Of a stretch of DNA of 64,000 nt, positions 1 through 64,000 are shown in pieces (position 1 is the stretch's first letter; the number at the start of each line of letters is the position of its first letter). This stretch comes from Gaertneriomyces semiglobifer. Lineage: Eukaryota > Chytridiomycota > Chytridiomycetes > Spizellomycetales > Spizellomycetaceae. The notes under the pieces were generated by a model. It was not told the DNA's origin. It did not search any database and saw only the letters and a program-made list of their open reading frames with translations. The stretch spans positions 62,001 to 126,000 of the forward strand of contig JAHLKF010000028.1 of assembly GCA_025558075.1 (NCBI GenBank), in the 5' to 3' direction. The position numbers and the translations under genes were made by a program.

Positions 1-2331
1 TCTCAAGAGACGCTCTCATTGCCGACTTGCAGGAGCAAGCTAAGGAATGCTTCTTGGACCTGTTCGGTGCCAAGTATCCCCCATCCGCTATCAAAGTTTA
101 TAACGTATGTACATTCTCTTTTTTCCCCCACGCACTCATTCATCGGGCTACTGACTGACACTTGCCTTGCACTCATCGCTATTGCCGCCATGGTTTTCTG
201 ACGATGTTCGATTGCACAATCTATCCGTAGGGACGGACTTGAGTGCCTTGGGTCCCAGCCTGAGTGCTTTGGACACTGTTTTGGAACACTTTGCGGAGAC
301 ATCGGGCATCGCAAAGTGTGTACATTTTGTGGTGGAGGGTCCCAGTGTAGGAGTGAAGCGTAAACTGGAACTGGCGACAGGTAGGCGTCTTCTGGCGAGG
401 TTCGGTTTTCTGTTTAATCGAGCTAAGGCTTTGAATGTCACATGCAGCCGAAGAACCCCGTAAATCTCAGCAACGGTACAGGAACAAAACAATCAGCGTT
501 TTAGCTCCCGTGGAGCCTGAGAAACACTTAGTTGTCCCTTTTGACACAATCAGAGCATATGATGACGCTTTGACCAACTTGCTGCCTTCGAATCGCAAAG
601 TTGGGCCTTTGGTAGTGATTCATGGGCCTTATGCAACAGGAAAAAGTTCTCTGCTGCAACAAATCATGGCCAAATTGGAACATTTGAACGATTCAGTCGT
701 GTGTTTTTACGATGCAGGAGATATCGTTTGGCCACCATCGTTGACCGCCGCAACATTTTGGGAAGCCATGGGAAGGAATCTAACCGGTGACGACCTAAAG
801 TCGCATACTGGCGCCGAAATTGCGGAACGGATAAGAACCAAAATGGGTACGCCTGTACTTGATTCTTGCTTTACGATATCACGTCTGATTGTCCGTCTTC
901 GTTCGTTCAGCAAACAAGCGGTGGTATCTGGTGATCGATGAATTGGGCAACCTTCTGGCCAACGATGTAGCGAGAACAGAGTTTCTTGGATTTCTGAAAG
1001 GAATAACCACATATAGCCAGAAGAACGTATTCTTTGGCGGTTTCCTCGGAGCTGGAACCCATTCGCTCCAAAATCTCTTGCGGACGCCAGATCCCACTCC
1101 CACACCAACACCGGTTACACAAGGCAGCACACCGACTCCTGTGGAATTAGTAAAACAACTACATGCACTGCCAAACATCTTTAAACGATCACCCTTTTAT
1201 CATGCGGAGTTCATCGCGATGGAGTTATTATCTTTGGAGCAAGCAGGCCACTACTTCGGAAGTGTCATGAAGGAATTTAATATGGAAATCTCGCCAGATG
1301 TCCAATTTGATGTTTATCAGTTTACTGGTGGGAACGTAGGATTGCTCTCGGCCTGTGCTTTCGTGATTACTAAGCAGCAATTCAAAACGATTACTATGCA
1401 AGAGTGGGAGCAGGTAACTCATATACATGTTGTCACTTTGTCATCGCAACCCCTCATCTCATTATTTTACAGCTCAAACTGGTTGATGTTTTTGATTTCC
1501 TTAGACTCTGCAACCGAATGGTCATTAGAGTCATTCAATTTTTGAAAAGCATTGATGCAGGTATTCGGCAATATATTTCGATGTTGCTTCAGGCGGACGA
1601 TTCTGTTTCGGCCGACTCCGAAGATAGCGAAACCATTGATCTACTTCAAGAAGCTGGTATAGCGCAAAGGCGTGCCGGTGGACGTTTGGCACTTTCATCC
1701 CCATACATGAAGATGCTGCTTCTTTCTTTGCTCTTTGACGACATTCATCCGGTTCAACAAGTCCTCCCGACGCTTCCATCAGGTGCTCTAGACCCATACG
1801 GTATTCTGACCTTGGCAATCCGTCTGATTGATGCGAGTATGTGCATGCTTGGACATTACGAGGCGAGGATCAGAGTACTGACGGTTCATAACAGGTGTGA
1901 TATCGTCCGCGTTCACGGCAAACCGGGAGAGTCCTTCGGAATCGGTTTTCCAAGTAGAACTCTATACTGCATTGCGGAAGCTAGGCAAGGGCGGCGATGT
2001 CAAATTTAAGACGTTTGCCGAGGTGAAGAAGAGTGATAGCGGCAGTGAACAACGTTTGGATCTTATGTTGAGGAGTGACGACATCAACTTTGGTGGTTTT
2101 GAGTTGAAAGTAAACAAGTTAAAAAGAAAGGAGATAATCGACGCAGCAAAGAACCAGGCCGAGAATTACAGAGTTTACCATGATATCCGCGCCATGTTTT
2201 TGGTAAACTTTGTTCCAGAAGGTCACCGTATGGACAAAGGATTGCCTGCAAAGATCGGAGATGTGAACATCATCTATGTTACTCACGACCACGCGTTTCG
2301 CAACGTTCGCATATCTGAATTAACTTGTTAA
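1..2331 (+). CDS. Crinkler (CRN/CR)-type effector: ubiquitin-like header, P-loop NTPase, REase-fold nuclease; 5' truncated
   Basis: The gene runs in from outside the window. Exons read as <1-108, 231-380, 448-846, 911-1413, 1473-1836 and 1895-2331; all phases agree and give 652 visible residues. The N-terminal piece ends with KCVHFVVEG, which resembles the end of the ubiquitin-like header of Crinklers. A Walker A loop GPYATGKSS lies near visible residue 145 and a Walker B strand YLVIDE near 225. The C-terminal exon has the spacing of a restriction-endonuclease fold: a Glu in ESVFQVE (about 523), Asp in RLDLML (about 563) and E-x-K in FELKV (about 577-579). Crinkler-RHS-type proteins with this NTPase+REase layout are known effectors or selfish-element-derived nucleases of chytrids and oomycetes. 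The upstream start, and any signal peptide, are not visible. The family call is firm from architecture; target and role are inference. Confidence 0.8.
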
Positions 2332-2423
2332 GTAGTTCTTTTACACGGAGAACTGAGTCGGTACGTTGACCTTGTCTCGAGGATGTATACATGAATAGCA
2401 GGCTATACATATTTCTGTTTCAG

Positions 2424-3028
2424 ATTTGCCTTCACCAGGAGAGAATCTGATGACTCTTGATCATCCTGTCCTGCCAACTGTTGCTAAAACCCTGTTCGAA
2501 CCTCCCGTTGAAGCAACAACAGATAAACTTTTGTTCAATATTGAGCAAGCTGCCCTCCGCATCCAAGCGAAAGCACCATGAGAAAGACCCGCTTGGCAGA
2601 GCTAGTGCTCTTATGCATAAAACTCTACCGTGTCAATCCAGAAAGGTTGGACCACCAGACGCGCTCGGAAAGATCAAATCCAAGCAGACGCTATTGGCTC
2701 AGTCTTGGGTGCATGAACTGAGCGATATATTGAGTGTATCAGAAATCAAATACAAGATGCTCAAATTGTTGCGTCCGACTGCTGCCTATATTCTTGGTTG
2801 TGCAAGTGACGACAGCGAAGTAGACGAAGGGCCTACTATTGTGGTTGATCACCTGTGAAACAAGCCCAGCGTCATTCAGCGACGGACTTCCTGAACCGGA
2901 TGACAGGAAAGAAACGCAGCGTGGTGAATTGGGCAAACAATTTCAGAAAACTAGAACGCGAACATGGAATGCTGCCAGAAGCAGCTACAATGGCTGAAAT
3001 TGACGGCCTTTTCCTGTCTTTCGAATGA
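2424..3028 (+). pseudogene. Broken, unrecognised coding-like region downstream of the Crinkler gene
   Basis: After a pyrimidine-rich acceptor-like site (about 2423) one frame reads as protein from about 2426 to 2579 (ending ALRIQAKAP, stop). A second frame reads on from about 2570 to 2858 (ending TIVVDHL), and a third from about 2855 to 3028 (for example FLNRMTGKKRSVVNWANNF). Each piece has protein-like composition, but no GT-AG pairs of normal length join them, so a frameshifted remnant is the simplest reading. No family is recognised. It could also be a spliced gene that was misread. Confidence 0.25.
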
Positions 3029-4566
3029 GCATTCATCTCGAGCGCTTCCTTTCTGCTTTTGGCTCCACTTTTGGCCTCCTCACTGTCAATGTCAATCGTC
3101 TTTGGCCAGACTACATGGACCGCGTTCGTTCCGCAGAATGGCGCTCCATGAAGTCCTCAAATGGCTTTTTGATTATGCGACGTGATGGGAAAATGTAGAA
3201 AATGTACGCTGCACATCGTTATCGTAAACAATGCATTGACAGTTTCTCAATTGGAGTCCGCAATCAATGTCGTCTTTGCTTAGTTCAAACGAGGTAGTCG
3301 GAGACTGAACCTGACCGGTCGCAACCTCGTAATTACGCTGGAATCGTGAATAAGGCAGCCGCTTGATCGAGTTCATCGGTACTGGAAGAATGTAAGTGCG
3401 TCAATTGACAATCACGGATGCGGTTGAGGAAAAGCTTTTGGAGGTGCGAGAACAGAAAGGGCTCGTGTTTTAATGGTTTCAGAAAAATGGCTTGGGTCGG
3501 CGTGGGAGGTTGAGCTGGATTGATATGTTTTTCCTGTTTGGTCGTTGAATGTCCCCCTTGTCTCCGTTCCGTATTCCATTGTTTTGGACTGCTGTCCTGT
3601 TGGCCAGTCGATCCGTCCACCTCAACCGAGGTTTACCCGAACGGTTTGAAATGCTCCCCGGCTCGCGTAGACAAATAGACGTGGCATATAGCCAGGGCGT
3701 ACCACTCGGTGGCATGTTCGCCATCCCTCGAGCTCATCTCCGCGGTAAACCGGAATTTTGTCATGGACATAATATTTGTAAATAGCCCTATTGTGGTATC
3801 AATCTATCCTTTTGGCCGGCGAAGTACCTGTGTTCAGAGAGGTTCCAGACTCTTTTGGAGCATTCTGCACCTTGTGATCAACTGAAATTCTGTGTTTATA
3901 CATGCTTCCTCGCTGTTTTCCATCACATGCAATCAAGCACAAATGATCGAAGAACACCCAAAATATCACCAAAAAGCAATCTAAAATTCCAAAAAACTTC
4001 CAGTAGAAAGAGCAAATAATTTGATCTTAGTAACCTAACCAGTCTTAGAATTTAAAATTCTGTTCATTGCTGTAGGAAAATCCAAGGATACATTTCGACG
4101 CGAATTGCCTCGAAGTTAAATGTCACTTGAGCGAAACTGGAATTGTTACATTGAACTTTGCCGAACCAAAAAGATGTACAAAAAACATATTTACATCCAC
4201 CATCGACACCTCTTGATGATGTACCTATCCGTTCCAACCCAAAAGGCGCAACCACCGCTCGGGGCACGAGCAAGGTACGCCGCTGTTACACCCAGAAAGT
4301 ATAGACAATATGTGTTGGACTGTCAAAGCCGCGAGGCTTCTTTGTTATCAAAGTGCAACACAATGGCAGTGGTGTGTCCGAGCGACCGAAGAAAACGCTA
4401 TTTCACAAGCATCATCGGTAAGAGTACACAGTACTGCGGGTACTATCTTGGCCAAGAGGATATTGCGAGAATTGCGTTGAATACGAGCAAACACCCATTT
4501 CCCTTCTAGTCGACGACCCTTCTTGAAATTTCTATTGCCAAACTTACTGTGGTTACTTTCCAAAAG

Positions 4567-5080
4567 TCAGGACTCCTCAGTGGTGGACATTGGCGGAGAA
4601 TCAGCGCTGAAGCTGAAAATCGGCCACTTAGTCGTGAGTTTGACAATCCTTATTCTGCGATGTAATTTGTGAGTAACACATAAGCAAATGGACATTCCAG
4701 TGTCCGACCACGCGAGCTCAACCAGAACCCCTGTGAAGAGGTCAATGACCTCCAAGGCGATCTTGCTCGGCGCAATCACTTTCGGCAGCCCCGGCAAAAT
4801 CTCCTCCGTAGCCAGAGAATAGCTCCTTGCGTCCCTGACCGCAGCGGTCCCCTGGTCCAGCATAGCCAAGATACCGGGCGTTACTCTCCGCGAGGATCAT
4901 CTTCTTGCCAAAGATGGCTCGCCATTCGACGGCCGAGAAGACTCTAGGCCGGAGCCTCATCAATCGGAGGGGACGTGGTGCTACAATGCCTGCAAGGCAT
5001 AAGTTGCGGGGACAATAGAATAGCCCTGAGGACATCCCAAGATGGTATATCACTAAACTACCTTTGGCTGGCACAGTCAC
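4567..5080 (-). pseudogene. Possible frameshifted coding fragment, unrecognised
   Basis: On the minus strand one frame reads coherently (VFSAVEWRAIFGKKMILAES, about 4950-4880). A second frame then takes over around 4869 (MLDQGTAAVRDARSYSLATE onward, to about 4680), with no plausible intron between them. This looks like a decayed gene or element piece. No family is recognised, and chance is possible. Confidence 0.15.
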
Positions 5081-6342
5081 TGAGACAGTGACGACACAGT
5101 TTTAGTAGAGTATCAATAACTGACCAACCTTAATGAACCCTAATGCTATGCGCCAGAAAATGAGGGTCACGTAGAGTTCGGTTCTCTCTGTTTGCGCATC
5201 TCCACCCCGTTCAAAACGGGCAGCGGGTTCGGCTGACGAGGCCTGGGGTGGACTGTGACGCAGCACGATCTACTATAAGCGGGACGGTGTAAACACGGAA
5301 CGCTTGATTAGGCCAGGCCGATATTGCCAGTGAATCTAGCCAAGATTTGCTGCGCAGGTCTTTATTGACCAATGGCGAAACATGGTAGGAAGCTGAAATA
5401 GCCGCCTGGGTCACCTGGTTGCAGCAGCGCAGCATCACTTTCATCAATGTGGTGCATGCGTCAGAGCAGAGCAGAAGAGAGCAAAATGAAGCTGCCAATT
5501 AATTTCGCGTTGTCGAAGGGGTTCTTCCATGTCCAAGGGTTCAGACATCCCAAACCAAACTAGGACAGGTGTCTTATAATCCTTCGTAGGAGGGGCAACC
5601 ACTGTGGAGCTCTTTTTATTCAGTGTGTTGATGATGACGCCAAAGAATGGTCATTGAAAAATCCTTCTGCTTGTTGACGTCGTCTGCGCGTCGTAGGGAA
5701 GCTGCAGCCAGACTCTGCAGTAGCAGACAGTGATTCCATGCAGATGATAGCGTGCATCCTTCAAGCGACGAACGAGGAGGTGTGGTAGATTCGCCCGACG
5801 AGAGGCCACAGGCATGACACCGCACTTACATATCCTGAGTGTTCCAGTGGCTGGCCAGCAGTGTCATAAATAAGAACCAGACCATGTGTACATCCTCCCT
5901 CATCAAGGTCCATCGCATACATCTGCCTCCTTTACACTCCCCGACTACATATCCGACTACTTCCTGGTAGATCTAGAAAGTCCTCACCTGTTCGGACCCC
6001 CAGGGTACTGCGCAATAAACGCGCCGCGGCTCCTTCCTCGCATTGATTACCACTCACGTTTCCCGCGAACCGACCATTCACCCCAGTTCAATCCCTGTGG
6101 TACTTGGTGCATTCCATTCATCCGACCAAGTCCGCTATCGTCTTATAAAGGGGGAGCTAATTGACCATCGGTCCGTTTCTACCCAGTCATCATATACTCG
6201 GGTATCCTCCACCACGAAGTGCATACAAAACCATCGAAGCCGCTCATCAATTACTTTTCTCGTAAGACTGGTTTTGCCAGCCGTCTCATCAGCAACGTTC
6301 AGAAATCGACGCTACGACAACGTTTTTGTTGCTGACTCGCCC

Positions 6343-7917
6343 ATGCTCAATATACACGACCAGACTATGCAAGTCACCCATTCGCTCCCTCCGGCAACAT
6401 CTACGTCCACGAAAATGATATCCACTGGCCCGCCGCCGTCCGCATTATCTATTGACCATCATCTACACCGGCGATTATCATTACCAGCAGCGTTTCACGT
6501 CGCTCCTGCTGCGAGTCAGGACGCACCATCTTGTGACTACGACGCAATATTTCGGTTTGAGGATCTATCGCTGCAGCCAACCAGTCAACGACACCAGCCA
6601 TCGCAACAATGGATGCAACGACGATCATCTGCTGTACGAGAAGGCGAGATGGAGTCGCTTCACCGGCGCCAACAACAACAGCAGCAACAAAATGCTTCTC
6701 AGATGGAACAATACGCGCCATACTCCGCTGCAGAATCAGTCTTTCGATTTCTTGCGACCTCTGAGTCTATGAACAACGCGGATAATTTGGCACCATCCTC
6801 GTCGACGGCACTTGATGACGAGTTTGCGTACCTCAACTATCACCAGCCAACGTCCAGTTCCATGTCGTTTAGAGACCTCGACATAGGTAGAGAACTCGAT
6901 AGCCGGTTCAATGCACGCTTTGCGGCAGAGCTTGGATTGGACCTTCCGTCTTCATATGGCGATCTCAACGAGCGGACCACATACCAGACCGGCATGCTTG
7001 GTAAGGAAGTGCTGATTGTCATTTCATACATGGTCACAGGCTCATTGTCGGAGTTTTTGCACAGGACGATCGCTTCCAACCTACTCCAACTTCGGCGACA
7101 GCATGAACGACACAGCAGCGTCTGTCATCCGACCTTTCCTGTCCGATTTCCCAAGTCCACACGCACACGACCCAACATACCGTACCCAGGGTCCGAATAA
7201 CCTTCCTATCAACGGTTTCAAGGATTTCCGGCCACAGCACGCATTTGATAGTCACGCAGCTGCTCGCATATTGGATGATTTGGATTTACATAGACATTCA
7301 CAGCAATACAAGCAGCCCTATACCACCGTCCCCCCACCAGGTTATATATGCAAATTATGGTACGTAAGGCTATATTGAGCCAAAAGGAATGGCGGAAGCC
7401 GCGTAGTCACCAGTACTCACGACTTGCCTTAGTTTTGTAGAAGGCCACTGGCTCCGGAACTGCAACTTGTACAAAGAACGTCGTCAACAAACCTTTTTAA
7501 AGTATATGAAACAAAATCCCTTGGCTGCATTTCTGCCACAGAGTCTCCTCGACCGCGCTGGCCAGCCAACAAAGACCACGATTCCCCCGGACGGATACGT
7601 TTGCAGAAAGTGCAACACCCCTGGACATTGGTACGTATAATCCACCTTATCTTTTCTAATGCGATCGCTAGCTGATGTCGAATGCTGTTTGTTTTCCGCA
7701 CCTTTGTAGGATTCAACAGTGTCCTCAACCCAAACAAACAATTCCGCCTGAGGGATACACTTGTAAAATATGTCTGGTGAAAGGCCACTGGATTCACCAA
7801 TGCCCACAACGCATTCAACCACGCATCCACCACCAACAACAGCAACAACACCATCTGCAACTGCTTCAACAACAACAGGCTGCAGCCGCTGCTGCAGCTG
7901 CTTTCGGGATGTATTAA
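6343..7917 (+). CDS. Gln-rich protein with three C-terminal CCHC zinc knuckles
   Basis: Exons 6343-7000, 7065-7359, 7433-7630 and 7710-7917 give 452 residues. The start at MLNIHDQTMQ is a choice, because the frame stays open further upstream. The first two thirds are low-complexity (Ser/Gln/Pro-rich, with a Gln run near 6670-6690). The last third has three CX2CX4HX4C knuckles (CKLCFVEGHWLRNC, CRKCNTPGHWIQQC, CKICLVKGHWIHQC). Each is preceded by PP-GY, as in the Mpe1/RBBP6-type knuckle, but no ubiquitin-like DWNN domain or RING is seen. Two of the three knuckles are split by introns at the same residues. The protein ends in a Gln/His and Ala run. Knuckles of this type bind RNA or single-stranded nucleic acid; a role in mRNA processing is inference. 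Confidence 0.75.
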
Positions 7918-8504
7918 CTTATGGATGATTTCATTTTGGCCTGAGATGCTTTGATGTTGATATTGATTAACCGGATTTGTTTCTCTTATTGTCGTCTCTT
8001 GGTTTGGACGACTATTTATTTGCCCCGATGTAGTGAAAATCTTTCAATGCTTTTGGAAAATTGGTATGGAAAATGCCAGAGGAGATATTTGGGATATCCG
8101 TCTTAAAATTGGTATAAGTAATTAAGTATTTTTATGGGAATGCCTGTGGGAGAGGCTACGTTTTGATGTATGAAATATGGCGAAGGAATAAAAGCAGTAA
8201 ATTGTGAACCCTGATCATCTTCACTCCCGGCGCCACTAGGTCTTTCAGCACTAGTTACTTCGAACCTGCTAACACCATCAAGAAAAGTAAGAATCGCGGT
8301 ACACCACACACACAATAAGACGCCTGCAAATACTGAACATTGCGATGCATTCAAAAAGTGTATGCTAACATCGCTCAAACTAGAAGACGAGCAGCTACCT
8401 CTGAAGCCCTTACTTCGTACACATTGTCGGTTTGCCATCCATACAAAACACTATCATAAACACAGACGAATACACCTTCTCTTTCAACGCCCAAAACCAA
8501 GCAC
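7918..8504. other. Intergenic, convergent 3' ends
   Basis: This lies between the 3' ends of the zinc-knuckle gene and the minus-strand eIF1 gene. It is A+T-rich with only short chance frames. Nothing else is seen. Confidence 0.5.
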
Positions 8505-8905
8505 CTAAAAGCCGTGAATTTTGACCTTGTCTTTCGAAACAATCTTGTTCTCAGTCAAGAACTGAACAATCTTCACACGGTGGTCACCTTGAAGCTGAAT
8601 GACCTCGCCCAAGTCTTCGTCTTGAACAACTGTACCGTTGCATGCGAATTCCTTCTTGAAAGCTTTCAAGACTCGCTTTTGGTCTACTTCGGCAGGAAGG
8701 CCTTGAACGGAAGTGAGCGTCTTACGACCGTTACGTTGCTGGACACGGATATCTACAAGCCAATATGTTACTACCATGCCAACACAGGGTAATTCAAGCT
8801 GTTAAGAGGTCACTTACGAATGTATCCTGATACTTTCAAATCAGAATCTTCACCAGTGTCGGCGAAGGGGTCATAGGAAGAAAGGTTCTGAATGCTTGTA
8901 GACAT
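8505..8905 (-). CDS. SUI1: Translation initiation factor eIF1 (SUI1)
   Basis: Two exons, 8818-8905 and 8505-8752, with a 65-nt intron (8753-8817), give 111 residues, the usual eIF1 size. The N-terminus reads MSTSIQNLSSYDPFADTGED and the core contains RVQQRNGRKTLTSVQGL and FKKEFACNGTV, the conserved SUI1 fold motifs. eIF1 binds the 40S subunit near the P site and enforces AUG selection. The start is the only ATG preceding the conserved N-terminus. Nothing odd is seen. Confidence 0.96.
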
Positions 8906-9297
8906 CAAACTGTTCTCAGGTCACTCGCTAGCGTTAACTCTGATTTGGGGGGTTTCAGGTGTTGGAAAAATGGGTGGTTGGTTGACTTGCTGTCTGTAAC
9001 CGGAAACCTGCTGCTGAAACTTTTGTCAAAGAGTACGTTGTTGCTGTTTGGGGAAGTTTGCGCAAAGGCAAGGGCTCCTTTTTATAGCTGCAGCGACTGC
9101 GGGTGGCACACGCTGGTGGTAGGGTTGTACAGTTAGTCAGCAACGCGTGGGGAACTCCGCCTGTCAGCATTTCCAAGAGGCTCATCATAAACGGACAAGG
9201 TATAATAGAAGCGTTCATGAAAATTGACTACACAGTACAGCAACACTGTCACTAATAAGTCATCAACTGTCTTTAAGCTATTAAATTGAACAGCCTC
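8906..9297. other. Intergenic: eIF1 promoter side and LIM gene 3' end
   Basis: This is 392 bases between the eIF1 start and the 3' end of the LIM gene, both on the minus strand. It should hold the eIF1 promoter and 5' leader. No discrete motif is recognised. Confidence 0.4.
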
Positions 9298-9964
9298 TTA
9301 AGCCTCGATCTGCTCTGGTTCGTGTTCGTGTTCGTATTCATTGGGAGCTTGTTCTTCAGGGCCCAAATTCTCCTGGCTTGACCTTGGAACCAACATAGCC
9401 GACTGCGATCCGCCCTTCTGAACAAAACCCAGGTTTTCCGCATTCTTTCTGGGAGCATTCAGCGCGTGCTGAGTTTGCATGGTATCCAATCCATAAGAGC
9501 TGTTGTCACCCGTCCCAACTTGCGTCTTGTGCAAGTTCTCGGCAACCTTTCTGGGTGCATTCAATGCGTGCTGATTGCTGATGGTATCTAACCCAATGTT
9601 GGGAGTCTCTCCAGTTCCAACTTGCGCCTTTTTAAGGTTCTCGGAAGCTTTCTTGGGAGCGTTTAAAGCGTGCAGCACAGATACGGAGTCGGCGACAGCC
9701 GTGGCAGTTGGCTTGGGTACGTGCTTGTCGCACCAAACAGAGCCATTCACAGCTTGGAAGCTCTTTAAGTTCAATTGAATATTGCAAGCTGGATCATTGC
9801 ATTTGAAGCACCCCTGCAAAAATCAACGTCAATCAACGTTTATGGATGAGAGTACGACATGCATAGTTTTATAAGCGTACCTTATGGAACCACTTGCCAG
9901 CCGCCTCAACCTTTTCGGTCTGGTATACAGTTTTGTCACACTTTCCACACGCTTGAGATGCCAT
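9298..9964 (-). CDS. Small single-LIM-domain protein with 34-residue C-terminal repeats
   Basis: Exons 9881-9964 and 9298-9813 (intron 9814-9880) give 199 residues. Residues 5-57 form one LIM domain: CGKC, then WFHKGCFKC, then a final zinc pair around WCDKH. The rest is nearly two and a half copies of a 34-residue repeat opening HALNAP(R/K)K-(A/V/N)-(S/A)ENL and continuing QVGTG...GLDT; the third copy is cut short. An acidic tail rich in Glu and His closes the protein. LIM domains mediate protein contacts, often with actin-linked proteins. The repeat is not recognised from a named family. The intron lies inside the LIM domain. Confidence 0.85.
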
Positions 9965-10208
9965 TGCTAATGATGATATGCAGGTAGAAAGTTCGTAGCA
10001 GAGTGGAAGTCGTCAACCAATACAAGCAATTCGTTTATATAGAGACTCGCTGCTCTAAAAATAGTATAGACTCGATCTCACTCCTGTGCTCATTCATGGT
10101 GCTTATTAAAGGTACACAAAGGAATACACCATGAAGTGCAGCTTACGTATTTATACAACTTTTGGTGCACACATCATCATGCAATCTGAAAAATTACTCT
10201 GCTATTGC

Positions 10209-13139
10209 TTAGATTCCAAAAGGATGGCCGTTACTGGTGTCCCTCACATCTGCCGCGGGAGCGACATTATCGCGATCAGGCCATGGGTTGGACATTTGTC
10301 TAGTTATGGGGACACCTGCGCCGTCGATTGCTCCACCATCCACGAACTTCGAGTCCGGTTCAGGTTTTGAGGTTAACGAGTACGCTGAGGGATGTACATC
10401 ACGGAGTTGCTCATCGGGAAGAGTCGCCGTGCTCGCTTTCGGGTCTTCCACTTTCACTTGTGCAACTCCATCCGAAGCATGCTTCGCACCTCTGCCGTTA
10501 GCGTTGACTCTACCGTGGTGCTCAGCTTTCCCGCGTTGCCTGCCCTCTGCCTCTCCTACCGCCTCGTCAGCAATGATCTCATCCATTTCCACCGCACCGA
10601 CCATCGTCTCCTTATTGTTTTCGCTTGCTTGCAGCAGTGCAGCATTCTGTGGTTCTTGGGCACGTGCTCCGGTTACCAATCGCGGAATACTCACAGAGTA
10701 TATCCCAACCGGCGTGAGTCCGTAGGCGTCTGCCTTGGATTTGCGTTCTCCTTTGTTGCGCAGCTTAACTTTAGCAGGTTCAAAGCGAAGTCGGAAGCAC
10801 GCTAATTCCGGGCATACAATAGGTTCAGTATGACCGTCAACAGCTGTTTGGTTTGCGCCACTAATGATTTCGTCGACTTCACACCAGTTGCGTCGTGCCA
10901 TTATTTTACGATGTCCTTTCTTGTTCCGTTTTCCGTCCAGGTCGTGCTGAAAGATGTGCTCCAATCCTTCTGTGGTGTGCACGACATTCTTGAGTGGGCG
11001 GCGTGAGGATGAGAACTGGAATAACTTGAGGACAATTTTTGGTGGAGGAAGATTGCCAATAGCAGACGAAACGATGTTATACATAAGCCTACGCCATATT
11101 AAGTGAGACCAGGTCTAAGGACAGCGAACTGTGAGCCACCTGACTTACCGGTGATCTTTAAGTGGCTCCATCTCATAAACGTGCTTCGTCTTTCGGGTTA
11201 AGTTCGATTGACTACGTAGCTGAGCTATGCAGGCACAATGCACGTCGCCCGCGATCATTGTGACTCGGATAGAAGATTTTTCCGCAAATGCTTGGAAGCG
11301 TTCAATAAGCGTATTCCGTTCCTTGATGTGGAAACCCGAGTTCCAGTGATCAACCAGATCTATTTATTGTTCATGAATTTGAGGGTGCTGTGCGGTAGGC
11401 AAATAACGCGCATGCTTACCGTCCAAGTTACTTGGTTCGCCGAAACTCAGGCCCAGCTTTTTGTAAAGTCCGCTAAAGGAGAAGGCTCTTCGGATGAAGG
11501 TCCATCGTCGTATCTTGCTTACGATTTCCATCGCCTTTTCCGTCAAGCCGAGGGCCGGGAAACTGACGGGCACTCCGGTGACAAACACCAAGTGTTCCAC
11601 CGATTTAGGTAGGTTCGGTAAAAGTTCGTTGAAAAGTATGTCATACGTCTTCGGGTCAGTGACTTGATCCTTACTGCGCTCGTACCGCCCATCATGACCA
11701 AATATAACTGTTCTCGGCCCCATGAAACGCAAGAAGTTGTAACCCGTAGATCCTCCCCAAAGATCTTCGCCGCGTGCTAGTGCGGGAGTGGTGTGGTGCT
11801 GAAAGAGGAGATAAGCGCGCAAAGCGATCGCGCCAAGGGCTTGGAACACTGGGCAATTCTGCAAGCCATCCGGATAGCTTCCGAAACCATCAAAAATGTC
11901 GTGGTCATCGATCACATTGATACTGGGAATCTTGGCCATAGCCTCACACACCACAGGTTGCCCAAAATGTGCCATGTAATGGAAGAGGTAGTATCGCTCC
12001 ACTTCAATCTGCATATTCTGATTAAATGCATACGACTCCCGCTCTCTACTCGAAGAGATATCCAGCCACTCTCGAAGAGACTTGCAATGAAAGAACAAGT
12101 CGTCCTGGTATATCTGATCTCCTCCGCCTACCATTAGATGGAACGGCCTTTTACTGTGGACCTGCAGCATATCTCTCCAAAGTGGCCGGACTCCGTCATA
12201 GTTGCTTTCTGGCTGTTCCGTATCGGTACTAAAGCCGTTGCAGGAATAGAAAGACCAGTGCCATGGCTCATCCATTGCTGGTACTTGGAAGGTAAACTCA
12301 TTCTTGTGATCGCCTTCGCCGCCTTGAAATACCACATTCTCTCCGGCATCTACGCGATACGTTGCAGATTGTGAGAACCCAGCCGTAACCTTTGGATTGC
12401 CGTCGGGAATGTTATGCTCGCGAGCGTGCCTTGCTTGGGGATCGTTTACGTCGGCTGCATCATGGAAACGATTGGGCGCTTTATCCTCTACGGGAATGCG
12501 GAGATCGTAACGCACAGCCGTGTATCCCGTCGAACTGATATCTGCGTCAAGAACTTTTGGTTGGATATTTTGTTCGGCCCTGGAAAGACTTGTCCGCAGG
12601 GTAACTTTGGGGACGCGGGTAGATGCATGGTAAATTAGCAGAACGGAGCCCTGCCATTCCTTCTTCGCAAGATCGACATTGAAGAACTTTAAATATGGCC
12701 CGTAAACCTGGCGTAGAGGGTGGTTAGGTGCGGCGGGACGATTTTGCGCCATGTACTTTGCAGCTGCCGTGTGGTCGGCGGTTTCCTGCTTTGCGGCAAT
12801 GGCAGCGTCTGCTCCTTGCGGAACGTCGGTCACTTCCGCGGGCGCTGAGCCGTCTTCAGTTTGATAGGCCACCTCTCGGTTTCCAACTCCTCCAACCTCC
12901 TTGACAACATCCGGTAAAGCGGCCATCATTTCATGACATGCTTGAACATCCAGTGCACCGCCGCGATTGATTTTATTGCGGCGCCGTTCGACTTTAGCTT
13001 GCCGAACAGGGCCAGAGAACGGATTCCATGTAGACTTGAGCTTTGAGGTGTCCTGCACGGAGGCCTCAGTTCCATGTACATGGGTAACGACATGAGCAGC
13101 TTCGGGACCCCTAGTATCAGTTACTCTTGATTCGGGCAT
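10209..13139 (-). CDS. PhoD-like metallophosphatase
   Basis: Exons 11420-13139, 11149-11359 and 10209-11088 give about 936 residues. The N-terminal ~170 residues are variable. The catalytic part shows GGGDQIYQDD, then INVIDDHDIFDGFGSYPDG, then FGHDGRYERSKDQV, and after the first intron VTMIAGDVHCAC. These Asp/His/Asn-rich blocks are typical of the PhoD/alkaline-phosphatase-D metallophosphatase fold in its large fungal form. The last ~250 residues are low-complexity and charged, with no signal peptide or membrane segment visible. The substrate, a phosphomonoester or diester, is not predictable. The neighbouring + strand gene starts 1.5 kb away. Confidence 0.88.
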
Positions 13140-14655
13140 CTTTCATTCCCAGTTCACTTTATAACCTTATTAGCGCTGACGGCGGCAGAAACGGGCACAA
13201 CTCCTCCCATTCTATTCTCAAGCTGAATGTCAGGCTTTTTCGCAGTCGCTGTGAGAAGCTGGACGATCTTTCCCAGCAACCCCGATGACGCGTTATTCAT
13301 CGACCCGGGCCATATTCAAGTTCTGAGATGCTTCTTCTTCACAGAAAGTAGCTGCTGCTGCAAGATCGGAATTCGCCAGAGCTGTCATGGACGTATGCGT
13401 TTTCAGCACATGCAAGAACCTGAAGCTGTGAAGCTAGTGTACATTGTGGCATCGGTTTGTCTGTGTTCTTAAACTGGGTCGATCAGATCCGACCCGACGT
13501 CAATTCGTTAACACTGCAGCCAGCTCCCGATACACATAAACGTCGGCAGCATCCGCATCAAAGACGCTGCATGGCTGTAATTCTGAGAACCGAAATTGTG
13601 TTTGCATCATTTCAGACTAGGTTCCACTTCAAGTTTTGATTCGAGAAGAAAATGCAAAAACAAGCTCGCTACAGTATACGGCACTGCCTGAAAAGGCCTC
13701 AACTGTCGTGGCCGATGAAGCTTAATTAGTACAAACATTAGCAATCGAGCGTGTATCTCGCCACCATCACAGTCAATGCCCACATATGGCAGGGCCGTAG
13801 TTGCGTTCAGGAAGTTAGCCTGCACTTCCCACTTGCCAAACTAAAGAACAGGCAGCGGACGCTGGAGTGGATCTGGAACACACCGACGCAACAACCTCGC
13901 ATCATATCCGTTTCCGATTGTTGCGCATGTAGACGCTGGCGTATCGATATAATATATATCCATCCATCGGTTGTGTACTACGCACACAGCTGATAAAAGT
14001 CAGGTGGATTTGTTTGGACAGCGAACAGTGCAAGTGATGAGCTTTGCATACATTGACATTGACAATTGAGACTTCGCTTCCAATGAAGCGTTCCAGGATA
14101 AACAGGCAATGAACAGCGAGTCATGTCCGTGGCTTTTGGGTGCCGCCGCCACCACGTGATGATAGGCTGTGTAACGTTACACACAGCCACGTAAATGGCG
14201 GTGACATTTGTTGCGAACGCTTCTGTTCGTCTGCGTCGTCTCAGTCGAACTTCGATCGCGATGGGACAAGAAAAGCGCAAGACGAGGAATCTGCTGCGTC
14301 GCCCGTCGTCGCCGAGAACAAAGACGAGGGAACCGCGGAACTGGGTCCATGTCACACCAGACAGCGTCACTGTTTGCGACCGTGATCAATGGAGCAATAA
14401 AGTTGCCAAAGGGCTCAACTGTATTCTGTGCAAAGGACCTGCTTCAGAGCATTCCATCGCGTGCGTCATGAACCCTCGCAGAGGTGAGGACGATGGCATT
14501 TAAAAAGCAAAGAGGTGCTCTTGCGTCCTCAGTGTCAGCATCCTCAGTGTCAGCGTTCTCAGTGTCAATCTCAAACGACCGTGCATCCACCAGTATCGCC
14601 AGAGTTATCATCATCACAATCATCCAGTACCTCTTACCGTAGCGTTCATTTCATC
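13140..14655. other. Divergent intergenic region
   Basis: This 1.5 kb separates the divergent starts of the PhoD-like gene (-) and the acetate-transporter-family gene (+). Overlapping short frames on both strands around 14140-14500 look like composition artefacts of a C/G-rich promoter. CACGTGA at 14153-14159 contains an E-box core (CACGTG), a possible bHLH site. Just before the + strand start, 14523-14565 repeats CTCAGTGTCAG. Confidence 0.4.
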
Positions 14656-15522
14656 ATGTCAGCAGAATTCAACGGAAAGGCGGACAACGCTCCGAGCCGG
14701 CAAGACACAGTGCTTGACATGGGCAACCCTACAGGCGCACCTCAGTTGCACAACTTCTCCTACGCGCTCTCTTCTCAGCAATTTGATGCGTTCCTCAACC
14801 GCATCGCTCCCCCAACTCCTCCACCACCGCCACCATCTGGCTTGGGCAACCCAGGGCCTCTTGGCCTCGGCGCCTTTGCCTTGACAACGTTCGTCCTTAG
14901 TGCCTTCAATGCCGGAGTCTTCATTGACGCAAAACTTGAGCCTGTTGTCCTGCCGCTGGCTCTTTTCTACGGTGGACTGGCGCAATTCGCAGCCGGGATG
15001 TGGGAGTTCAAAACCAACAACACGTTTGGTGCAACGGCATTCAGCAGCTACGGTGCCTTCTGGATGTCCTTTGCTGGTTACGTTTTTTTCATCGTGCCGG
15101 CCATTGAAGCCAGTGCAGTCGCTGAAAAGCTACATCAAGCCACCGGGATCTTCCTTTTCGCCTGGCTTTTGTTCACCTTGTACATGAACGTCGCTGCTTG
15201 GAGAGTGTCCAAGGCTGTCTTTTGGGTATTCACATGGCTTTCAATAACGTTCCTTCTCCTTTCAATTGGAGCTCTTGCGTGAGTACTTTTGGTTTTTAAG
15301 ACTGCACATGATCCTTTTTACTCAACAAAAGCTCTTTCTTATTGTAGTGAAAGCTCTCGTTGTACAAAAGCGGGTGGTTGGTTTGGTCTTATCACAGCGT
15401 TTTGCGCGTGGTACGGTTCCGCGGCGGTTGTCATCAACTCTACGTATGGCCACGAGGTCCTGCCAATAGGAGCTTACGTGCCTCCTAAACGGCATGGAAA
15501 ACATGATACATTCTCTGTATGA
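14656..15522 (+). CDS. GPR1/FUN34/YaaH-family acetate/succinate transporter
   Basis: Exons 14656-15278 and 15348-15522 give 265 residues. The ATG at 14656 was chosen over an upstream in-frame one because the extra 47 residues are a low-complexity translation of the CAG-rich leader. After a Pro-rich stretch the family signature NPGPLGLGAFALTTF appears, followed by six hydrophobic membrane segments. A run near AGMWEFKTNNTFGATAFSSY matches the second conserved family block. Members of this family (Ady2/Ato) move acetate or ammonium across the plasma membrane. Nothing is truncated. Confidence 0.93.
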
Positions 15523-15760
15523 GTATTTATTGGAAGGACGTAGGACGAGCAAGTGTGTGTGCATGTACAGATAGCCATTTAGTTGCTTGATCATTTCGAG
15601 AAAATTGATGAATCGGTCAATATCCGCACTCCCAGTCGGAGACTTCCTGCACGTGAACGCAAGGGCATTCCATATGATGTGCCCCTCACGATCCACTACA
15701 TGGTACATGTACAGCTTGTAGGGCTGGGCTGGCCTTGGTGGTAGTGGTTGTGCTTGGCGT

Positions 15761-16356
15761 TCACACAGGCCTTTTCGCAAACTTCTCCTTCAGTCCTCCC
15801 CAGGGTGTTTGCATGTCTCTCACGCTTAACACCGGCACGGGGCTCTTGGATTTGATGTACCGACCTGTGTGAGCGCCACGGACGATCCAGCGTCGGTTAC
15901 GCCCTATGAGCACGAGATCCGGTGAATGGTGTTGGATGTACTCTACGATTCCCTTGGGTACGTTGCTCGACAACTCAATAGCCGGAGTGACAGATAACCC
16001 TTCTCTTCCCATTCTCATCAACGTCTGCGATATGACGCTTTGGAGCTGCGGCGTGTGCGTGTTTTTCTCAGCGCGGATGTAGCCTTCCAGATACTGCGAC
16101 GGCGGTGAAGGGTCTAGTTGTAATGGAAAAACAAACATAAGTCGCACGCTTCGATAATTCGTTCCTTCTGAATGTTGGCAAACGCACTTGGTATCTGATG
16201 CATGTGCATTACTGTGATCTCATCGCTGTCTGCGAAAACGTGTTGGATGGCCCAAGCGAAATATCGATAGTCCTTCTCCAAGTTCTTGAGACAGTACAGG
16301 ATCCTCCGGTGACGCTGCTCGGTTATTGCTGGCAATGGATTGACTCTTGATGGCAT
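15761..16356 (-). CDS. Universal stress protein (UspA) family protein
   Basis: Exons 16188-16356 and 15761-16113, joined across a 74-nt intron with donor GTGCGT, give 173 residues. The first strand RRILYCLKNLEKDYRYFAWA and the ATP-loop-like motif DLVLIGRNRRW followed by GAHTGRYIKSKSPVPVLSV are characteristic of the Usp fold (G-x2-G-x9-G(S/T) type nucleotide loop, here altered). Such proteins bind ATP or sense stress; a specific role is unknown. It is convergent with the acetate-transporter-family gene, 238 bases apart. Confidence 0.82.
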
Positions 16357-16639
16357 GGTAATCCCACTGGCGTTTGGTGAGAAGTTTGGATATCAGATTT
16401 GGTTGTGCTGGCCTGTATTGCACAGTTGCGACAACTGCACTGAGAATGTTTCTCAGCAGGGACTTGCGGCTCTGGCTTATGACCGTGAAAGCGTGAACAG
16501 TTCACTTGTCAACTCAGTATAAGGAAATATAGGCTACATGTTAATTATTAAACAGATACAGATAAAAGAAGCACATAAGGTAATACTACAATGAGAGAAA
16601 AGCACTACATTCCGCTTTGCTTGGCTTGATTATTGAGAA

Positions 16640-17851
16640 TTATTGAGAACAAACAAACGCAGTGGTTCCAGTAGCCAAGTAGTCGGAAATCGAGATGGCC
16701 TCGTTAAAAGCTTGAGTGCTTGACAAGTCTGCTCCCACAAAATTGTTGGTAAAAAGAGCCTCCGAAGCGTTCAGATGCAAGTTCTCGTGCGTAATGAACA
16801 TGGTGTAGATGGTACTAGCATCGAAATTAGCGCTGCTCAACGCGGTAATGTTTCCCGCGAGATACTGTTCGGCGTTGGTAAGATCATTGTCGTACACATT
16901 CTGGAAGTCGTTATTATTGTTGCTCTCATTGTCCTGGATGAGCTTGGAGATAGCAATGACGCGAGCCGAAAAGGCATCTTGTGCACCAGCAACAAGCTGG
17001 TTTTGGCCCGGGAACCATTTGTCGAGAAATGTCGTGAAATGTTGCCCGACGGTAAGCATGGCCATCACGGCCTGGTTGCTGGCTTCCTGATCATTGAGGG
17101 TTGCGACGACATCTGTGTAGTTGACGATGCTGTTGTAATGCTCGGTCATTACAGCGCGAATTTCCGAGTCAATGAGTGGATCACGGGTGACTGCTTGTTA
17201 TGCATTAATATAATCTCCACTGCGTCTAACCAAAAACGAGCTGGCTTCACCTTGGCAGTTGACATTTGTAGACGTCGGTTGCGGAGCAGTAGAGGTCGGG
17301 CTTGGGGTAAGCGTTGTTACAAGGTTCTGAGACGTTATCACAGTCGTGTATACTGAGGTGCTCTTGGCTTGCGTTACCGTCACAATGGAAGTAATGAGAT
17401 TCTGACTAGTGACTGACGTTTTCGTAGGCGTCACAGTAACAATAGAAGTAATGAGATTTTGACTAGTGATTGAAGTCTTCGTGGGCGTCACGGTAACAAT
17501 CGAGGTGATGAGATTTTGACTAGTGACTGAAGTTTTCGTAGGCGTCACAGTAACAATAGAAGTAATGAGATTTTGACTGGTGATTGAAGTTTTCGTAGGC
17601 GTCACAGTAACAATAGACGTTATAAGATTAGCGCTTGTCGGACTTGGGGTGGGCGTCTCCGTAACCGTTATGATTGTTTCGGTCTCTGTCACCGTAATAA
17701 AGGAAAAGGTAGGAGATACGATGTAGGCTGTAGATGTAGGTGGCCGGCGTGGTCCGAGGCGCAGACCATTCCATGGGAGCACGAAGCCTTCGACTCCAAG
17801 TCCAGCCGAGGCAATAAGAAGGAGAATCAGAGCAGAAACCAATCTGAACAT
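16640..17851 (-). CDS. Secreted protein: signal peptide, Thr-rich 19-residue repeats, helical C-terminal domain
   Basis: Exons 17251-17851 and 16640-17190 (60-nt intron, donor GTGAAG) give 383 residues. The ATG at 17851 is followed by a clear signal peptide (MFRLVSALILLLIASAGLGV). Next come about five copies of a 19-residue unit, SQNLITSIVTVTPTKTS(V/I)T, a likely O-glycosylated stalk. The C-terminal ~190 residues are predicted mostly helical and Asn/Ala-rich, with one Cys near the end; no family is recognised. There is no obvious GPI-anchor tail. A cell-wall or extracellular role is inference from the stalk architecture. Confidence 0.8.
17370..17630 (-). repeat. 57-bp tandem repeats inside the secreted protein gene
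   Basis: The plus strand repeats a unit containing ATGAGATTTTGACTAGTGA about five times at 57-bp spacing with few differences. The repeats keep frame and code the Thr-rich stalk. Copy number is likely variable between isolates. Confidence 0.9.
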
Positions 17852-18661
17852 CGTGATACTTTTCACACCAGAAGGTTAACGTTGAGAAACTGTAGCTCCT
17901 TGTGCGGCTCAAAGGTCGATGCTGCCTATCCTGGAAATGGGAAGACAAGCTGATGGACAAGACAAGGTCATCATTCGACTCTCGTTTTATATCAAAACTT
18001 TCAGTTCCTACAGTCTCCCTCCGCCCATTTTTTTTGCCCGCATTCCCAACCTTGGCAGAGTACGCCGAGTCGCGCTGGAACCCCTGCATCGGATACCAAT
18101 TCACACAAAATACCCTCACATATTGGCTTTGACTACTAATGACCGTGTTTCGCAATATCCCAGCCTAGCGCCAAATCAACAGTCAAAACAATCCCCGGAG
18201 CACATCTGGCCCTAGCACTTGGGCAAAGCCCAGTTTCCCACACGCTGTTAGTCATATCGGTTGCCAACGGCTTCACAATCATCATGCAACTGCAAATGGA
18301 TGCGCTCTCGGCTTACAATTTGGATAGGCTAAGGAATCACAGCGTACTTGACGCCGTTCAAATTCATCGTTTCTGAAATACTTTTTCCCACGCGTAATCG
18401 GCAACGCGATCCTTGATGACGTAATACACCGGCATGCAACATCCTAATCACGATGATTACTGGCGTAAACCGACATGGTTCACCTTAACATGGCCAAAAT
18501 CAATCAATCTAGGAACCGACTGCAGCCTGTGCCATTGGGAGAAACTTCGAGGTTGTTTTATTCAAGAGGGTCGCTTCACTACTACTACAGTACGATTTCA
18601 CATGACACAATTACGAACTGTTTACCATTTCCGGAGAGTCAATAGATAAAAAACTACACGT
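17852..18661. other. Intergenic
   Basis: This holds the promoter side of the secreted-protein gene and the 3' flank of the C2H2 gene, both minus strand. Short frames around 17902-18215 lack coding character. Nothing recognised. Confidence 0.4.
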
Positions 18662-19813
18662 TCAACACTTTGGTTGCTGCGCCAGTGGCACACATCGAAA
18701 CCGTTGGATTTCAGGTACCATCGCTTCATGCCTTCGGAGTGCGTCTTTCCTGACGAACCCCTTTCCGCACCGACCACATACAAACGGCTTGACACCACCA
18801 TGAATCCGCTCATGGCGATTGAGATCGTGTTTCCGGAGAAACGGCTGATGACACGTTTCACAAGTGAACGGACGAGAGTTGAGGTGAATGCGGTAGTGTG
18901 AGCGGAAATTGCACAACCGCGAAAACGTCTTTTCACAGATGGGACATGATATTTTGAACTCGTAAAAGCGCTCATCTCGCTCGTTGGCGGTTGCGGGTTC
19001 TGGCGGTGGTAGAGATGGCGACGAGTGGCGGCGTTCACCGGTGGCGTCTCGTGCATGTTGAGGAGGAAAAGGAGACCCATATTGACGTGGAGACCGGTCG
19101 TACTCATAGTCGCGGTAGTCCCTCGCTTGGCGGCTTTCTTGATAATCGTACGTCGAATATCGGCGCGGGTTGCTATCAAAGCAAGAGGCTGAGTATGGGA
19201 TCGGTGATGATGCCCTGTAGGGGTGCGGTCCGTGATGGTTTTCGCGGGCAAGGGGTATCAAGTGGGTATCCCAAGGATGTGGAGAGTGCGTTTCCGAGCG
19301 ACGATGATCGTCGTGGCAGCATGGTGATCGTGGGATACGGTCGATATCCGAAGCAGTATCCATTCTGACCATAGGTAGCATTCCTGGTCGCTCCTTTCTC
19401 AGGCAGTCGATGGGTCGCAATTGGTTAGGGGCAGGCAAAGTGGTGGATCGCGTGTTTGTCGTTACGAAGAAACCATTCGTGAAGGTCCGATCGGTGTCTG
19501 GAGACGGATATGGAAGCGCGCATGGTCGAGGAAGTCCATTGGAAAAGGCGGCCTGCTCGAAGAACGGTAACGATCCAGGTGGTCTCTTACGGTACGATGG
19601 GAGCGGAGGCGGCGACGGTGAGCATGGCGCGGCTGATGAGCGAGATATGAAGGATGTGGTGGATCTATCCGTCTCATTTGATGAGCAAGAGTACCGCCGA
19701 TCATCGTCACCTCCAGCTGCCTCTAGCGTGATGCGAAACTGGCCGGCAAATTTTCTGTTTTGGCGGATGGGCTCAACCGGTGGGTCGCATAGTAATTCTC
19801 TAATGGAAACCAT
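18662..19813 (-). CDS. C2H2 zinc-finger transcription factor
   Basis: This intronless gene codes 383 residues, starting MVSIRELLCDPPVEP. Most of it is disordered and rich in Pro, Ser, Arg and Tyr. Three zinc fingers sit at residues ~285-368: CPICEKTFSRLCNFRSHYRIH, CETCHQPFLRKHDLNRHERIH, then CGRCGKGFVRKDALRRHE. The linkers (RPF, KPF) are canonical, and the KPFVCGRCGKGFVRKDALRRH style is typical of fungal regulators. The third finger lacks a second His at normal spacing, so it may be degenerate or use another ligand. Target genes cannot be inferred. Confidence 0.9.
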   Translation of the reverse strand: MVSIRELLCDPPVEPIRQNRKFAGQFRITLEAAGGDDDRRYSCSSNETDRSTTSFISRSSAAPCSPSPPPLPSYRKRPPGSLPFFEQAAFSNGLPRPCALPYPSPDTDRTFTNGFFVTTNTRSTTLPAPNQLRPIDCLRKERPGMLPMVRMDTASDIDRIPRSPCCHDDHRRSETHSPHPWDTHLIPLARENHHGPHPYRASSPIPYSASCFDSNPRRYSTYDYQESRQARDYRDYEYDRSPRQYGSPFPPQHARDATGERRHSSPSLPPPEPATANERDERFYEFKISCPICEKTFSRLCNFRSHYRIHLNSRPFTCETCHQPFLRKHDLNRHERIHGGVKPFVCGRCGKGFVRKDALRRHEAMVPEIQRFRCVPLAQQPKC

Positions 19814-21342
19814 GTTGACGGCGTTGGCTTTTTAAGTCGGTCGCTACCGAGTATGAATATCGCGAGGTAAATCTAAGGTTGCGTCGGGTGATAATTAAGT
19901 GGCGGGGTGGAACGGAATGACTAATGAATGAAAACCGGTGTACGGGGGGTTGGGGAATAATGCCTTCAATGGGAAGCAGCTATACAAACGATGACGGCTG
20001 AGAGAGGCTTGCGGGATGGCTTCGCCCCGGCCCCATTTAAGTACGCCTCCAAAAGAGAAAATGCAGGAGGGAACAATAACGAATGTCGAGGTGGGCCTGG
20101 ATTGATACTGGTCTCGCTAAGTTTGGTGCCCATTTACCGCGCGCCTGGTATTTGGGAAGAGTTGAACCCGGCGGAGACCCTGTGTGAAGGTGTTAAAAAG
20201 CGAGAAAATAGCTAAGGGTGACAGACCCTTGGTACCATTGTGCCGAAAGCGCGCTGTACTACAAGAACACGTCTGCACGCACTCAGCAGCACCATGAGCG
20301 GGCGTGGATGCATGACCACGGAGCGAGTACAAACGCAGGGTCGTTTAACCAGCAAGCTGATTATCTCATATTAAAGTCATCGCGCGGGTATGATAGAAAT
20401 CGTATGATTCGACTAGTATGCAACCCAAGCTGGCCGCAAAAATTACCAGTTCAATCTCAGTCAAGCCGTGATGATGCATGCGGTGCAGACCGTGCAACCT
20501 ATCGATGGACTGCATTTTTCCCGTGGTGGCAGTCTCCGTTTCACGATTGTCCTTTGACTGCACAGGACGATGCGTTGGTTGGTTCATTGGGAACAATGGA
20601 AACAATGGTGTGTCCAAAGTCTAGAACGCGCTACGCCCTTTCAAGTGGGTTTATAATCGCTGCGTAGCGCGTGTTGTGTAACACCTGAGAACACTATTGG
20701 AAGGTCGCGTGAACCATTGGTGCTGGAACACATCACATTGGACGCATTCTCAAAGGGCGAGAGGAGGTCTTATGATAACTCATCAGAGATGGCGGCGTGC
20801 AAGGCTCAGACCAGTGACTTACCCACGTCCCGAGGAATTTGGATTTTGCATTTCTCCTCGGTGAGCCCTTATCCTAGGATCCACAAGGTTGAAATTGAAT
20901 TGACAGAAAAAGAGCGACCCTTGTGTCCCTTTGCTGCGTCCTTACGTATTACGGCGTCTACCGTTGGGGGGGCGTCCATACGACGACTTGTCCAGGCGGC
21001 GAAGAGAGTGCCGCAGCAATTCCAGCGAACCCATGCGTCTTTGGAGCCGCCCAATTTAATGGACCCTTGCTAAGATCATAACCCTAACTCCAAACTCCGA
21101 CACACGTGGAATGGCGCGAACTTCGACCGGTGATTTGCGCATTGGCAGGACTTTGGAAAGGTGAACGCTAAATAACGGACTTGCGGTAGCGGACTTACTA
21201 CGATACAACACCGACTGACTGAGACCGGTGGAGTTATCTGTCTTGTACTTTTCATTTGTGACCTCTTTCTTTCAAGTTGAAAAGTCCTCTCGGTTGACCC
21301 GGCAGTTCCGAAGATTCATCAGCTGTTCCCAAACCTGCTTCA
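19814..21342. other. Divergent intergenic region, 1.5 kb
   Basis: This lies between the divergent C2H2 gene (-) and MsrA gene (+). Several frames of 60-150 codons occur on both strands, but none shows codon bias, splice structure or a recognisable motif. It is treated as promoter and unassigned sequence. Confidence 0.4.
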
Positions 21343-21950
21343 ATGTCCACATCTAACAGCAAGGTCGCTACCTTCGCGGCAGGTTGCTTCTGGGGCGTCG
21401 AAAAGGCGTTCAAGCGCAAGTTTGGCCAACAAGGCATCGAGACTCGTGTGGGATACGCAGGCGGCAATGCTTCTGATCCTTCATATCAGCAAGTATGTAC
21501 CGGCTCCACTGGACATGCAGAGGTCTTACAAGTCTCATATGATCCCGACAAGCTGAGCTATGAAGATTTGTTGGACTTTTTGTAGGCGCTCATTCTTTAC
21601 CAATTGCGTATCATTCAAGACGATTAACGCGTTCGTCCTTGTGCAGCTACCGTTCTCACGACCCAACCACAAAAGACCGCCAAGGCGGAGACATTGGCAC
21701 GCAATACAGAAGCGCCATTCTGTATCACGACGATGAGCAGAAACGGGCTGCGGAAGCCTTCACCGACAAGATTCGTCCACGCTTTGGAAGCGCAGGTGTT
21801 GCGACGACCGTAGATCCAGTAGGCAAGTTCTGGAATGCGGAAGAGTATCACCAGGAGTATCTTGATAAGAACCCGCACGGATATGAGTGCCCAACACATT
21901 TCGAACGCACTTGGGAAAAGATCGTCCAACGATATGGTGGGCGATTGTAG
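21343..21950 (+). CDS. MXR1: Peptide methionine-S-sulfoxide reductase MsrA
   Basis: Exons 21343-21581 and 21647-21950 give 180 residues, normal for MsrA. The catalytic loop [10 protein letters not shown] is near residue 15, with the nucleophilic Cys. GYAGG and [13 protein letters not shown] follow, then across the intron [20 protein letters not shown] and the conserved HQEYLDKNP. MsrA repairs oxidised methionine using thioredoxin. No mitochondrial leader is visible, suggesting a cytosolic enzyme. Confidence 0.97.
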
Positions 21951-22696
21951 CTTTGAACCTTTGTATTATCAGTCATTTTTCCCGGATAGTTAGGTATATA
22001 GTCGATAGCGACATAGAGATGAGTTCTGCAACGTCGGCAAAGCACCGACAATCATTAGCATACCAATGGTACCCTGAACAAAGAGAAAGTGGGTCTTCAA
22101 AGAATTGCCATCTGCTTCGTTTTCAAGGCGCGTTTTCATAACGACCGTGCGTAATCGATATGTTTTGATCAAATGCGATAATGACCAGCATGCTCACTCT
22201 TCCGGAAAAGTTACCGTCGCACTCAGCACCAATCCTCCGTCTTCCATAGAATGCAAGGAATCTACGCTCAGCCAGTGTTTTTCCATGATTTTATGAAAGG
22301 GGGTGGACGAGACGACAAGTTTGCTCTCGTGGAAAAAAGTGAGAAAGCACCAGGCCTGCGATGTCAACGTCCATTCTGGATATATGGCGCGGTGCAAGTC
22401 TGGGTACCGTCAATGTGGCAGCATGTACCGTCACAGTCACTTTCGTCTATTATCTATAGTTTCTTCTAAAGTCGATTGTGGAATGGGGAGCATCACATGT
22501 GATGAAAATGGAAGCATCCAGAGTTTTATAGGGTTGCAACAACACTGGGGGCGTTGTCCATCGGTACAGTACTCGAAATCCAATGCACTTAGAGCAAAAC
22601 CTCAATTCCTCCATTGAAATCATATACAAAATAATCGCAACCTTCTCCCTGCCAACAATTGGCAAATCAAAATGAAGGCGGCGCGCCCGATGTTCT
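21951..22696. other. Intergenic
   Basis: This is 746 bases between convergent 3' ends of MsrA and the unrecognised minus-strand gene. Short frames at 22303-22617 show no coding signal. Nothing recognised. Confidence 0.35.
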
Positions 22697-23563
22697 TCAA
22701 TAGCTCCACGGGCTTGGCCGATTTCGTCCCGAGGACGTAACATCTGGATCGTACTTCCAAGATGGCTTTACCACAAGACCCCAAGTGAGGTAAAGCTCCA
22801 CATAACCAACTGATGTGACGTTAAGAGCGATCACCTCTTTATCCCTACCGACAAACCTTAGAAATGCATTGTGCTCAGGGTCCAGCTTCTTGAGCCCTAA
22901 ATCTTCACTACATTTCTTCTGTAACTCTGGGTCATTCACGGCTGCCAATATGGTGTATCCGAACCCTGGGCTACAGTAGAAATTATAGAAGAAGAGAGCA
23001 GTTGTGGTGGTTATACCCGAGTCGCGGACTGGGACCAGAAATCTGTAAGCAAGCTGAGTACCGATTGAATGCGGCGGGAAAATTGCAAGAATAACGCTAG
23101 CCAACCTGTGAGACCCGTAAGGTGAGGTACGCGGGACGTCCCCAGTGGCCAGAATCGTGCAGCAAAAGTAGAGGCCAGGAATCTGGCGATCGACAACTTC
23201 ATTGCCCCTATAGTCATGTGGTTGCATGAATGGTTCAAACAAAATCTTGAGTCTCACGGGACCCGAATGTCCTGGTGAAAGATATTTTATTGTGTGTGTC
23301 ATATTCATATGGCTTCAGCAATGATTCTCATGGTTGCCGAGTCGGTCAGACTTTCGTAGTTGCGGTATATGAATTCTGCGCGCCTCCACGGTTTGTTACG
23401 GGTACTCGGAATGTCTTTGTGAATACGGTGAATTTGATTGATGGCTTCATCATATTTGCGTTGAATCTGTTCAAGTCGACGTCAGGAAGTCGCAGTAGCC
23501 GGGAATACTCGTCAATTGTTACTTGCTTCGGGGTCAAGAAGTTGGGCCGATCGTTCGATGAGC
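22697..23563 (-). CDS. Unrecognised spliced gene, 5' end uncertain
   Basis: A last exon of about 200 codons (22697 to ~23268) reads as protein with many aromatic residues (for example FGYTILAAVNDPELQKKCSE and VGYVELYLTWGLVVKPSW). Upstream, an exon around 23325-23464 reads IQRKYDEAINQIHRIHKDIP, a helical stretch. It joins through a 56-nt GTAACA...ACAG intron with branch CTGAC to a further exon ending DRPNFLTPKQ. The intron feeding the last exon would use the weak donor GTCTGA (about 23325). No domain is recognised, and an upstream start was not found. A decayed gene is possible. Confidence 0.4.
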
Positions 23564-24168
23564 TGCTCCTTCAGAGCGGATTTTTCTCCGAGTTTCTATG
23601 GGACAAGCATCGGAGAGCCTGCTGTAAAATGTGCTAATTGTAATGTTCACCAACCGTGTCTTCCAACTTCAAGACCTTCAAAGTACTCGTAAGCCTGCAC
23701 AAAAGTGGTCAGCTACATGGGCAGGCCGGTCCCTCCATCAAAGCGGGCACGAACGCAGCAACATCTTCATCGTCGTTATTGGCTGGTGCCAATCTTTATC
23801 GCTAGCATCTACGTGAGTTTTCACAGCTTCCTGCAACCCGGCGGTCAACGTTTAAATACGCGTATTAAAGTTAAAAGTAGCCTTAATCCTCCGTGTGCAC
23901 CTGATCCAATTTGCGCAATAAAAGTTCCATAGTTGTCACAACCCGCTTAGACGAGCCGGTTTCATTGGAAGTCATGATGCTCACGCATCTACGATCTCAC
24001 TACACTTTGATCTCGCGCTGTATGTTCCGACAGTCCTGGGTTGGCGGCGCAAGAGGCCGCAGCCCAGCGGAGTTCGACTATGCAATCCGCCCAAAGTAAA
24101 ACTGTGCCGCTCTCGCGCTTCGTCATTAATTAAAACCTCTAAAATAATTCATCTGGACGCATTCTCAT
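23564..24168. other. Intergenic / possible 5' exons of the preceding gene
   Basis: Minus-strand frames near 23650-23720 read AYEYFEGLEVGRHG and might be a first exon of the 22697 gene, but no clean splice path was found. Otherwise unassigned. Confidence 0.25.
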
Positions 24169-25716
24169 TTACGTGCTCTCTAAGCGGTCTTCCTCCAACG
24201 CTCGCAACGCTCCACTGACAATCTCGTCACACCGCTGCCACAGTCCCCTCACCACATCCTTCCTGTGTCCTTCTCGCATCGTCTCTACGTCCTTCAACCG
24301 TTCCTGAATGAATCTCATCTTATCCATGCACACAACCTTCACGAACTCCACCACCCGGCGCTCGAGGTCCGGTTCCAACTCCATCCAACATCGGTCGTAC
24401 TCGTATTCCAACGCATCATTCTTTGGTCTGACCATTCTCAGTACTCTCACTCTAATCGCAAACTTTAACCGTTCACTCACGTCTCCAATCTGCACCACAT
24501 AATCACTCTCCGCATTCCGATTCCTACAAACCTCCCAGCTCCGCTTCTTTTCCTCTACCGTTTCGTTCTCTAGACTCATGCCCCAGCATTCACGATCTAC
24601 AGACACATAGTCCCATTTCGTCTTTGTCCAAAACCCGTATTCGACTAACAGAAAGAAGGCGTCGTGAGGACCGTAGTTGATAAATACCTCGGAGCCTGCA
24701 GCTGCGGGAGTCTGGGTAACAAGCTTGAACGTGTTTGTAGCGGGCGAAAAGCCGGCGGTGGTTTGGGAGCAAGGGTGGTGATTGAGGAGGTCGAGAAAGG
24801 GGACGAGAGCGATGGTGGGAATGGGCGCCAGCTGCGTTGGAGTTTTTGATCTTGCTTTCGGGAAAGACCTCGTCATGGAAGGAGTGGCAAAGTGGTGGTT
24901 TCGTGGGGATACGGTTGAGAATGGAGCAGATGTCCAGAGAGAGACACATCGTGTGTTGACGAGGAAATATGCCCATTCGTATTCTGCGAAGGATATCGAC
25001 GGGGTATTCTCAGCGTTTTTTGCAGTCTTAACATCTTCTTTACCGGTATTCCCAATGCATGGACACTTTTCGCACATTGGCAAATCTTTCGGTGGATATC
25101 CACCAAGCTGGTCGCCAGCACAAAAGCCCACGTTAGCGGCAGATTCACGTTCACTTGTGGTTTTCCCCACTTCATCCACTACCTTGGATTGACATGTCTC
25201 GCACAATCCCATAAAAGCCACATAATCCTTCACAGCGTTTCTCCTTTGCTCACATACTTTCCGCTGTATCTCGCTTGGTAACAGCGCTATCTCATCATCA
25301 CTCCACATAGCGGGTAGATCCATCTCTCCCCTTTGTTGGTCAGATCGCCGAGGTAACATATCAATATACGGTCCAAAATCGACATTCGCTGCCTTTTCAC
25401 TATCTTCGGTTTGATGCACCTCTTCTCTGCGAATCGACGTACACAGCCATCCCGCTAAGCATCCTATCTCGGTCACTCCCTCTCTCCACACCCCACCCGT
25501 GCGTATCGTCACCAACAACGCAGCAGGAATCTCCAACAAGCATTTGTTCGCGGAAACATCTTCTGTGGTGAGAACCCCTCGTCCGGAAGAAAAGGTGTGT
25601 GGAATGAGAGAGCTTGGAAGACCAGGATGGTGGTGACGGAGCCACGCGAGAAAGGTGGTTAAAACGTCACTCTCGCAGCCAGATTCGGTGTCGGTAGTAG
25701 GCGACGGACGGAGCAT
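24169..25716 (-). CDS. SETD4-like SET-domain protein (probable lysine methyltransferase)
   Basis: This is a single exon of 515 residues from the ATG at 25716. The SET fold is split, as in SETD3/SETD4/RUBISCO-methyltransferase-type proteins. GRGVLTTEDVSANKCLLEIP stands near residue 45. After a long insert come VPFLDLLNHHP (the NH motif for S-adenosylmethionine) and VFINYGPHDAFFLLVEYGF (residues ~330-365). A substrate-binding-like helical region with many charged residues follows. The insert between the SET halves contains several Cys pairs (GLCETC, CEKCPC) that could bind zinc, which is not usual in the family. The methylation target is unknown. Confidence 0.87.
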   Translation of the reverse strand: MLRPSPTTDTESGCESDVLTTFLAWLRHHHPGLPSSLIPHTFSSGRGVLTTEDVSANKCLLEIPAALLVTIRTGGVWREGVTEIGCLAGWLCTSIRREEVHQTEDSEKAANVDFGPYIDMLPRRSDQQRGEMDLPAMWSDDEIALLPSEIQRKVCEQRRNAVKDYVAFMGLCETCQSKVVDEVGKTTSERESAANVGFCAGDQLGGYPPKDLPMCEKCPCIGNTGKEDVKTAKNAENTPSISFAEYEWAYFLVNTRCVSLWTSAPFSTVSPRNHHFATPSMTRSFPKARSKTPTQLAPIPTIALVPFLDLLNHHPCSQTTAGFSPATNTFKLVTQTPAAAGSEVFINYGPHDAFFLLVEYGFWTKTKWDYVSVDRECWGMSLENETVEEKKRSWEVCRNRNAESDYVVQIGDVSERLKFAIRVRVLRMVRPKNDALEYEYDRCWMELEPDLERRVVEFVKVVCMDKMRFIQERLKDVETMREGHRKDVVRGLWQRCDEIVSGALRALEEDRLEST

Positions 25717-26039
25717 CGTGGTATAGATGGGCACTTTTGGAGCGTCACAAAAACTATGTGTGCTGCATGCTGTGGTTCATTGAGGAATCCAACAAAAATT
25801 ATTTCGCGAGAGTCGAACTTCCGCGGGGTACGGCTAAATTAGGCCTGGCGGCAAGCGTTTGTTCCAATGCATTCACATTCAATACAAACACTTACTGTTT
25901 CACCGAACTGTCGGGAAGGGGGCACCGATCGCCGTGATAGCAGGCAAATCAGTACAGCACTTCGAAAACAAATGCATATATATTGAGCTTCGCACACCCT
26001 CGCATACTCCTTTACACCCATTCAAAAACATTCGCAAAT
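25717..26039. other. Intergenic
   Basis: This short stretch lies between the SET gene start (-) and the 3' end of the complex I gene (-). Nothing recognised beyond the presumed SET promoter. Confidence 0.4.
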
Positions 26040-27528
26040 CTATCGATCAACTTCACCAAACACCACATCCAACGTTCCGATAATTGTTACCGCATCCGCA
26101 AGGTAATGTCCCTTTCCAATCATATCCATAGCACTCAAATGAGCGAACCCTGGTGCTCGGATTTTACACCGGTACGGACGCGATGATCCGTCGGAAACAA
26201 GGTACACTCCGAATTCACCTAAAGTGCAATATCGTCAATATAAACACTGGTCGACAAGCAAAAACATCGAAACTATGCAGAAACTTACCCTTAGGAGCTT
26301 CAATATACGTGTAAGTCTCACCCGGCGGAACAGAGTATCCCTCAGAGTAAAGCTTGAAATGGTGAATCAACGCTTCCATACTTTCCTTCATCACTCCCCT
26401 GCTGGGAGGAGAAATCTTGTGATCCTCGACCTTGACCGGTCCTGGAGGCATCTTATCCAGGCACTGGGCGATAATTCTCAAACTCTGTCTCATCTCTTCC
26501 ACACGACACAAATACCGGTCATAACAGTCTCCGTTTGTGCCAACGGGAATATCAAACTCGACATCTCCGTAGGCGTCATAGGGAGATTCCTTACGCAAGT
26601 CCCAGGCAATACCCGATCCACGTAACATAACGCCAGACATGGACATGGCAATGGCGTCTTTAGCAGTGACCTTACCGACGTCGATGGAACGGATCTTCCA
26701 AACACGGTTGTTTGAAAGGGCTTCCTCCAGCTCGTCAATACGACCGTTAAACTGGAGAGCCCACTTGTAAATGTCTTCCATTAAACCGACTGGCATGTCC
26801 AGAGCTACACCACCGGGACGAACATAGGCGGCGTGCATACGCGCACCAGACACGCGCTCGTAAAACTCCATGAGCTTTTCACGTTCTTCGAACATCCATA
26901 AGAAGGGAGTCAAGGCACCAACATCCATGGCGTGGGTGGTGACGGCCATGATGTGGTTGAGAACCCGGGTAATCTCGCCAAAAAGCGTGCGAATGTATTT
27001 AGCGCGCGGGGGGATATCAATGTTGAGCAGTTTCTCAACAGCGAGCGAATAAGCCTGTTCGTTGGCCATCATGGAGACGTAGTCCAAACGGTCAAAGTAC
27101 GGCAAAGATTGAAGATAGGTTTTGTACTCGATGAGTTTTTCCGTGCCGCGATGCAAGAGGCCAATGTGAGGATCAGCGCGTACAATAATTTCTCCCTTTA
27201 GCTCGAGGATCAACCGAAGCACACCGTGAGCGGCGGGATGCTGAGGACCAAAGTTGATGGTAAAGGTTTCGAGGGAGGGGTCTTCACCTTCGTAGTAAGG
27301 GACTTGCACGGCTTTTGTGTTTTGACGGACTTTGGGTGGCACAAACCATCTGGAGGTGACACTGTAAGTTTCAGGATGCATTGTTTTTCCGTCGCCAGCA
27401 GCGGTTTTGGCAGTTCGTTGTTGAGCGTATATGGCGGTGGGGAGAGTAGTGGTTTTGAAAGCATCAGCGGCGACAAGTGGTCGCAGATGCCTTGAGGCTG
27501 TGGAGAGTAACGATCTAGCAGCGGCCAT
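26040..27528 (-). CDS. NUO49: NADH:ubiquinone oxidoreductase 49-kDa subunit (mitochondrial complex I)
   Basis: Exons 26289-27528 and 26040-26218 give 472 residues. The N-terminus ([20 protein letters not shown]) is a typical mitochondrial presequence. The mature part begins with [18 protein letters not shown] and contains [29 protein letters not shown] and [12 protein letters not shown]. It ends [16 protein letters not shown] and VFGEVDR, the quinone-site subunit hallmarks. Its presence means the organism has an aerobic mitochondrion with complex I, arguing against anaerobic gut chytrids and fermenting yeasts. Confidence 0.97.
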
Positions 27529-28950
27529 GGTTATTTTGTTCACTTGCAGGGTATGTGGTAAATGTGTATGATGCAGATGTGGAGAAGAGTAGTGTGGGGT
27601 AACTGGAAAGCGGTGTTAGCACATGCGTTTGACGCACACATCAGACATTCCATCTCACCTGAAAACCAGGTAGCCCTTGGTTCACCTAGACCTCTCTTCT
27701 GGTCTTGCTTTCACGGCAGGAATCGATCCGTCCTTCAGTCTCCCGTAGCAAGCTCGCCCTTCAATTCACCGCCGGGATCTTGTGTGGTGAGTGTTGAGTG
27801 TGTTGACAAGCAACTGCGATTGTTAGGGGATGGAGTTAGGGCTAGGTGGTGAGTGAGTCAGAGACGCGTCAAGTGATTAGGTCATCCATGCACGCGCGGG
27901 TTTCCCAACGCCCAAAGTGTTCACACAGCATTAAATGGAAGGCGATCGCTTCATTAGAAGAAACGACTCGTAAGCGCCGAGTATTAACAGCTGCAACTCT
28001 TGCTGTGCCATTGATCTGCCATTTGCCTTGTGCATCTGCTCATAGTGTGCATCACCTATTCAATATTAGGATAAACAAACATGACCATGAACCGTAGTGG
28101 CAGAAAAAAGTGATCCACTTCGAACTCTGTTCCAAGCAATTAGCATTTCTACCGTCTCTTTCAGGTCCTTAATTGTACACCCCTAACCCAGTCGGATGTC
28201 CTGAGGAGAGAAGTATGTAAGAATATGCGTCAGCACATCTGAGATTTAGGACGTCCTGAGGAGAAACGCATGATGAGCAGAATACTTAAAGGACGTCCTA
28301 TTGCTATGCGCTAATATTGGGGGTGCAATTCAGTGCTGTGTACATGTAATGCATGTCCATGTAGATCAACGCTCGTCGTAGCAACGGTCCTTTTACGTGG
28401 GAAAATGACTCGACGCGGCCGTGACAACTGTCCGGACATTGTTGCAATTAGCACTCGACGCGTCAGATTCCCCTTGCATCCTTGCATCCTTGATTGAATC
28501 CTTGATCGCATCTGCGTATGCTGCTGCGCAAGGTCAATGCCCGGAAAAGCATAAAAGGCCGTCGCCCAGCTCAATTCTCCCCGTCCTGTTCCCGTTCTCA
28601 ACCCACCTTGTTCGTCAGTTCCTATATAACATACAACATACAAGCTATATATTTGAACACCCTCAGTGAGATTGTCTGCTACTACCGTTATTATTTGAGA
28701 GCAATTGCCTCGTTGTGAACCACGCCAATTGCCTTCGAAGCAATCGACGCTAGCGAAGCATCTTCCCATAGAGAAGTTCTACCCCATCTTCTCTGAGAAA
28801 CGGACATCCTTCACTTCGCTTTCAGTAAGCAAGATGCTCGTTCTCAGAGCTTCCTGCATTGGGCGAGTAAGTCTCTGGTAGTAGCCCTTCAGTGCATAGG
28901 GCATTGCAGGTACTTATTATGCCCACCATGTACCTGGGTCTGCGCACACC

Positions 28951-29119
28951 TGTACTCACAGCGTCCTTTCTCATGTTAGTTCCACACGTTTCCATACCAC
29001 GACAGAATGAGCACGTCTGGCTTCTCCACACGGACAAGTGTACTTACAAAGTCATCTCTTATGTTAGTTTCACAAGTTTCCATACCACGACAGAATGAGC
29101 ACGTCTGGCTCTCCACATG
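28951..29119. repeat. Pair of ~80-bp direct repeats, 88-bp offset
   Basis: GTTTCCATACCACGACAGAA starts at 28988 and again at 29076, inside longer similar copies that both begin TGTACT(C/T)ACA and end with a TCTCCACA-type block. The offset is 88 bp and the cores are identical for about 35 bp. Confidence 0.85.
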
Positions 29120-30848
29120 AGTAAGTTGTGGCTGTGAGGACGGTGAAGCTTTTGATGGTACGTACAGAACGTTGACTTTGAAGTGAGCTCTGTCGAACGT
29201 CCTCCTAACCCATAGTCTGTCGTTTAGATATGCTACGCGCCCACACCTTCTGCAAGCCTCCTACGGTTTCATATCTGCTTCAACATTTGTTCAACCACAA
29301 GACTATCAACACTGGATACTCGTAATGCAACAAACGGATGCCGACGTGCCGTCAGTTCTGTTCTTGCTCCATGACATCGTGCAAGCGACGTCTGGGTCTG
29401 TTGGTTGCTCGGACGCGCCTGACTGCTGAGAACCAACTCTGACCAACCTTAATAGATATTACCAAGCATCAGATCAAAGGTCCTACGTTTACGACAACGT
29501 ACCGATTCCGATAGTTGGTCCTCTGTCCCTCGATACTGTCTTTCCCACGGAATATTGAGGTTTCAATACTCGACCACTGCGTTCACATGGAATGTTACGG
29601 TGCTGCCCTTACTTACATCAGTATTCGGGCTTCTTGGTAGGGTGGAACAATGGTGATTTGCGAGATCAAGCATCGGATTTCCACTCCATACTTTGCCAAG
29701 TGCGAGAGGATCACCAGCGGAAGCGTGCTATACCGAGACAGAAACACAAGGTATGGGAACGTACATGAGCATGAATCATATACACAAAGCTAACATTCCG
29801 CATAGAAGTTCTTGCGAGGCTGCACCAGTTCATACGGGACCTGTGAAGTTCATAACAAGAAAGACTTTACGAGACCTTCGGTTTTGATGTACCACAATGA
29901 CCATCTTGTCTCACCAGCACGCACCAAGAGCATAATCTCGAGGCAGCGCAAGGCAACGTATTCACGCCAACTAATGATACAGCAAACTCATGGAAGCGCT
30001 TCGGAACGAGCACCGGTCCTATCAAGCTGCAACAGGAGCCAAGTAACAACAGGAGTCAAGTACTGCAATGCTTGCAAACGATGAGAATCTCACGACTCGT
30101 AATGCCACGACGACAGCATCATCACACTTGGTGAAGCAATGCGTGCAATGATTTCAACGGGAAGGAGATGATTCGCCAATCCCCTCAGGGGCAAGTACAG
30201 ATGCTCAAAGCATTTCTCATGCGCCGATTCACATCCAGATGTTCTCTGTCGGATGAACTCTGCCCGAAGCTGGAAGTGTGCAGGAATTGGGACACGGGAA
30301 GACTTTCTTACCAATCTCCGTGGCAAGGATGACGACAACGCCTAGACCTTTGTCTCACGAGTTGAAAACCAACCCGGAACGGGTGGAATGCGAGAGAGTC
30401 AAGTGATGTTTGAAGAAGCACTGTAAGCTCTCACGATCTCACAGACATTTCACGATGTTGAACATCATCTGACCGTTTACCTTAGGTCAAACAACACCCG
30501 CCTGGATTCACGAATGTCGATCTACCCGACTCGATTTTCCAAATGACAGTGGTTGCGTGTGAGAAAATGGAAGCGAATGTTACCAAAAACTACCTAGCCG
30601 CACTATACCGTCAATGCTTTGAGTTTCCCATATGTCTGGGATTTAAGTGCCACTGCTGTTTAGGCGAGATCTCTTGAGTGTATCGATCTACAGTGCGTTG
30701 CGGGTGACTGGAGATGCATCGCTGCCTCTACTCTTTGATCGACAAACATGACTTCTGCCGAGTTCTTGGACACTTGCCCCGTTTTGGTATGTGTGCCATC
30801 CCATGTCAGGCAAGCCCTTCTGACATGTACCGTACTATTCTAGTTTGA

Positions 30849-31130
30849 TGCCTTCGCCCGATGCTGAAACGTCGAGTATGCCATCTGATCAGAAGCGTGT
30901 CTACTTCGTCGATAATCCCGTATTGCCCAGTTGGCCGCTCGATGCCGCACCCGGCCACCCACACTTACCCTAACGTCTCGCAACATGCCGCGCTCGTCGA
31001 CCTTTACGACAACACAGTACCCACTCAACTTGCCCAGCAACTTGCTCACAACCTCCAGAAGGTCGGCTGCGCGGCATCGTCGCTGAATTTCTCGAACGTT
31101 AACTTCTACGGAGTTCGCCTGGACCTATAA
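30849..31130 (+). pseudogene. Frame-broken coding-like fragment
   Basis: One frame reads MPSPDAETSSMPSDQKRVYF, continuing with VDNPVLPSWPLDAAPGHP before a stop. A different frame then reads LVDLYDNTVPTQLAQQLAHN to YGVRLDL. No intron of normal size joins them. The composition hints at a gag-like or element-derived protein, but nothing is recognised. The satellite array begins immediately downstream. Confidence 0.2.
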
Positions 31131-31135
31131 ATCTT

Positions 31136-32177
31136 AGCGGACATACACTGAGGAGGATGATAACATGAAGAGGACGACATGCATTGAAGAGGACGCAGCA
31201 TGAAGAGGACAAACATAATTAGCGGACATGCATTGAGGACAATGATAACAAGGAGTGGGCATACTTAGCGGACATACATTGCGGAGGACGATAACAGAGA
31301 GAGGACATACTAGCGGACATACACTGAGGAGGACAATAGCATGAAGAGGACAAACATAATTATGGAGGACGATGATAATAAGGAGAGGACATACTAGCGG
31401 ACATACATTGCGGAGGACGATAACAGAGAGAGGACATACCAGCGGACATACTGAGGAGGACAATAGCATGAAGAGGACAAACATAATTATGGAGGACGAT
31501 AATAACAAGGAGAGGACATACCAGCGGACATACTGAGGAGGACAATAGCATGAAGAGGACAAACATAATTATGGAGGACGATGATAACAAGGAGAGGACA
31601 TGCTAGCGGACATACACTGAGGAGGACGATAGCATGAAGAGGACAAACATACTTAGCGGACATACATTGCGGAGGACGATAACAGAGAGAGGACATACGA
31701 GCGGACATACACTGAGGACAATGATAACACGGAGAGGACATGGTAGCGGACATACATTGCATAATTAGCGGACATCATTGAGGACGATGATAATAAGGAG
31801 AGGACATACTAGCGGACATACATTGCGGAGGACGATAACAGAGAGAGGACATACCAGCGGACATACTGAGGAGGACAATAGCATGAAGAGGACAAACATA
31901 ATTATGGAGGACGATGATAATAAGGAGAGGACATACTAGCGGACATACATTGCGGAGGACGATAACAGAGAGAGGACATACCAGCGGACATACTGAGGAG
32001 GACAATAGCATGAAGAGGACAAACATAATTATGGAGGACGATAATAACAAGGAGAGGACATACCAGCGGACATACTGAGGAGGACAATAGCATGAAGAGG
32101 ACAAACATAATTATGGAGGACGATAATAACAAGGAGAGGACATACTAGCGGACATACATTGCGGAGGACGGTGAATA
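31136..32177. repeat. Nested purine-rich satellite array (45 + 45 + 37 bp units)
   Basis: About 1 kb is built from three related subunits. Two are 45 bp (one with GCGGACATACATTGCGGAGG, one with GCGGACATACTGAGGAGGAC) and one is 37 bp (ATAATTATGGAGGACGATGA...). AAACATAATTATGG recurs at 127 bp (31352 to 31479) and then at 82 bp (31479 to 31561), that is 45+45+37 and 45+37. The + strand is purine-rich (GGAGGAC, GAGAGAGGACA). Long open frames on the minus strand are a by-product of stop-free repeats, since the 37-bp unit breaks frame. Confidence 0.93.
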
Positions 32178-32348
32178 TGTAAATATGAAAGCGAACAACG
32201 AGCATGGAGGCAAGTGGACTCATGGTCAACGTACATCGAGGACGTGGATGAATATAGCGAGGATGCAGATATGAGGAGACATATACTGAAGCAGACTAGT
32301 AAAAGAAGAGGTGGTGAAGGGAACGATGAGCATGGGCTGCTATCAAGG

Positions 32349-32575
32349 CGCTTGAGTACAACTTTTGTCCGAAAAGGGTATGTACCGGCCAAGCTGCTAA
32401 CTCCGCAAAGGAAGTGATAGAGCTCTCGAAAGGCGAAGGCCACCTACGATCACTCTCCCAGCTGCCATCAAAACACTTGAGGAAACGAAGAAGGGAAGTG
32501 CCGGTTGGATTTCGCACGATCCGGCCCAACTGCTAACTCCGTACCGGATGCGATAGAACTCTAGCTTGTGAAAGT
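32349..32575. repeat. Diverged direct repeat, about 100 bp
   Basis: A first copy ending CTGCTAACTCCGCAAAGGAA then GTGATAGAGCTCT (about 32392-32426) is matched by CTGCTAACTCCGTACCGGAT then GCGATAGAACTCT (about 32530-32563). The upstream parts are similar but gapped. Confidence 0.6.
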
Positions 32576-32799
32576 TGCTGAAGAATATATCGACGACGTC
32601 AACGGTGAGGAAACGAAAAAATCAGAGCTATAAAACTGCCAGAGTTATTTTGATGCCAATCATTCTGACAAAGTATCCCTTTTTCTTCTCAGACGGATGC
32701 TGTTAATTTCGCACGCGGGGGTCCTCGCTTCTCGAATATAAACAGGTGGTGTCGCAACGCTCTCCCTCTGTGCGTCCCCATCACCGCTACCACCTTCAA

Positions 32800-33060
32800 T
32801 AAGCAACAACATTCCTCAACAAACAACAACCTTCCTCAACAAACAACAACTCTCTTGAATACATCTCGCCTCCTCAATGCAGTACCTCCTCAACTAACAA
32901 CGGTCTTCAATACGTCTCGACTTCCTCAACAAACAACAACCCTTCTCAACATGTGTCGACCTCCTCAACCAACAACAACGGTCTTCAGTATATGTGGACC
33001 TCCTCGGCAAGCAACAACACTACTCAGCACATATCGATCACCTTAACACAACGCTGCGTC
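32800..33060 (+). repeat. CAACAA-rich degenerate tandem repeat downstream of a TATA-like element
   Basis: About four imperfect copies of a ~57-60-bp unit built on CCTCAACAAACAACAAC plus a CTTCAATACATCTCGNCTCC-like half. The stretch reads openly as NTSRLPQQTTTLLNMCRPPQ-type repeats. GAATATAAACAGG at about 32736 resembles a TATA box. A transcribed repetitive locus is possible, but no start codon in good context or gene structure was found. Confidence 0.5.
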
Positions 33061-33177
33061 TTCAACACCATACCGCCGGCGAGCAGAGGTAGTTGGTGGT
33101 GAGCTCTGCTCTGGTAGTCGTGTGATTTTGTTCTCGTTGTGCAATCTCGACTGACTTTTTCCGGAGAGAGGCAAGGG

Positions 33178-33360
33178 CGATCGCAAGCTTACTCGTTATA
33201 AACGGCGGGGAGGGTGAAGATCCCAGCACAGTGACCGTGACACTCGGTAGCCATCATTGATGGACAATGGCGGGCGGGGGGCTTGTTTTTGTTTTGCTTA
33301 TTGGCTAGTTTGGATCTTGAGCATTGTGCAACCGTGATCGCAAGCTTACTCCTTTAAACG
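33178..33360. repeat. Twice-used ~29-bp sequence
   Basis: GATCGCAAGCTTACTCGTTA (about 33179-33198) recurs as GATCGCAAGCTTACTCCTTT (about 33335-33354). Both copies are followed by TAAAC(G/C)-like bases. It may be a dispersed element or a diverged duplication. Confidence 0.6.
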
Positions 33361-34632
33361 CCACGCACCCGGCCATAACGGAACCGATCGACAATCTTGA
33401 GGGAGGATGACACCATGAAAAAGATATACTCATCCGGGTTCCACTGCTTTTCCCGCCAGATGTAACTGCCGCGGCAAGTGCCTCCCGGCAACCACTGGAG
33501 CAACGGTTCTGAGATGTTTCTCACTCCTCAATGGAAGAAAATTCTTTCAGGATTCAAATGGCTACTCGAGAAAGTGGCCACCCCCCAACGGTACAAACAC
33601 AGAGAACTTTGGCTTCCAGATACCGGTTAAGGCGACGTATGCTCATAAGTTTAGGCGCCTGACAGCCTAACGCCGCAAACCTGGCTGGCGACACACTGTA
33701 AGCAAAATTTGCCGGTGCGAGTACCGTTGCCCCAAGATCGTATGCTTGATTCATTTCGGTCTTACGCTGCCTGTGAACTCATGACCCATGGGCATTGCAT
33801 TCACTGGGTGCCTGCGTGGGTAGCGTACTCAGCCAGCACGGGAACGGAAATCGAGGTGCAAAACGAAATGTCAGCAGCATCGACATCATCGGTTGGAAAT
33901 CCACAAGCACCCACTCCAAAGGAGGTCAATAGAAGCAATGTCATCGATGAAGGAGGTGCAGAGATGCTTGAATAGTCTAGAGGACTTCTTTGAACAAACT
34001 GACTCGACATCCACTTTTGCCATACCTAACGGAGACAAATTTCCTCGACAGACATATGATGATTCATTAAGTAAACAAGCACATTTTCCCATGACGTGAT
34101 ATGAGCGCACCCGACTGATGGTTCCCGTTTCTTCTCAGCGCATTGGTTGTGTTGCAAGTCGTCTTTCGGAGCTGACTGCCAGGGGTAGATCCGGTGAGCA
34201 ACCGTGACCTCAACATGATTGAGTCCAATGGAGGCAATGATTTCTGAGAGCATTGATCACAGCGCACCTCGTAAGTGTCTGCTAAAAGGCGGTTGCGCCC
34301 GTTGTGATGGAGATCTCCTGCGATTGCTGCAAGGCCGTTCCACGCCGATTGGGCTGGACACGGCAGCGACACTTCTAGCCAATACAGGTGCGTCAAACGC
34401 TGCTGCGGCGCGGTTATATTTTTTCTGGCGAAACAGAAAGGCTAGGTTCTACCAAGGTACCTAGGTATGACCAAGAAGCACCCACGAGACTAGCGGAAGT
34501 ACACCTAAACGGCCAAAACAATTCATATTACTGACAACTGATTTTTTTTAACCGACCAGATTGGGCGGGACTTGTTCCCGTTCACCACATTCCGCACATA
34601 GTGCGCTTAACACTAACAGCAAACACCTGAGC

Positions 34633-36105
34633 CTATGGCCCAATCATGGCAAGCAAGGCCTTCTTGTAGTCCCCACTTGTTTCTTCCTCAACTCGTCGAT
34701 AAAGCGACTTTCCATACATTTGTTGGAAAGCGGCTTTCACTTGGGCCATAATTCGAGGGTCTCGGTGTCGCACCGTGAGGCGTATGAGCCTGTCATCACG
34801 GGTACCCACACCAGCCATGGCTTTCTCGAAGCAGTGAGCAATGTAATTGGGTCGGTTTTGGAGCGACCGAACTACACGTCAATTTGAGCATTAGCGAAAT
34901 GCGACCAACGAAACAAGCGCCATCGCTCTCTTACCAATTCCACTCAATCCTTTCTTGATGTCCCCAGAAAACTCTGATTCGATGACACTCTCCATCGACG
35001 CATTGTGTGTCCGGGTGTACTGAGCAAATACGGCCCTAAGGTGCTCATCCGGCCTGTTCACCAAGATGTTGATAAATGTGCGTTCATCTGTTCCCCATTT
35101 CCCGGCTCCGGCTTTATACAAAGCTTGCACGTCCTGCTCAACGTTGTAGCTGGCATTTGGGGCGTTGTTGGCGCTGATGAGTACGGTCAGGAGAGACTTA
35201 AAATCTCCTGATGTTTCGTCTTGTACTGCAGTCGTCAGATCTTTGCCAAATCTGGTTTTGTACGCATTACGAATAGCTGCCATTTCAGCTGGTGTGCGAC
35301 CGACCAAAATCTCAATCAAAGCATCTTCATCGGTACCAACTCCTTCCATCGCTTGCTTCAAAGCAATAGCGTCGACTTCAGCGAGCGGACGACACAATAA
35401 AGTGATGACTTGCTTGAAGTTCCCGCTACATTCCGATTCCAGATCTTTGATCAAGTCTCGCTTGATATGCTGACGGTATGCTTCTGCCACTTGCACGCCT
35501 TGTTCGGGAGTGCGCTTGCAAAGGACCTCGACCAAGGCTTTCTCATCGGTTCCGAGACCTTTCATTGCGATGCGCAGCTTGGAAGCGTCACGCTCAGCTT
35601 CGATAGGGCTCAACAAGGGTAGACTGGATTGATAGAACGATTGTCCGGGCATTTGCATTGGTGCACCGGGTGGGGCAACTGCGAAGCCGGCGGGTGGACC
35701 GCCTGGGTGTCCATGTTGCGGCGGGTATCCGGGTTGAGAAGCGGGTGGATAACCTTGTTGAGGATATCCTGGCTGTTGAGGAGGCGGGTAAGCCTGACCT
35801 GGATAGGGTTGTTGGGGAGGGTAGCCTGGCTGTGGAGGGTAAGCTTGTCCGGGCGGTGGATACCCCTGCGGCGGGTAGGCCTGACCTGCCTGAGGCGGAT
35901 AACCTGGTTGAGGTGGATAACCGGGCTGCGGTGGATAGCCTTGCTGTGGTGGGTAACCTTGTTGTGGAGGGTAACCGGGTTGGGGCGGATAGCCTTGCTG
36001 AGGCGGGTATCCGGCAGGTGGAGCTCCATAAGGAGCTTGTTGGGAGTAGGCGGGTTGCGGTGGGTGCGGCGGCGGACCTTGAGCGTTTCCTGGATAACCT
36101 GACAT
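34633..36105 (-). CDS. Annexin with Pro/Gly/Tyr/Gln-rich N-terminal tail
   Basis: Exons 34935-36105 and 34633-34871 (63-nt intron) give 469 residues. Residues 1-~160 are repeats of PGYPPQ(Q/P)-type units, a common fungal and slime-mould annexin head. Four annexin repeats follow, with type-2 calcium loops [30 protein letters not shown] and [14 protein letters not shown]; the fourth, [16 protein letters not shown], is less canonical. The protein binds acidic phospholipids in a calcium-dependent way and is cytosolic or membrane-associated. It is divergent from the peptidyl-tRNA hydrolase gene, 566 bases apart. Confidence 0.97.
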
Positions 36106-36671
36106 TGCGTACGATTTTGCAAACTTATACCAAATGGGTTGCTGCTTGGATGAGATCGTTTTATGCCCTGCTGCAATTCACGTCGTTTCCGACCTAAATG
36201 GACGCGTAAATAAACCTGCTGAGTACAAACGGGCGGAGCAAACGATACACCTTGGCATCCAAAACCCTTGGCACACTTCCGTAACTTTTGCATATGTTCG
36301 GAGTCGGGTTCTGGAAGCCAAACGCATCTTCTTCCTGCCCAACTGCTGTTGTATACTGTAAAAAGGCTTCCCGAATATCATCTGCACGGCCGACACGTCG
36401 GACTTTTGTCGACCTGTGTATTACGTAAGCCAAGTCACGGCCGCTCGTCGCGCGTTCGTCTCGTCGTCGAAGTGTGCACCCAATTTAACTACACCGTTCT
36501 AGAACAGCTCGCTGTATTCTATTCCGCAGACAATCAACACACATAACGCAAGACCGATTTTTCATTCCTTGGGAGCTCTAAAACCTCGCCAGAAACACCT
36601 TCACCGCTTCTTCAACTGATTCTGTTCGCTTATAACCATAACATCTTTCATCTGAACGCTCTCCATACACA
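36106..36671. promoter_or_regulatory. Divergent promoter region, annexin / peptidyl-tRNA hydrolase
   Basis: This is 566 bases between two outward-facing starts. It presumably contains both promoters and leaders. No discrete site is recognised. Confidence 0.5.
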
Positions 36672-37826
36672 ATGGCCGACGAACAGCAACATCCCATTGA
36701 CTTTGTTATTGTCGGTTTAGGAAATCCTCACCCAGACTTTCAGGTCACTAGGCATAATGGTGAGTATCAGGCGATGAAGATACGACACACAATCCTCTTA
36801 ACCAAATCGTCGTTGTCACAGTCGGGTTTATCCTCTGCGACTACCTCGCCAACTGTATTGCTATGCAAACCGCAATTCTTGAAGAGCGGCTAGACTCCAA
36901 TTCACAAGCTCCACCTGCAGAAGATGGGGCGCTACCGGTTATCCCAGCCAACTACCACACCCCCGTCTTCCATCGTCGTCCCGACCTTTCCGCCGATATC
37001 CATGATGTCGTCTTCAAACTCAACCCAGAGGACATCTTCCCTTCCAAATCAATGCGCGTAAAAGTTGCCTCCAAAGAGAGCGAGCTCAGGTCATTCCGCC
37101 TATTACTTGTCAAGCCGTCAACCGGAATGAATAACAGTGGAGTCTCCGTATTAAAAGTGCTGCGCCATTACGGAATCAAGAACCCCTCCAAGCAGTTGAT
37201 TGTAGTATGCGACGACTTACATACCTTACCTGGCGCAATTGCTGTACAGAGTAAGTTAGGCGTGGAAACATTCTTACTCTTGATGCCCTCTGCAGAACGT
37301 AAATGTTTAACTGTCCAACCCCTGCAGGCGCACCCCAAAACCAAAGCCCGGGCCACCGAGGGCTCGATTCTATTGCACAAGTACTGCGTACAGATGCATT
37401 CACGCGTTTCCGTATCGGAATCGGTCGTCCATCACAGGGCGTCCCAGTGGACCGTTTCGTTCTTGGTCAGTTCCAAAAGGAGGATAAAGAAATGGATTAT
37501 CTTGGTCACGCTCTAGACTTGACTGCACAAGCGATGCAGTACTTTGCGGTAACTGGTGACGCAAAGGAAACAAAGAAAAAGTTCGCCAGCAGCAAGAAAC
37601 TGCCCAAGAATTTACGCAAGGTCAGTAATCATATCCACATACTTGATGTCTACTATGTTACCATATCTAAGCTTTCATATTTTAGATTGAAGGAATCATA
37701 TTTCCTATCGAGCTTGTCGAGCCTGCCAGTTCGAAATCAACTGAACCTGCTGAACCTAAACCTACTGATCCGACGCCTGCGAAGGACGAGGCCGCTGTGA
37801 AAGGTGACGATCCTGTGCAAGCATAA
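36672..37826 (+). CDS. PTH1: Peptidyl-tRNA hydrolase (Pth type)
   Basis: Exons 36672-36759, 36822-37250, 37328-37620 and 37686-37826 give 316 residues, longer than the usual ~190-200. The core has VGLGNP (with substrate-contact Asn), VTRHNVGF (catalytic His), MNNSG, CDDLHTLPG and GHRGLDSI, all expected Pth blocks. An insert of about 60 residues sits between the HNVGF and MNNSG blocks. The tail is Pro/Glu/Lys-rich. Pth recycles peptidyl-tRNA released from stalled ribosomes. No clear mitochondrial leader is visible. Confidence 0.92.
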
Positions 37827-38120
37827 AAGCATACATGTATTTATATATGTTGGCGAATATGAGACCGTAGAAATTGGTCCGCACCTCACGCTATCCGTTT
37901 CTCTGGCTGTATGCGCCGAGTCAAACTACTAGTTTGTCTTATATACATAAAAAGTCAAGTCTGCCGGAAATCTTCCTTCTCATCATTACCGGCACCTGCT
38001 TCTCAATCAAAGATCAATGGAACCCTACATTGTTGCGGGACACTTTCTTCTTCTTCATATCCACGTGCAACGCCTACATCAAATTTCAACAAAAGGTCCA
38101 AGTACACAGTGTAAACAGAC
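37827..38120. other. Convergent 3' region
   Basis: This is short spacing between convergent genes. It may contain an extra last exon of the minus-strand gene: a 56-nt GT-AG intron after codon AAG (about 38124-38129) would add a basic tail (ALHVDMKKKKVSRNNVGFH) ending near 38014. Confidence 0.35.
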
Positions 38121-40863
38121 TCATCTCACCTTGTTGGGGACATATGCAAAGCCATGGCCTTCCAGAATTTGCGTTATCTTATCTTCATTCAAGCTTTTGA
38201 TATCAGCGCTAACATCCATTTTCATAGGATCTACTTCGAAGGAAGCTTCCGGCAATGATGAGTTTTCTTTCTCAACATCCTCCGCACGAGCGACATAATC
38301 ATCGTCACTAAATAGACGCCGTGAACGACGGACAGGAGTAAGAACTTCGGCAACACCTAAAACTACAAAGTCCGAAAACATCAGCAATGGGTGAAGTTTT
38401 GGCAAAGCAAGTGATGAGTGGGATATGTTACCTTGACGATCCTTTTTCTTGGCACGAACGGGTGTTAGCAGCGTCACAGAGCTTCCACCGTTGTCTGGAC
38501 CAAAGCGAACGCCGACTTTCTTCTTTCCCATCTGCTTCTTCTCCGACTTTTTGATGTCCTTTTCCTCCTCAATCGGCTCCTCTTCCTTCACGTGATCGTC
38601 AATGGTCATTTCCTGCATGAGCCCAAGTATTTCCGGGTCCAAAAAGGAGGCCTTCTTTTTGAATGGGTGCGGGGTACCATTACCTTGACCCTGTTTCGGT
38701 ACTCTCAAGCCGCCAAATAGACGACGGCTGGGCGTACCTCTGATAGAGGCGGGAGTGCCAGGAGTGGGCGGTGCCGATCTGGTAGGGGTCTCTGGGAAAA
38801 CTGGTGTATTGGCGAATGGACGATTCTCAAAACTGCTTCGAGTCGGTGACGGCGTTTCAGCAATGAGCTGTTGTGGGTCACGGTATCCATCAAACCTAAA
38901 CTTTGGCACTGGCGGACTGGGCTCTTCATCAACCAAATGAATTTGTGGTGGAGGTGGACTCTCAATTGAGGGGTACGCAACAACGCCCTCTTCCGCTTCG
39001 ATTGGAATCACCTCGCTGAGCAAATCCCCCGACCGTATCTTCCGAGGTGGAGTAGCCGCTAATGTAGCACAAGGGTGCTCCATATTCGTTGATGCTGCGT
39101 TTCCATCTTCAATCTCAAACATAGTATTTGCAGGACCTTGCATTTGCTCAAGAGACCGCAAAGCGCATTCCGCCCAGAATTCTCTCAGGCTTTCCTTGGT
39201 TTCGTCATCTTCAAAAGCACTGCACGCAAAGTAGAGCACCTCCAACGCATACGACACCGATCCTTGTCGTAGCTCAAACCAGATCCATGACTTCCAGAAA
39301 GTGCTCATCGTACACAGAGGCCTTTTGGAAAATAAATGTTTGCCATTGCTGGTAAATGTCACCCTTTGCTTTCGCTGATGTTGCTTTTCACGCTTCAAGC
39401 TAGCAACGCTCGATACCGCGAGGATCTGGTAAATGCTTCGGCCAATGCTGGGACCAACGTGCTAGTAGACACTTGTTAGAAGTTAGGGTCAATAGAAGAG
39501 AAGTATATACGGCATACTTTGAATGCGTAAAACGCGGAGTACCAACTCCACCACTCAACATCGGGAGTCTTGACGTCAAACTCGTGAAGTACTTTGTTGT
39601 TCTCAATATCTACCACCCGCAACACCATGGGAGTGAGATAAAAGTGCATCAACGACGTCCTACAATCAAGAAGCTTAAGTTGCGCTATCAGGAACAAGCC
39701 TTTCAAGCATGTGCATCACATACTGAATCTGCTCCTTCCAAAATAGGCCCTCTTGTGCAAGCATTTCTGCCGTAAAATTGTTCTTAGTCAAACACTGCAA
39801 AAGGTTCGGAACTTTAGGAAATCTCGCGGGAGTTGTAGGAACTTGAGGATATAGGGAACGTTCACAACCGGGTGGTGTCGGCGTCCATGCATCAAATGAG
39901 ACGTTGTCGCCGCCGTCCCACCCATCAGCGTCCGGGCGCGCATAGCCTAGACCTTTCATGTACTCAATCATCAGAGACGGTGTGGTTTGGATCTCAATTT
40001 CGTGGGAGGTCACTGCTGGTTTACGCACGGGAGTTTTCGCGGCAGCGGCAGAGTTAGTTCTGCAAATGGAGTGAGAAGGATGCGGGTACAACTGAAACAC
40101 CACATTATCAACTCACGCTGATGTTGATGGCACGCGCTTGCTAAAGGTACTCAATTTGGATGTTGCTTTTTCTTTGGTAGATCCCTTCTTAACAGAGAGC
40201 GTGCTCATTGAAGCCGTGAGACTCTCAACAGAGGCTTTTGGGGCACATTTTCCGGAAGTAGTTGCATCCTTTACCGGGAGCTTTCGTGTAGCAGCAACAC
40301 TTGGAGCTGATGCTTTTTTCGAGAGACCTCTACTCTGAGCAGCGGGTTTCACAGGGGGTTTCTCGACTGCACTGACTGCTGCATCAGAGCGAGTCGACAG
40401 TGTGGCAACGCGAGGTAAAAAGCCGCTCGGTTTTTTGGTCACGGTCGGCTTTGATTCGGGTTCCTTTTCTGCTGCTTTGACCTGTGCTGGTGCTTTTTTA
40501 CTAAATGCGAAAGGCTTAGGGATTGTGGTGGCCTTCTTTGTTGCCGCAGGAATTGTCGGCCGCGGTGCGATCGACGAGGCGGCGCGCTGCGGGGCGTGTG
40601 TGTGAACAAATTCGGCGGCAGGGGCTACAGCTGCTGTCTCTTTGTGCGGTGCCACTATGAACGGTTTCGTAGCACGCCTTTGTGCCCTGATACAAATATG
40701 AATTTGGATGAGAAAGAGTGGATGCCAGCGTGTCACGACCGGTTGTCATTTCGTACCGTCTCTTGTCTTCTTCCTTTTTCCGTTTCCATTCTTCCAAAGC
40801 TCTCCGTCTTCGGACTTGTTCCGGAGTCTCCTCCCCAGTTGGGTGCGTGTTTTCCTCGGTCAT
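38121..40863 (-). CDS. Basic multi-exon protein, possibly CKAP2-like spindle/microtubule protein
   Basis: Exons 40757-40863, 40117-40686, 39724-40059 and 39518-39659 join in phase. The chain then continues through about 39363 to 38432 and 38121-38362. The N-terminus (RRRRALEEWKRKKEEDK) is a basic coiled-coil. The middle is Lys/Ala/Ser/Pro-rich, with many TP and SP sites. The C-terminal part contains VRFGPDNGG, TLLTPVRAKKKDR and EVLTPVRRSRRLF, which resemble the TPVRRS motifs of the CKAP2 microtubule-associated family. Between 39363 and 39270 the best reading (GDIYQQWQTFIFQKASVYDE to EVMDLV) is one base out of frame with the next (ELRQGSVSYALEVLYF). That is either an unrecognised splice or an indel near 39276. 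The family call is tentative. Confidence 0.5.
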
Positions 40864-41091
40864 TGCGCTGTGACCTACGCCTGAACTGCGGCGGCACGTC
40901 TGTCGTCGTTGGCCTGTCGTTTCCCCTCAACGTCCAGATCCTGCGCGGGATATTGAACTTGGAAAAAGCGCACTGTTTGGCACGCGTTTCCGGACATGAC
41001 ATTACGCGATATCGATAACAGTTCAACGCGTCGCACTTTGGTCGGCCAGCGTCCGCAAGTTGTCGTTCAGGTTTGCGAAGGACGTTCCAGG
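40864..41091. promoter_or_regulatory. Short divergent promoter region
   Basis: This is 228 bases between the outward-facing starts of the CKAP2-like gene and the MoaD gene. Presumed shared promoter; no motif is assigned. Confidence 0.4.
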
Positions 41092-41459
41092 ATGGTTTGC
41101 AAAGTATGTATGAGCCGTGCAGTCGCCTTAGCAATACATGTGCTGGTGCAGTAGGTCTTACTGTGCTTGTCTCTTCAAAAAAGGTTAAGGTTCTGTACTT
41201 TGCCGGTGCCAAAGATGCAGTTGGCACGGCCGAGGAAGAGCTGGTCATTCCTGAGGAAGTTACATCAGTGCCGGAGTTCCTAGACTTGCTGATATCACGA
41301 CATCCCGAGCTAGAAAACGCGATGCAGACTTCGGTGCTGGCTGTGAATATGGAGTATGTCGAGAAGGACGGGACTTTGATCGAAGGAGAGACATCCCACA
41401 AGGTTCAGATCAAAGATGGAGACGAAGTGGCCATCATACCTCCCATTAGTGGAGGGTAA
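41092..41459 (+). CDS. MOCS2A: Molybdopterin synthase small subunit (MoaD/MOCS2A)
   Basis: A four-codon first exon (41092-41103, MVCK) is followed by an 80-nt intron and exon 41184-41459, giving 95 residues. The start VKVLYFAGAKDAVGTAEEEL and the ubiquitin-like end DGDEVAIIPPISGG are diagnostic. The C-terminal Gly-Gly is adenylated and thiocarboxylated to deliver sulfur for molybdenum cofactor synthesis. The alternative upstream ATG would read through the intron and add ~30 unusual residues. Presence implies that the organism makes molybdoenzymes. Confidence 0.95.
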
Positions 41460-41806
41460 TGCTTCGGCTTGTTGTGAAATTGCGTATCTCAGCTTCGCAT
41501 ATGAGACACCGTTTATCCTCCCTGTTACACTCCCTAAATTTGTTAAAGGGCACTGATGCAATTTACATAGCCAATACATCGCACGGCAGCAACTGGTCTC
41601 TTTGCCAGCTCTCGTTTGCTGCACAATGGCTTTTATGTTACCTGACTCCGATATGAGTTTGCACTACTAGTTGGTTGCAGCATCTGTAAGTGAAACGAGC
41701 CTTATGTCACAGCAGTTTGCATCGCGCGATCTCTTCGTCAAACAACTCCTTCACTGACCATCTGCGACCGGCAACGCTGCTCTATAATAGTACATATCAT
41801 TCAAAC
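41460..41806. other. Intergenic
   Basis: This is 347 bases between two + strand genes, holding the phosphatase promoter. Nothing else recognised. Confidence 0.4.
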
Positions 41807-43416
41807 ATGCCGTTCCCACTGCCAGATGAGAAGACGCTGGCCCAGCTATATCCGGATGAGCTCAAGCTGAAATTTGTAGAGATCGTCCATCGCCATGGTA
41901 AGGATCCACATCTTCAACGATGCCAAGGCCTAGACTGAGACGAAACTGAATCAATGCTCATCTTGCAGGCGAAAGAACGCCTGCACATGATCATTTCCAT
42001 AATATTTCTCCGCCCTCAATGTGGAACAATTGTCAGCTGACGCCTTTTCTGCATGCTCTGTATGCCTCGCAAGAGTCTGATAGAACATCTGAACGGCATG
42101 CTCCAGGTTCGTGCACCTCGTAGCTTACATCTTGCCATTTACTCTTCTCATAAGGTTGGCTGCAGAACATCCGGCACATGAACGGCCACCGGCCTTCCGT
42201 AACATCGTACTGGATCCCGTGGAGCATACTCTCGACCAACTACAGACCATGACCCACCTGAAGGGCGTAAACCCAAAGGGCGAATGCTTCCAAGGGCAGC
42301 TCACCGATCAAGGCAAAGCAACCATGAAAGAGATTGGCCAAAACCTGCGCAAACTGTACATTGAACGATTAGGCCTCTTCAAGCAGCAGCTTGGCCACGG
42401 ATATCATCGCGATGTTTACATCCGTAGTACAGATTATGCACGCACAATTGAGAGCGTGCAGTTTCTTATTCACGGACTACATCCGCCGCGTACGCGAAAT
42501 GAAGATGTTGCCGATTTAACAGTGCATGTCAAAGCAGCCAAAGATGAAAACATGTATCCGCACCAGTCGTGCAGTTCCCTAAACGCGGCGACGAAAGCAT
42601 TCCGACGCACTGCCAAAACGGCAATGCAAGATGAGATGGAGGAAATCTTGCAGCGGTGGAAGCATTTCATTACCCCTGAAGATAGGAAACTGAATCCTCT
42701 TCGACAAGTGCATGCCCTTTTTGATACATTCGCGTGCATGAAGGCACATGGTATGCCGTTACCCAAGGGTGTGACTTCTGAGGATGTGGATCACCTTGCC
42801 GACATTACCACGCGGCAATGGTGGAGCTTTTACGATGGATCAGAGGAAATGGCGAGTATGGCTATTGGAAGAGTTTTGAAGGATCTGAAAGCGAAGATTG
42901 TGTCTGCTGTGGACGGCAAACCGGATGCTGTGAAGATGGCTTTGTTTTCAGGGCATGACTCGTGAGTATACAAGGATTCATTTTGCGCAAATGCTGATGG
43001 TTAACGTCTGGCCTGCATTTTGCAGCACGATTGCACCATTACTGAGCGCTTTCAAAGTCTTCGACCACATCTATCCTCCATTCGCCTCAATGGTAAATGT
43101 TGTCGCTGTACTGTACCTCTGCGTTTTCCTAATTGCTTTAACCTCCTAGATCAATATTGAGGTGTTTGAAGATACCAAAAGCCAACCTGGGTGGTCACGC
43201 CTCATTGGAAGACGAGCGCCACATTACGTGAGGATGCTTTACAATGGCAAGCCACTTAAGATTCCTGCTTGTGCAGCGGATGGAAACCATCGCTCGGGTG
43301 ATCGGACGATGTGCACATTAGATGCCTTTTTCAAGGCCATGGACAAAATGGTACCGCAAAATTATGAGGAAAGATGTAGAACTGAGAACTTCGTCAGTAG
43401 CGAGTGGAAAGACTAA
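41807..43416 (+). CDS. Histidine (branch 2) acid phosphatase
   Basis: Exons 41807-41897, 41969-42106, 42166-42961, 43026-43092 and 43150-43416 give 452 residues. The catalytic loop is assembled across the first intron: VEIVHRHGERTP (RHGxRxP). The second half has the acid/base motif SGHDSTIAPLLSAF, also split by an intron (HD). HYVRMLYNGKPLKIPAC precedes a Cys-rich tail. No signal peptide is visible, unlike secreted phytase-type members, so an intracellular lysophosphatidic- or inositol-phosphate-type role is possible. A copy of the last-exon segment lies just downstream. Confidence 0.93.
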
Positions 43417-44242
43417 TAACAGAAGTCATCGCAAGAGTAGGTACTATAGCCACCCTACCGAATTGTCGACTGGCGAGTCATGCTGTGATTCAATCGTTGA
43501 CGAAGACTTGACTGGCCACTTGAGATCCCGGCTTGTGCGGCGGATGGAAACCATCGCTCTGGTGATCGGACGATGTGCACATTAGACGCCTCTTTCAAGA
43601 CCATTGACAAAATGGTTCCGCAAAAATATGAGGAAAGATGTAGAACTGCGAGATTGTTACTTTGCTGTAAAGTTTTCGGATACACAGCATAACGTTACGG
43701 CGTTACATGGAGCCCGTTTTCATCTTTTCTGTGATGCTTTCCCACCCGCGCGCTTTCCCATTCCCACTACTTTCACGTTCTTCACAGTGCTCTATACACA
43801 CATTCATAGAGACAATTGCTATCACGCTGTGCAAGTTGTCAATCCCCTGTTATTGATATACCACTGTTCAAATTGCGCTGCTCCGAAACGCGTCGGGAAA
43901 CTCGAAAAAACAAAGTGTGAAATGTGACCAGCGACTTTCTTCGGACATCCGCCCGGGTGTGCATTTTTATTATGGATATATTCTGAGTGTGGATATCATA
44001 TATACGTTACATGCAAGTCCAAGGCATGGGTGGGGGGTGTCATGCATGCCAATGTCGTCAATCATTTTCGGCAGAAAATTACAAGTGGTCATCGGTCTTG
44101 TAAAGTTGTGGCTCATAGAATTTCATTTAAAAGCGGCTGGAGTGTACTCTCCCCTGCATTTTCCTTCAAAAAGCCAGCTGCAGCGGCATCAGTTTAATTT
44201 TTTGAATTCAACAGCTACTCATCAAAGTGCAGACCTAAAACA
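43417..44242. other. Intergenic with a duplicated exon segment
   Basis: This contains the 134-bp copy of the phosphatase terminal exon (43515-43648) and the promoter of the nucleoside hydrolase. Nothing else recognised. Confidence 0.5.
43515..43648 (+). pseudogene. Duplicated terminal-exon segment of the histidine phosphatase
   Basis: Bases 43515-43648 match 43251-43384 at a constant 264-bp offset with no gaps; 11 of 134 bases differ (about 92% identity). The frame is open: six changes are synonymous and five change residues (K-E, F-S, A-T, M-I, N-K). It then runs on to a stop after a new tail (ARLLLCCKVFGYTA). It could be an alternative last exon or a fossil of a tandem duplication. No obvious acceptor site stands directly in front. 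Confidence 0.85.
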
Positions 44243-45490
44243 ATGTCTTCTGAAAAGCATTCTCTTATCATCGACACAGACCCAGGTGTCGATGATGCAT
44301 TCGCTCTCTTCTTTGCTTTCATGCACCCGTCTCTCGATGTGCGTGCTATCACCATCACCCAAGGCAACACCCATGTCAAGAACGCTTTCCGCAATGCCAA
44401 GCAAATCATAGCTATTCAAGTCGCACATGAAAAGTACCTCGCAGAGAACCCCCAGGCGGGTGTTCAGCCCCCCATGGCCAAAATCAGCAAGGATGCTCCT
44501 CTCACCATCGCCATTGGTGCTGGTGTGCCCATGCAGGGTGAGGCCACGTATGCGCACTTCTACCACGGAGACGATGGTATGGGTAACTACTTTACCCCTA
44601 ACCCGCCAAAGGACGGAGAGATGGAGCTGCCAGCGACAGATGCAGATGTCAAAGAGGCTGAAGGATACTACACACTGTCCGAGCGGAATGCCGAAGACGA
44701 GATGATTCACCAATTGGAGACACACCCGGAGGGTACAATTACTATTGCTGCTCTGGGCCCGCTTACCAACGTCGCCAAGGCTATTCAAAAGGCACCTGAG
44801 ACTATGAAGCGAGTCAAGCAGATTATCTGCATGGGTGGTGCCATCAACGTGCCTGGTAACATCACGCCAGTCTCCGAGTTCAACTGGTACGCCGACGGTC
44901 TTGCAGCGCATATCGTCATTGCCAGCGACCTTCCTGTAAAAGTATTGCCGCTTGATGTCACCATGGAAGTTGCCCGTGTCGAGTCCAAGTACCTCTTTGA
45001 ACACGTCGCTCCTCTGAAAACACCGTTATCCGACTTCATCTCCAAGATTATCCTCCACGTCCTTGACCTTTCCAAAAGGAGTTGGGGATACACCTGGCTC
45101 ACGCTACATGACCCCCTTACCATCGCTGGCTTGGTGGATCCATCCGTGCTGGAATACACGCCACTGCATTTCGAGGTCGAGCCGTCCGGCAAACTCACAA
45201 GCGGCATGTGCATCGTAGACAAGCGCCCTCCGAAGCTGAACGAGCCTGTTGCGGAAGTCACAAAGCGCCAGAACATCGAGGTTGCGCTTAAAGGTGATCT
45301 ACCGGCTTTCCTCAAGATCTTTTACAAGACCCTTTTCCGCCTAGACTGGAACGATGAGACTCCTGTTGTTGAAGAACACAGTGGGCCCGTCACTGCTCTT
45401 GCTACCCCGACTGCCTCGGACAACGGTGCTAAAGCCGTCGAGGGCAAACCCGTCGGCAAAGGAAAGAAGGAGAAGTGTGTGGTCATGTAA
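44243..45490 (+). CDS. Inosine-uridine-preferring nucleoside hydrolase with C-terminal CaaX motif
   Basis: This is an intronless gene of 415 residues. The N-terminal DTDPGVDDAFAL is the calcium/ribose-binding Asp cluster. GTITIAALGPLTNVAKAI and CMGGAINVPGNITPVSEFNW follow, and TLHDPLTIAG supplies the catalytic-site His-Asp. The enzyme hydrolyses ribonucleosides to base and ribose for purine/pyrimidine salvage. Residues ~80-165 include an insert (NPPKDGEMELPATDADVKEA) longer than in bacterial members. The tail GKGKKEKCVVM is a polybasic stretch plus CVVM, a textbook farnesylation box, which is not usual for this family. Confidence 0.95.
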   Translation: MSSEKHSLIIDTDPGVDDAFALFFAFMHPSLDVRAITITQGNTHVKNAFRNAKQIIAIQVAHEKYLAENPQAGVQPPMAKISKDAPLTIAIGAGVPMQGEATYAHFYHGDDGMGNYFTPNPPKDGEMELPATDADVKEAEGYYTLSERNAEDEMIHQLETHPEGTITIAALGPLTNVAKAIQKAPETMKRVKQIICMGGAINVPGNITPVSEFNWYADGLAAHIVIASDLPVKVLPLDVTMEVARVESKYLFEHVAPLKTPLSDFISKIILHVLDLSKRSWGYTWLTLHDPLTIAGLVDPSVLEYTPLHFEVEPSGKLTSGMCIVDKRPPKLNEPVAEVTKRQNIEVALKGDLPAFLKIFYKTLFRLDWNDETPVVEEHSGPVTALATPTASDNGAKAVEGKPVGKGKKEKCVVM

Positions 45491-45620
45491 TTTGATAAAC
45501 CGCAGTGACAAATCATAGAAATGAAATTTTAGAGCTTTTTTGCATGTATATGAAAGCCCCAATAGACGACTGTTGCAAATACAAAGAACAGAATTGAAGA
45601 ATTCTCTTTATAAAGTCTAT

Positions 45621-46348
45621 TTAGAATTTCAGTACGAAACTGTCCCCTTGCTTTACTATTTTCAAAGCATCGAGCATCTTTTCTGCGTCCGCCTTTTCTA
45701 CAGACTTTTTACCGAGCTTCTTGATTGCTTTTTGACGTAGGTCGTTTAACGTCATACCCTCATCCGACTTCTTTAATACTGAGCTGAATGCATCTTGCAG
45801 GGTACTTGCTGTTGGCTCAGACGTTGCAGATTTCAACTTTTTCGCCTTTTTGGACTTCTCTTCTTTCTTATCGGCATCACCGCTGTCCCTGGCGCGCTTC
45901 TTTGACTCCGCCTCTGCCACCGGTGTCTCTTCCTTGTTGATGTCTTCCGGAGCAGCGAACAATCCCGTCTTCCCACTCTCGTTCTTTTTCAACTGAGCCA
46001 CCAGTCCCTCCGACTCTGGCGCCTTTGCGACATTCTCCTTTACGTCCTGTTTCACCTGCTGCTTCCCATTCTGCTGTTGTTTTCCATTTTGCTTTTTCCC
46101 TTTATACAAACTCTTTTGGTATTTTTCAGCTTCGCTTATGCATGTGGAATGCTGGCGGTAATCGGTTCCGTGGAATGTGGTGTTGCAGTCGATACATGTG
46201 AATTGGGCTTGTCGACACCGGTAGGTGTGCGGGTCCAGCTTGGCCTTCTTCAAGGTTTCCTGGCAATATTCACTAAACCGACACTAAAATGAGCGAGGGA
46301 AAATCGCACCACGCCATCAACCAAAACTTACCACACGAATGAAACCAT
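45621..46348 (-). CDS. LYAR-type C2HC zinc-finger nucleolar protein
   Basis: A 17-nt first exon (46332-46348) and exon 45621-46272 give 222 residues. The N-terminus MVSFVCEYCQETLKKAKLDP and RQAQFTCIDCNTTFHG match the two C2HC fingers of LYAR/UPF0743-type proteins. The rest is Lys/Glu-rich with a basic KKRARDSGDADKKEEKSKKA region and a helical end resembling the LYAR C-terminal winged segment. Such proteins act in ribosome biogenesis. The gene is divergent from eL38 across 257 bases, consistent with co-regulation of ribosome genes. Confidence 0.88.
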
Positions 46349-46605
46349 TTTACAGCTGTGTTATGTATGTTCGATGCTTGTGTAGAAATTCGCTTCCACA
46401 TATAATTATTGTCCAAAAGTTCCGTGTTAAAATCCAAAGCCCAAAAACAACGAGAGTAACCCTAACCCCTTCACGAGAAAGTTTCTGCCCAACGGCGCCA
46501 AAAGGCCAATCTTTACATTCGACAAACGGTTACAAGGAGCACCCACCGGATAGCTGCAATATCTTTGATTTTAAAGGTCGCAGACGGACAGTACACATTT
46601 CAAAG
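46349..46605. promoter_or_regulatory. Divergent promoter region, LYAR-like / eL38
   Basis: This is 257 bases between two ribosome-related genes facing outward. ACCCTAACCCC occurs at about 46460 and resembles a telomere-type or Rap1/Tbf1-like site, which drives ribosomal-protein genes in several fungi. The match is by eye only. Confidence 0.4.
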
Positions 46606-47114
46606 ATGGTATGTAGTTGGTGGTCTTTTTTTTCAGCGGTTGTATGCAAGTGGATGTGAGGAGGACGTTGTGTGTGGCAGCACCGACAACGGACGACGAA
46701 TTTTGCAAAGGAAATGCATGAGAGGGGTATTGCAGCAGGGAGGTTTAGCACGATGCACATTGTAGAGAGAGAGAGTTTATGCCGCATTGATGTTTCAAGT
46801 GCTTGAGTAGGCAGAAGAACTCACAGAAGTGTCCTTCCAATAGCCCAAGCAAATCACAGAGATCAAGGACTTCCTCAAGGTCGCCCGCCGCAAGGACGCC
46901 AAGTCCATCAAGATCAAGAAGAACGGCTCTGAGACCAAGTTCAAGGTCAGGTGCTCCAAGTACCTCTACACCCTTGTCGTTGCCGATTCTGACAAGGCTG
47001 AGAAGCTGAAGCAGAGCTTGCCCCCAAGTACGTCCCCGTTGCATGTTGGATTCTTTCTGTTGGTGCTGTATATTGATGTTTTGTTCAACAGCTCCCGAGG
47101 CCAAGGAGATCTAA
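46606..47114 (+). CDS. RPL38: Ribosomal protein eL38
   Basis: The first exon is the ATG alone (46606-46608). A 235-nt intron follows, then exons 46844-47027 and 47092-47114, giving 69 residues. [20 protein letters not shown] and [20 protein letters not shown] are near-invariant eL38 sequence. The end (LPPTPEAKEI) is a little different from the usual tail. The first intron is far longer than the ~60-nt norm here, as is common for fungal ribosomal-protein genes and possibly regulatory. Confidence 0.96.
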
Positions 47115-47621
47115 GTCGACCATTTTTTTCACGCCTGATTTGTTCATACGACGAAGATGTGTGGAAGAATGTCCCGTTAGATTTTTAATACATTGGGTGG
47201 GAATCTGCGATCAAATAATCTTGACCCCGTTTGATTTGAGACTGTGCTTTGAACGGGAAATGGTTGTATCCTACTTGAGGTTTTGAACTGCCTGGAGTCT
47301 AGTGGGGGTACACTGGAAGAATATTTGCATTTACGAGGAGAGAGCGACGCAGCAATCACTTGGCCGATGGAATGATATGATATGGGAGCCTATGATGGTG
47401 TCAATGGCGAATTACAGCATACGGCACACGTCCACTGCGGGGAGCTTGCACGACCGTGATCATGTTTCTCGCACAGCACTCTCTTTAGGCTTCGAACGCC
47501 ACAAGCGCTTTTGAGCCCCAGACCCGACCAGGTCAGCTTGTTAAGCTGCTGACACCAGATTGGGCACAAAAGCTTGCGAGTCAACAAACTAGTGATATAT
47601 TACATGCCTCAAATCAGGCGC
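47115..47621. other. Convergent intergenic region
   Basis: This is 507 bases between the 3' ends of eL38 (+) and proteasome alpha-4 (-). Nothing recognised. Confidence 0.4.
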
Positions 47622-48996
<1,375 letters not shown>

Positions 48997-50517
48997 ATGA
49001 AGGGCAACGGCGACGGACGGGATGGCGAGCTGGATTTTGAAGGGCGGGCTGTACAAGGTCCTCTACCAACATGGGACTGGTCATTTGTAAGTTCACCTCC
49101 GACGCAGTGCTACGTGCCTATTCGCGCTAACGGTTGCGTTTCCCAGGCTATAACATTAGCAGCTCTGCGTGCACTTGTAGCACGTGGCGCGGGATCTCTG
49201 AATCTTGCCAGGCGCCTGACCTCATTGGGCGCTGTTCCCACCCCTATGAAGTGCCGGATAACCAAAATCCGGATGCCAAGACGAGAGGACGTTTTACTGG
49301 AAGGCATGTCGCATGCCGACGTGAGTGGAAGTATCACGGCAGAGTGGGTGTCGTATCCTCAACCTTCTGAAAATGTAAAACCGGATTCCGCAAGTGAATC
49401 AAAGCGTAAAAAGAAAGTCATTCTTTACTGCCACGGTGGAGCCTACTTCGTCTGCTCTCGCAAAACGCACCGCGGCATTACCTGGCGTTTGGCCAAATAT
49501 TCCTCATCACCTGTTCTCGTCATTGATTATCGACTAGCACCCGAGCATCCTTTCCCAGCCGCATTACACGATGTTCTATCCGCATACCTGTTTTTGCTGG
49601 AGTCGTACTCACCGGATCAGATTGGATTCGTTGGTGACTCGGCAGGGGGAGGCCTCTGCCTAGCAGCACTGCTGTGGATTCGCGATCATGGTGGCATTAA
49701 CGTCGATGGAGTTACTCAGCCTGTTCCCATGCCGGGCAGTGCGGTTCTGTTCTCACCATGGATGGATTTGACACATTCACAACCGTCGTGGTTCCTGAAT
49801 GCTCCTTACGACTACTTGCCTGCTGTACCTCAACATAACGCGGCGTGCCACTATTATGTTCGATCGAATGACTTGCTTACTAACCCACTTGTCTCCCCGC
49901 TGTTTGCGGAACCTGCCAATGACAAGCAATTGTGTCCCATTCTTATTCAAGTTGGTGATGCTGAACGGTTACGTGATGAGGCAATTGTCTTTTGGAAAAA
50001 ATTCTCCGACGCCGGAGCGGACATCTCGTTGGAGCTATACGAAGACCAACCACATGTGTTTCAAATGTTCACCTTCAGTCTACCAATAGCACGGCTTGCT
50101 CTCCGACGTACTGCGACTTACTTGCAACACAATGGTTGGAAAGAGGATGGACACCGATCGGTGCGCGTTCGCAACAGGAAGCCGCATCCGGTGGTTGCAC
50201 TGTCTAATCCATTTCATGTTGTTCAACGAGGACAGCTGTTGATGAAGAGGCACACTCCTGAGAGTTCAGAAGCGACGGTCGTTGAAGAAGCGATGGAGGT
50301 TGAGGTTGTTCACACCAAGGAGATCACCCCGGCGGTCGTTGAAGAAACGGTTGAGATCGAGATTGCTCACACCAAGGAGATCACCACGGCGGTCGTTGAA
50401 GAAACGGTTGAGATTAAGGTTGTTCACACCAAGGAGATCACCACGGCGGTCGTTGAAGAAGCGGTTGAGATGGTGGTTGTTCATACCAAGGAGATCACCA
50501 CTGGACAGGTCAGGTAG
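48997..50517 (+). CDS. Hormone-sensitive-lipase-family alpha/beta hydrolase with C-terminal 19-residue repeats
   Basis: Exon 48997-49086, a 60-nt intron (a multiple of three and open, so easily missed) and exon 49147-50517 give 486 residues. The oxyanion motif HGGAYF and nucleophile elbow GFVGDSAGGG mark the HSL/esterase family, with YRLAPEHPFPAAL between them. The acid Asp lies in QVGDAERLRDE and the His in DQPHVFQMF. The last ~80 residues are four near-identical 19-residue units (VVEE(T/A)VEI-VVHTKEIT) with alternating acidic and hydrophobic residues. The substrate is unknown; carboxylesters are likely. Confidence 0.92.
   Translation: MKGNGDGRDGELDFEGRAVQGPLPTWDWSFVSSPPTQCYVPIRANGCVSQAITLAALRALVARGAGSLNLARRLTSLGAVPTPMKCRITKIRMPRREDVLLEGMSHADVSGSITAEWVSYPQPSENVKPDSASESKRKKKVILYCHGGAYFVCSRKTHRGITWRLAKYSSSPVLVIDYRLAPEHPFPAALHDVLSAYLFLLESYSPDQIGFVGDSAGGGLCLAALLWIRDHGGINVDGVTQPVPMPGSAVLFSPWMDLTHSQPSWFLNAPYDYLPAVPQHNAACHYYVRSNDLLTNPLVSPLFAEPANDKQLCPILIQVGDAERLRDEAIVFWKKFSDAGADISLELYEDQPHVFQMFTFSLPIARLALRRTATYLQHNGWKEDGHRSVRVRNRKPHPVVALSNPFHVVQRGQLLMKRHTPESSEATVVEEAMEVEVVHTKEITPAVVEETVEIEIAHTKEITTAVVEETVEIKVVHTKEITTAVVEEAVEMVVVHTKEITTGQVR
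50278..50505 (+). repeat. Four 57-bp tandem repeats at the 3' end of the hydrolase gene
   Basis: The unit begins GTCGTTGAAGAA and contains CACACCAAGGAGATCACC. Four copies of 57 bp (228 bp) differ at only a few positions each and keep frame, implying recent expansion or ongoing homogenisation. Confidence 0.95.
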
Positions 50518-51079
50518 ATACGTAAATACTGTAGGTGTAGATAGTTATAATAGTGTAAATAGCGTATTGGGAAACGTGCCCTCGTCGCCGCGCCTGTTTA
50601 AGTTGAAGCACGCCCCAGTAGACGGCTTGGTCTCGTGATACAGTTGATATCTAGCGCCTTAACGAGATGCATTTGATAAGTATCGCATTCCTAACTGAGG
50701 ACTCATTTGGGACAAGTAGTTATCTGAATGCTATGTTAAGCGAGGTCATCCACGAGGAACGACCGTTGGGGATTCTTTTGTGCTGTCAGATTTGTTTCCG
50801 CGGAATTCACATTCGCATTAGCTCAATGAACGCTGAGCTATCTACGGTAGACTTTATGGTGCGTCCGTCCGTGCTTCCCACTTCATCATCAATAAACAGA
50901 GAGAAAAGATTGCGACTCACACCGCAACGCATTTTCCCATGGCGAATTGTTTAAATACGTCGTCTACATGCAAGTATTTTGCGAAGTACGTTCAAGATCC
51001 AGCTAACCATAACATTCCTTTATATATATGTACATTATCTTGCGTTTTACCTTTATATATCGTATTTACAGCAATCCGC
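50518..51079. other. Convergent intergenic region
   Basis: This lies between the 3' ends of the hydrolase (+) and TAF2 (-). It is A+T-rich towards TAF2. Nothing recognised. Confidence 0.4.
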
Positions 51080-54000
51080 TCACTTCTTCAATTTCAATGT
51101 GAGCTTTAGCGGTTTGGGTGCGGGTGATTCCGTTACTTCCGCGCCTTTCTTTTCTTTTTTCTTGCTCTTCTCCCCAGGGACAGGGGTTACCGATGTGCGT
51201 AGTTTAATGGGGTTGGGTTTGGTTTTTTTCTCCGAAGGTGATTCGGCGTAGTCGCTTTTACGCTTTTTGGACGTCTATTGAATATCAATAAAGAGAAGTT
51301 AGAACAATGCATGGAGGCCCACGTAATCAAGCAATCTTTACCTCGACCGGCGTGGCCGTTCCGCTACCAGCCTCTTTACCGAACTGTTGTCGCCACTCCG
51401 CCTGGAAAACCTTTTGGATAGCTAGTCCGCAATTATGCCCATAACTCGTTTGTGGATTGTAATCAAAACAGTTCGCAAACATCTGCTTCATATCCTTGGC
51501 AAACTCGTCCGGTGTCTTGTACTTCTCCTTGTCCAACTTTTTCCGCATAGTTTGCAGGTCCATTGGCTTCTTAATCCGCCGGTAATAGTCGGGTAACACG
51601 GCAGGATCCACTGGTTCGCGAAAGATGAACGCTTCGTCCATGTCGCGGACCCGGATCAAAATGGTACGAATCTTTGCTTCATCGGCGACCGAAAGGTGGG
51701 ATTCGTCGGTTTCATAGGAAGGAGTAGGGACAGACGGAGTTTTATGTCGAGGTGCTCCGTTCGATGCAGTTGCACTTGTCCGCGCGATCGGCGTAGCTCC
51801 TCTTGCTGTTGTCGGCGCCGGACTTGCCTTGGTGCTTCCAGCACGCTTACCCGCTGGGCTTGCTCTTGCAGAGGCAGGCGTGCCATCCCGCGACGCCGCG
51901 CCTTTAAACCCAGCTGCATTCCACTCCTTCTTAAAAAACGATTCGAGGCGCTTCCCAGCCTCATGCACAGCGTCACCTGAAAGATGCTCATCTGTCAATG
52001 TAACCATCGACTACACGAGCACATACTAAACTCACCCGGCAGGTTGAAAAGGAAGCAATTATGCAACATAAGATCAACATCACTTCGGAAATCTTCGGAG
52101 TCCTTATATACGCCATTATCGAACTTCTTTCGGATGGTGCTCAAATCCATTGGACGTTTCACAATTGTCGGATATTGAGGGATGTTTAACGCCACGGGAT
52201 CCACTGGATGCAAGAATGGGAAACCATCAATGTGTGACTGTAATTTGACCAGAATGCTTTCGCAGAGCTTTCCCTCCGGAGTCGATTTCCATGCCCCAGC
52301 CTTAGGCTTCGGCGTCGCCAGGCCTGGTGCCGGCGATCCTGCACGTGATCCCTTCGACTTCCACTCTTTGTCAAACTCTGCGATCAGCGTCCGTGTATCC
52401 AAATTCACTTGTGTACCAGGCGGATTGAATTTTAACGAGTTGCTAAACATGAGTCTGACATCCGATTCAAATTCGGATGGCGACGAGTAAATCCCTTGAT
52501 CCAATTTTTGCTTTATGGTAGATAGATCCATGGGTTCTTTCACAACCTCAAAGTATGTAGGGAGGTTCAAGGCAACCGGATCGACAGGCGTCCGAAACCA
52601 GTGAGACAAATGATGAGAGAACAAAGCTTTCCATACACGTTTGCACTTCTTTGCCTCGTCCTGTGATAGTCCTACTTCTTTCTTCACTTCTTTGTTCACT
52701 GCTACATGCTCGGCAGGTACTGTTACATGATGATCGTGGGCCGTTTGCGCAGGCAAGGTCGAAAGCTCTTCAGTAAGCGGAGGACCCTCCCGTGGAACCA
52801 CTGTACCTTGTTGAGGCGGGGGAGGTGGCAGAGCCGAGGCGGGCACAACCGGTAAGTCCGCAGGTAACCGCGCCGGTGACGGTTCCGGTGTTGGAACAGG
52901 TTGATCAGCTACTTCATTCTTCACCACAACAGGCTCGGGTGGCTCATTCCATGCACTCATGGTCTGCGGAACAACCTTGGTGTCAAAATACTTCTCGAGT
53001 TGTTTCGCTTTCTGGTAGACCGCACTATCTTCCAAATTGTATTCGAAGCAATTTTTGAAAATTTGGCGGATATCACTGAACAAAGTGTTCATATTATCCC
53101 TGTAGACGCCCGCCTTCACGTTTGAATCCACAGTATGGAGATCCATCGGTCTTTTGATAACTTGATAATAGTGGGTATTCGATGAATCTACTGGCCACGT
53201 GAATGGCGCGGCGGCGGGGTGATTTCTCAAGCTAAGCAGCGTCTTTTTGGATACTTCCAAGAAACGCGGATCAGGTTTCGGTAGGTCCAGTGCTGGTGTA
53301 GAAGGGGGCTTTGCAATGCGCGGCTTTATACTGATCTTCATTGTCCGCGGAACCTCGGTACCCTTACTGGTGCCCTTGCGTGCGGTTGGCGTGCCTTCAT
53401 CCTCGCTCGCACTGTCATCGCCACGTTTGTTCAACGGGATCTTAAGCTTAATCTTTGGTGCTGGGCTGGAAGCGTAACTTCCCTCCGGTGCAGGTTCATA
53501 CAAGTATTCACAGAAACGGAGGAGATTGATTCGTACGCGGTGTTCCACCGTGGTGCCCGAGTTCATCATCCGCCAAATGTCTCTAGCAATATCTTGCCTA
53601 GTAGACAAATGATATCGAAGCGCGTCCCAAGCAGAAAGCGCGCTTTCTGAGCCACTGGATCCGGCCGCCCGAGATTCTTCATCCATTACGAATACTAACT
53701 CAGCTATAGCCTTCGCTACATGATAACGCACATAAGGGACGGGATCCTCTGCAACAAGATTCAAAATAAACTGAGCGACGGTCGGAGACATCAACGCATC
53801 CAACATCAGCAGCGCGTCAATCGCAATGAGTCGAACATGTATGAAATTGCCGTATCGGGCGTGCTGTATGAATAACACCAGATTCACCGGAACCATTCCA
53901 ACCATCATCCATTTCAACTGCGCTTCCAAACAGGCGACAGTAACGGAGTTATGGTAGGAGGGTATCAATCGATCTAACGTTCGGTACCGCTCGACCTCCT

Positions 54001-56927
54001 CAACAGCATCCTGCAATAATGGGATGTTCGGTACCTTGGCACCAGTCGACGTCGTCGTACCTTCCCCGAACATCGATAGATCAAACTCCTCGACATCACT
54101 AGTGTCACCCGTACGCGGAACCGCCGTGACTACCTTTTTTGGCACTTGCGTGACAGCAGGCACGAAGGAATTACACAGGGCAGCAATCAGGTTGGCGACA
54201 AAATAGCTGTCGGAATACCGATTACCCGTGTTATCGTTGAACTTAAGTAGGTTCAACAAGAATTCACGGTATAATAGCGGTGCCATGTCCGGCGATTCTC
54301 GAACGGACGCCAGGGCGGTTACCATTGCTTTCTGCACGTAGTATTCTGGCAAGTCATTGAAGTTATTACTTCTCGGCAGGAGAATATCTTCCGTTGCATC
54401 CTGATAACAGTATTTCTCCCTATATGGCGTCAACAAGTAGCGCGTAGTGACACCATGCTTCTGTTCCGAGGCACACTTAGCTAACGCTAACGCTGCCTCG
54501 ACGCGCAAGCCATAGTATACTGTCTTATCCTCTAGGAACTCTGCAAGTGCCATGACAGTTCCTTGAGAAGGGAGCTTGGCGAGGGCGGACAGAGCTTCGT
54601 ATTGTGCGTACACCTCTTTATCCCGCTTCAACTGTGTTGCCCACATGAAATCCGGCTGTTCGAAGACCATCACGCAAAGCCACTCATTATCCGGGTCTAG
54701 TCGAACCCAGTCGAACGTGGATCTATCTGGCTCCTCATCGTTCCATTCTCCTTTGGCGTCCTCCTCCTCTGGCACCGTTTGATCTTCAGCTCCTTTCTTA
54801 CCCTTGACTGTTTTCCGCCGAATTCTCCGGTACTTGGTGTGGTATTGAATATCGTATTGCTTTTGTAAATCTTCCAGTAGCACTTCGGTATCGTACGTCT
54901 GCGTAGGCTCATGTACACGTATGGTGAACGGCCCTGTAAACTTCGAGGTGCTGCCTAATATCCCTCCATTCGTATTATCCTGGCGGTATTTGAATTCAAT
55001 CACCATCTTCTTCTTATTGAAAGAATACTGAAACGTAAAACGAGGACAGCCACTGCCATAGATCCACTGATCGGTAAACGTTTTCAAATCTAGCTTGCCC
55101 GTCAGTTTCCGCGTCGTTCTTATGAATTGATGAGTGCTCAGGCCATTCGGAAGTTCATCGGCTTTCGTGGTGACCAGAATCTTGTTGAGTACCTTGCGCA
55201 TCGAGCCTTTACCGACTCGAGTCTCAAGCATATACAGAATGATTCCGGCTTTCAGCGAAATAAACTCGGCGCGTACAGATGCCCAATCATCCGCCGGGTG
55301 GAAGTGGTGTAGGAGTAGTGGGTCGACCATACTCGTTTGTTCTGCGAATAAGTCGAGGTCATCGGTCGTGATGGTCGGGTATAATGGCGGTTGATTCACG
55401 TCAAGCTCACAAACACGTTGCATATCCTGAACGCGCGTGAGCCCAAGTAAGAACGTTACCAGAAAAAAGGACACCATACCTTTTTCAACCGAAACTTGTA
55501 TTCGTTTCGTCCAAAGAACCTTTCCAAAAATAATCCCGATAAATAGTTACACAATCCTACCGTTAACCATGTGTCCGCCCACGTCTTCGGCGCAACAAAA
55601 TGGCCAAACCACTGCGCGGTCAAAGCTCCAATCAGTAAACGCATGGTCTCGAACGTCTGATCAATGATATCTTCATCAAGCAACAAGTTGGTACTCAGTA
55701 ACGCCATTCCAGCGCCAGTAGTGACGGCATTGTACGTATCTTCCACAAAAACCTGGTTGTACGTCGGAAATGGAAGCGGCACTCCAAGATAGCGCTCACA
55801 AAACGAGATCATTTGTGTCAGGATGCTCGTGGTATACTCAAGTTCCTCCGTTCTTCCAGGCAAGCAAAACGCATACGCCGTGCCTTTGTCATGTGCATGA
55901 TCATGTGTACTCGAATGGTTGGCAGTCATTGGTATATCGTCCGCTTCATCGTCGGAGTCAGAAACGTGCCCGGAGTGCCTAGCCCACGACGCGACCTCAA
56001 TGTTCTCGAACGGCCCAATTGCAAGTAGCACATCTGGTGCCGACGCAACGCTCGAAAGCGTATACGTCGTGATCTTCTTCGCAGGATTATCCGGGTGTAC
56101 CACCTGTTCCATCAGTTCGCCGCCACACACAACGATAATGTCCCGATTGCCGTCATCCTCCCACTCATCGTTCTCTACGTTCTCAGAATCCATGTCCATC
56201 GCTTCTGCTCCAAATACGCTAGGAAGAGCGTCTCGCAGCTTTCGTGGGGTAATCACTTGGAGTTCCCAGGTGCATCGCTCCTGCCATCGATCCAGACATG
56301 GAATCCAACATCTTGCGGAAGATGCCTGATTATAGGTATAGGCATGAGGATATCTGTCCGGAGCGACGTCCGGATCGGGCAACACGAACTGTACACCAGC
56401 AGTAGGGTTCACCAGTTCAAAATCCACGCGAACACTGAGAGGTCGATACGTCGGTATCGCAGATTTAACCGGCGGTCTCTGTTCTCCATTCGTACCATTT
56501 GCTACAAATGTATCCACCTCGGGCACTGGTACAGGGGTATCATTGATTTGCAGAACTGGCGTAACTCCTTTTGGCAAGGTGATCACTAGTTCTCCCTCAT
56601 CGGCCTCTTGCAGTGCATAGGTGTATTGTTGCCTATAGTCATTGAAATGCTGCACGCCTTTGCGCGACGTCGGCGGTATAACGGGATTTAGAGGGTTGTC
56701 ATAAATAAATTTCGCATCGGCATGTTCAACGGACACTTTCAGAATAGAGGTCACTCCAGAATTCAACCGGATCTCTGAAAGGTCCGCAACCAGAGGAGTG
56801 ACAGTGAGAACCACATAGCCCTGGGTTATGAAAATCTCTCAGTTCGTTGCGCAATCTTAACAAAACTTCTCACAGATCCACTCACAAAGATAGTTTGAAG
56901 GTCAAAGTCGAATTCCACGACAACCCG
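51080..56927 (-). CDS. TAF2: TFIID subunit TAF2 fused to four bromodomains; first exon unresolved
   Basis: Exons 56886-56927, 55480-56820, 52036-55426, 51342-51976 and 51080-51274 give 1867 residues after an unresolved start. RVVVEFDFDLQTIF then GYVVLTVTPLVADLSEIRLN opens the M1-aminopeptidase-like domain. It includes SARCWIPCLDRWQERCTWEL and a region (AVTTGAGMALLSTNLLLDE) where the zinc-binding residues of true peptidases are absent, as in TAF2. HEAT-like helices follow. Four bromodomains lie at residues ~1180-1280, 1383-1483, 1510-1610 and 1691-1788. Each has a PVD(P/S) entry, PMDL, and the acetyl-lysine Asn (CFEYN, SLKFN, CFLFN, CFDYN). The tail is Lys-rich. A candidate first exon reading MQKQPSASDDINSKTATKTS lies at about 57080-57150, but its donor is unclear. 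Confidence 0.93.
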
Positions 56928-57451
56928 CTGATGAGATGTGTAAGTCGGAAAAAAGAATCAAAATAGGGAACAAAGGAACAGAGGGACAGAGGCCAGGTTA
57001 GATTGGGATCAGACTGGATCATCATAAAAATGCGGTGAGATACTTATAATTGAAACGGTTTACTTGGCACACTCGTCTTCGTGGCAGTCTTCGAATTAAT
57101 ATCATCAGACGCCGACGGTTGCTTCTGCATAGCTATGACTGCCTCATGCGGTTCGGACTTTCTCCTGGAGGCTCGTAGGTGCGAAATACCGCTTCCTTCC
57201 CGACAGTCTTATGCTGCTATAACCTACTCGCACTTTAAACTGGGTCGAGTGCCGACATGCGGTGTTAGGGTTATGTGACAGTGAGGAACTACTGTCATGC
57301 GGGCCGGCGACGATGGTGGATAATGCGGAAGTATCAAGTCTTTCGATGGATGAGGGAACATATGCATACGGTCAGGACTAGAAAGGGAAGGGAACGCAAG
57401 AAGGATTGTGTCATTGTTATCCGTGGCCGCGATATCGAATGGCTTCCTACT
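56928..57451. other. TAF2 upstream region, probably with its first exon
   Basis: A strong acceptor (TTCTTTTTTCC...CATCAG) just upstream of the TAF2 exon at 56927 shows that another exon lies here. The minus-strand frame from about 57137 (MQKQPSASDD...KPFQL) is the best candidate but meets a stop before the GTATCT donor. Otherwise nothing recognised. Confidence 0.4.
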
Positions 57452-57618
57452 CTAGCATCTTGAAATCGGTTTGACGGGGACTTTGGTGAACTCAAAGCCT
57501 ACGCCCACACACGGGCTGTTGTTGTGCAGTTCATCCACCTCTGCCATCAGCTCTGCCAAGTCAATCATGCCTTTGCCTTTGAGGATGTTCATCGTTTGCC
57601 TGTGCGCCTGTTCGAGGC
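57452..57618 (-). CDS. Terminal exon of a small unrecognised protein
   Basis: A minus-strand exon with a good acceptor (TTTTAACAACTAG) reads LEQAHRQTMNILKGKGMIDL, AELMAEVDELHNNSPCVGVG and FEFTKVPVKPISRC before a stop at 57452-57454. Its amphipathic, protein-like composition is convincing. A 74-nt intron (57619-57692, donor GTATGA) leads to a preceding exon ending YASSGN, but that exon would run into the SYS1 start on the other strand. No family is recognised. Confidence 0.4.
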
Positions 57619-57747
57619 CTAGTTGTTAAAACCACGCGCGCTGGTTGATTTTCCCGAAGTCAACAGGCCAACAACTTTCATCCACCTCATACCATTTCCA
57701 GAGCTTGCATAGGTACCCACACAACGGATGTCGACCCACTTAACACA

Positions 57748-58424
57748 ATGTCCAATACCTACCGCACATCCAAATTCAATCCAATACAGATCTGTTCACA
57801 GATAGGTAAGGTCATTTCTATACTCAGTCATGTCCTCCATCAAAACATAACATGACTTGCTTCACCCCCAGCAATACTGCAAGCGGGCTACTACACGTCT
57901 CACTCCCTCATAATTCTCACCCTGGAGCTTCTCATTGGCTCTCAAACAACCCTCAAACACGTCCTTAATCACGATGAGCTACAAACAGATACCGTACTAG
58001 GATGGGGACTGTTTTTAACCACGCTTATAAACGCCGGAGTTGGGTACGTGGTCTTTCTTTCCTGGCTGGCCTCCTCTCGCATATCTCCATTGGGCCCACA
58101 ATAATACTCAACCGTAAACCTTTTAGGGCAATTCTCCTTCGATTCGTCATCAAACGCGCTCGTCTCTGTCTCGACTTTGCGGCAACCCTCCATTTTCTGC
58201 ATCTCATCTTCTCGTTCCTTTATACTGGGCATCTACCACGATCGTTCTTCTACTGGTTTGCGTTCCTATGCTCTTTGACAATCATGGCACTAGGTGGTGA
58301 ATATCTCTGTATGCAAAAAGAAATGGAACCGATCGAGATGGCGGGTTCAAAGAAGCGAGGGAGTACGGTGGATCCGAGCCAAGATGTGGAACTGCAGAGA
58401 CTTACTGCAGAAGAAATGGCGTAA
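57748..58424 (+). CDS. SYS1: Golgi trafficking protein SYS1
   Basis: Exons 57748-57805, 57872-58043 and 58127-58424 give 175 residues. The N-terminus FNPIQICSQIAILQAGYY is followed by four membrane segments. The third exon has the family block VIKRARLCLDFAATLHFLHL and GGEYLCMQKEMEPIEM. SYS1 is a trans-Golgi multi-spanning protein that recruits the ARF-like GTPase Arl3/ARFRP1. The short acidic tail (TVDPSQDVELQRLTAEEMA) is lineage-specific. Exon phases agree throughout. Confidence 0.94.
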
Positions 58425-58615
58425 ACATAGTAGAACCTAGCTACTGTCTAAGTTTTGGTACATATAATGATGCTATCGCTCGCTGAGTCCAGCATCAGAG
58501 CGGTGTTTTTGACACTACACTTTTCATCACTTGAATCACGTTGGGCTCAATTTATTTTACAATAACAAGGTATAAAGAGATTATACAGTCTAAAGGGTCC
58601 ACTTTATCGCGGCAC

Positions 58616-60550
58616 TTACTGCTGGGGACCTACTTGTCCAGGCATAATAACATCATCAATCTTCAAAATCATTTTCACCAGCTGGGTAGCAAGGTAAAGT
58701 TGAGAGCGCTTTGAAATCAACGGGTCAAAGACGCATTGCTCACGCATATCTACAAAACAGGATCATAATCAGAGTACGGATCGGTATCAGGCGAGTGCTC
58801 TGCTACGAACCATTGGACCCACGCAGGTTGCAGTCAATGCCCAATCTCGAATTCTTCTCCAAAACTTGTCTGCTCTTCACCTCAGCCAACGTCTCAATAG
58901 GCGCCAGCCCACTGTTTTCGGCCAGTTGCAATGGGATGGCATCCAACGCGGCAGCGAACCCTCGCATGGCATACTGTTCAATGCTTGAAATCTGATCCGC
59001 AGCATCTGATACGGCAATGGCGCAAGCAATTTCTGCCGCACCTCCTCCATACACGATACGGTTATCTCTGACTAGGTTTCGCACAACGCAGATGGCATCA
59101 TGAAGAGAGCGCTTGGCTTCGTCGATGATCATCTTGTTGCCACCACGTACGAAAAGTGTTACTGCACGGGTATTGGCACATTCCTCAATGACAAGCATCC
59201 GGTCTTTCGTGGTGCCAAAGGAAACTTCCCGAACAACACCGGCGGTTCCCAACTTTTGTGGAGTGAGTTCTTCAAAGCGCGGGACAATACGGCCGTTTGT
59301 TGCAATGGCGATGAGCTGCACAAATTATTTAGCAAAGCACAAATGGTCAAAAGGTGAGGTCTTTGCGTACCTCGATCTCGGGTCCACCAACCCATCGGAC
59401 AGCCGGAAGTTGATTTTGCAGCAGCAAGTGATTCGCCTCATCGTCAAAGCCCCACTGACAGATAACAAGGTTCGTGCCTGCATCCTTCACCTGCTTGATC
59501 ATTTCCGCAAACTTATCCTTTTCGTATGCTTGTAACTTTTTGTATTCCTCAACAGATTTAATGTCGAGGTTATGCTTGGTTTTAGGTTTTGGGGGCTCAA
59601 ACGGGCAGGTCAGAATCGCAATCTTGGCGTCACGAATCTCCTTTGGCATTTGTGGGTGAGACATGTCCTTATCCACGACAACCCCGTAAACAAGCTTGGA
59701 GTCTTCCAAAGACCCGCCCATCTTTCCATCCACTTTAATCAACTCAAAGTCAACATCCTTCCGTTCCAGATCCGCAACAGACATAACAGCATCTACAGCC
59801 ATCTGCGCAAATTGGTCGTGGCATTTTGACACAATCTTAGATCCTAAACATGTCTTGGCAACCCGGAGCAGAATCTCGCCATCCTTGCCTTTCCCAACCG
59901 GAATCTCATCAGCAATCTTTTCCAACTCGGCAACGGCCACCTTGCAAGCTTTCTCAAACCCATCCGCTACACGAATTGGGTGGAGACCTTTGTCGAGGAG
60001 AATCTCAGCTTGCTCCAACAGGGCACCTGCTAGCACAACGACACCAGTTGTTCCATCACCAATTTCGTCATCTTGAGATTTTGATAATTGGACGAGTAGT
60101 TTGGCAATCTGGTGCTCAACTTCCATCTCATCGAGAATCGTCGCGCCATCGTTGGTAATGGTGATGTCGCCGTCCGGAGAAATGAGAATCTTGTCGAGAC
60201 CGCGTGGGCCAAGTGAGGTCTTAATGATGTCCGCGACAGTGCGAGCAGCAAGGATATGTTGCTAAAATAATAAAGTCAGTATGTGGTCATCAACAGCCGA
60301 CAGTAGGATTCTTGGATTCGTCCACTCGTAACATGCCCGTTCATCCGCATGCTCAAGATCTATCCTTCACCCTTCGTTCGCGACCAGTCACCCACCACGT
60401 TACTTCTACATCTAGAAATAACACCAACAGAATACTCACTTTTTGCGCTTCCAGTCCCTTCACCCGACTCTTCTGGCCTTGTTCTCTTAGAATGATAATC
60501 GGACGCCCGTACTCGTCTTGTGCATACACAGCGTCCATATTTCCTGACAT
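58616..60550 (-). CDS. CCT5: Chaperonin CCT subunit epsilon
   Basis: Exons 60440-60550, 59371-60261, 58811-59315 and 58616-58749 give 546 residues, the family size. The ATP site reads [12 protein letters not shown] and [16 protein letters not shown]. The epsilon-specific run [20 protein letters not shown] and [20 protein letters not shown], plus [20 protein letters not shown], identify the subunit. The end [14 protein letters not shown] is typical. CCT folds actin and tubulin. The first intron (178 nt) is unusually long for this genome. Divergent from IFT25. Confidence 0.98.
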
Positions 60551-60808
60551 TTTGAGAGCCTCCCGTTCGGTTGTTCAGTACACTAATCGCTTTTTCGAAC
60601 CTGTAGATGTCAGTTATATGTACGTCTTGGTTTCCTTGCCAGATGTTGCGTCCAATTGGCAGCACACTAGATCTGCGCCTAAAAGAATTGTTCACCATAA
60701 TTGGTTATTGATTACATGTCGGACCAATGCCCGTCTCAAAAACGCGTTCAGCAACAAACGCAAACCGAATGCGAAAAGTGCTTCAACAAACCACGGCGCT
60801 AGAACACG
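60551..60808. promoter_or_regulatory. Divergent promoter region, CCT epsilon / IFT25
   Basis: This is 258 bases between outward-facing starts of the tubulin-folding chaperonin subunit and a ciliary transport subunit. No specific site is assigned. Confidence 0.45.
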
Positions 60809-61294
60809 ATGACGGCCATTCCTCCTCGAGTTTACAGCGGAATAAGTTCAGCGACATCACATCACCCTTCTCATCCTCCGCAGCACGCCTTGGAACCGTC
60901 GCCCGCGAAATGGTGGATCACCACTGGCCTCTATCCGCAAGAATTGGTCCTTACCTTGGCTGATCCAGTCAAAGTTTCAAAAATCAAATTGGCAAGCACA
61001 AAAGTGGCAAAATGGGTTATAGAAGGATGTGATGCAGAGAACTTTCAGGATATCAAAACGAACTGGAAAGCTGTTAGCGAGAAAAGTAAGTGGAAATGTT
61101 CAGCAAGATGGCTTACTCTGACACTAACGGAAACGAATGAAGCTATTGATGATGTTGAAGGAGGGCTACAGCAGACGACCATGGACCTATCCGAACCCCA
61201 CCGTGAGTTGCGACATTTACGTCTTATCATCCCGAAAGGATACAACGCATTTGCCAGCGTGCATCAGATCACAGTTTACGCAAGTGAGGCATAG
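60809..61294 (+). CDS. IFT25: Intraflagellar transport protein IFT25 (HSPB11-like)
   Basis: This single exon codes 161 residues. The galactose-binding-like jelly-roll signature appears as KWWITTGLYPQELVLTLADP, then VKVSKIKLASTKVAKWVIEG, and ends LRHLRLIIPKGYNAFASVHQ. These match the IFT25/HSPB11 pattern of a WTTTGMFPQE-type strand and a final FASVH strand. IFT25 pairs with IFT27 in the IFT-B complex that moves cargo in cilia. An insert with ETNEAIDDVEGGLQQTTMD breaks the middle. The gene marks the organism as flagellated. Confidence 0.85.
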   Translation: MTAIPPRVYSGISSATSHHPSHPPQHALEPSPAKWWITTGLYPQELVLTLADPVKVSKIKLASTKVAKWVIEGCDAENFQDIKTNWKAVSEKSKWKCSARWLTLTLTETNEAIDDVEGGLQQTTMDLSEPHRELRHLRLIIPKGYNAFASVHQITVYASEA

Positions 61295-61457
61295 GCTATC
61301 ATAAAACACGGTCCATATATGAAAGCAAATAGTCCAAACCATCAGCTTTGTTACATCACACAATAGTCGCCAACAGTAAATGCATCACCCCACACACACA
61401 TATGTCATGTACATCGTTAGTCCTCCAGCAAACAAACGTTCTAATAAGAAATGATCA

Positions 61458-62545
61458 CTACGCGGTTGCCGGAGCGTGAACTTGTTTCGCTCGGTTGAAG
61501 AGAGAAAAGAGAATAATCGTCCATGCCGCAAACTGATCCTTGCAAACAAAGAGAACGGCCTGGCAGAGAACAGCCTTCACAATTTGTGGTTGCAAACCCT
61601 GTGGTAACAAAAACAAGGTGAATACATGCATCATGTGCAGCTAACTTGTACAAAGCCATACCTTATACCAGCCCTTGAGTCCCTCCTTTTTCATCACCTT
61701 TTGTAAAATGTCAATGGAGCTCTTATATGTAATGGCCTCCACCTCCTTCTGCGACAACCCCTCAACGTTCTTTGGCGGCTTCCACTGCATGCGCACTTTC
61801 GCCATGATATACGGGTATGTTACAATGGTGGCCAGTGCTTTCGAAAGTGCTCCAATCACAAATGTTTGTCCGGCGGTCAGCACACCATTGACGTTACCGG
61901 AACGCTCCAAGGCCAAGGTTTTGAGTCTCTCGAACATTCCATATGTGATAGCGGGGTTGACGCAGAGAACCAGAGACGCCTGCAAACCTCTCCATAATCC
62001 AGCAAGGCCTTCATCGCGTACAATAGCACGCATAGTATTCAGGAACGAGCGTTGATCTTCTCGTGACGATGTTTGTTGACGAGTGGCAATAACTGCAACA
62101 GGCAAAGTGCAAACCTGACTCATAGCACCAGCAACCGCACCCAGAAACAGTTCCATGGCAGTGTGAATATGTCCGCCTTTTGCTCTCTTCAAATAAATCC
62201 CTCGGATCCAGCCGTAAAAGTAAAAGTAGGAGAAAGAGCTTGCGACCGTTCCGAGAAGCCCCGCGCCCAAACCGGCGTACAATCCATTGATACCTTCCGT
62301 TCTTACGATTTTCAAGAAGGCATCCAGCGCATTATCATAATGTCGTTGAGGGTTCAAGCTCTTCAATTCTTTTGTCTGCACTTGTAACCGAGTCTTTATG
62401 CTAAGGTCAATCGAGTGAGTTGAAGCTCACTGAGAACGCTACGCGAAACGGCAACTTACACGTCAAGAGGAAATATGGCAGTGTTGGCGGACAGAGCACC
62501 CAAGGCGCCAGCAGTCGCATTTCCGAACGGCGTCAGTTTGGACAT
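61458..62545 (-). CDS. ANT1: Peroxisomal adenine-nucleotide carrier (ANT1/PMP34, SLC25A17-like)
   Basis: Exons 62460-62545, 61662-62400 and 61458-61598 give 321 residues. It has three mitochondrial-carrier repeats: first PLDVIKTRLQVQTKELKS, second LPVAVIATRQQTSSRED, third YPYIMAKVRMQWKPPKNV. The second-repeat variant VIATRQQT and VNPAITYGMFERLKTLALE are characteristic of peroxisomal ATP carriers rather than mitochondrial ones. It would import ATP into peroxisomes for fatty-acid activation. The end is LFSLFNRAKQVHAPATA. Confidence 0.93.
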
Positions 62546-63383
62546 ATCGTGAATATCTTTGAGATGAGGATGCGATGGGTAGCAATGAGAAAGGGAACGC
62601 TATACAGAGAAGTGGCAAATGCAACGTCGCAGATGGGTTCAGCGGAAGGGGGAGGAGATGCCGATGTCCGTTGGCCTTCTTATAGCACTGCTTGCTCCAC
62701 GGGAAAGCAGACGACCGCGCGAGCGTCTGTAAAGAACTAGAAAGGCTGAAAGTGAAAGGGCTGCGAAGATCAGCAGGAGGGGCGGGTGGAGGTGAGTTGG
62801 AAGGAACAATAAATGGCAGACAAGTCGGTCGTGTGAGCCCAATCCAAACTGCTCGTCAATTCAGTCGCAGATGCCCAGCGTTGATGAATATGAAAATCTC
62901 TCACTGAAAGGAAAGAGCCGGGTTCGGGTTTCACAGATTCGACTCACTCGAATTTACCCGATGATGATGTAATATTGCGCGTGACCGTGACTGGGAGAAT
63001 TCGGGTGGCGGAGTTTTGTGCGGGGGGCCTGTGGGCTTTCAACTCTTTTGTCTCTTGACTCTGGTGTCTCTTGGCGAATGCCGGCCAGGGCTTTGTTTTT
63101 TGGGGGCGCACCTTGTTCCTGTCAACAAATGCTCCACAATAAAGCGGCGACCATAACGCTCACGCGACACAACGTCACACAAAGGTGACAAATCGCAAGC
63201 AACGGCAGCACGGCATTTCAAATTCCACCAAAGGATGCAACACCCGGCATTTGCGGAGCGTACGCGCGGACATGAGTCAAGTGTGTCCGCCGAAACCCTA
63301 CTTCTAGCGTGGCGATCCCAAGGGATTTGCCACTTCGCGCAACGCTCGCAAAAGTTAGATCTGGCTCGTCGCGGCGAAAAAAT
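62546..63383. promoter_or_regulatory. Divergent intergenic region, 838 bases
   Basis: This lies between the carrier (-) and the possible DNA-PKcs-like gene (+). It contains overlapping short frames on both strands without coding character. Presumed promoters; nothing specific recognised. Confidence 0.4.
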
Positions 63384-64000
63384 ATGGACCGCCTGAGGGA
63401 ACATCTTACAGAGCTTCTGGACGTCCTACGAGATGGGAACGGCAGTAGAGCCAGAGCTCTGGCGGAAGACCTCGCCACAGATACTACAGAGTTGGAAGAG
63501 AAAGACTATTGTATGTTCACGGTGCCGCGGGGGTTTTCACAAGCACTCTGGGCGACTTTATTGATTTGCGTAAACAGCCTTTGCCGTTTCGCTTTTGCTA
63601 GATAGCGAGAATGGTCTCATTCGCTTTTTCAGGCTTACAAAGGGTAACAAGGAGTTTTCGGAAGCCAATCAGGTTCTACTGCAAGCACTGTCGCGGTTCA
63701 TTTTTCAAATACCAGCTGCTGTAAAACCATACGCGGTCGATCTTAAGGTTTGAGTCTACAAGTGGCTGTTCAGTTCAGCACGGATTCTGGAATAACACGC
63801 CTGGCTCGACTAGAACGTCTGCCAGAATTTCTTTGATGCGCCGAAAGAGTCATCACGGACAAAAGACGCTTCCTTTAGCGTACTAGGCCCGCTACTAGAC
63901 CCATCATATGGCATTGCAGATCCACAAAAGCTTGAAGTCGGCAAAATTTACGAATTGTGCGGTAGCCAGTTTAGCGTTTTATCCTTAAAGTAATACTGAA
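63384..64000 (+). CDS. 5' end of a large gene, possibly DNA-PKcs-like PI3K-related kinase; runs off the window
   Basis: Exons 63384-63510, 63602-63747 and 63814 onward (probably to a donor GTAATA at 63990) give about 150 residues beginning MDRLREHLTELLDVLRDGNG. The helical segment LLQALSRFIFQIPAAVKPYA followed by VDLKNVCQNFFDAPKESSRT resembles the N-terminal HEAT repeats of DNA-dependent protein kinase catalytic subunit. Spacing to a later KIYELCG is also similar. DNA-PKcs is known from several early-diverging fungal lineages. The kinase domain would lie beyond the window, so the call rests on one weak stretch. Confidence 0.45.

What the first reader, a model, noticed from the sequence alone, without database searches (positions are those of the whole stretch)
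51080..56927. TAF2 carrying four bromodomains in one polypeptide
The sequence shows one in-phase exon chain from the TAF2 M1-like domain through HEAT-like helices to four bromodomains, each keeping PMDL and the acetyl-lysine Asn. In animals the TFIID bromodomains belong to TAF1 (two), and in budding yeast a separate protein (Bdf1) supplies them. Here TAF2 itself could read histone acetylation with up to four pockets. Whether this organism's TAF1 also has bromodomains, or a Bdf1 exists, is unknown. Some TAF2-bromodomain fusions may already be described in fungi.
Basis: partly seen in the sequence, partly recalled or inferred. Interest (0 to 1): 0.75.

Follow-up and report, generated by a model that had tools for sequence, protein, structure and literature searches.

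The report
Fungal TAF2 with four bromodomains

Summary
One minus-strand gene (51080-56927, 5' end open) encodes TAF2 plus four bromodomains. A single exon runs from before the TAF2 Ig-like domain into the third bromodomain, so the fusion does not rest on guessed introns, and a separate Gaertneriomyces sp. JEL0708 record has the same protein (96% identical). All four pockets keep PMDL, the Asn and the ZA-loop Tyr.

It is not an oddity of this genome. Of 120 TAF2 homologues listed (157 found), 45 carry bromodomains: usually 3-5 in chytrids, 4-6 in Mucoromycota, 3 in Basidiomycota. Of the 75 without, the named ones are Ascomycota, except one short chytrid model and one record labelled as a plant. 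The window's four correspond to domains 1, 2, 4 and 5 of related Spizellomycetes.

The domains are BET-type (Bdf1-like), not TAF1-type. TAF1 here has one bromodomain; the Mucorales and Basidiomycota TAF1s listed have none. The assembly shows no two-bromodomain BET protein, only a bromodomain-GATA-ET protein. TAF2 ends in a putative ET-docking motif, shared with most ascomycete TAF2s inspected. Most likely TAF2 anchors TFIID on acetylated nucleosomes. The architecture is visible in databases; the TAF1-to-TAF2 shift of a BET-type reader is the interesting part.

The parts
51080..56927 (-). TAF2-bromodomain gene (5' end open)
   Evidence: in-frame exon chain, 1867 aa; 96% identical to P0001 over 100% of the query
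56886..56927 (-). Most 5' exon located (start of M1-like N domain); splice into it from the ATG exon unresolved
55480..56820 (-). Exon with M1-aminopeptidase-like domain (PF01433 about 55498-55833); no HExxH zinc site by eye (the stretch that seems to correspond reads LTAQWFGHF)
   Evidence: PF01433 E 1.3e-10; sequence; HExxH motif recalled
52036..55426 (-). Large exon: TAF2 Ig-like domain (54653-55054), HEAT/TPR region, linker, BD1, BD2 and most of BD3, without any intron between
   Evidence: AlphaFold 10-residue means 81-93 (BD1), 76-93 (BD2), 71-90 (BD3, truncated), about 50-92 (HEAT helices)
53438..53452 (-). hxhKh motif IKLKI in the linker before BD1 (candidate ET-domain docking site)
   Evidence: motif from PMC9177701 and PMC7442819 passages
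53003..53233 (-). Bromodomain 1 (orthologous to BD1 of Spizellomycetes)
   Evidence: 65 bits; tree clade support 97-98
52406..52645 (-). Bromodomain 2 (orthologous to Spizellomycete BD2)
   Evidence: 82.9 bits; support 99
52034..52264 (-). Bromodomain 3 (orthologous to Spizellomycete BD4); its C-terminal part lies behind the intron 51977-52035
   Evidence: 76.1 bits; support 98
51342..51976 (-). Exon with the end of BD3 and all of BD4
51444..51650 (-). Bromodomain 4 (orthologous to Spizellomycete BD5, the sole Batrachochytrium BD and Mucoromycota BD4)
   Evidence: 89.9 bits; supports 93, 97 and 86
51080..51274 (-). Last exon: basic tail ending KPLKLTLKLKK-stop, with hxhKh motif LTLKL at 51089-51103
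   Evidence: motif near the end of 11 of the 13 ascomycete or unnamed bromodomain-less TAF2s inspected

Best explanation
This is the single TAF2 gene of a Gaertneriomyces-like chytrid. Its product is a TFIID subunit whose M1-like and HEAT core sits in TFIID as in yeast and animals. Between that core and a C-terminal tail shared with ascomycete TAF2 lies an array of four BET-type bromodomains joined by flexible linkers. The array most likely binds acetylated nucleosomes (BET-type preference for diacetylated H4 is expected, not shown) and so tethers TFIID to active promoters, the job done by TAF1's tandem bromodomains in animals and by the separate protein Bdf1 in budding yeast. The C-terminal hydrophobic-basic motif probably docks an ET domain; the only ET domain found here belongs to a bromodomain-GATA-ET protein. 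Shown: architecture, one exon for core and BD1 to BD3, intact pocket residues, orthology of each bromodomain, BET-type kinship, wide fungal distribution. Inferred: acetyl-lysine binding, promoter tethering, ET docking, direction of evolution.
For: TAF2 domains and three bromodomains in one ORF; one TAF2 gene in the genome; same protein in a Gaertneriomyces sp. JEL0708 record. By sequence the best solved relatives are human TAF2 (E 4.8e-68) and yeast Taf2 (E 5.9e-47); Foldseek ranks 1-4 are TFIID entries that one search lists for TAF2, at query TM-scores of only 0.32-0.37 (model mean pLDDT 65.8, pTM 0.46). Bromodomains have 10-residue pLDDT means of 71-93, linkers under 50. Asn 4 of 4 and Tyr 4 of 4. 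167 TAF2 bromodomains score on average 91-94 bits to BET-family profiles against 52 (TAF1) and 53 (BPTF); TAF2 and BET bromodomains group with support 89 apart from TAF1. The best matches here of a Geranomyces two-bromodomain BET protein are the GATA-BET locus and then TAF2's own BD2 and BD3. Identity to P0001: bromodomains 97.1, 97.2, 98.1 and 100%, longer linkers L12 and L34 89.8 and 88.9%. Two hxh[KR]h motifs in 348 aa of linker, shuffle mean 0.15, P 0.011, the motif having been noticed before the test.
Against: No binding, expression or complex data for this protein. Some relatives have changed pockets (Asn to Thr in BD1 of Malassezia and Pseudozyma; PMDL to ARDL in 6 of 79 domains), so not every domain need bind acetyl-lysine. 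The BET-profile label alone is weak: of 12 other bromodomains of this genome (TAF1 and GATA-BET aside), 5 also score best on a BET-family profile, by 1.6 to 22.8 bits over TAF1, against 25.3 to 71 for the window's TAF2 domains. A long-branch bromodomain (own_L024) falls inside the TAF2-BET clade. The identity contrast is modest: the pre-BD1 linker (97.1%) and L23 (95.2%) are about as conserved as the domains, the tail 93.6%. Of 14 chytrid and Neocallimastigomycete records, 4 lack the tail motif besides the truncated P0010.
Confidence: 0.8

Rival explanations
1. Two adjacent genes (a normal TAF2 and a separate multi-bromodomain protein) wrongly joined, or an assembly misjoin.
For: The Spizellomyces punctatus record P0010 (1027 aa) stops in the linker before the bromodomains and has none, as a two-gene reading would predict.
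Against: In the window no stop lies between the TAF2 Ig-like domain and BD3. 45 of 120 listed homologues, among them 12 of 13 named chytrid records, have the same join, including a Spizellomyces (P0002, 5 bromodomains). P0010 is probably a truncated model, and its length equals the lower limit of the search.
Confidence: 0.02
2. The array is mainly a structural or multivalent scaffold, or reads acetylated non-histone proteins (TFIID or activator tails), rather than histone acetylation.
For: Number and spacing of domains vary widely (1 to 6); some relatives carry pocket changes.
Against: Asn kept in 77 of 79 and Tyr in 79 of 79 sampled TAF2 bromodomains; BET-type kinship; BET bromodomains are known histone readers (established knowledge).
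Confidence: 0.15
3. The array replaces both TAF1's tandem module and a trans-acting Bdf1 in this lineage: TFIID's reader has moved to TAF2.
For: TAF1 here has one bromodomain with PMDL changed to PRHL; the Mucorales, Umbelopsis and basidiomycete TAF1s in the list have none; no two-bromodomain BET in this assembly.
Against: Geranomyces has a one-bromodomain TAF1, a five-bromodomain TAF2, GATA-BET and two-bromodomain BET together, so replacement is not a rule; the missing BET rests on one draft assembly in 66 contigs.
Confidence: 0.4

Closest known systems
TAF2 of other non-ascomycete fungi (e.g. P0001 Gaertneriomyces sp. JEL0708; P0002 Spizellomyces sp. 'palustris'; Mucoromycota P0012, P0014-P0018; Basidiomycota such as P0021 and P0024)
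   Same: Same core followed by a run of bromodomains; orthology can be traced domain by domain within chytrids and, for BD4, into Mucoromycota
   Different: Number differs: 5 in most Spizellomycete records, 6 in 5 of 6 Mucoromycota, 3 in 16 of 17 named Basidiomycota (2 scored in one), 4 here after loss of the third Spizellomycete domain
Ascomycete TAF2 (yeast Taf2; P0045 and other bromodomain-less records)
   Same: Same core and, in most inspected, a hydrophobic-basic motif near the C-terminus; in yeast the tail binds the Taf14 ET domain (PMC9177701, PMC7442819, passages seen)
   Different: No bromodomain in any of the 74 ascomycete, unnamed or mislabelled records without one
BET proteins (Bdf1, BRD2/3/4)
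   Same: Bromodomains of the same type
   Different: TAF2 has no ET domain by Pfam; here the ET domain sits in another protein and TAF2 carries the candidate ET ligand
TAF1 tandem bromodomains of animals
   Same: TFIID subunit with bromodomains
   Different: Different bromodomain group (TAF1 bromodomains form their own clade, support 100), different subunit, more copies

Membership tests
TAF2 (TFIID subunit 2) | M1-aminopeptidase-like domain, TAF2 Ig-like domain and TAF2 HEAT/TPR region in order | tested here: met
   PF01433, PF25316 and PF25577 above cut-off; best solved relatives are TAF2 chains, Foldseek ranks 1-4 TFIID entries
TAF2 (TFIID subunit 2) | Inactive M1 zinc site | tested here: inconclusive
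   Judged by eye only in the sequence (the stretch reads LTAQWFGHF, no HExxH seen); motif recalled, no alignment run to an active peptidase
TAF2 (TFIID subunit 2) | Single-copy orthologue, not a paralogue | tested here: met
   One PF25316 match in the 20.9-Mb assembly
TAF2 (TFIID subunit 2) | Physical presence in TFIID | not testable with these tools
   Needs purification or mass spectrometry
Bromodomain (acetyl-lysine reader) | Four-helix fold with ZA-loop Tyr and BC-loop Asn | tested here: met
   4 of 4 keep both residues; BD1 and BD2 modelled as helical bundles, BD3 only in part because of the intron; BD4 was not folded
Bromodomain (acetyl-lysine reader) | Binds acetyl-lysine | not testable with these tools
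   No binding assay
BET protein | BET-type bromodomains | tested here: met
   Profile scores and clade support 89; BD1 and BD4 exceed the largest control margin (22.8 bits) only narrowly (28.3 and 25.3)
BET protein | C-terminal ET domain | tested here: not met
   No PF17035 in TAF2; only ET domain found in the genome is in the C4 GATA-BET protein

The most novel reading that the evidence does not exclude
Early in fungal evolution, before chytrids and Mucoromycota split, TAF2 captured a BET-type bromodomain that multiplied into an array in front of its ET-docking tail, while TAF1 lost one and then all of its bromodomains. TFIID's acetyl-reader thus moved from TAF1 to TAF2, and Ascomycota later lost the array and fell back on Bdf1. 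In this chytrid, with no two-bromodomain BET protein found, TAF2 is the main BET-type reader and its tail recruits the GATA-BET protein, giving TFIID a cis-plus-trans reader platform.
Probability: 0.35. Interest if true: 0.65.

Novelty: new member of a known kind. Interest (0 to 1): 0.45.

Why it matters
Budding yeast, the usual fungal model for TFIID, has bromodomains in neither TAF1 nor TAF2 and relies on Bdf1 (established knowledge). If other fungal phyla generally carry a BET-type array inside TAF2, as the records sampled here suggest, the yeast arrangement is derived, and how TFIID finds acetylated promoters may be studied as one covalent module. It would also explain why a TAF2 gene appears in a fungal bromodomain search (Cryptococcus, PMC12844337). 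For this one gene the result is ordinary; the lineage pattern is what deserves follow-up.

Tried and rejected
Two-gene or misjoin reading: rejected by the unbroken ORF and the homologues. TAF1 origin of the array: rejected by profile scores and tree. A Taf14-type YEATS-ET partner: not found; the two YEATS loci look like a RING-YEATS protein and a GAS41/Yaf9-like protein, judged by eye without a Pfam scan. Start exon: ATG at 57130 fits P0001 and P0007, but no canonical GT-AG junction in frame was found; left open. No Saccharomycotina, Taphrinomycotina, Mortierellomycota or Zoopagomycota TAF2 is named in the list, so their state is unknown here. Ranking bias: the TAF2 and TAF1 queries themselves contained bromodomains and the lists are ranked by total score, so bromodomain-less homologues from non-ascomycete fungi could be under-represented. 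Literature: ten searches in the held open library listed no paper whose title or abstract start concerns bromodomains in fungal TAF2; passages only were read in PMC9177701, PMC12844337, PMC13373324 and PMC7442819. The paper I recall as most likely to hold it (Antonova et al., Genes Dev 2019, on TFIID evolution) is not held and was not read, so I do not claim that it is unpublished. One search returned no rows because of an id mismatch; it was redone. One search (BD1 DNA against plasmids) found nothing and adds nothing.
Full report
Observation. On the minus strand five exons from 56927 to 51083 (stop at 51080-51082) join into 1867 codons without a stop, across four GT-AG introns of 65, 53, 59 and 67 nt. 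Pfam finds an M1-peptidase-like domain, the TAF2 Ig-like domain, the TAF2 HEAT/TPR region and three bromodomains in the two long ORFs, and a fourth bromodomain in the next exon. The exon 55426-52036 (1130 codons, inside the 1183-codon ORF 55546-51995) holds everything from the end of the M1-like part to most of bromodomain 3, so the fusion needs no splice between the TAF2 core and BD1 to BD3. BD3 is cut by an intron (52035-51977), but its spliced sequence runs on in the closest homologue (104 of 106 residues identical). The 5' end is open: an ATG at 57130 matches the annotated N-termini of P0001 and P0007, but no canonical junction joins it in frame.

Organism and gene. The best homologue is a Gaertneriomyces sp. 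JEL0708 protein, 96% identical over the whole query, so the window comes from a close relative (Spizellomycetales). The assembly has one TAF2 (PF25316). The best solved relatives by sequence are human and yeast TAF2. The AlphaFold model of the 1183-codon ORF (mean pLDDT 65.8, pTM 0.46, 20 sequences), whose first 40 or so and last 13 residues are not coding, shows helical bundles with 10-residue means of 81-93 at BD1, 76-93 at BD2 and 71-90 at the truncated BD3, joined by linkers under 50. Foldseek ranks TFIID entries first to fourth (query TM-scores 0.32-0.37) and also lists BRD4, TAF1 and CBP bromodomain structures. Domain arrangement should not be read from this model.

Distribution. Of 120 TAF2 homologues listed (157 found), 45 have bromodomains by my profile: 12 of 13 named chytrid records (1 to 5 each), 1 of 1 Piromyces (4), 6 of 6 Mucoromycota (five with 6, one with 4), 17 of 17 named Basidiomycota (16 with 3, one scored 2), and 9 unnamed ones. 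The other 75 have none: 74 that by name are Ascomycota, unnamed, or in one case labelled Mikania, and the short Spizellomyces punctatus model P0010 (taxa from the names and general knowledge). Counts for P0038 differ between (4, two of them fragments; 2). The query held bromodomains and the list is ranked by total score, so bromodomain-less TAF2 of other fungi could be missed.

Orthology of each bromodomain. A tree of 113 bromodomains (79 from 20 of the 46 bromodomain-bearing TAF2 proteins, the window's included, 20 from BET, GATA-BET and TAF1 homologues, 14 others of this genome; one weak Piromyces domain dropped for length) puts window BD1 with BD1 of other chytrids (97-98), BD2 with Spizellomycete BD2 (99), BD3 with Spizellomycete BD4 (98, with Piromyces BD3) and BD4 with Spizellomycete BD5 (93), the single Batrachochytrium domain (97) and Mucoromycota BD4 (86). 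So this gene lost the third domain of its relatives, and at least one domain appears older than the chytrid-Mucoromycota split. Rhizophlyctis BD2 and BD5 also fall with Mucoromycota domains (99 and 97), in one case nested so deeply that it may be noise. Basidiomycete BD3 groups with Mucoromycota BD5 (87). These are ultrafast-bootstrap values on about 105 columns.

Kind of bromodomain. All 167 TAF2 bromodomains scored are best on a BET-family profile, mean 91-94 bits against 52 for TAF1 and 53 for BPTF. Control: of 14 non-TAF2 bromodomains of this genome scored (of 15 found; the partial one in L026 was left out), TAF1 and GATA-BET score best on their own profiles; of the other 12, 7 score best on TAF1 and 5 on a BET-family profile, the latter by 1.6 to 22.8 bits over TAF1. 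So the best-profile label alone is not specific, the margin is. For the window the best BET-family score against the TAF1 score is BD1 80.6 and 52.3, BD2 116.6 and 45.6, BD3 125.6 and 56.0, BD4 97.7 and 72.4; BD4 exceeds the control range only narrowly. Rooted on TAF1, TAF2 and BET bromodomains form a clade (support 89) with one long-branch intruder, own_L024. TAF1 bromodomains of fungi and fish form their own clade (100). So the array is BET-type and did not come from TAF1.

Pocket and constraint. The acetyl-lysine Asn is present in 77 of 79 sampled TAF2 bromodomains and the ZA-loop Tyr in 79 of 79; the window has both in 4 of 4. The exceptions are BD1 of Malassezia and Pseudozyma (Thr). Six of 79 read ARDL for PMDL. 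Against JEL0708 the bromodomains are 97.1, 97.2, 98.1 and 100% identical and the core 96.6%; linkers L12 and L34 are 89.8 and 88.9%, but the pre-BD1 linker is 97.1%, L23 95.2% and the tail 93.6%. This is a modest sign of constraint.

TAF1 and BET in the same genome. TAF1 (C1:320463-322016) is followed, in the same gene by homology to P0121 (95% identical over 100% of my hand-joined query), by one bromodomain with Asn kept and PMDL changed to PRHL. Among 120 TAF1 homologues listed (372 found), 37 have one bromodomain (the named ones are chytrids and Mortierellomycota, three are unnamed), 3 have two (fish) and 80 have none (Mucorales, Umbelopsis, Coemansia, Basidiomycota, Piromyces finnis and Zopfochytrium, but also several chytrid models, many of them short, and one Linnemannia model, so some absences may be annotation). 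Within one genus, TAF2/TAF1 counts are 5/1 in Powellomyces, Thoreauomyces, Rhizophlyctis and Geranomyces (one Geranomyces TAF2 model has 4), 3/1 in Phlyctochytrium, 4/1 in Fimicolochytrium, 1/1 in Batrachochytrium dendrobatidis, 3/0 in Zopfochytrium and 4/0 in Umbelopsis. The only ET domain found belongs to a 509-aa ORF with one bromodomain, a GATA finger and an ET domain; 25 records have GATA plus ET, 23 of them with one bromodomain, one with two and one with none. A two-bromodomain BET protein of Geranomyces finds no such locus here; its best matches are the GATA-BET locus and then TAF2's own BD2 and BD3. This rests on a draft assembly.

Tail motif. Yeast Taf2 binds the Taf14 ET domain through a C-terminal hxhKh tail (passages of PMC9177701 and PMC7442819), and Bdf1's ET domain binds comparable motifs in Taf7 and supports TFIID recruitment (passages of PMC13373324). 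The window's TAF2 has IKLKI before BD1 and ends in KPLKLTLKLKK; two hxh[KR]h matches in 348 linker residues against a shuffle mean of 0.15 (P 0.011), a value that flatters because I had noticed the motif first. A looser pattern chosen after seeing the sequence gave 4 against 0.09 and should not be used as a test. Similar tails end P0001 to P0008 and P0013. P0009, P0011, P0019 and P0020 lack it, and P0010 is truncated (some of these are partial or doubtful models). Of 13 bromodomain-less TAF2s inspected out of 74, 11 have a match in the last 25 residues or so (for example LTLKLKL, FKLKLKF), P0114 has one farther in and P0084 none. In Mucoromycota and Basidiomycota matches, where present, lie elsewhere in the protein. 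The array therefore lies between core and tail in this lineage.

Mechanism and verdict. The best reading is a TFIID subunit that carries its own BET-type acetyl-lysine readers and holds TFIID at acetylated promoters. Binding, tethering and ET docking are inferred. What is new relative to the finding is that the feature looks ancient and common in fungi, that this gene has fewer domains than its relatives, and that the array is BET-type while TAF1 lacks bromodomains in several of the same lineages. [quoted passage not shown] Searches listed no dedicated account, but the library lacks most subscription papers and the key review was not held.

Noticed in passing
L014:4507-6033 (+), G000:C4: A BET-like ORF with a single bromodomain, a GATA zinc finger and an ET domain; 25 records combine GATA and ET (those with organism names are chytrids).
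   Followed up: partly
L018:5431-6030 (-), G000:C1: TAF1 of this genome has one bromodomain (PMDL changed to PRHL, Asn kept); the Mucorales and Basidiomycota TAF1s listed have none.
   Followed up: partly
L028:940-2016 (+), G000:C2: A 358-aa ORF that joins a RING-like zinc motif (by eye) to a YEATS domain.
   Followed up: no
L019:4754-6261 (+), G000:C1: Bromodomain ORF followed by an ankyrin-repeat ORF (probably one gene) whose C-terminal part also has the hydrophobic-basic motif LTLKL, a possible second ET-domain client.
   Followed up: no
window 50276-50501 (+): Four copies of a 57-bp tandem repeat (89% matches) inside the 3' end of a long ORF (48910-50517) that by eye looks like an alpha/beta-hydrolase, convergent with TAF2; adds a repetitive tail VVEE..E....HTKEITT.
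   Followed up: no
window 56927-57130: The likely TAF2 start exon (ATG at 57130) ends near CAATT/ATAAGTATC, which resembles a donor with A in place of the first G; no canonical in-frame junction was found.
   Followed up: partly
P0010 (Spizellomyces punctatus SPPG_05960): Annotated TAF2 ends in the linker just before the bromodomains although a Spizellomyces relative has five; probably a truncated gene model.
   Followed up: no
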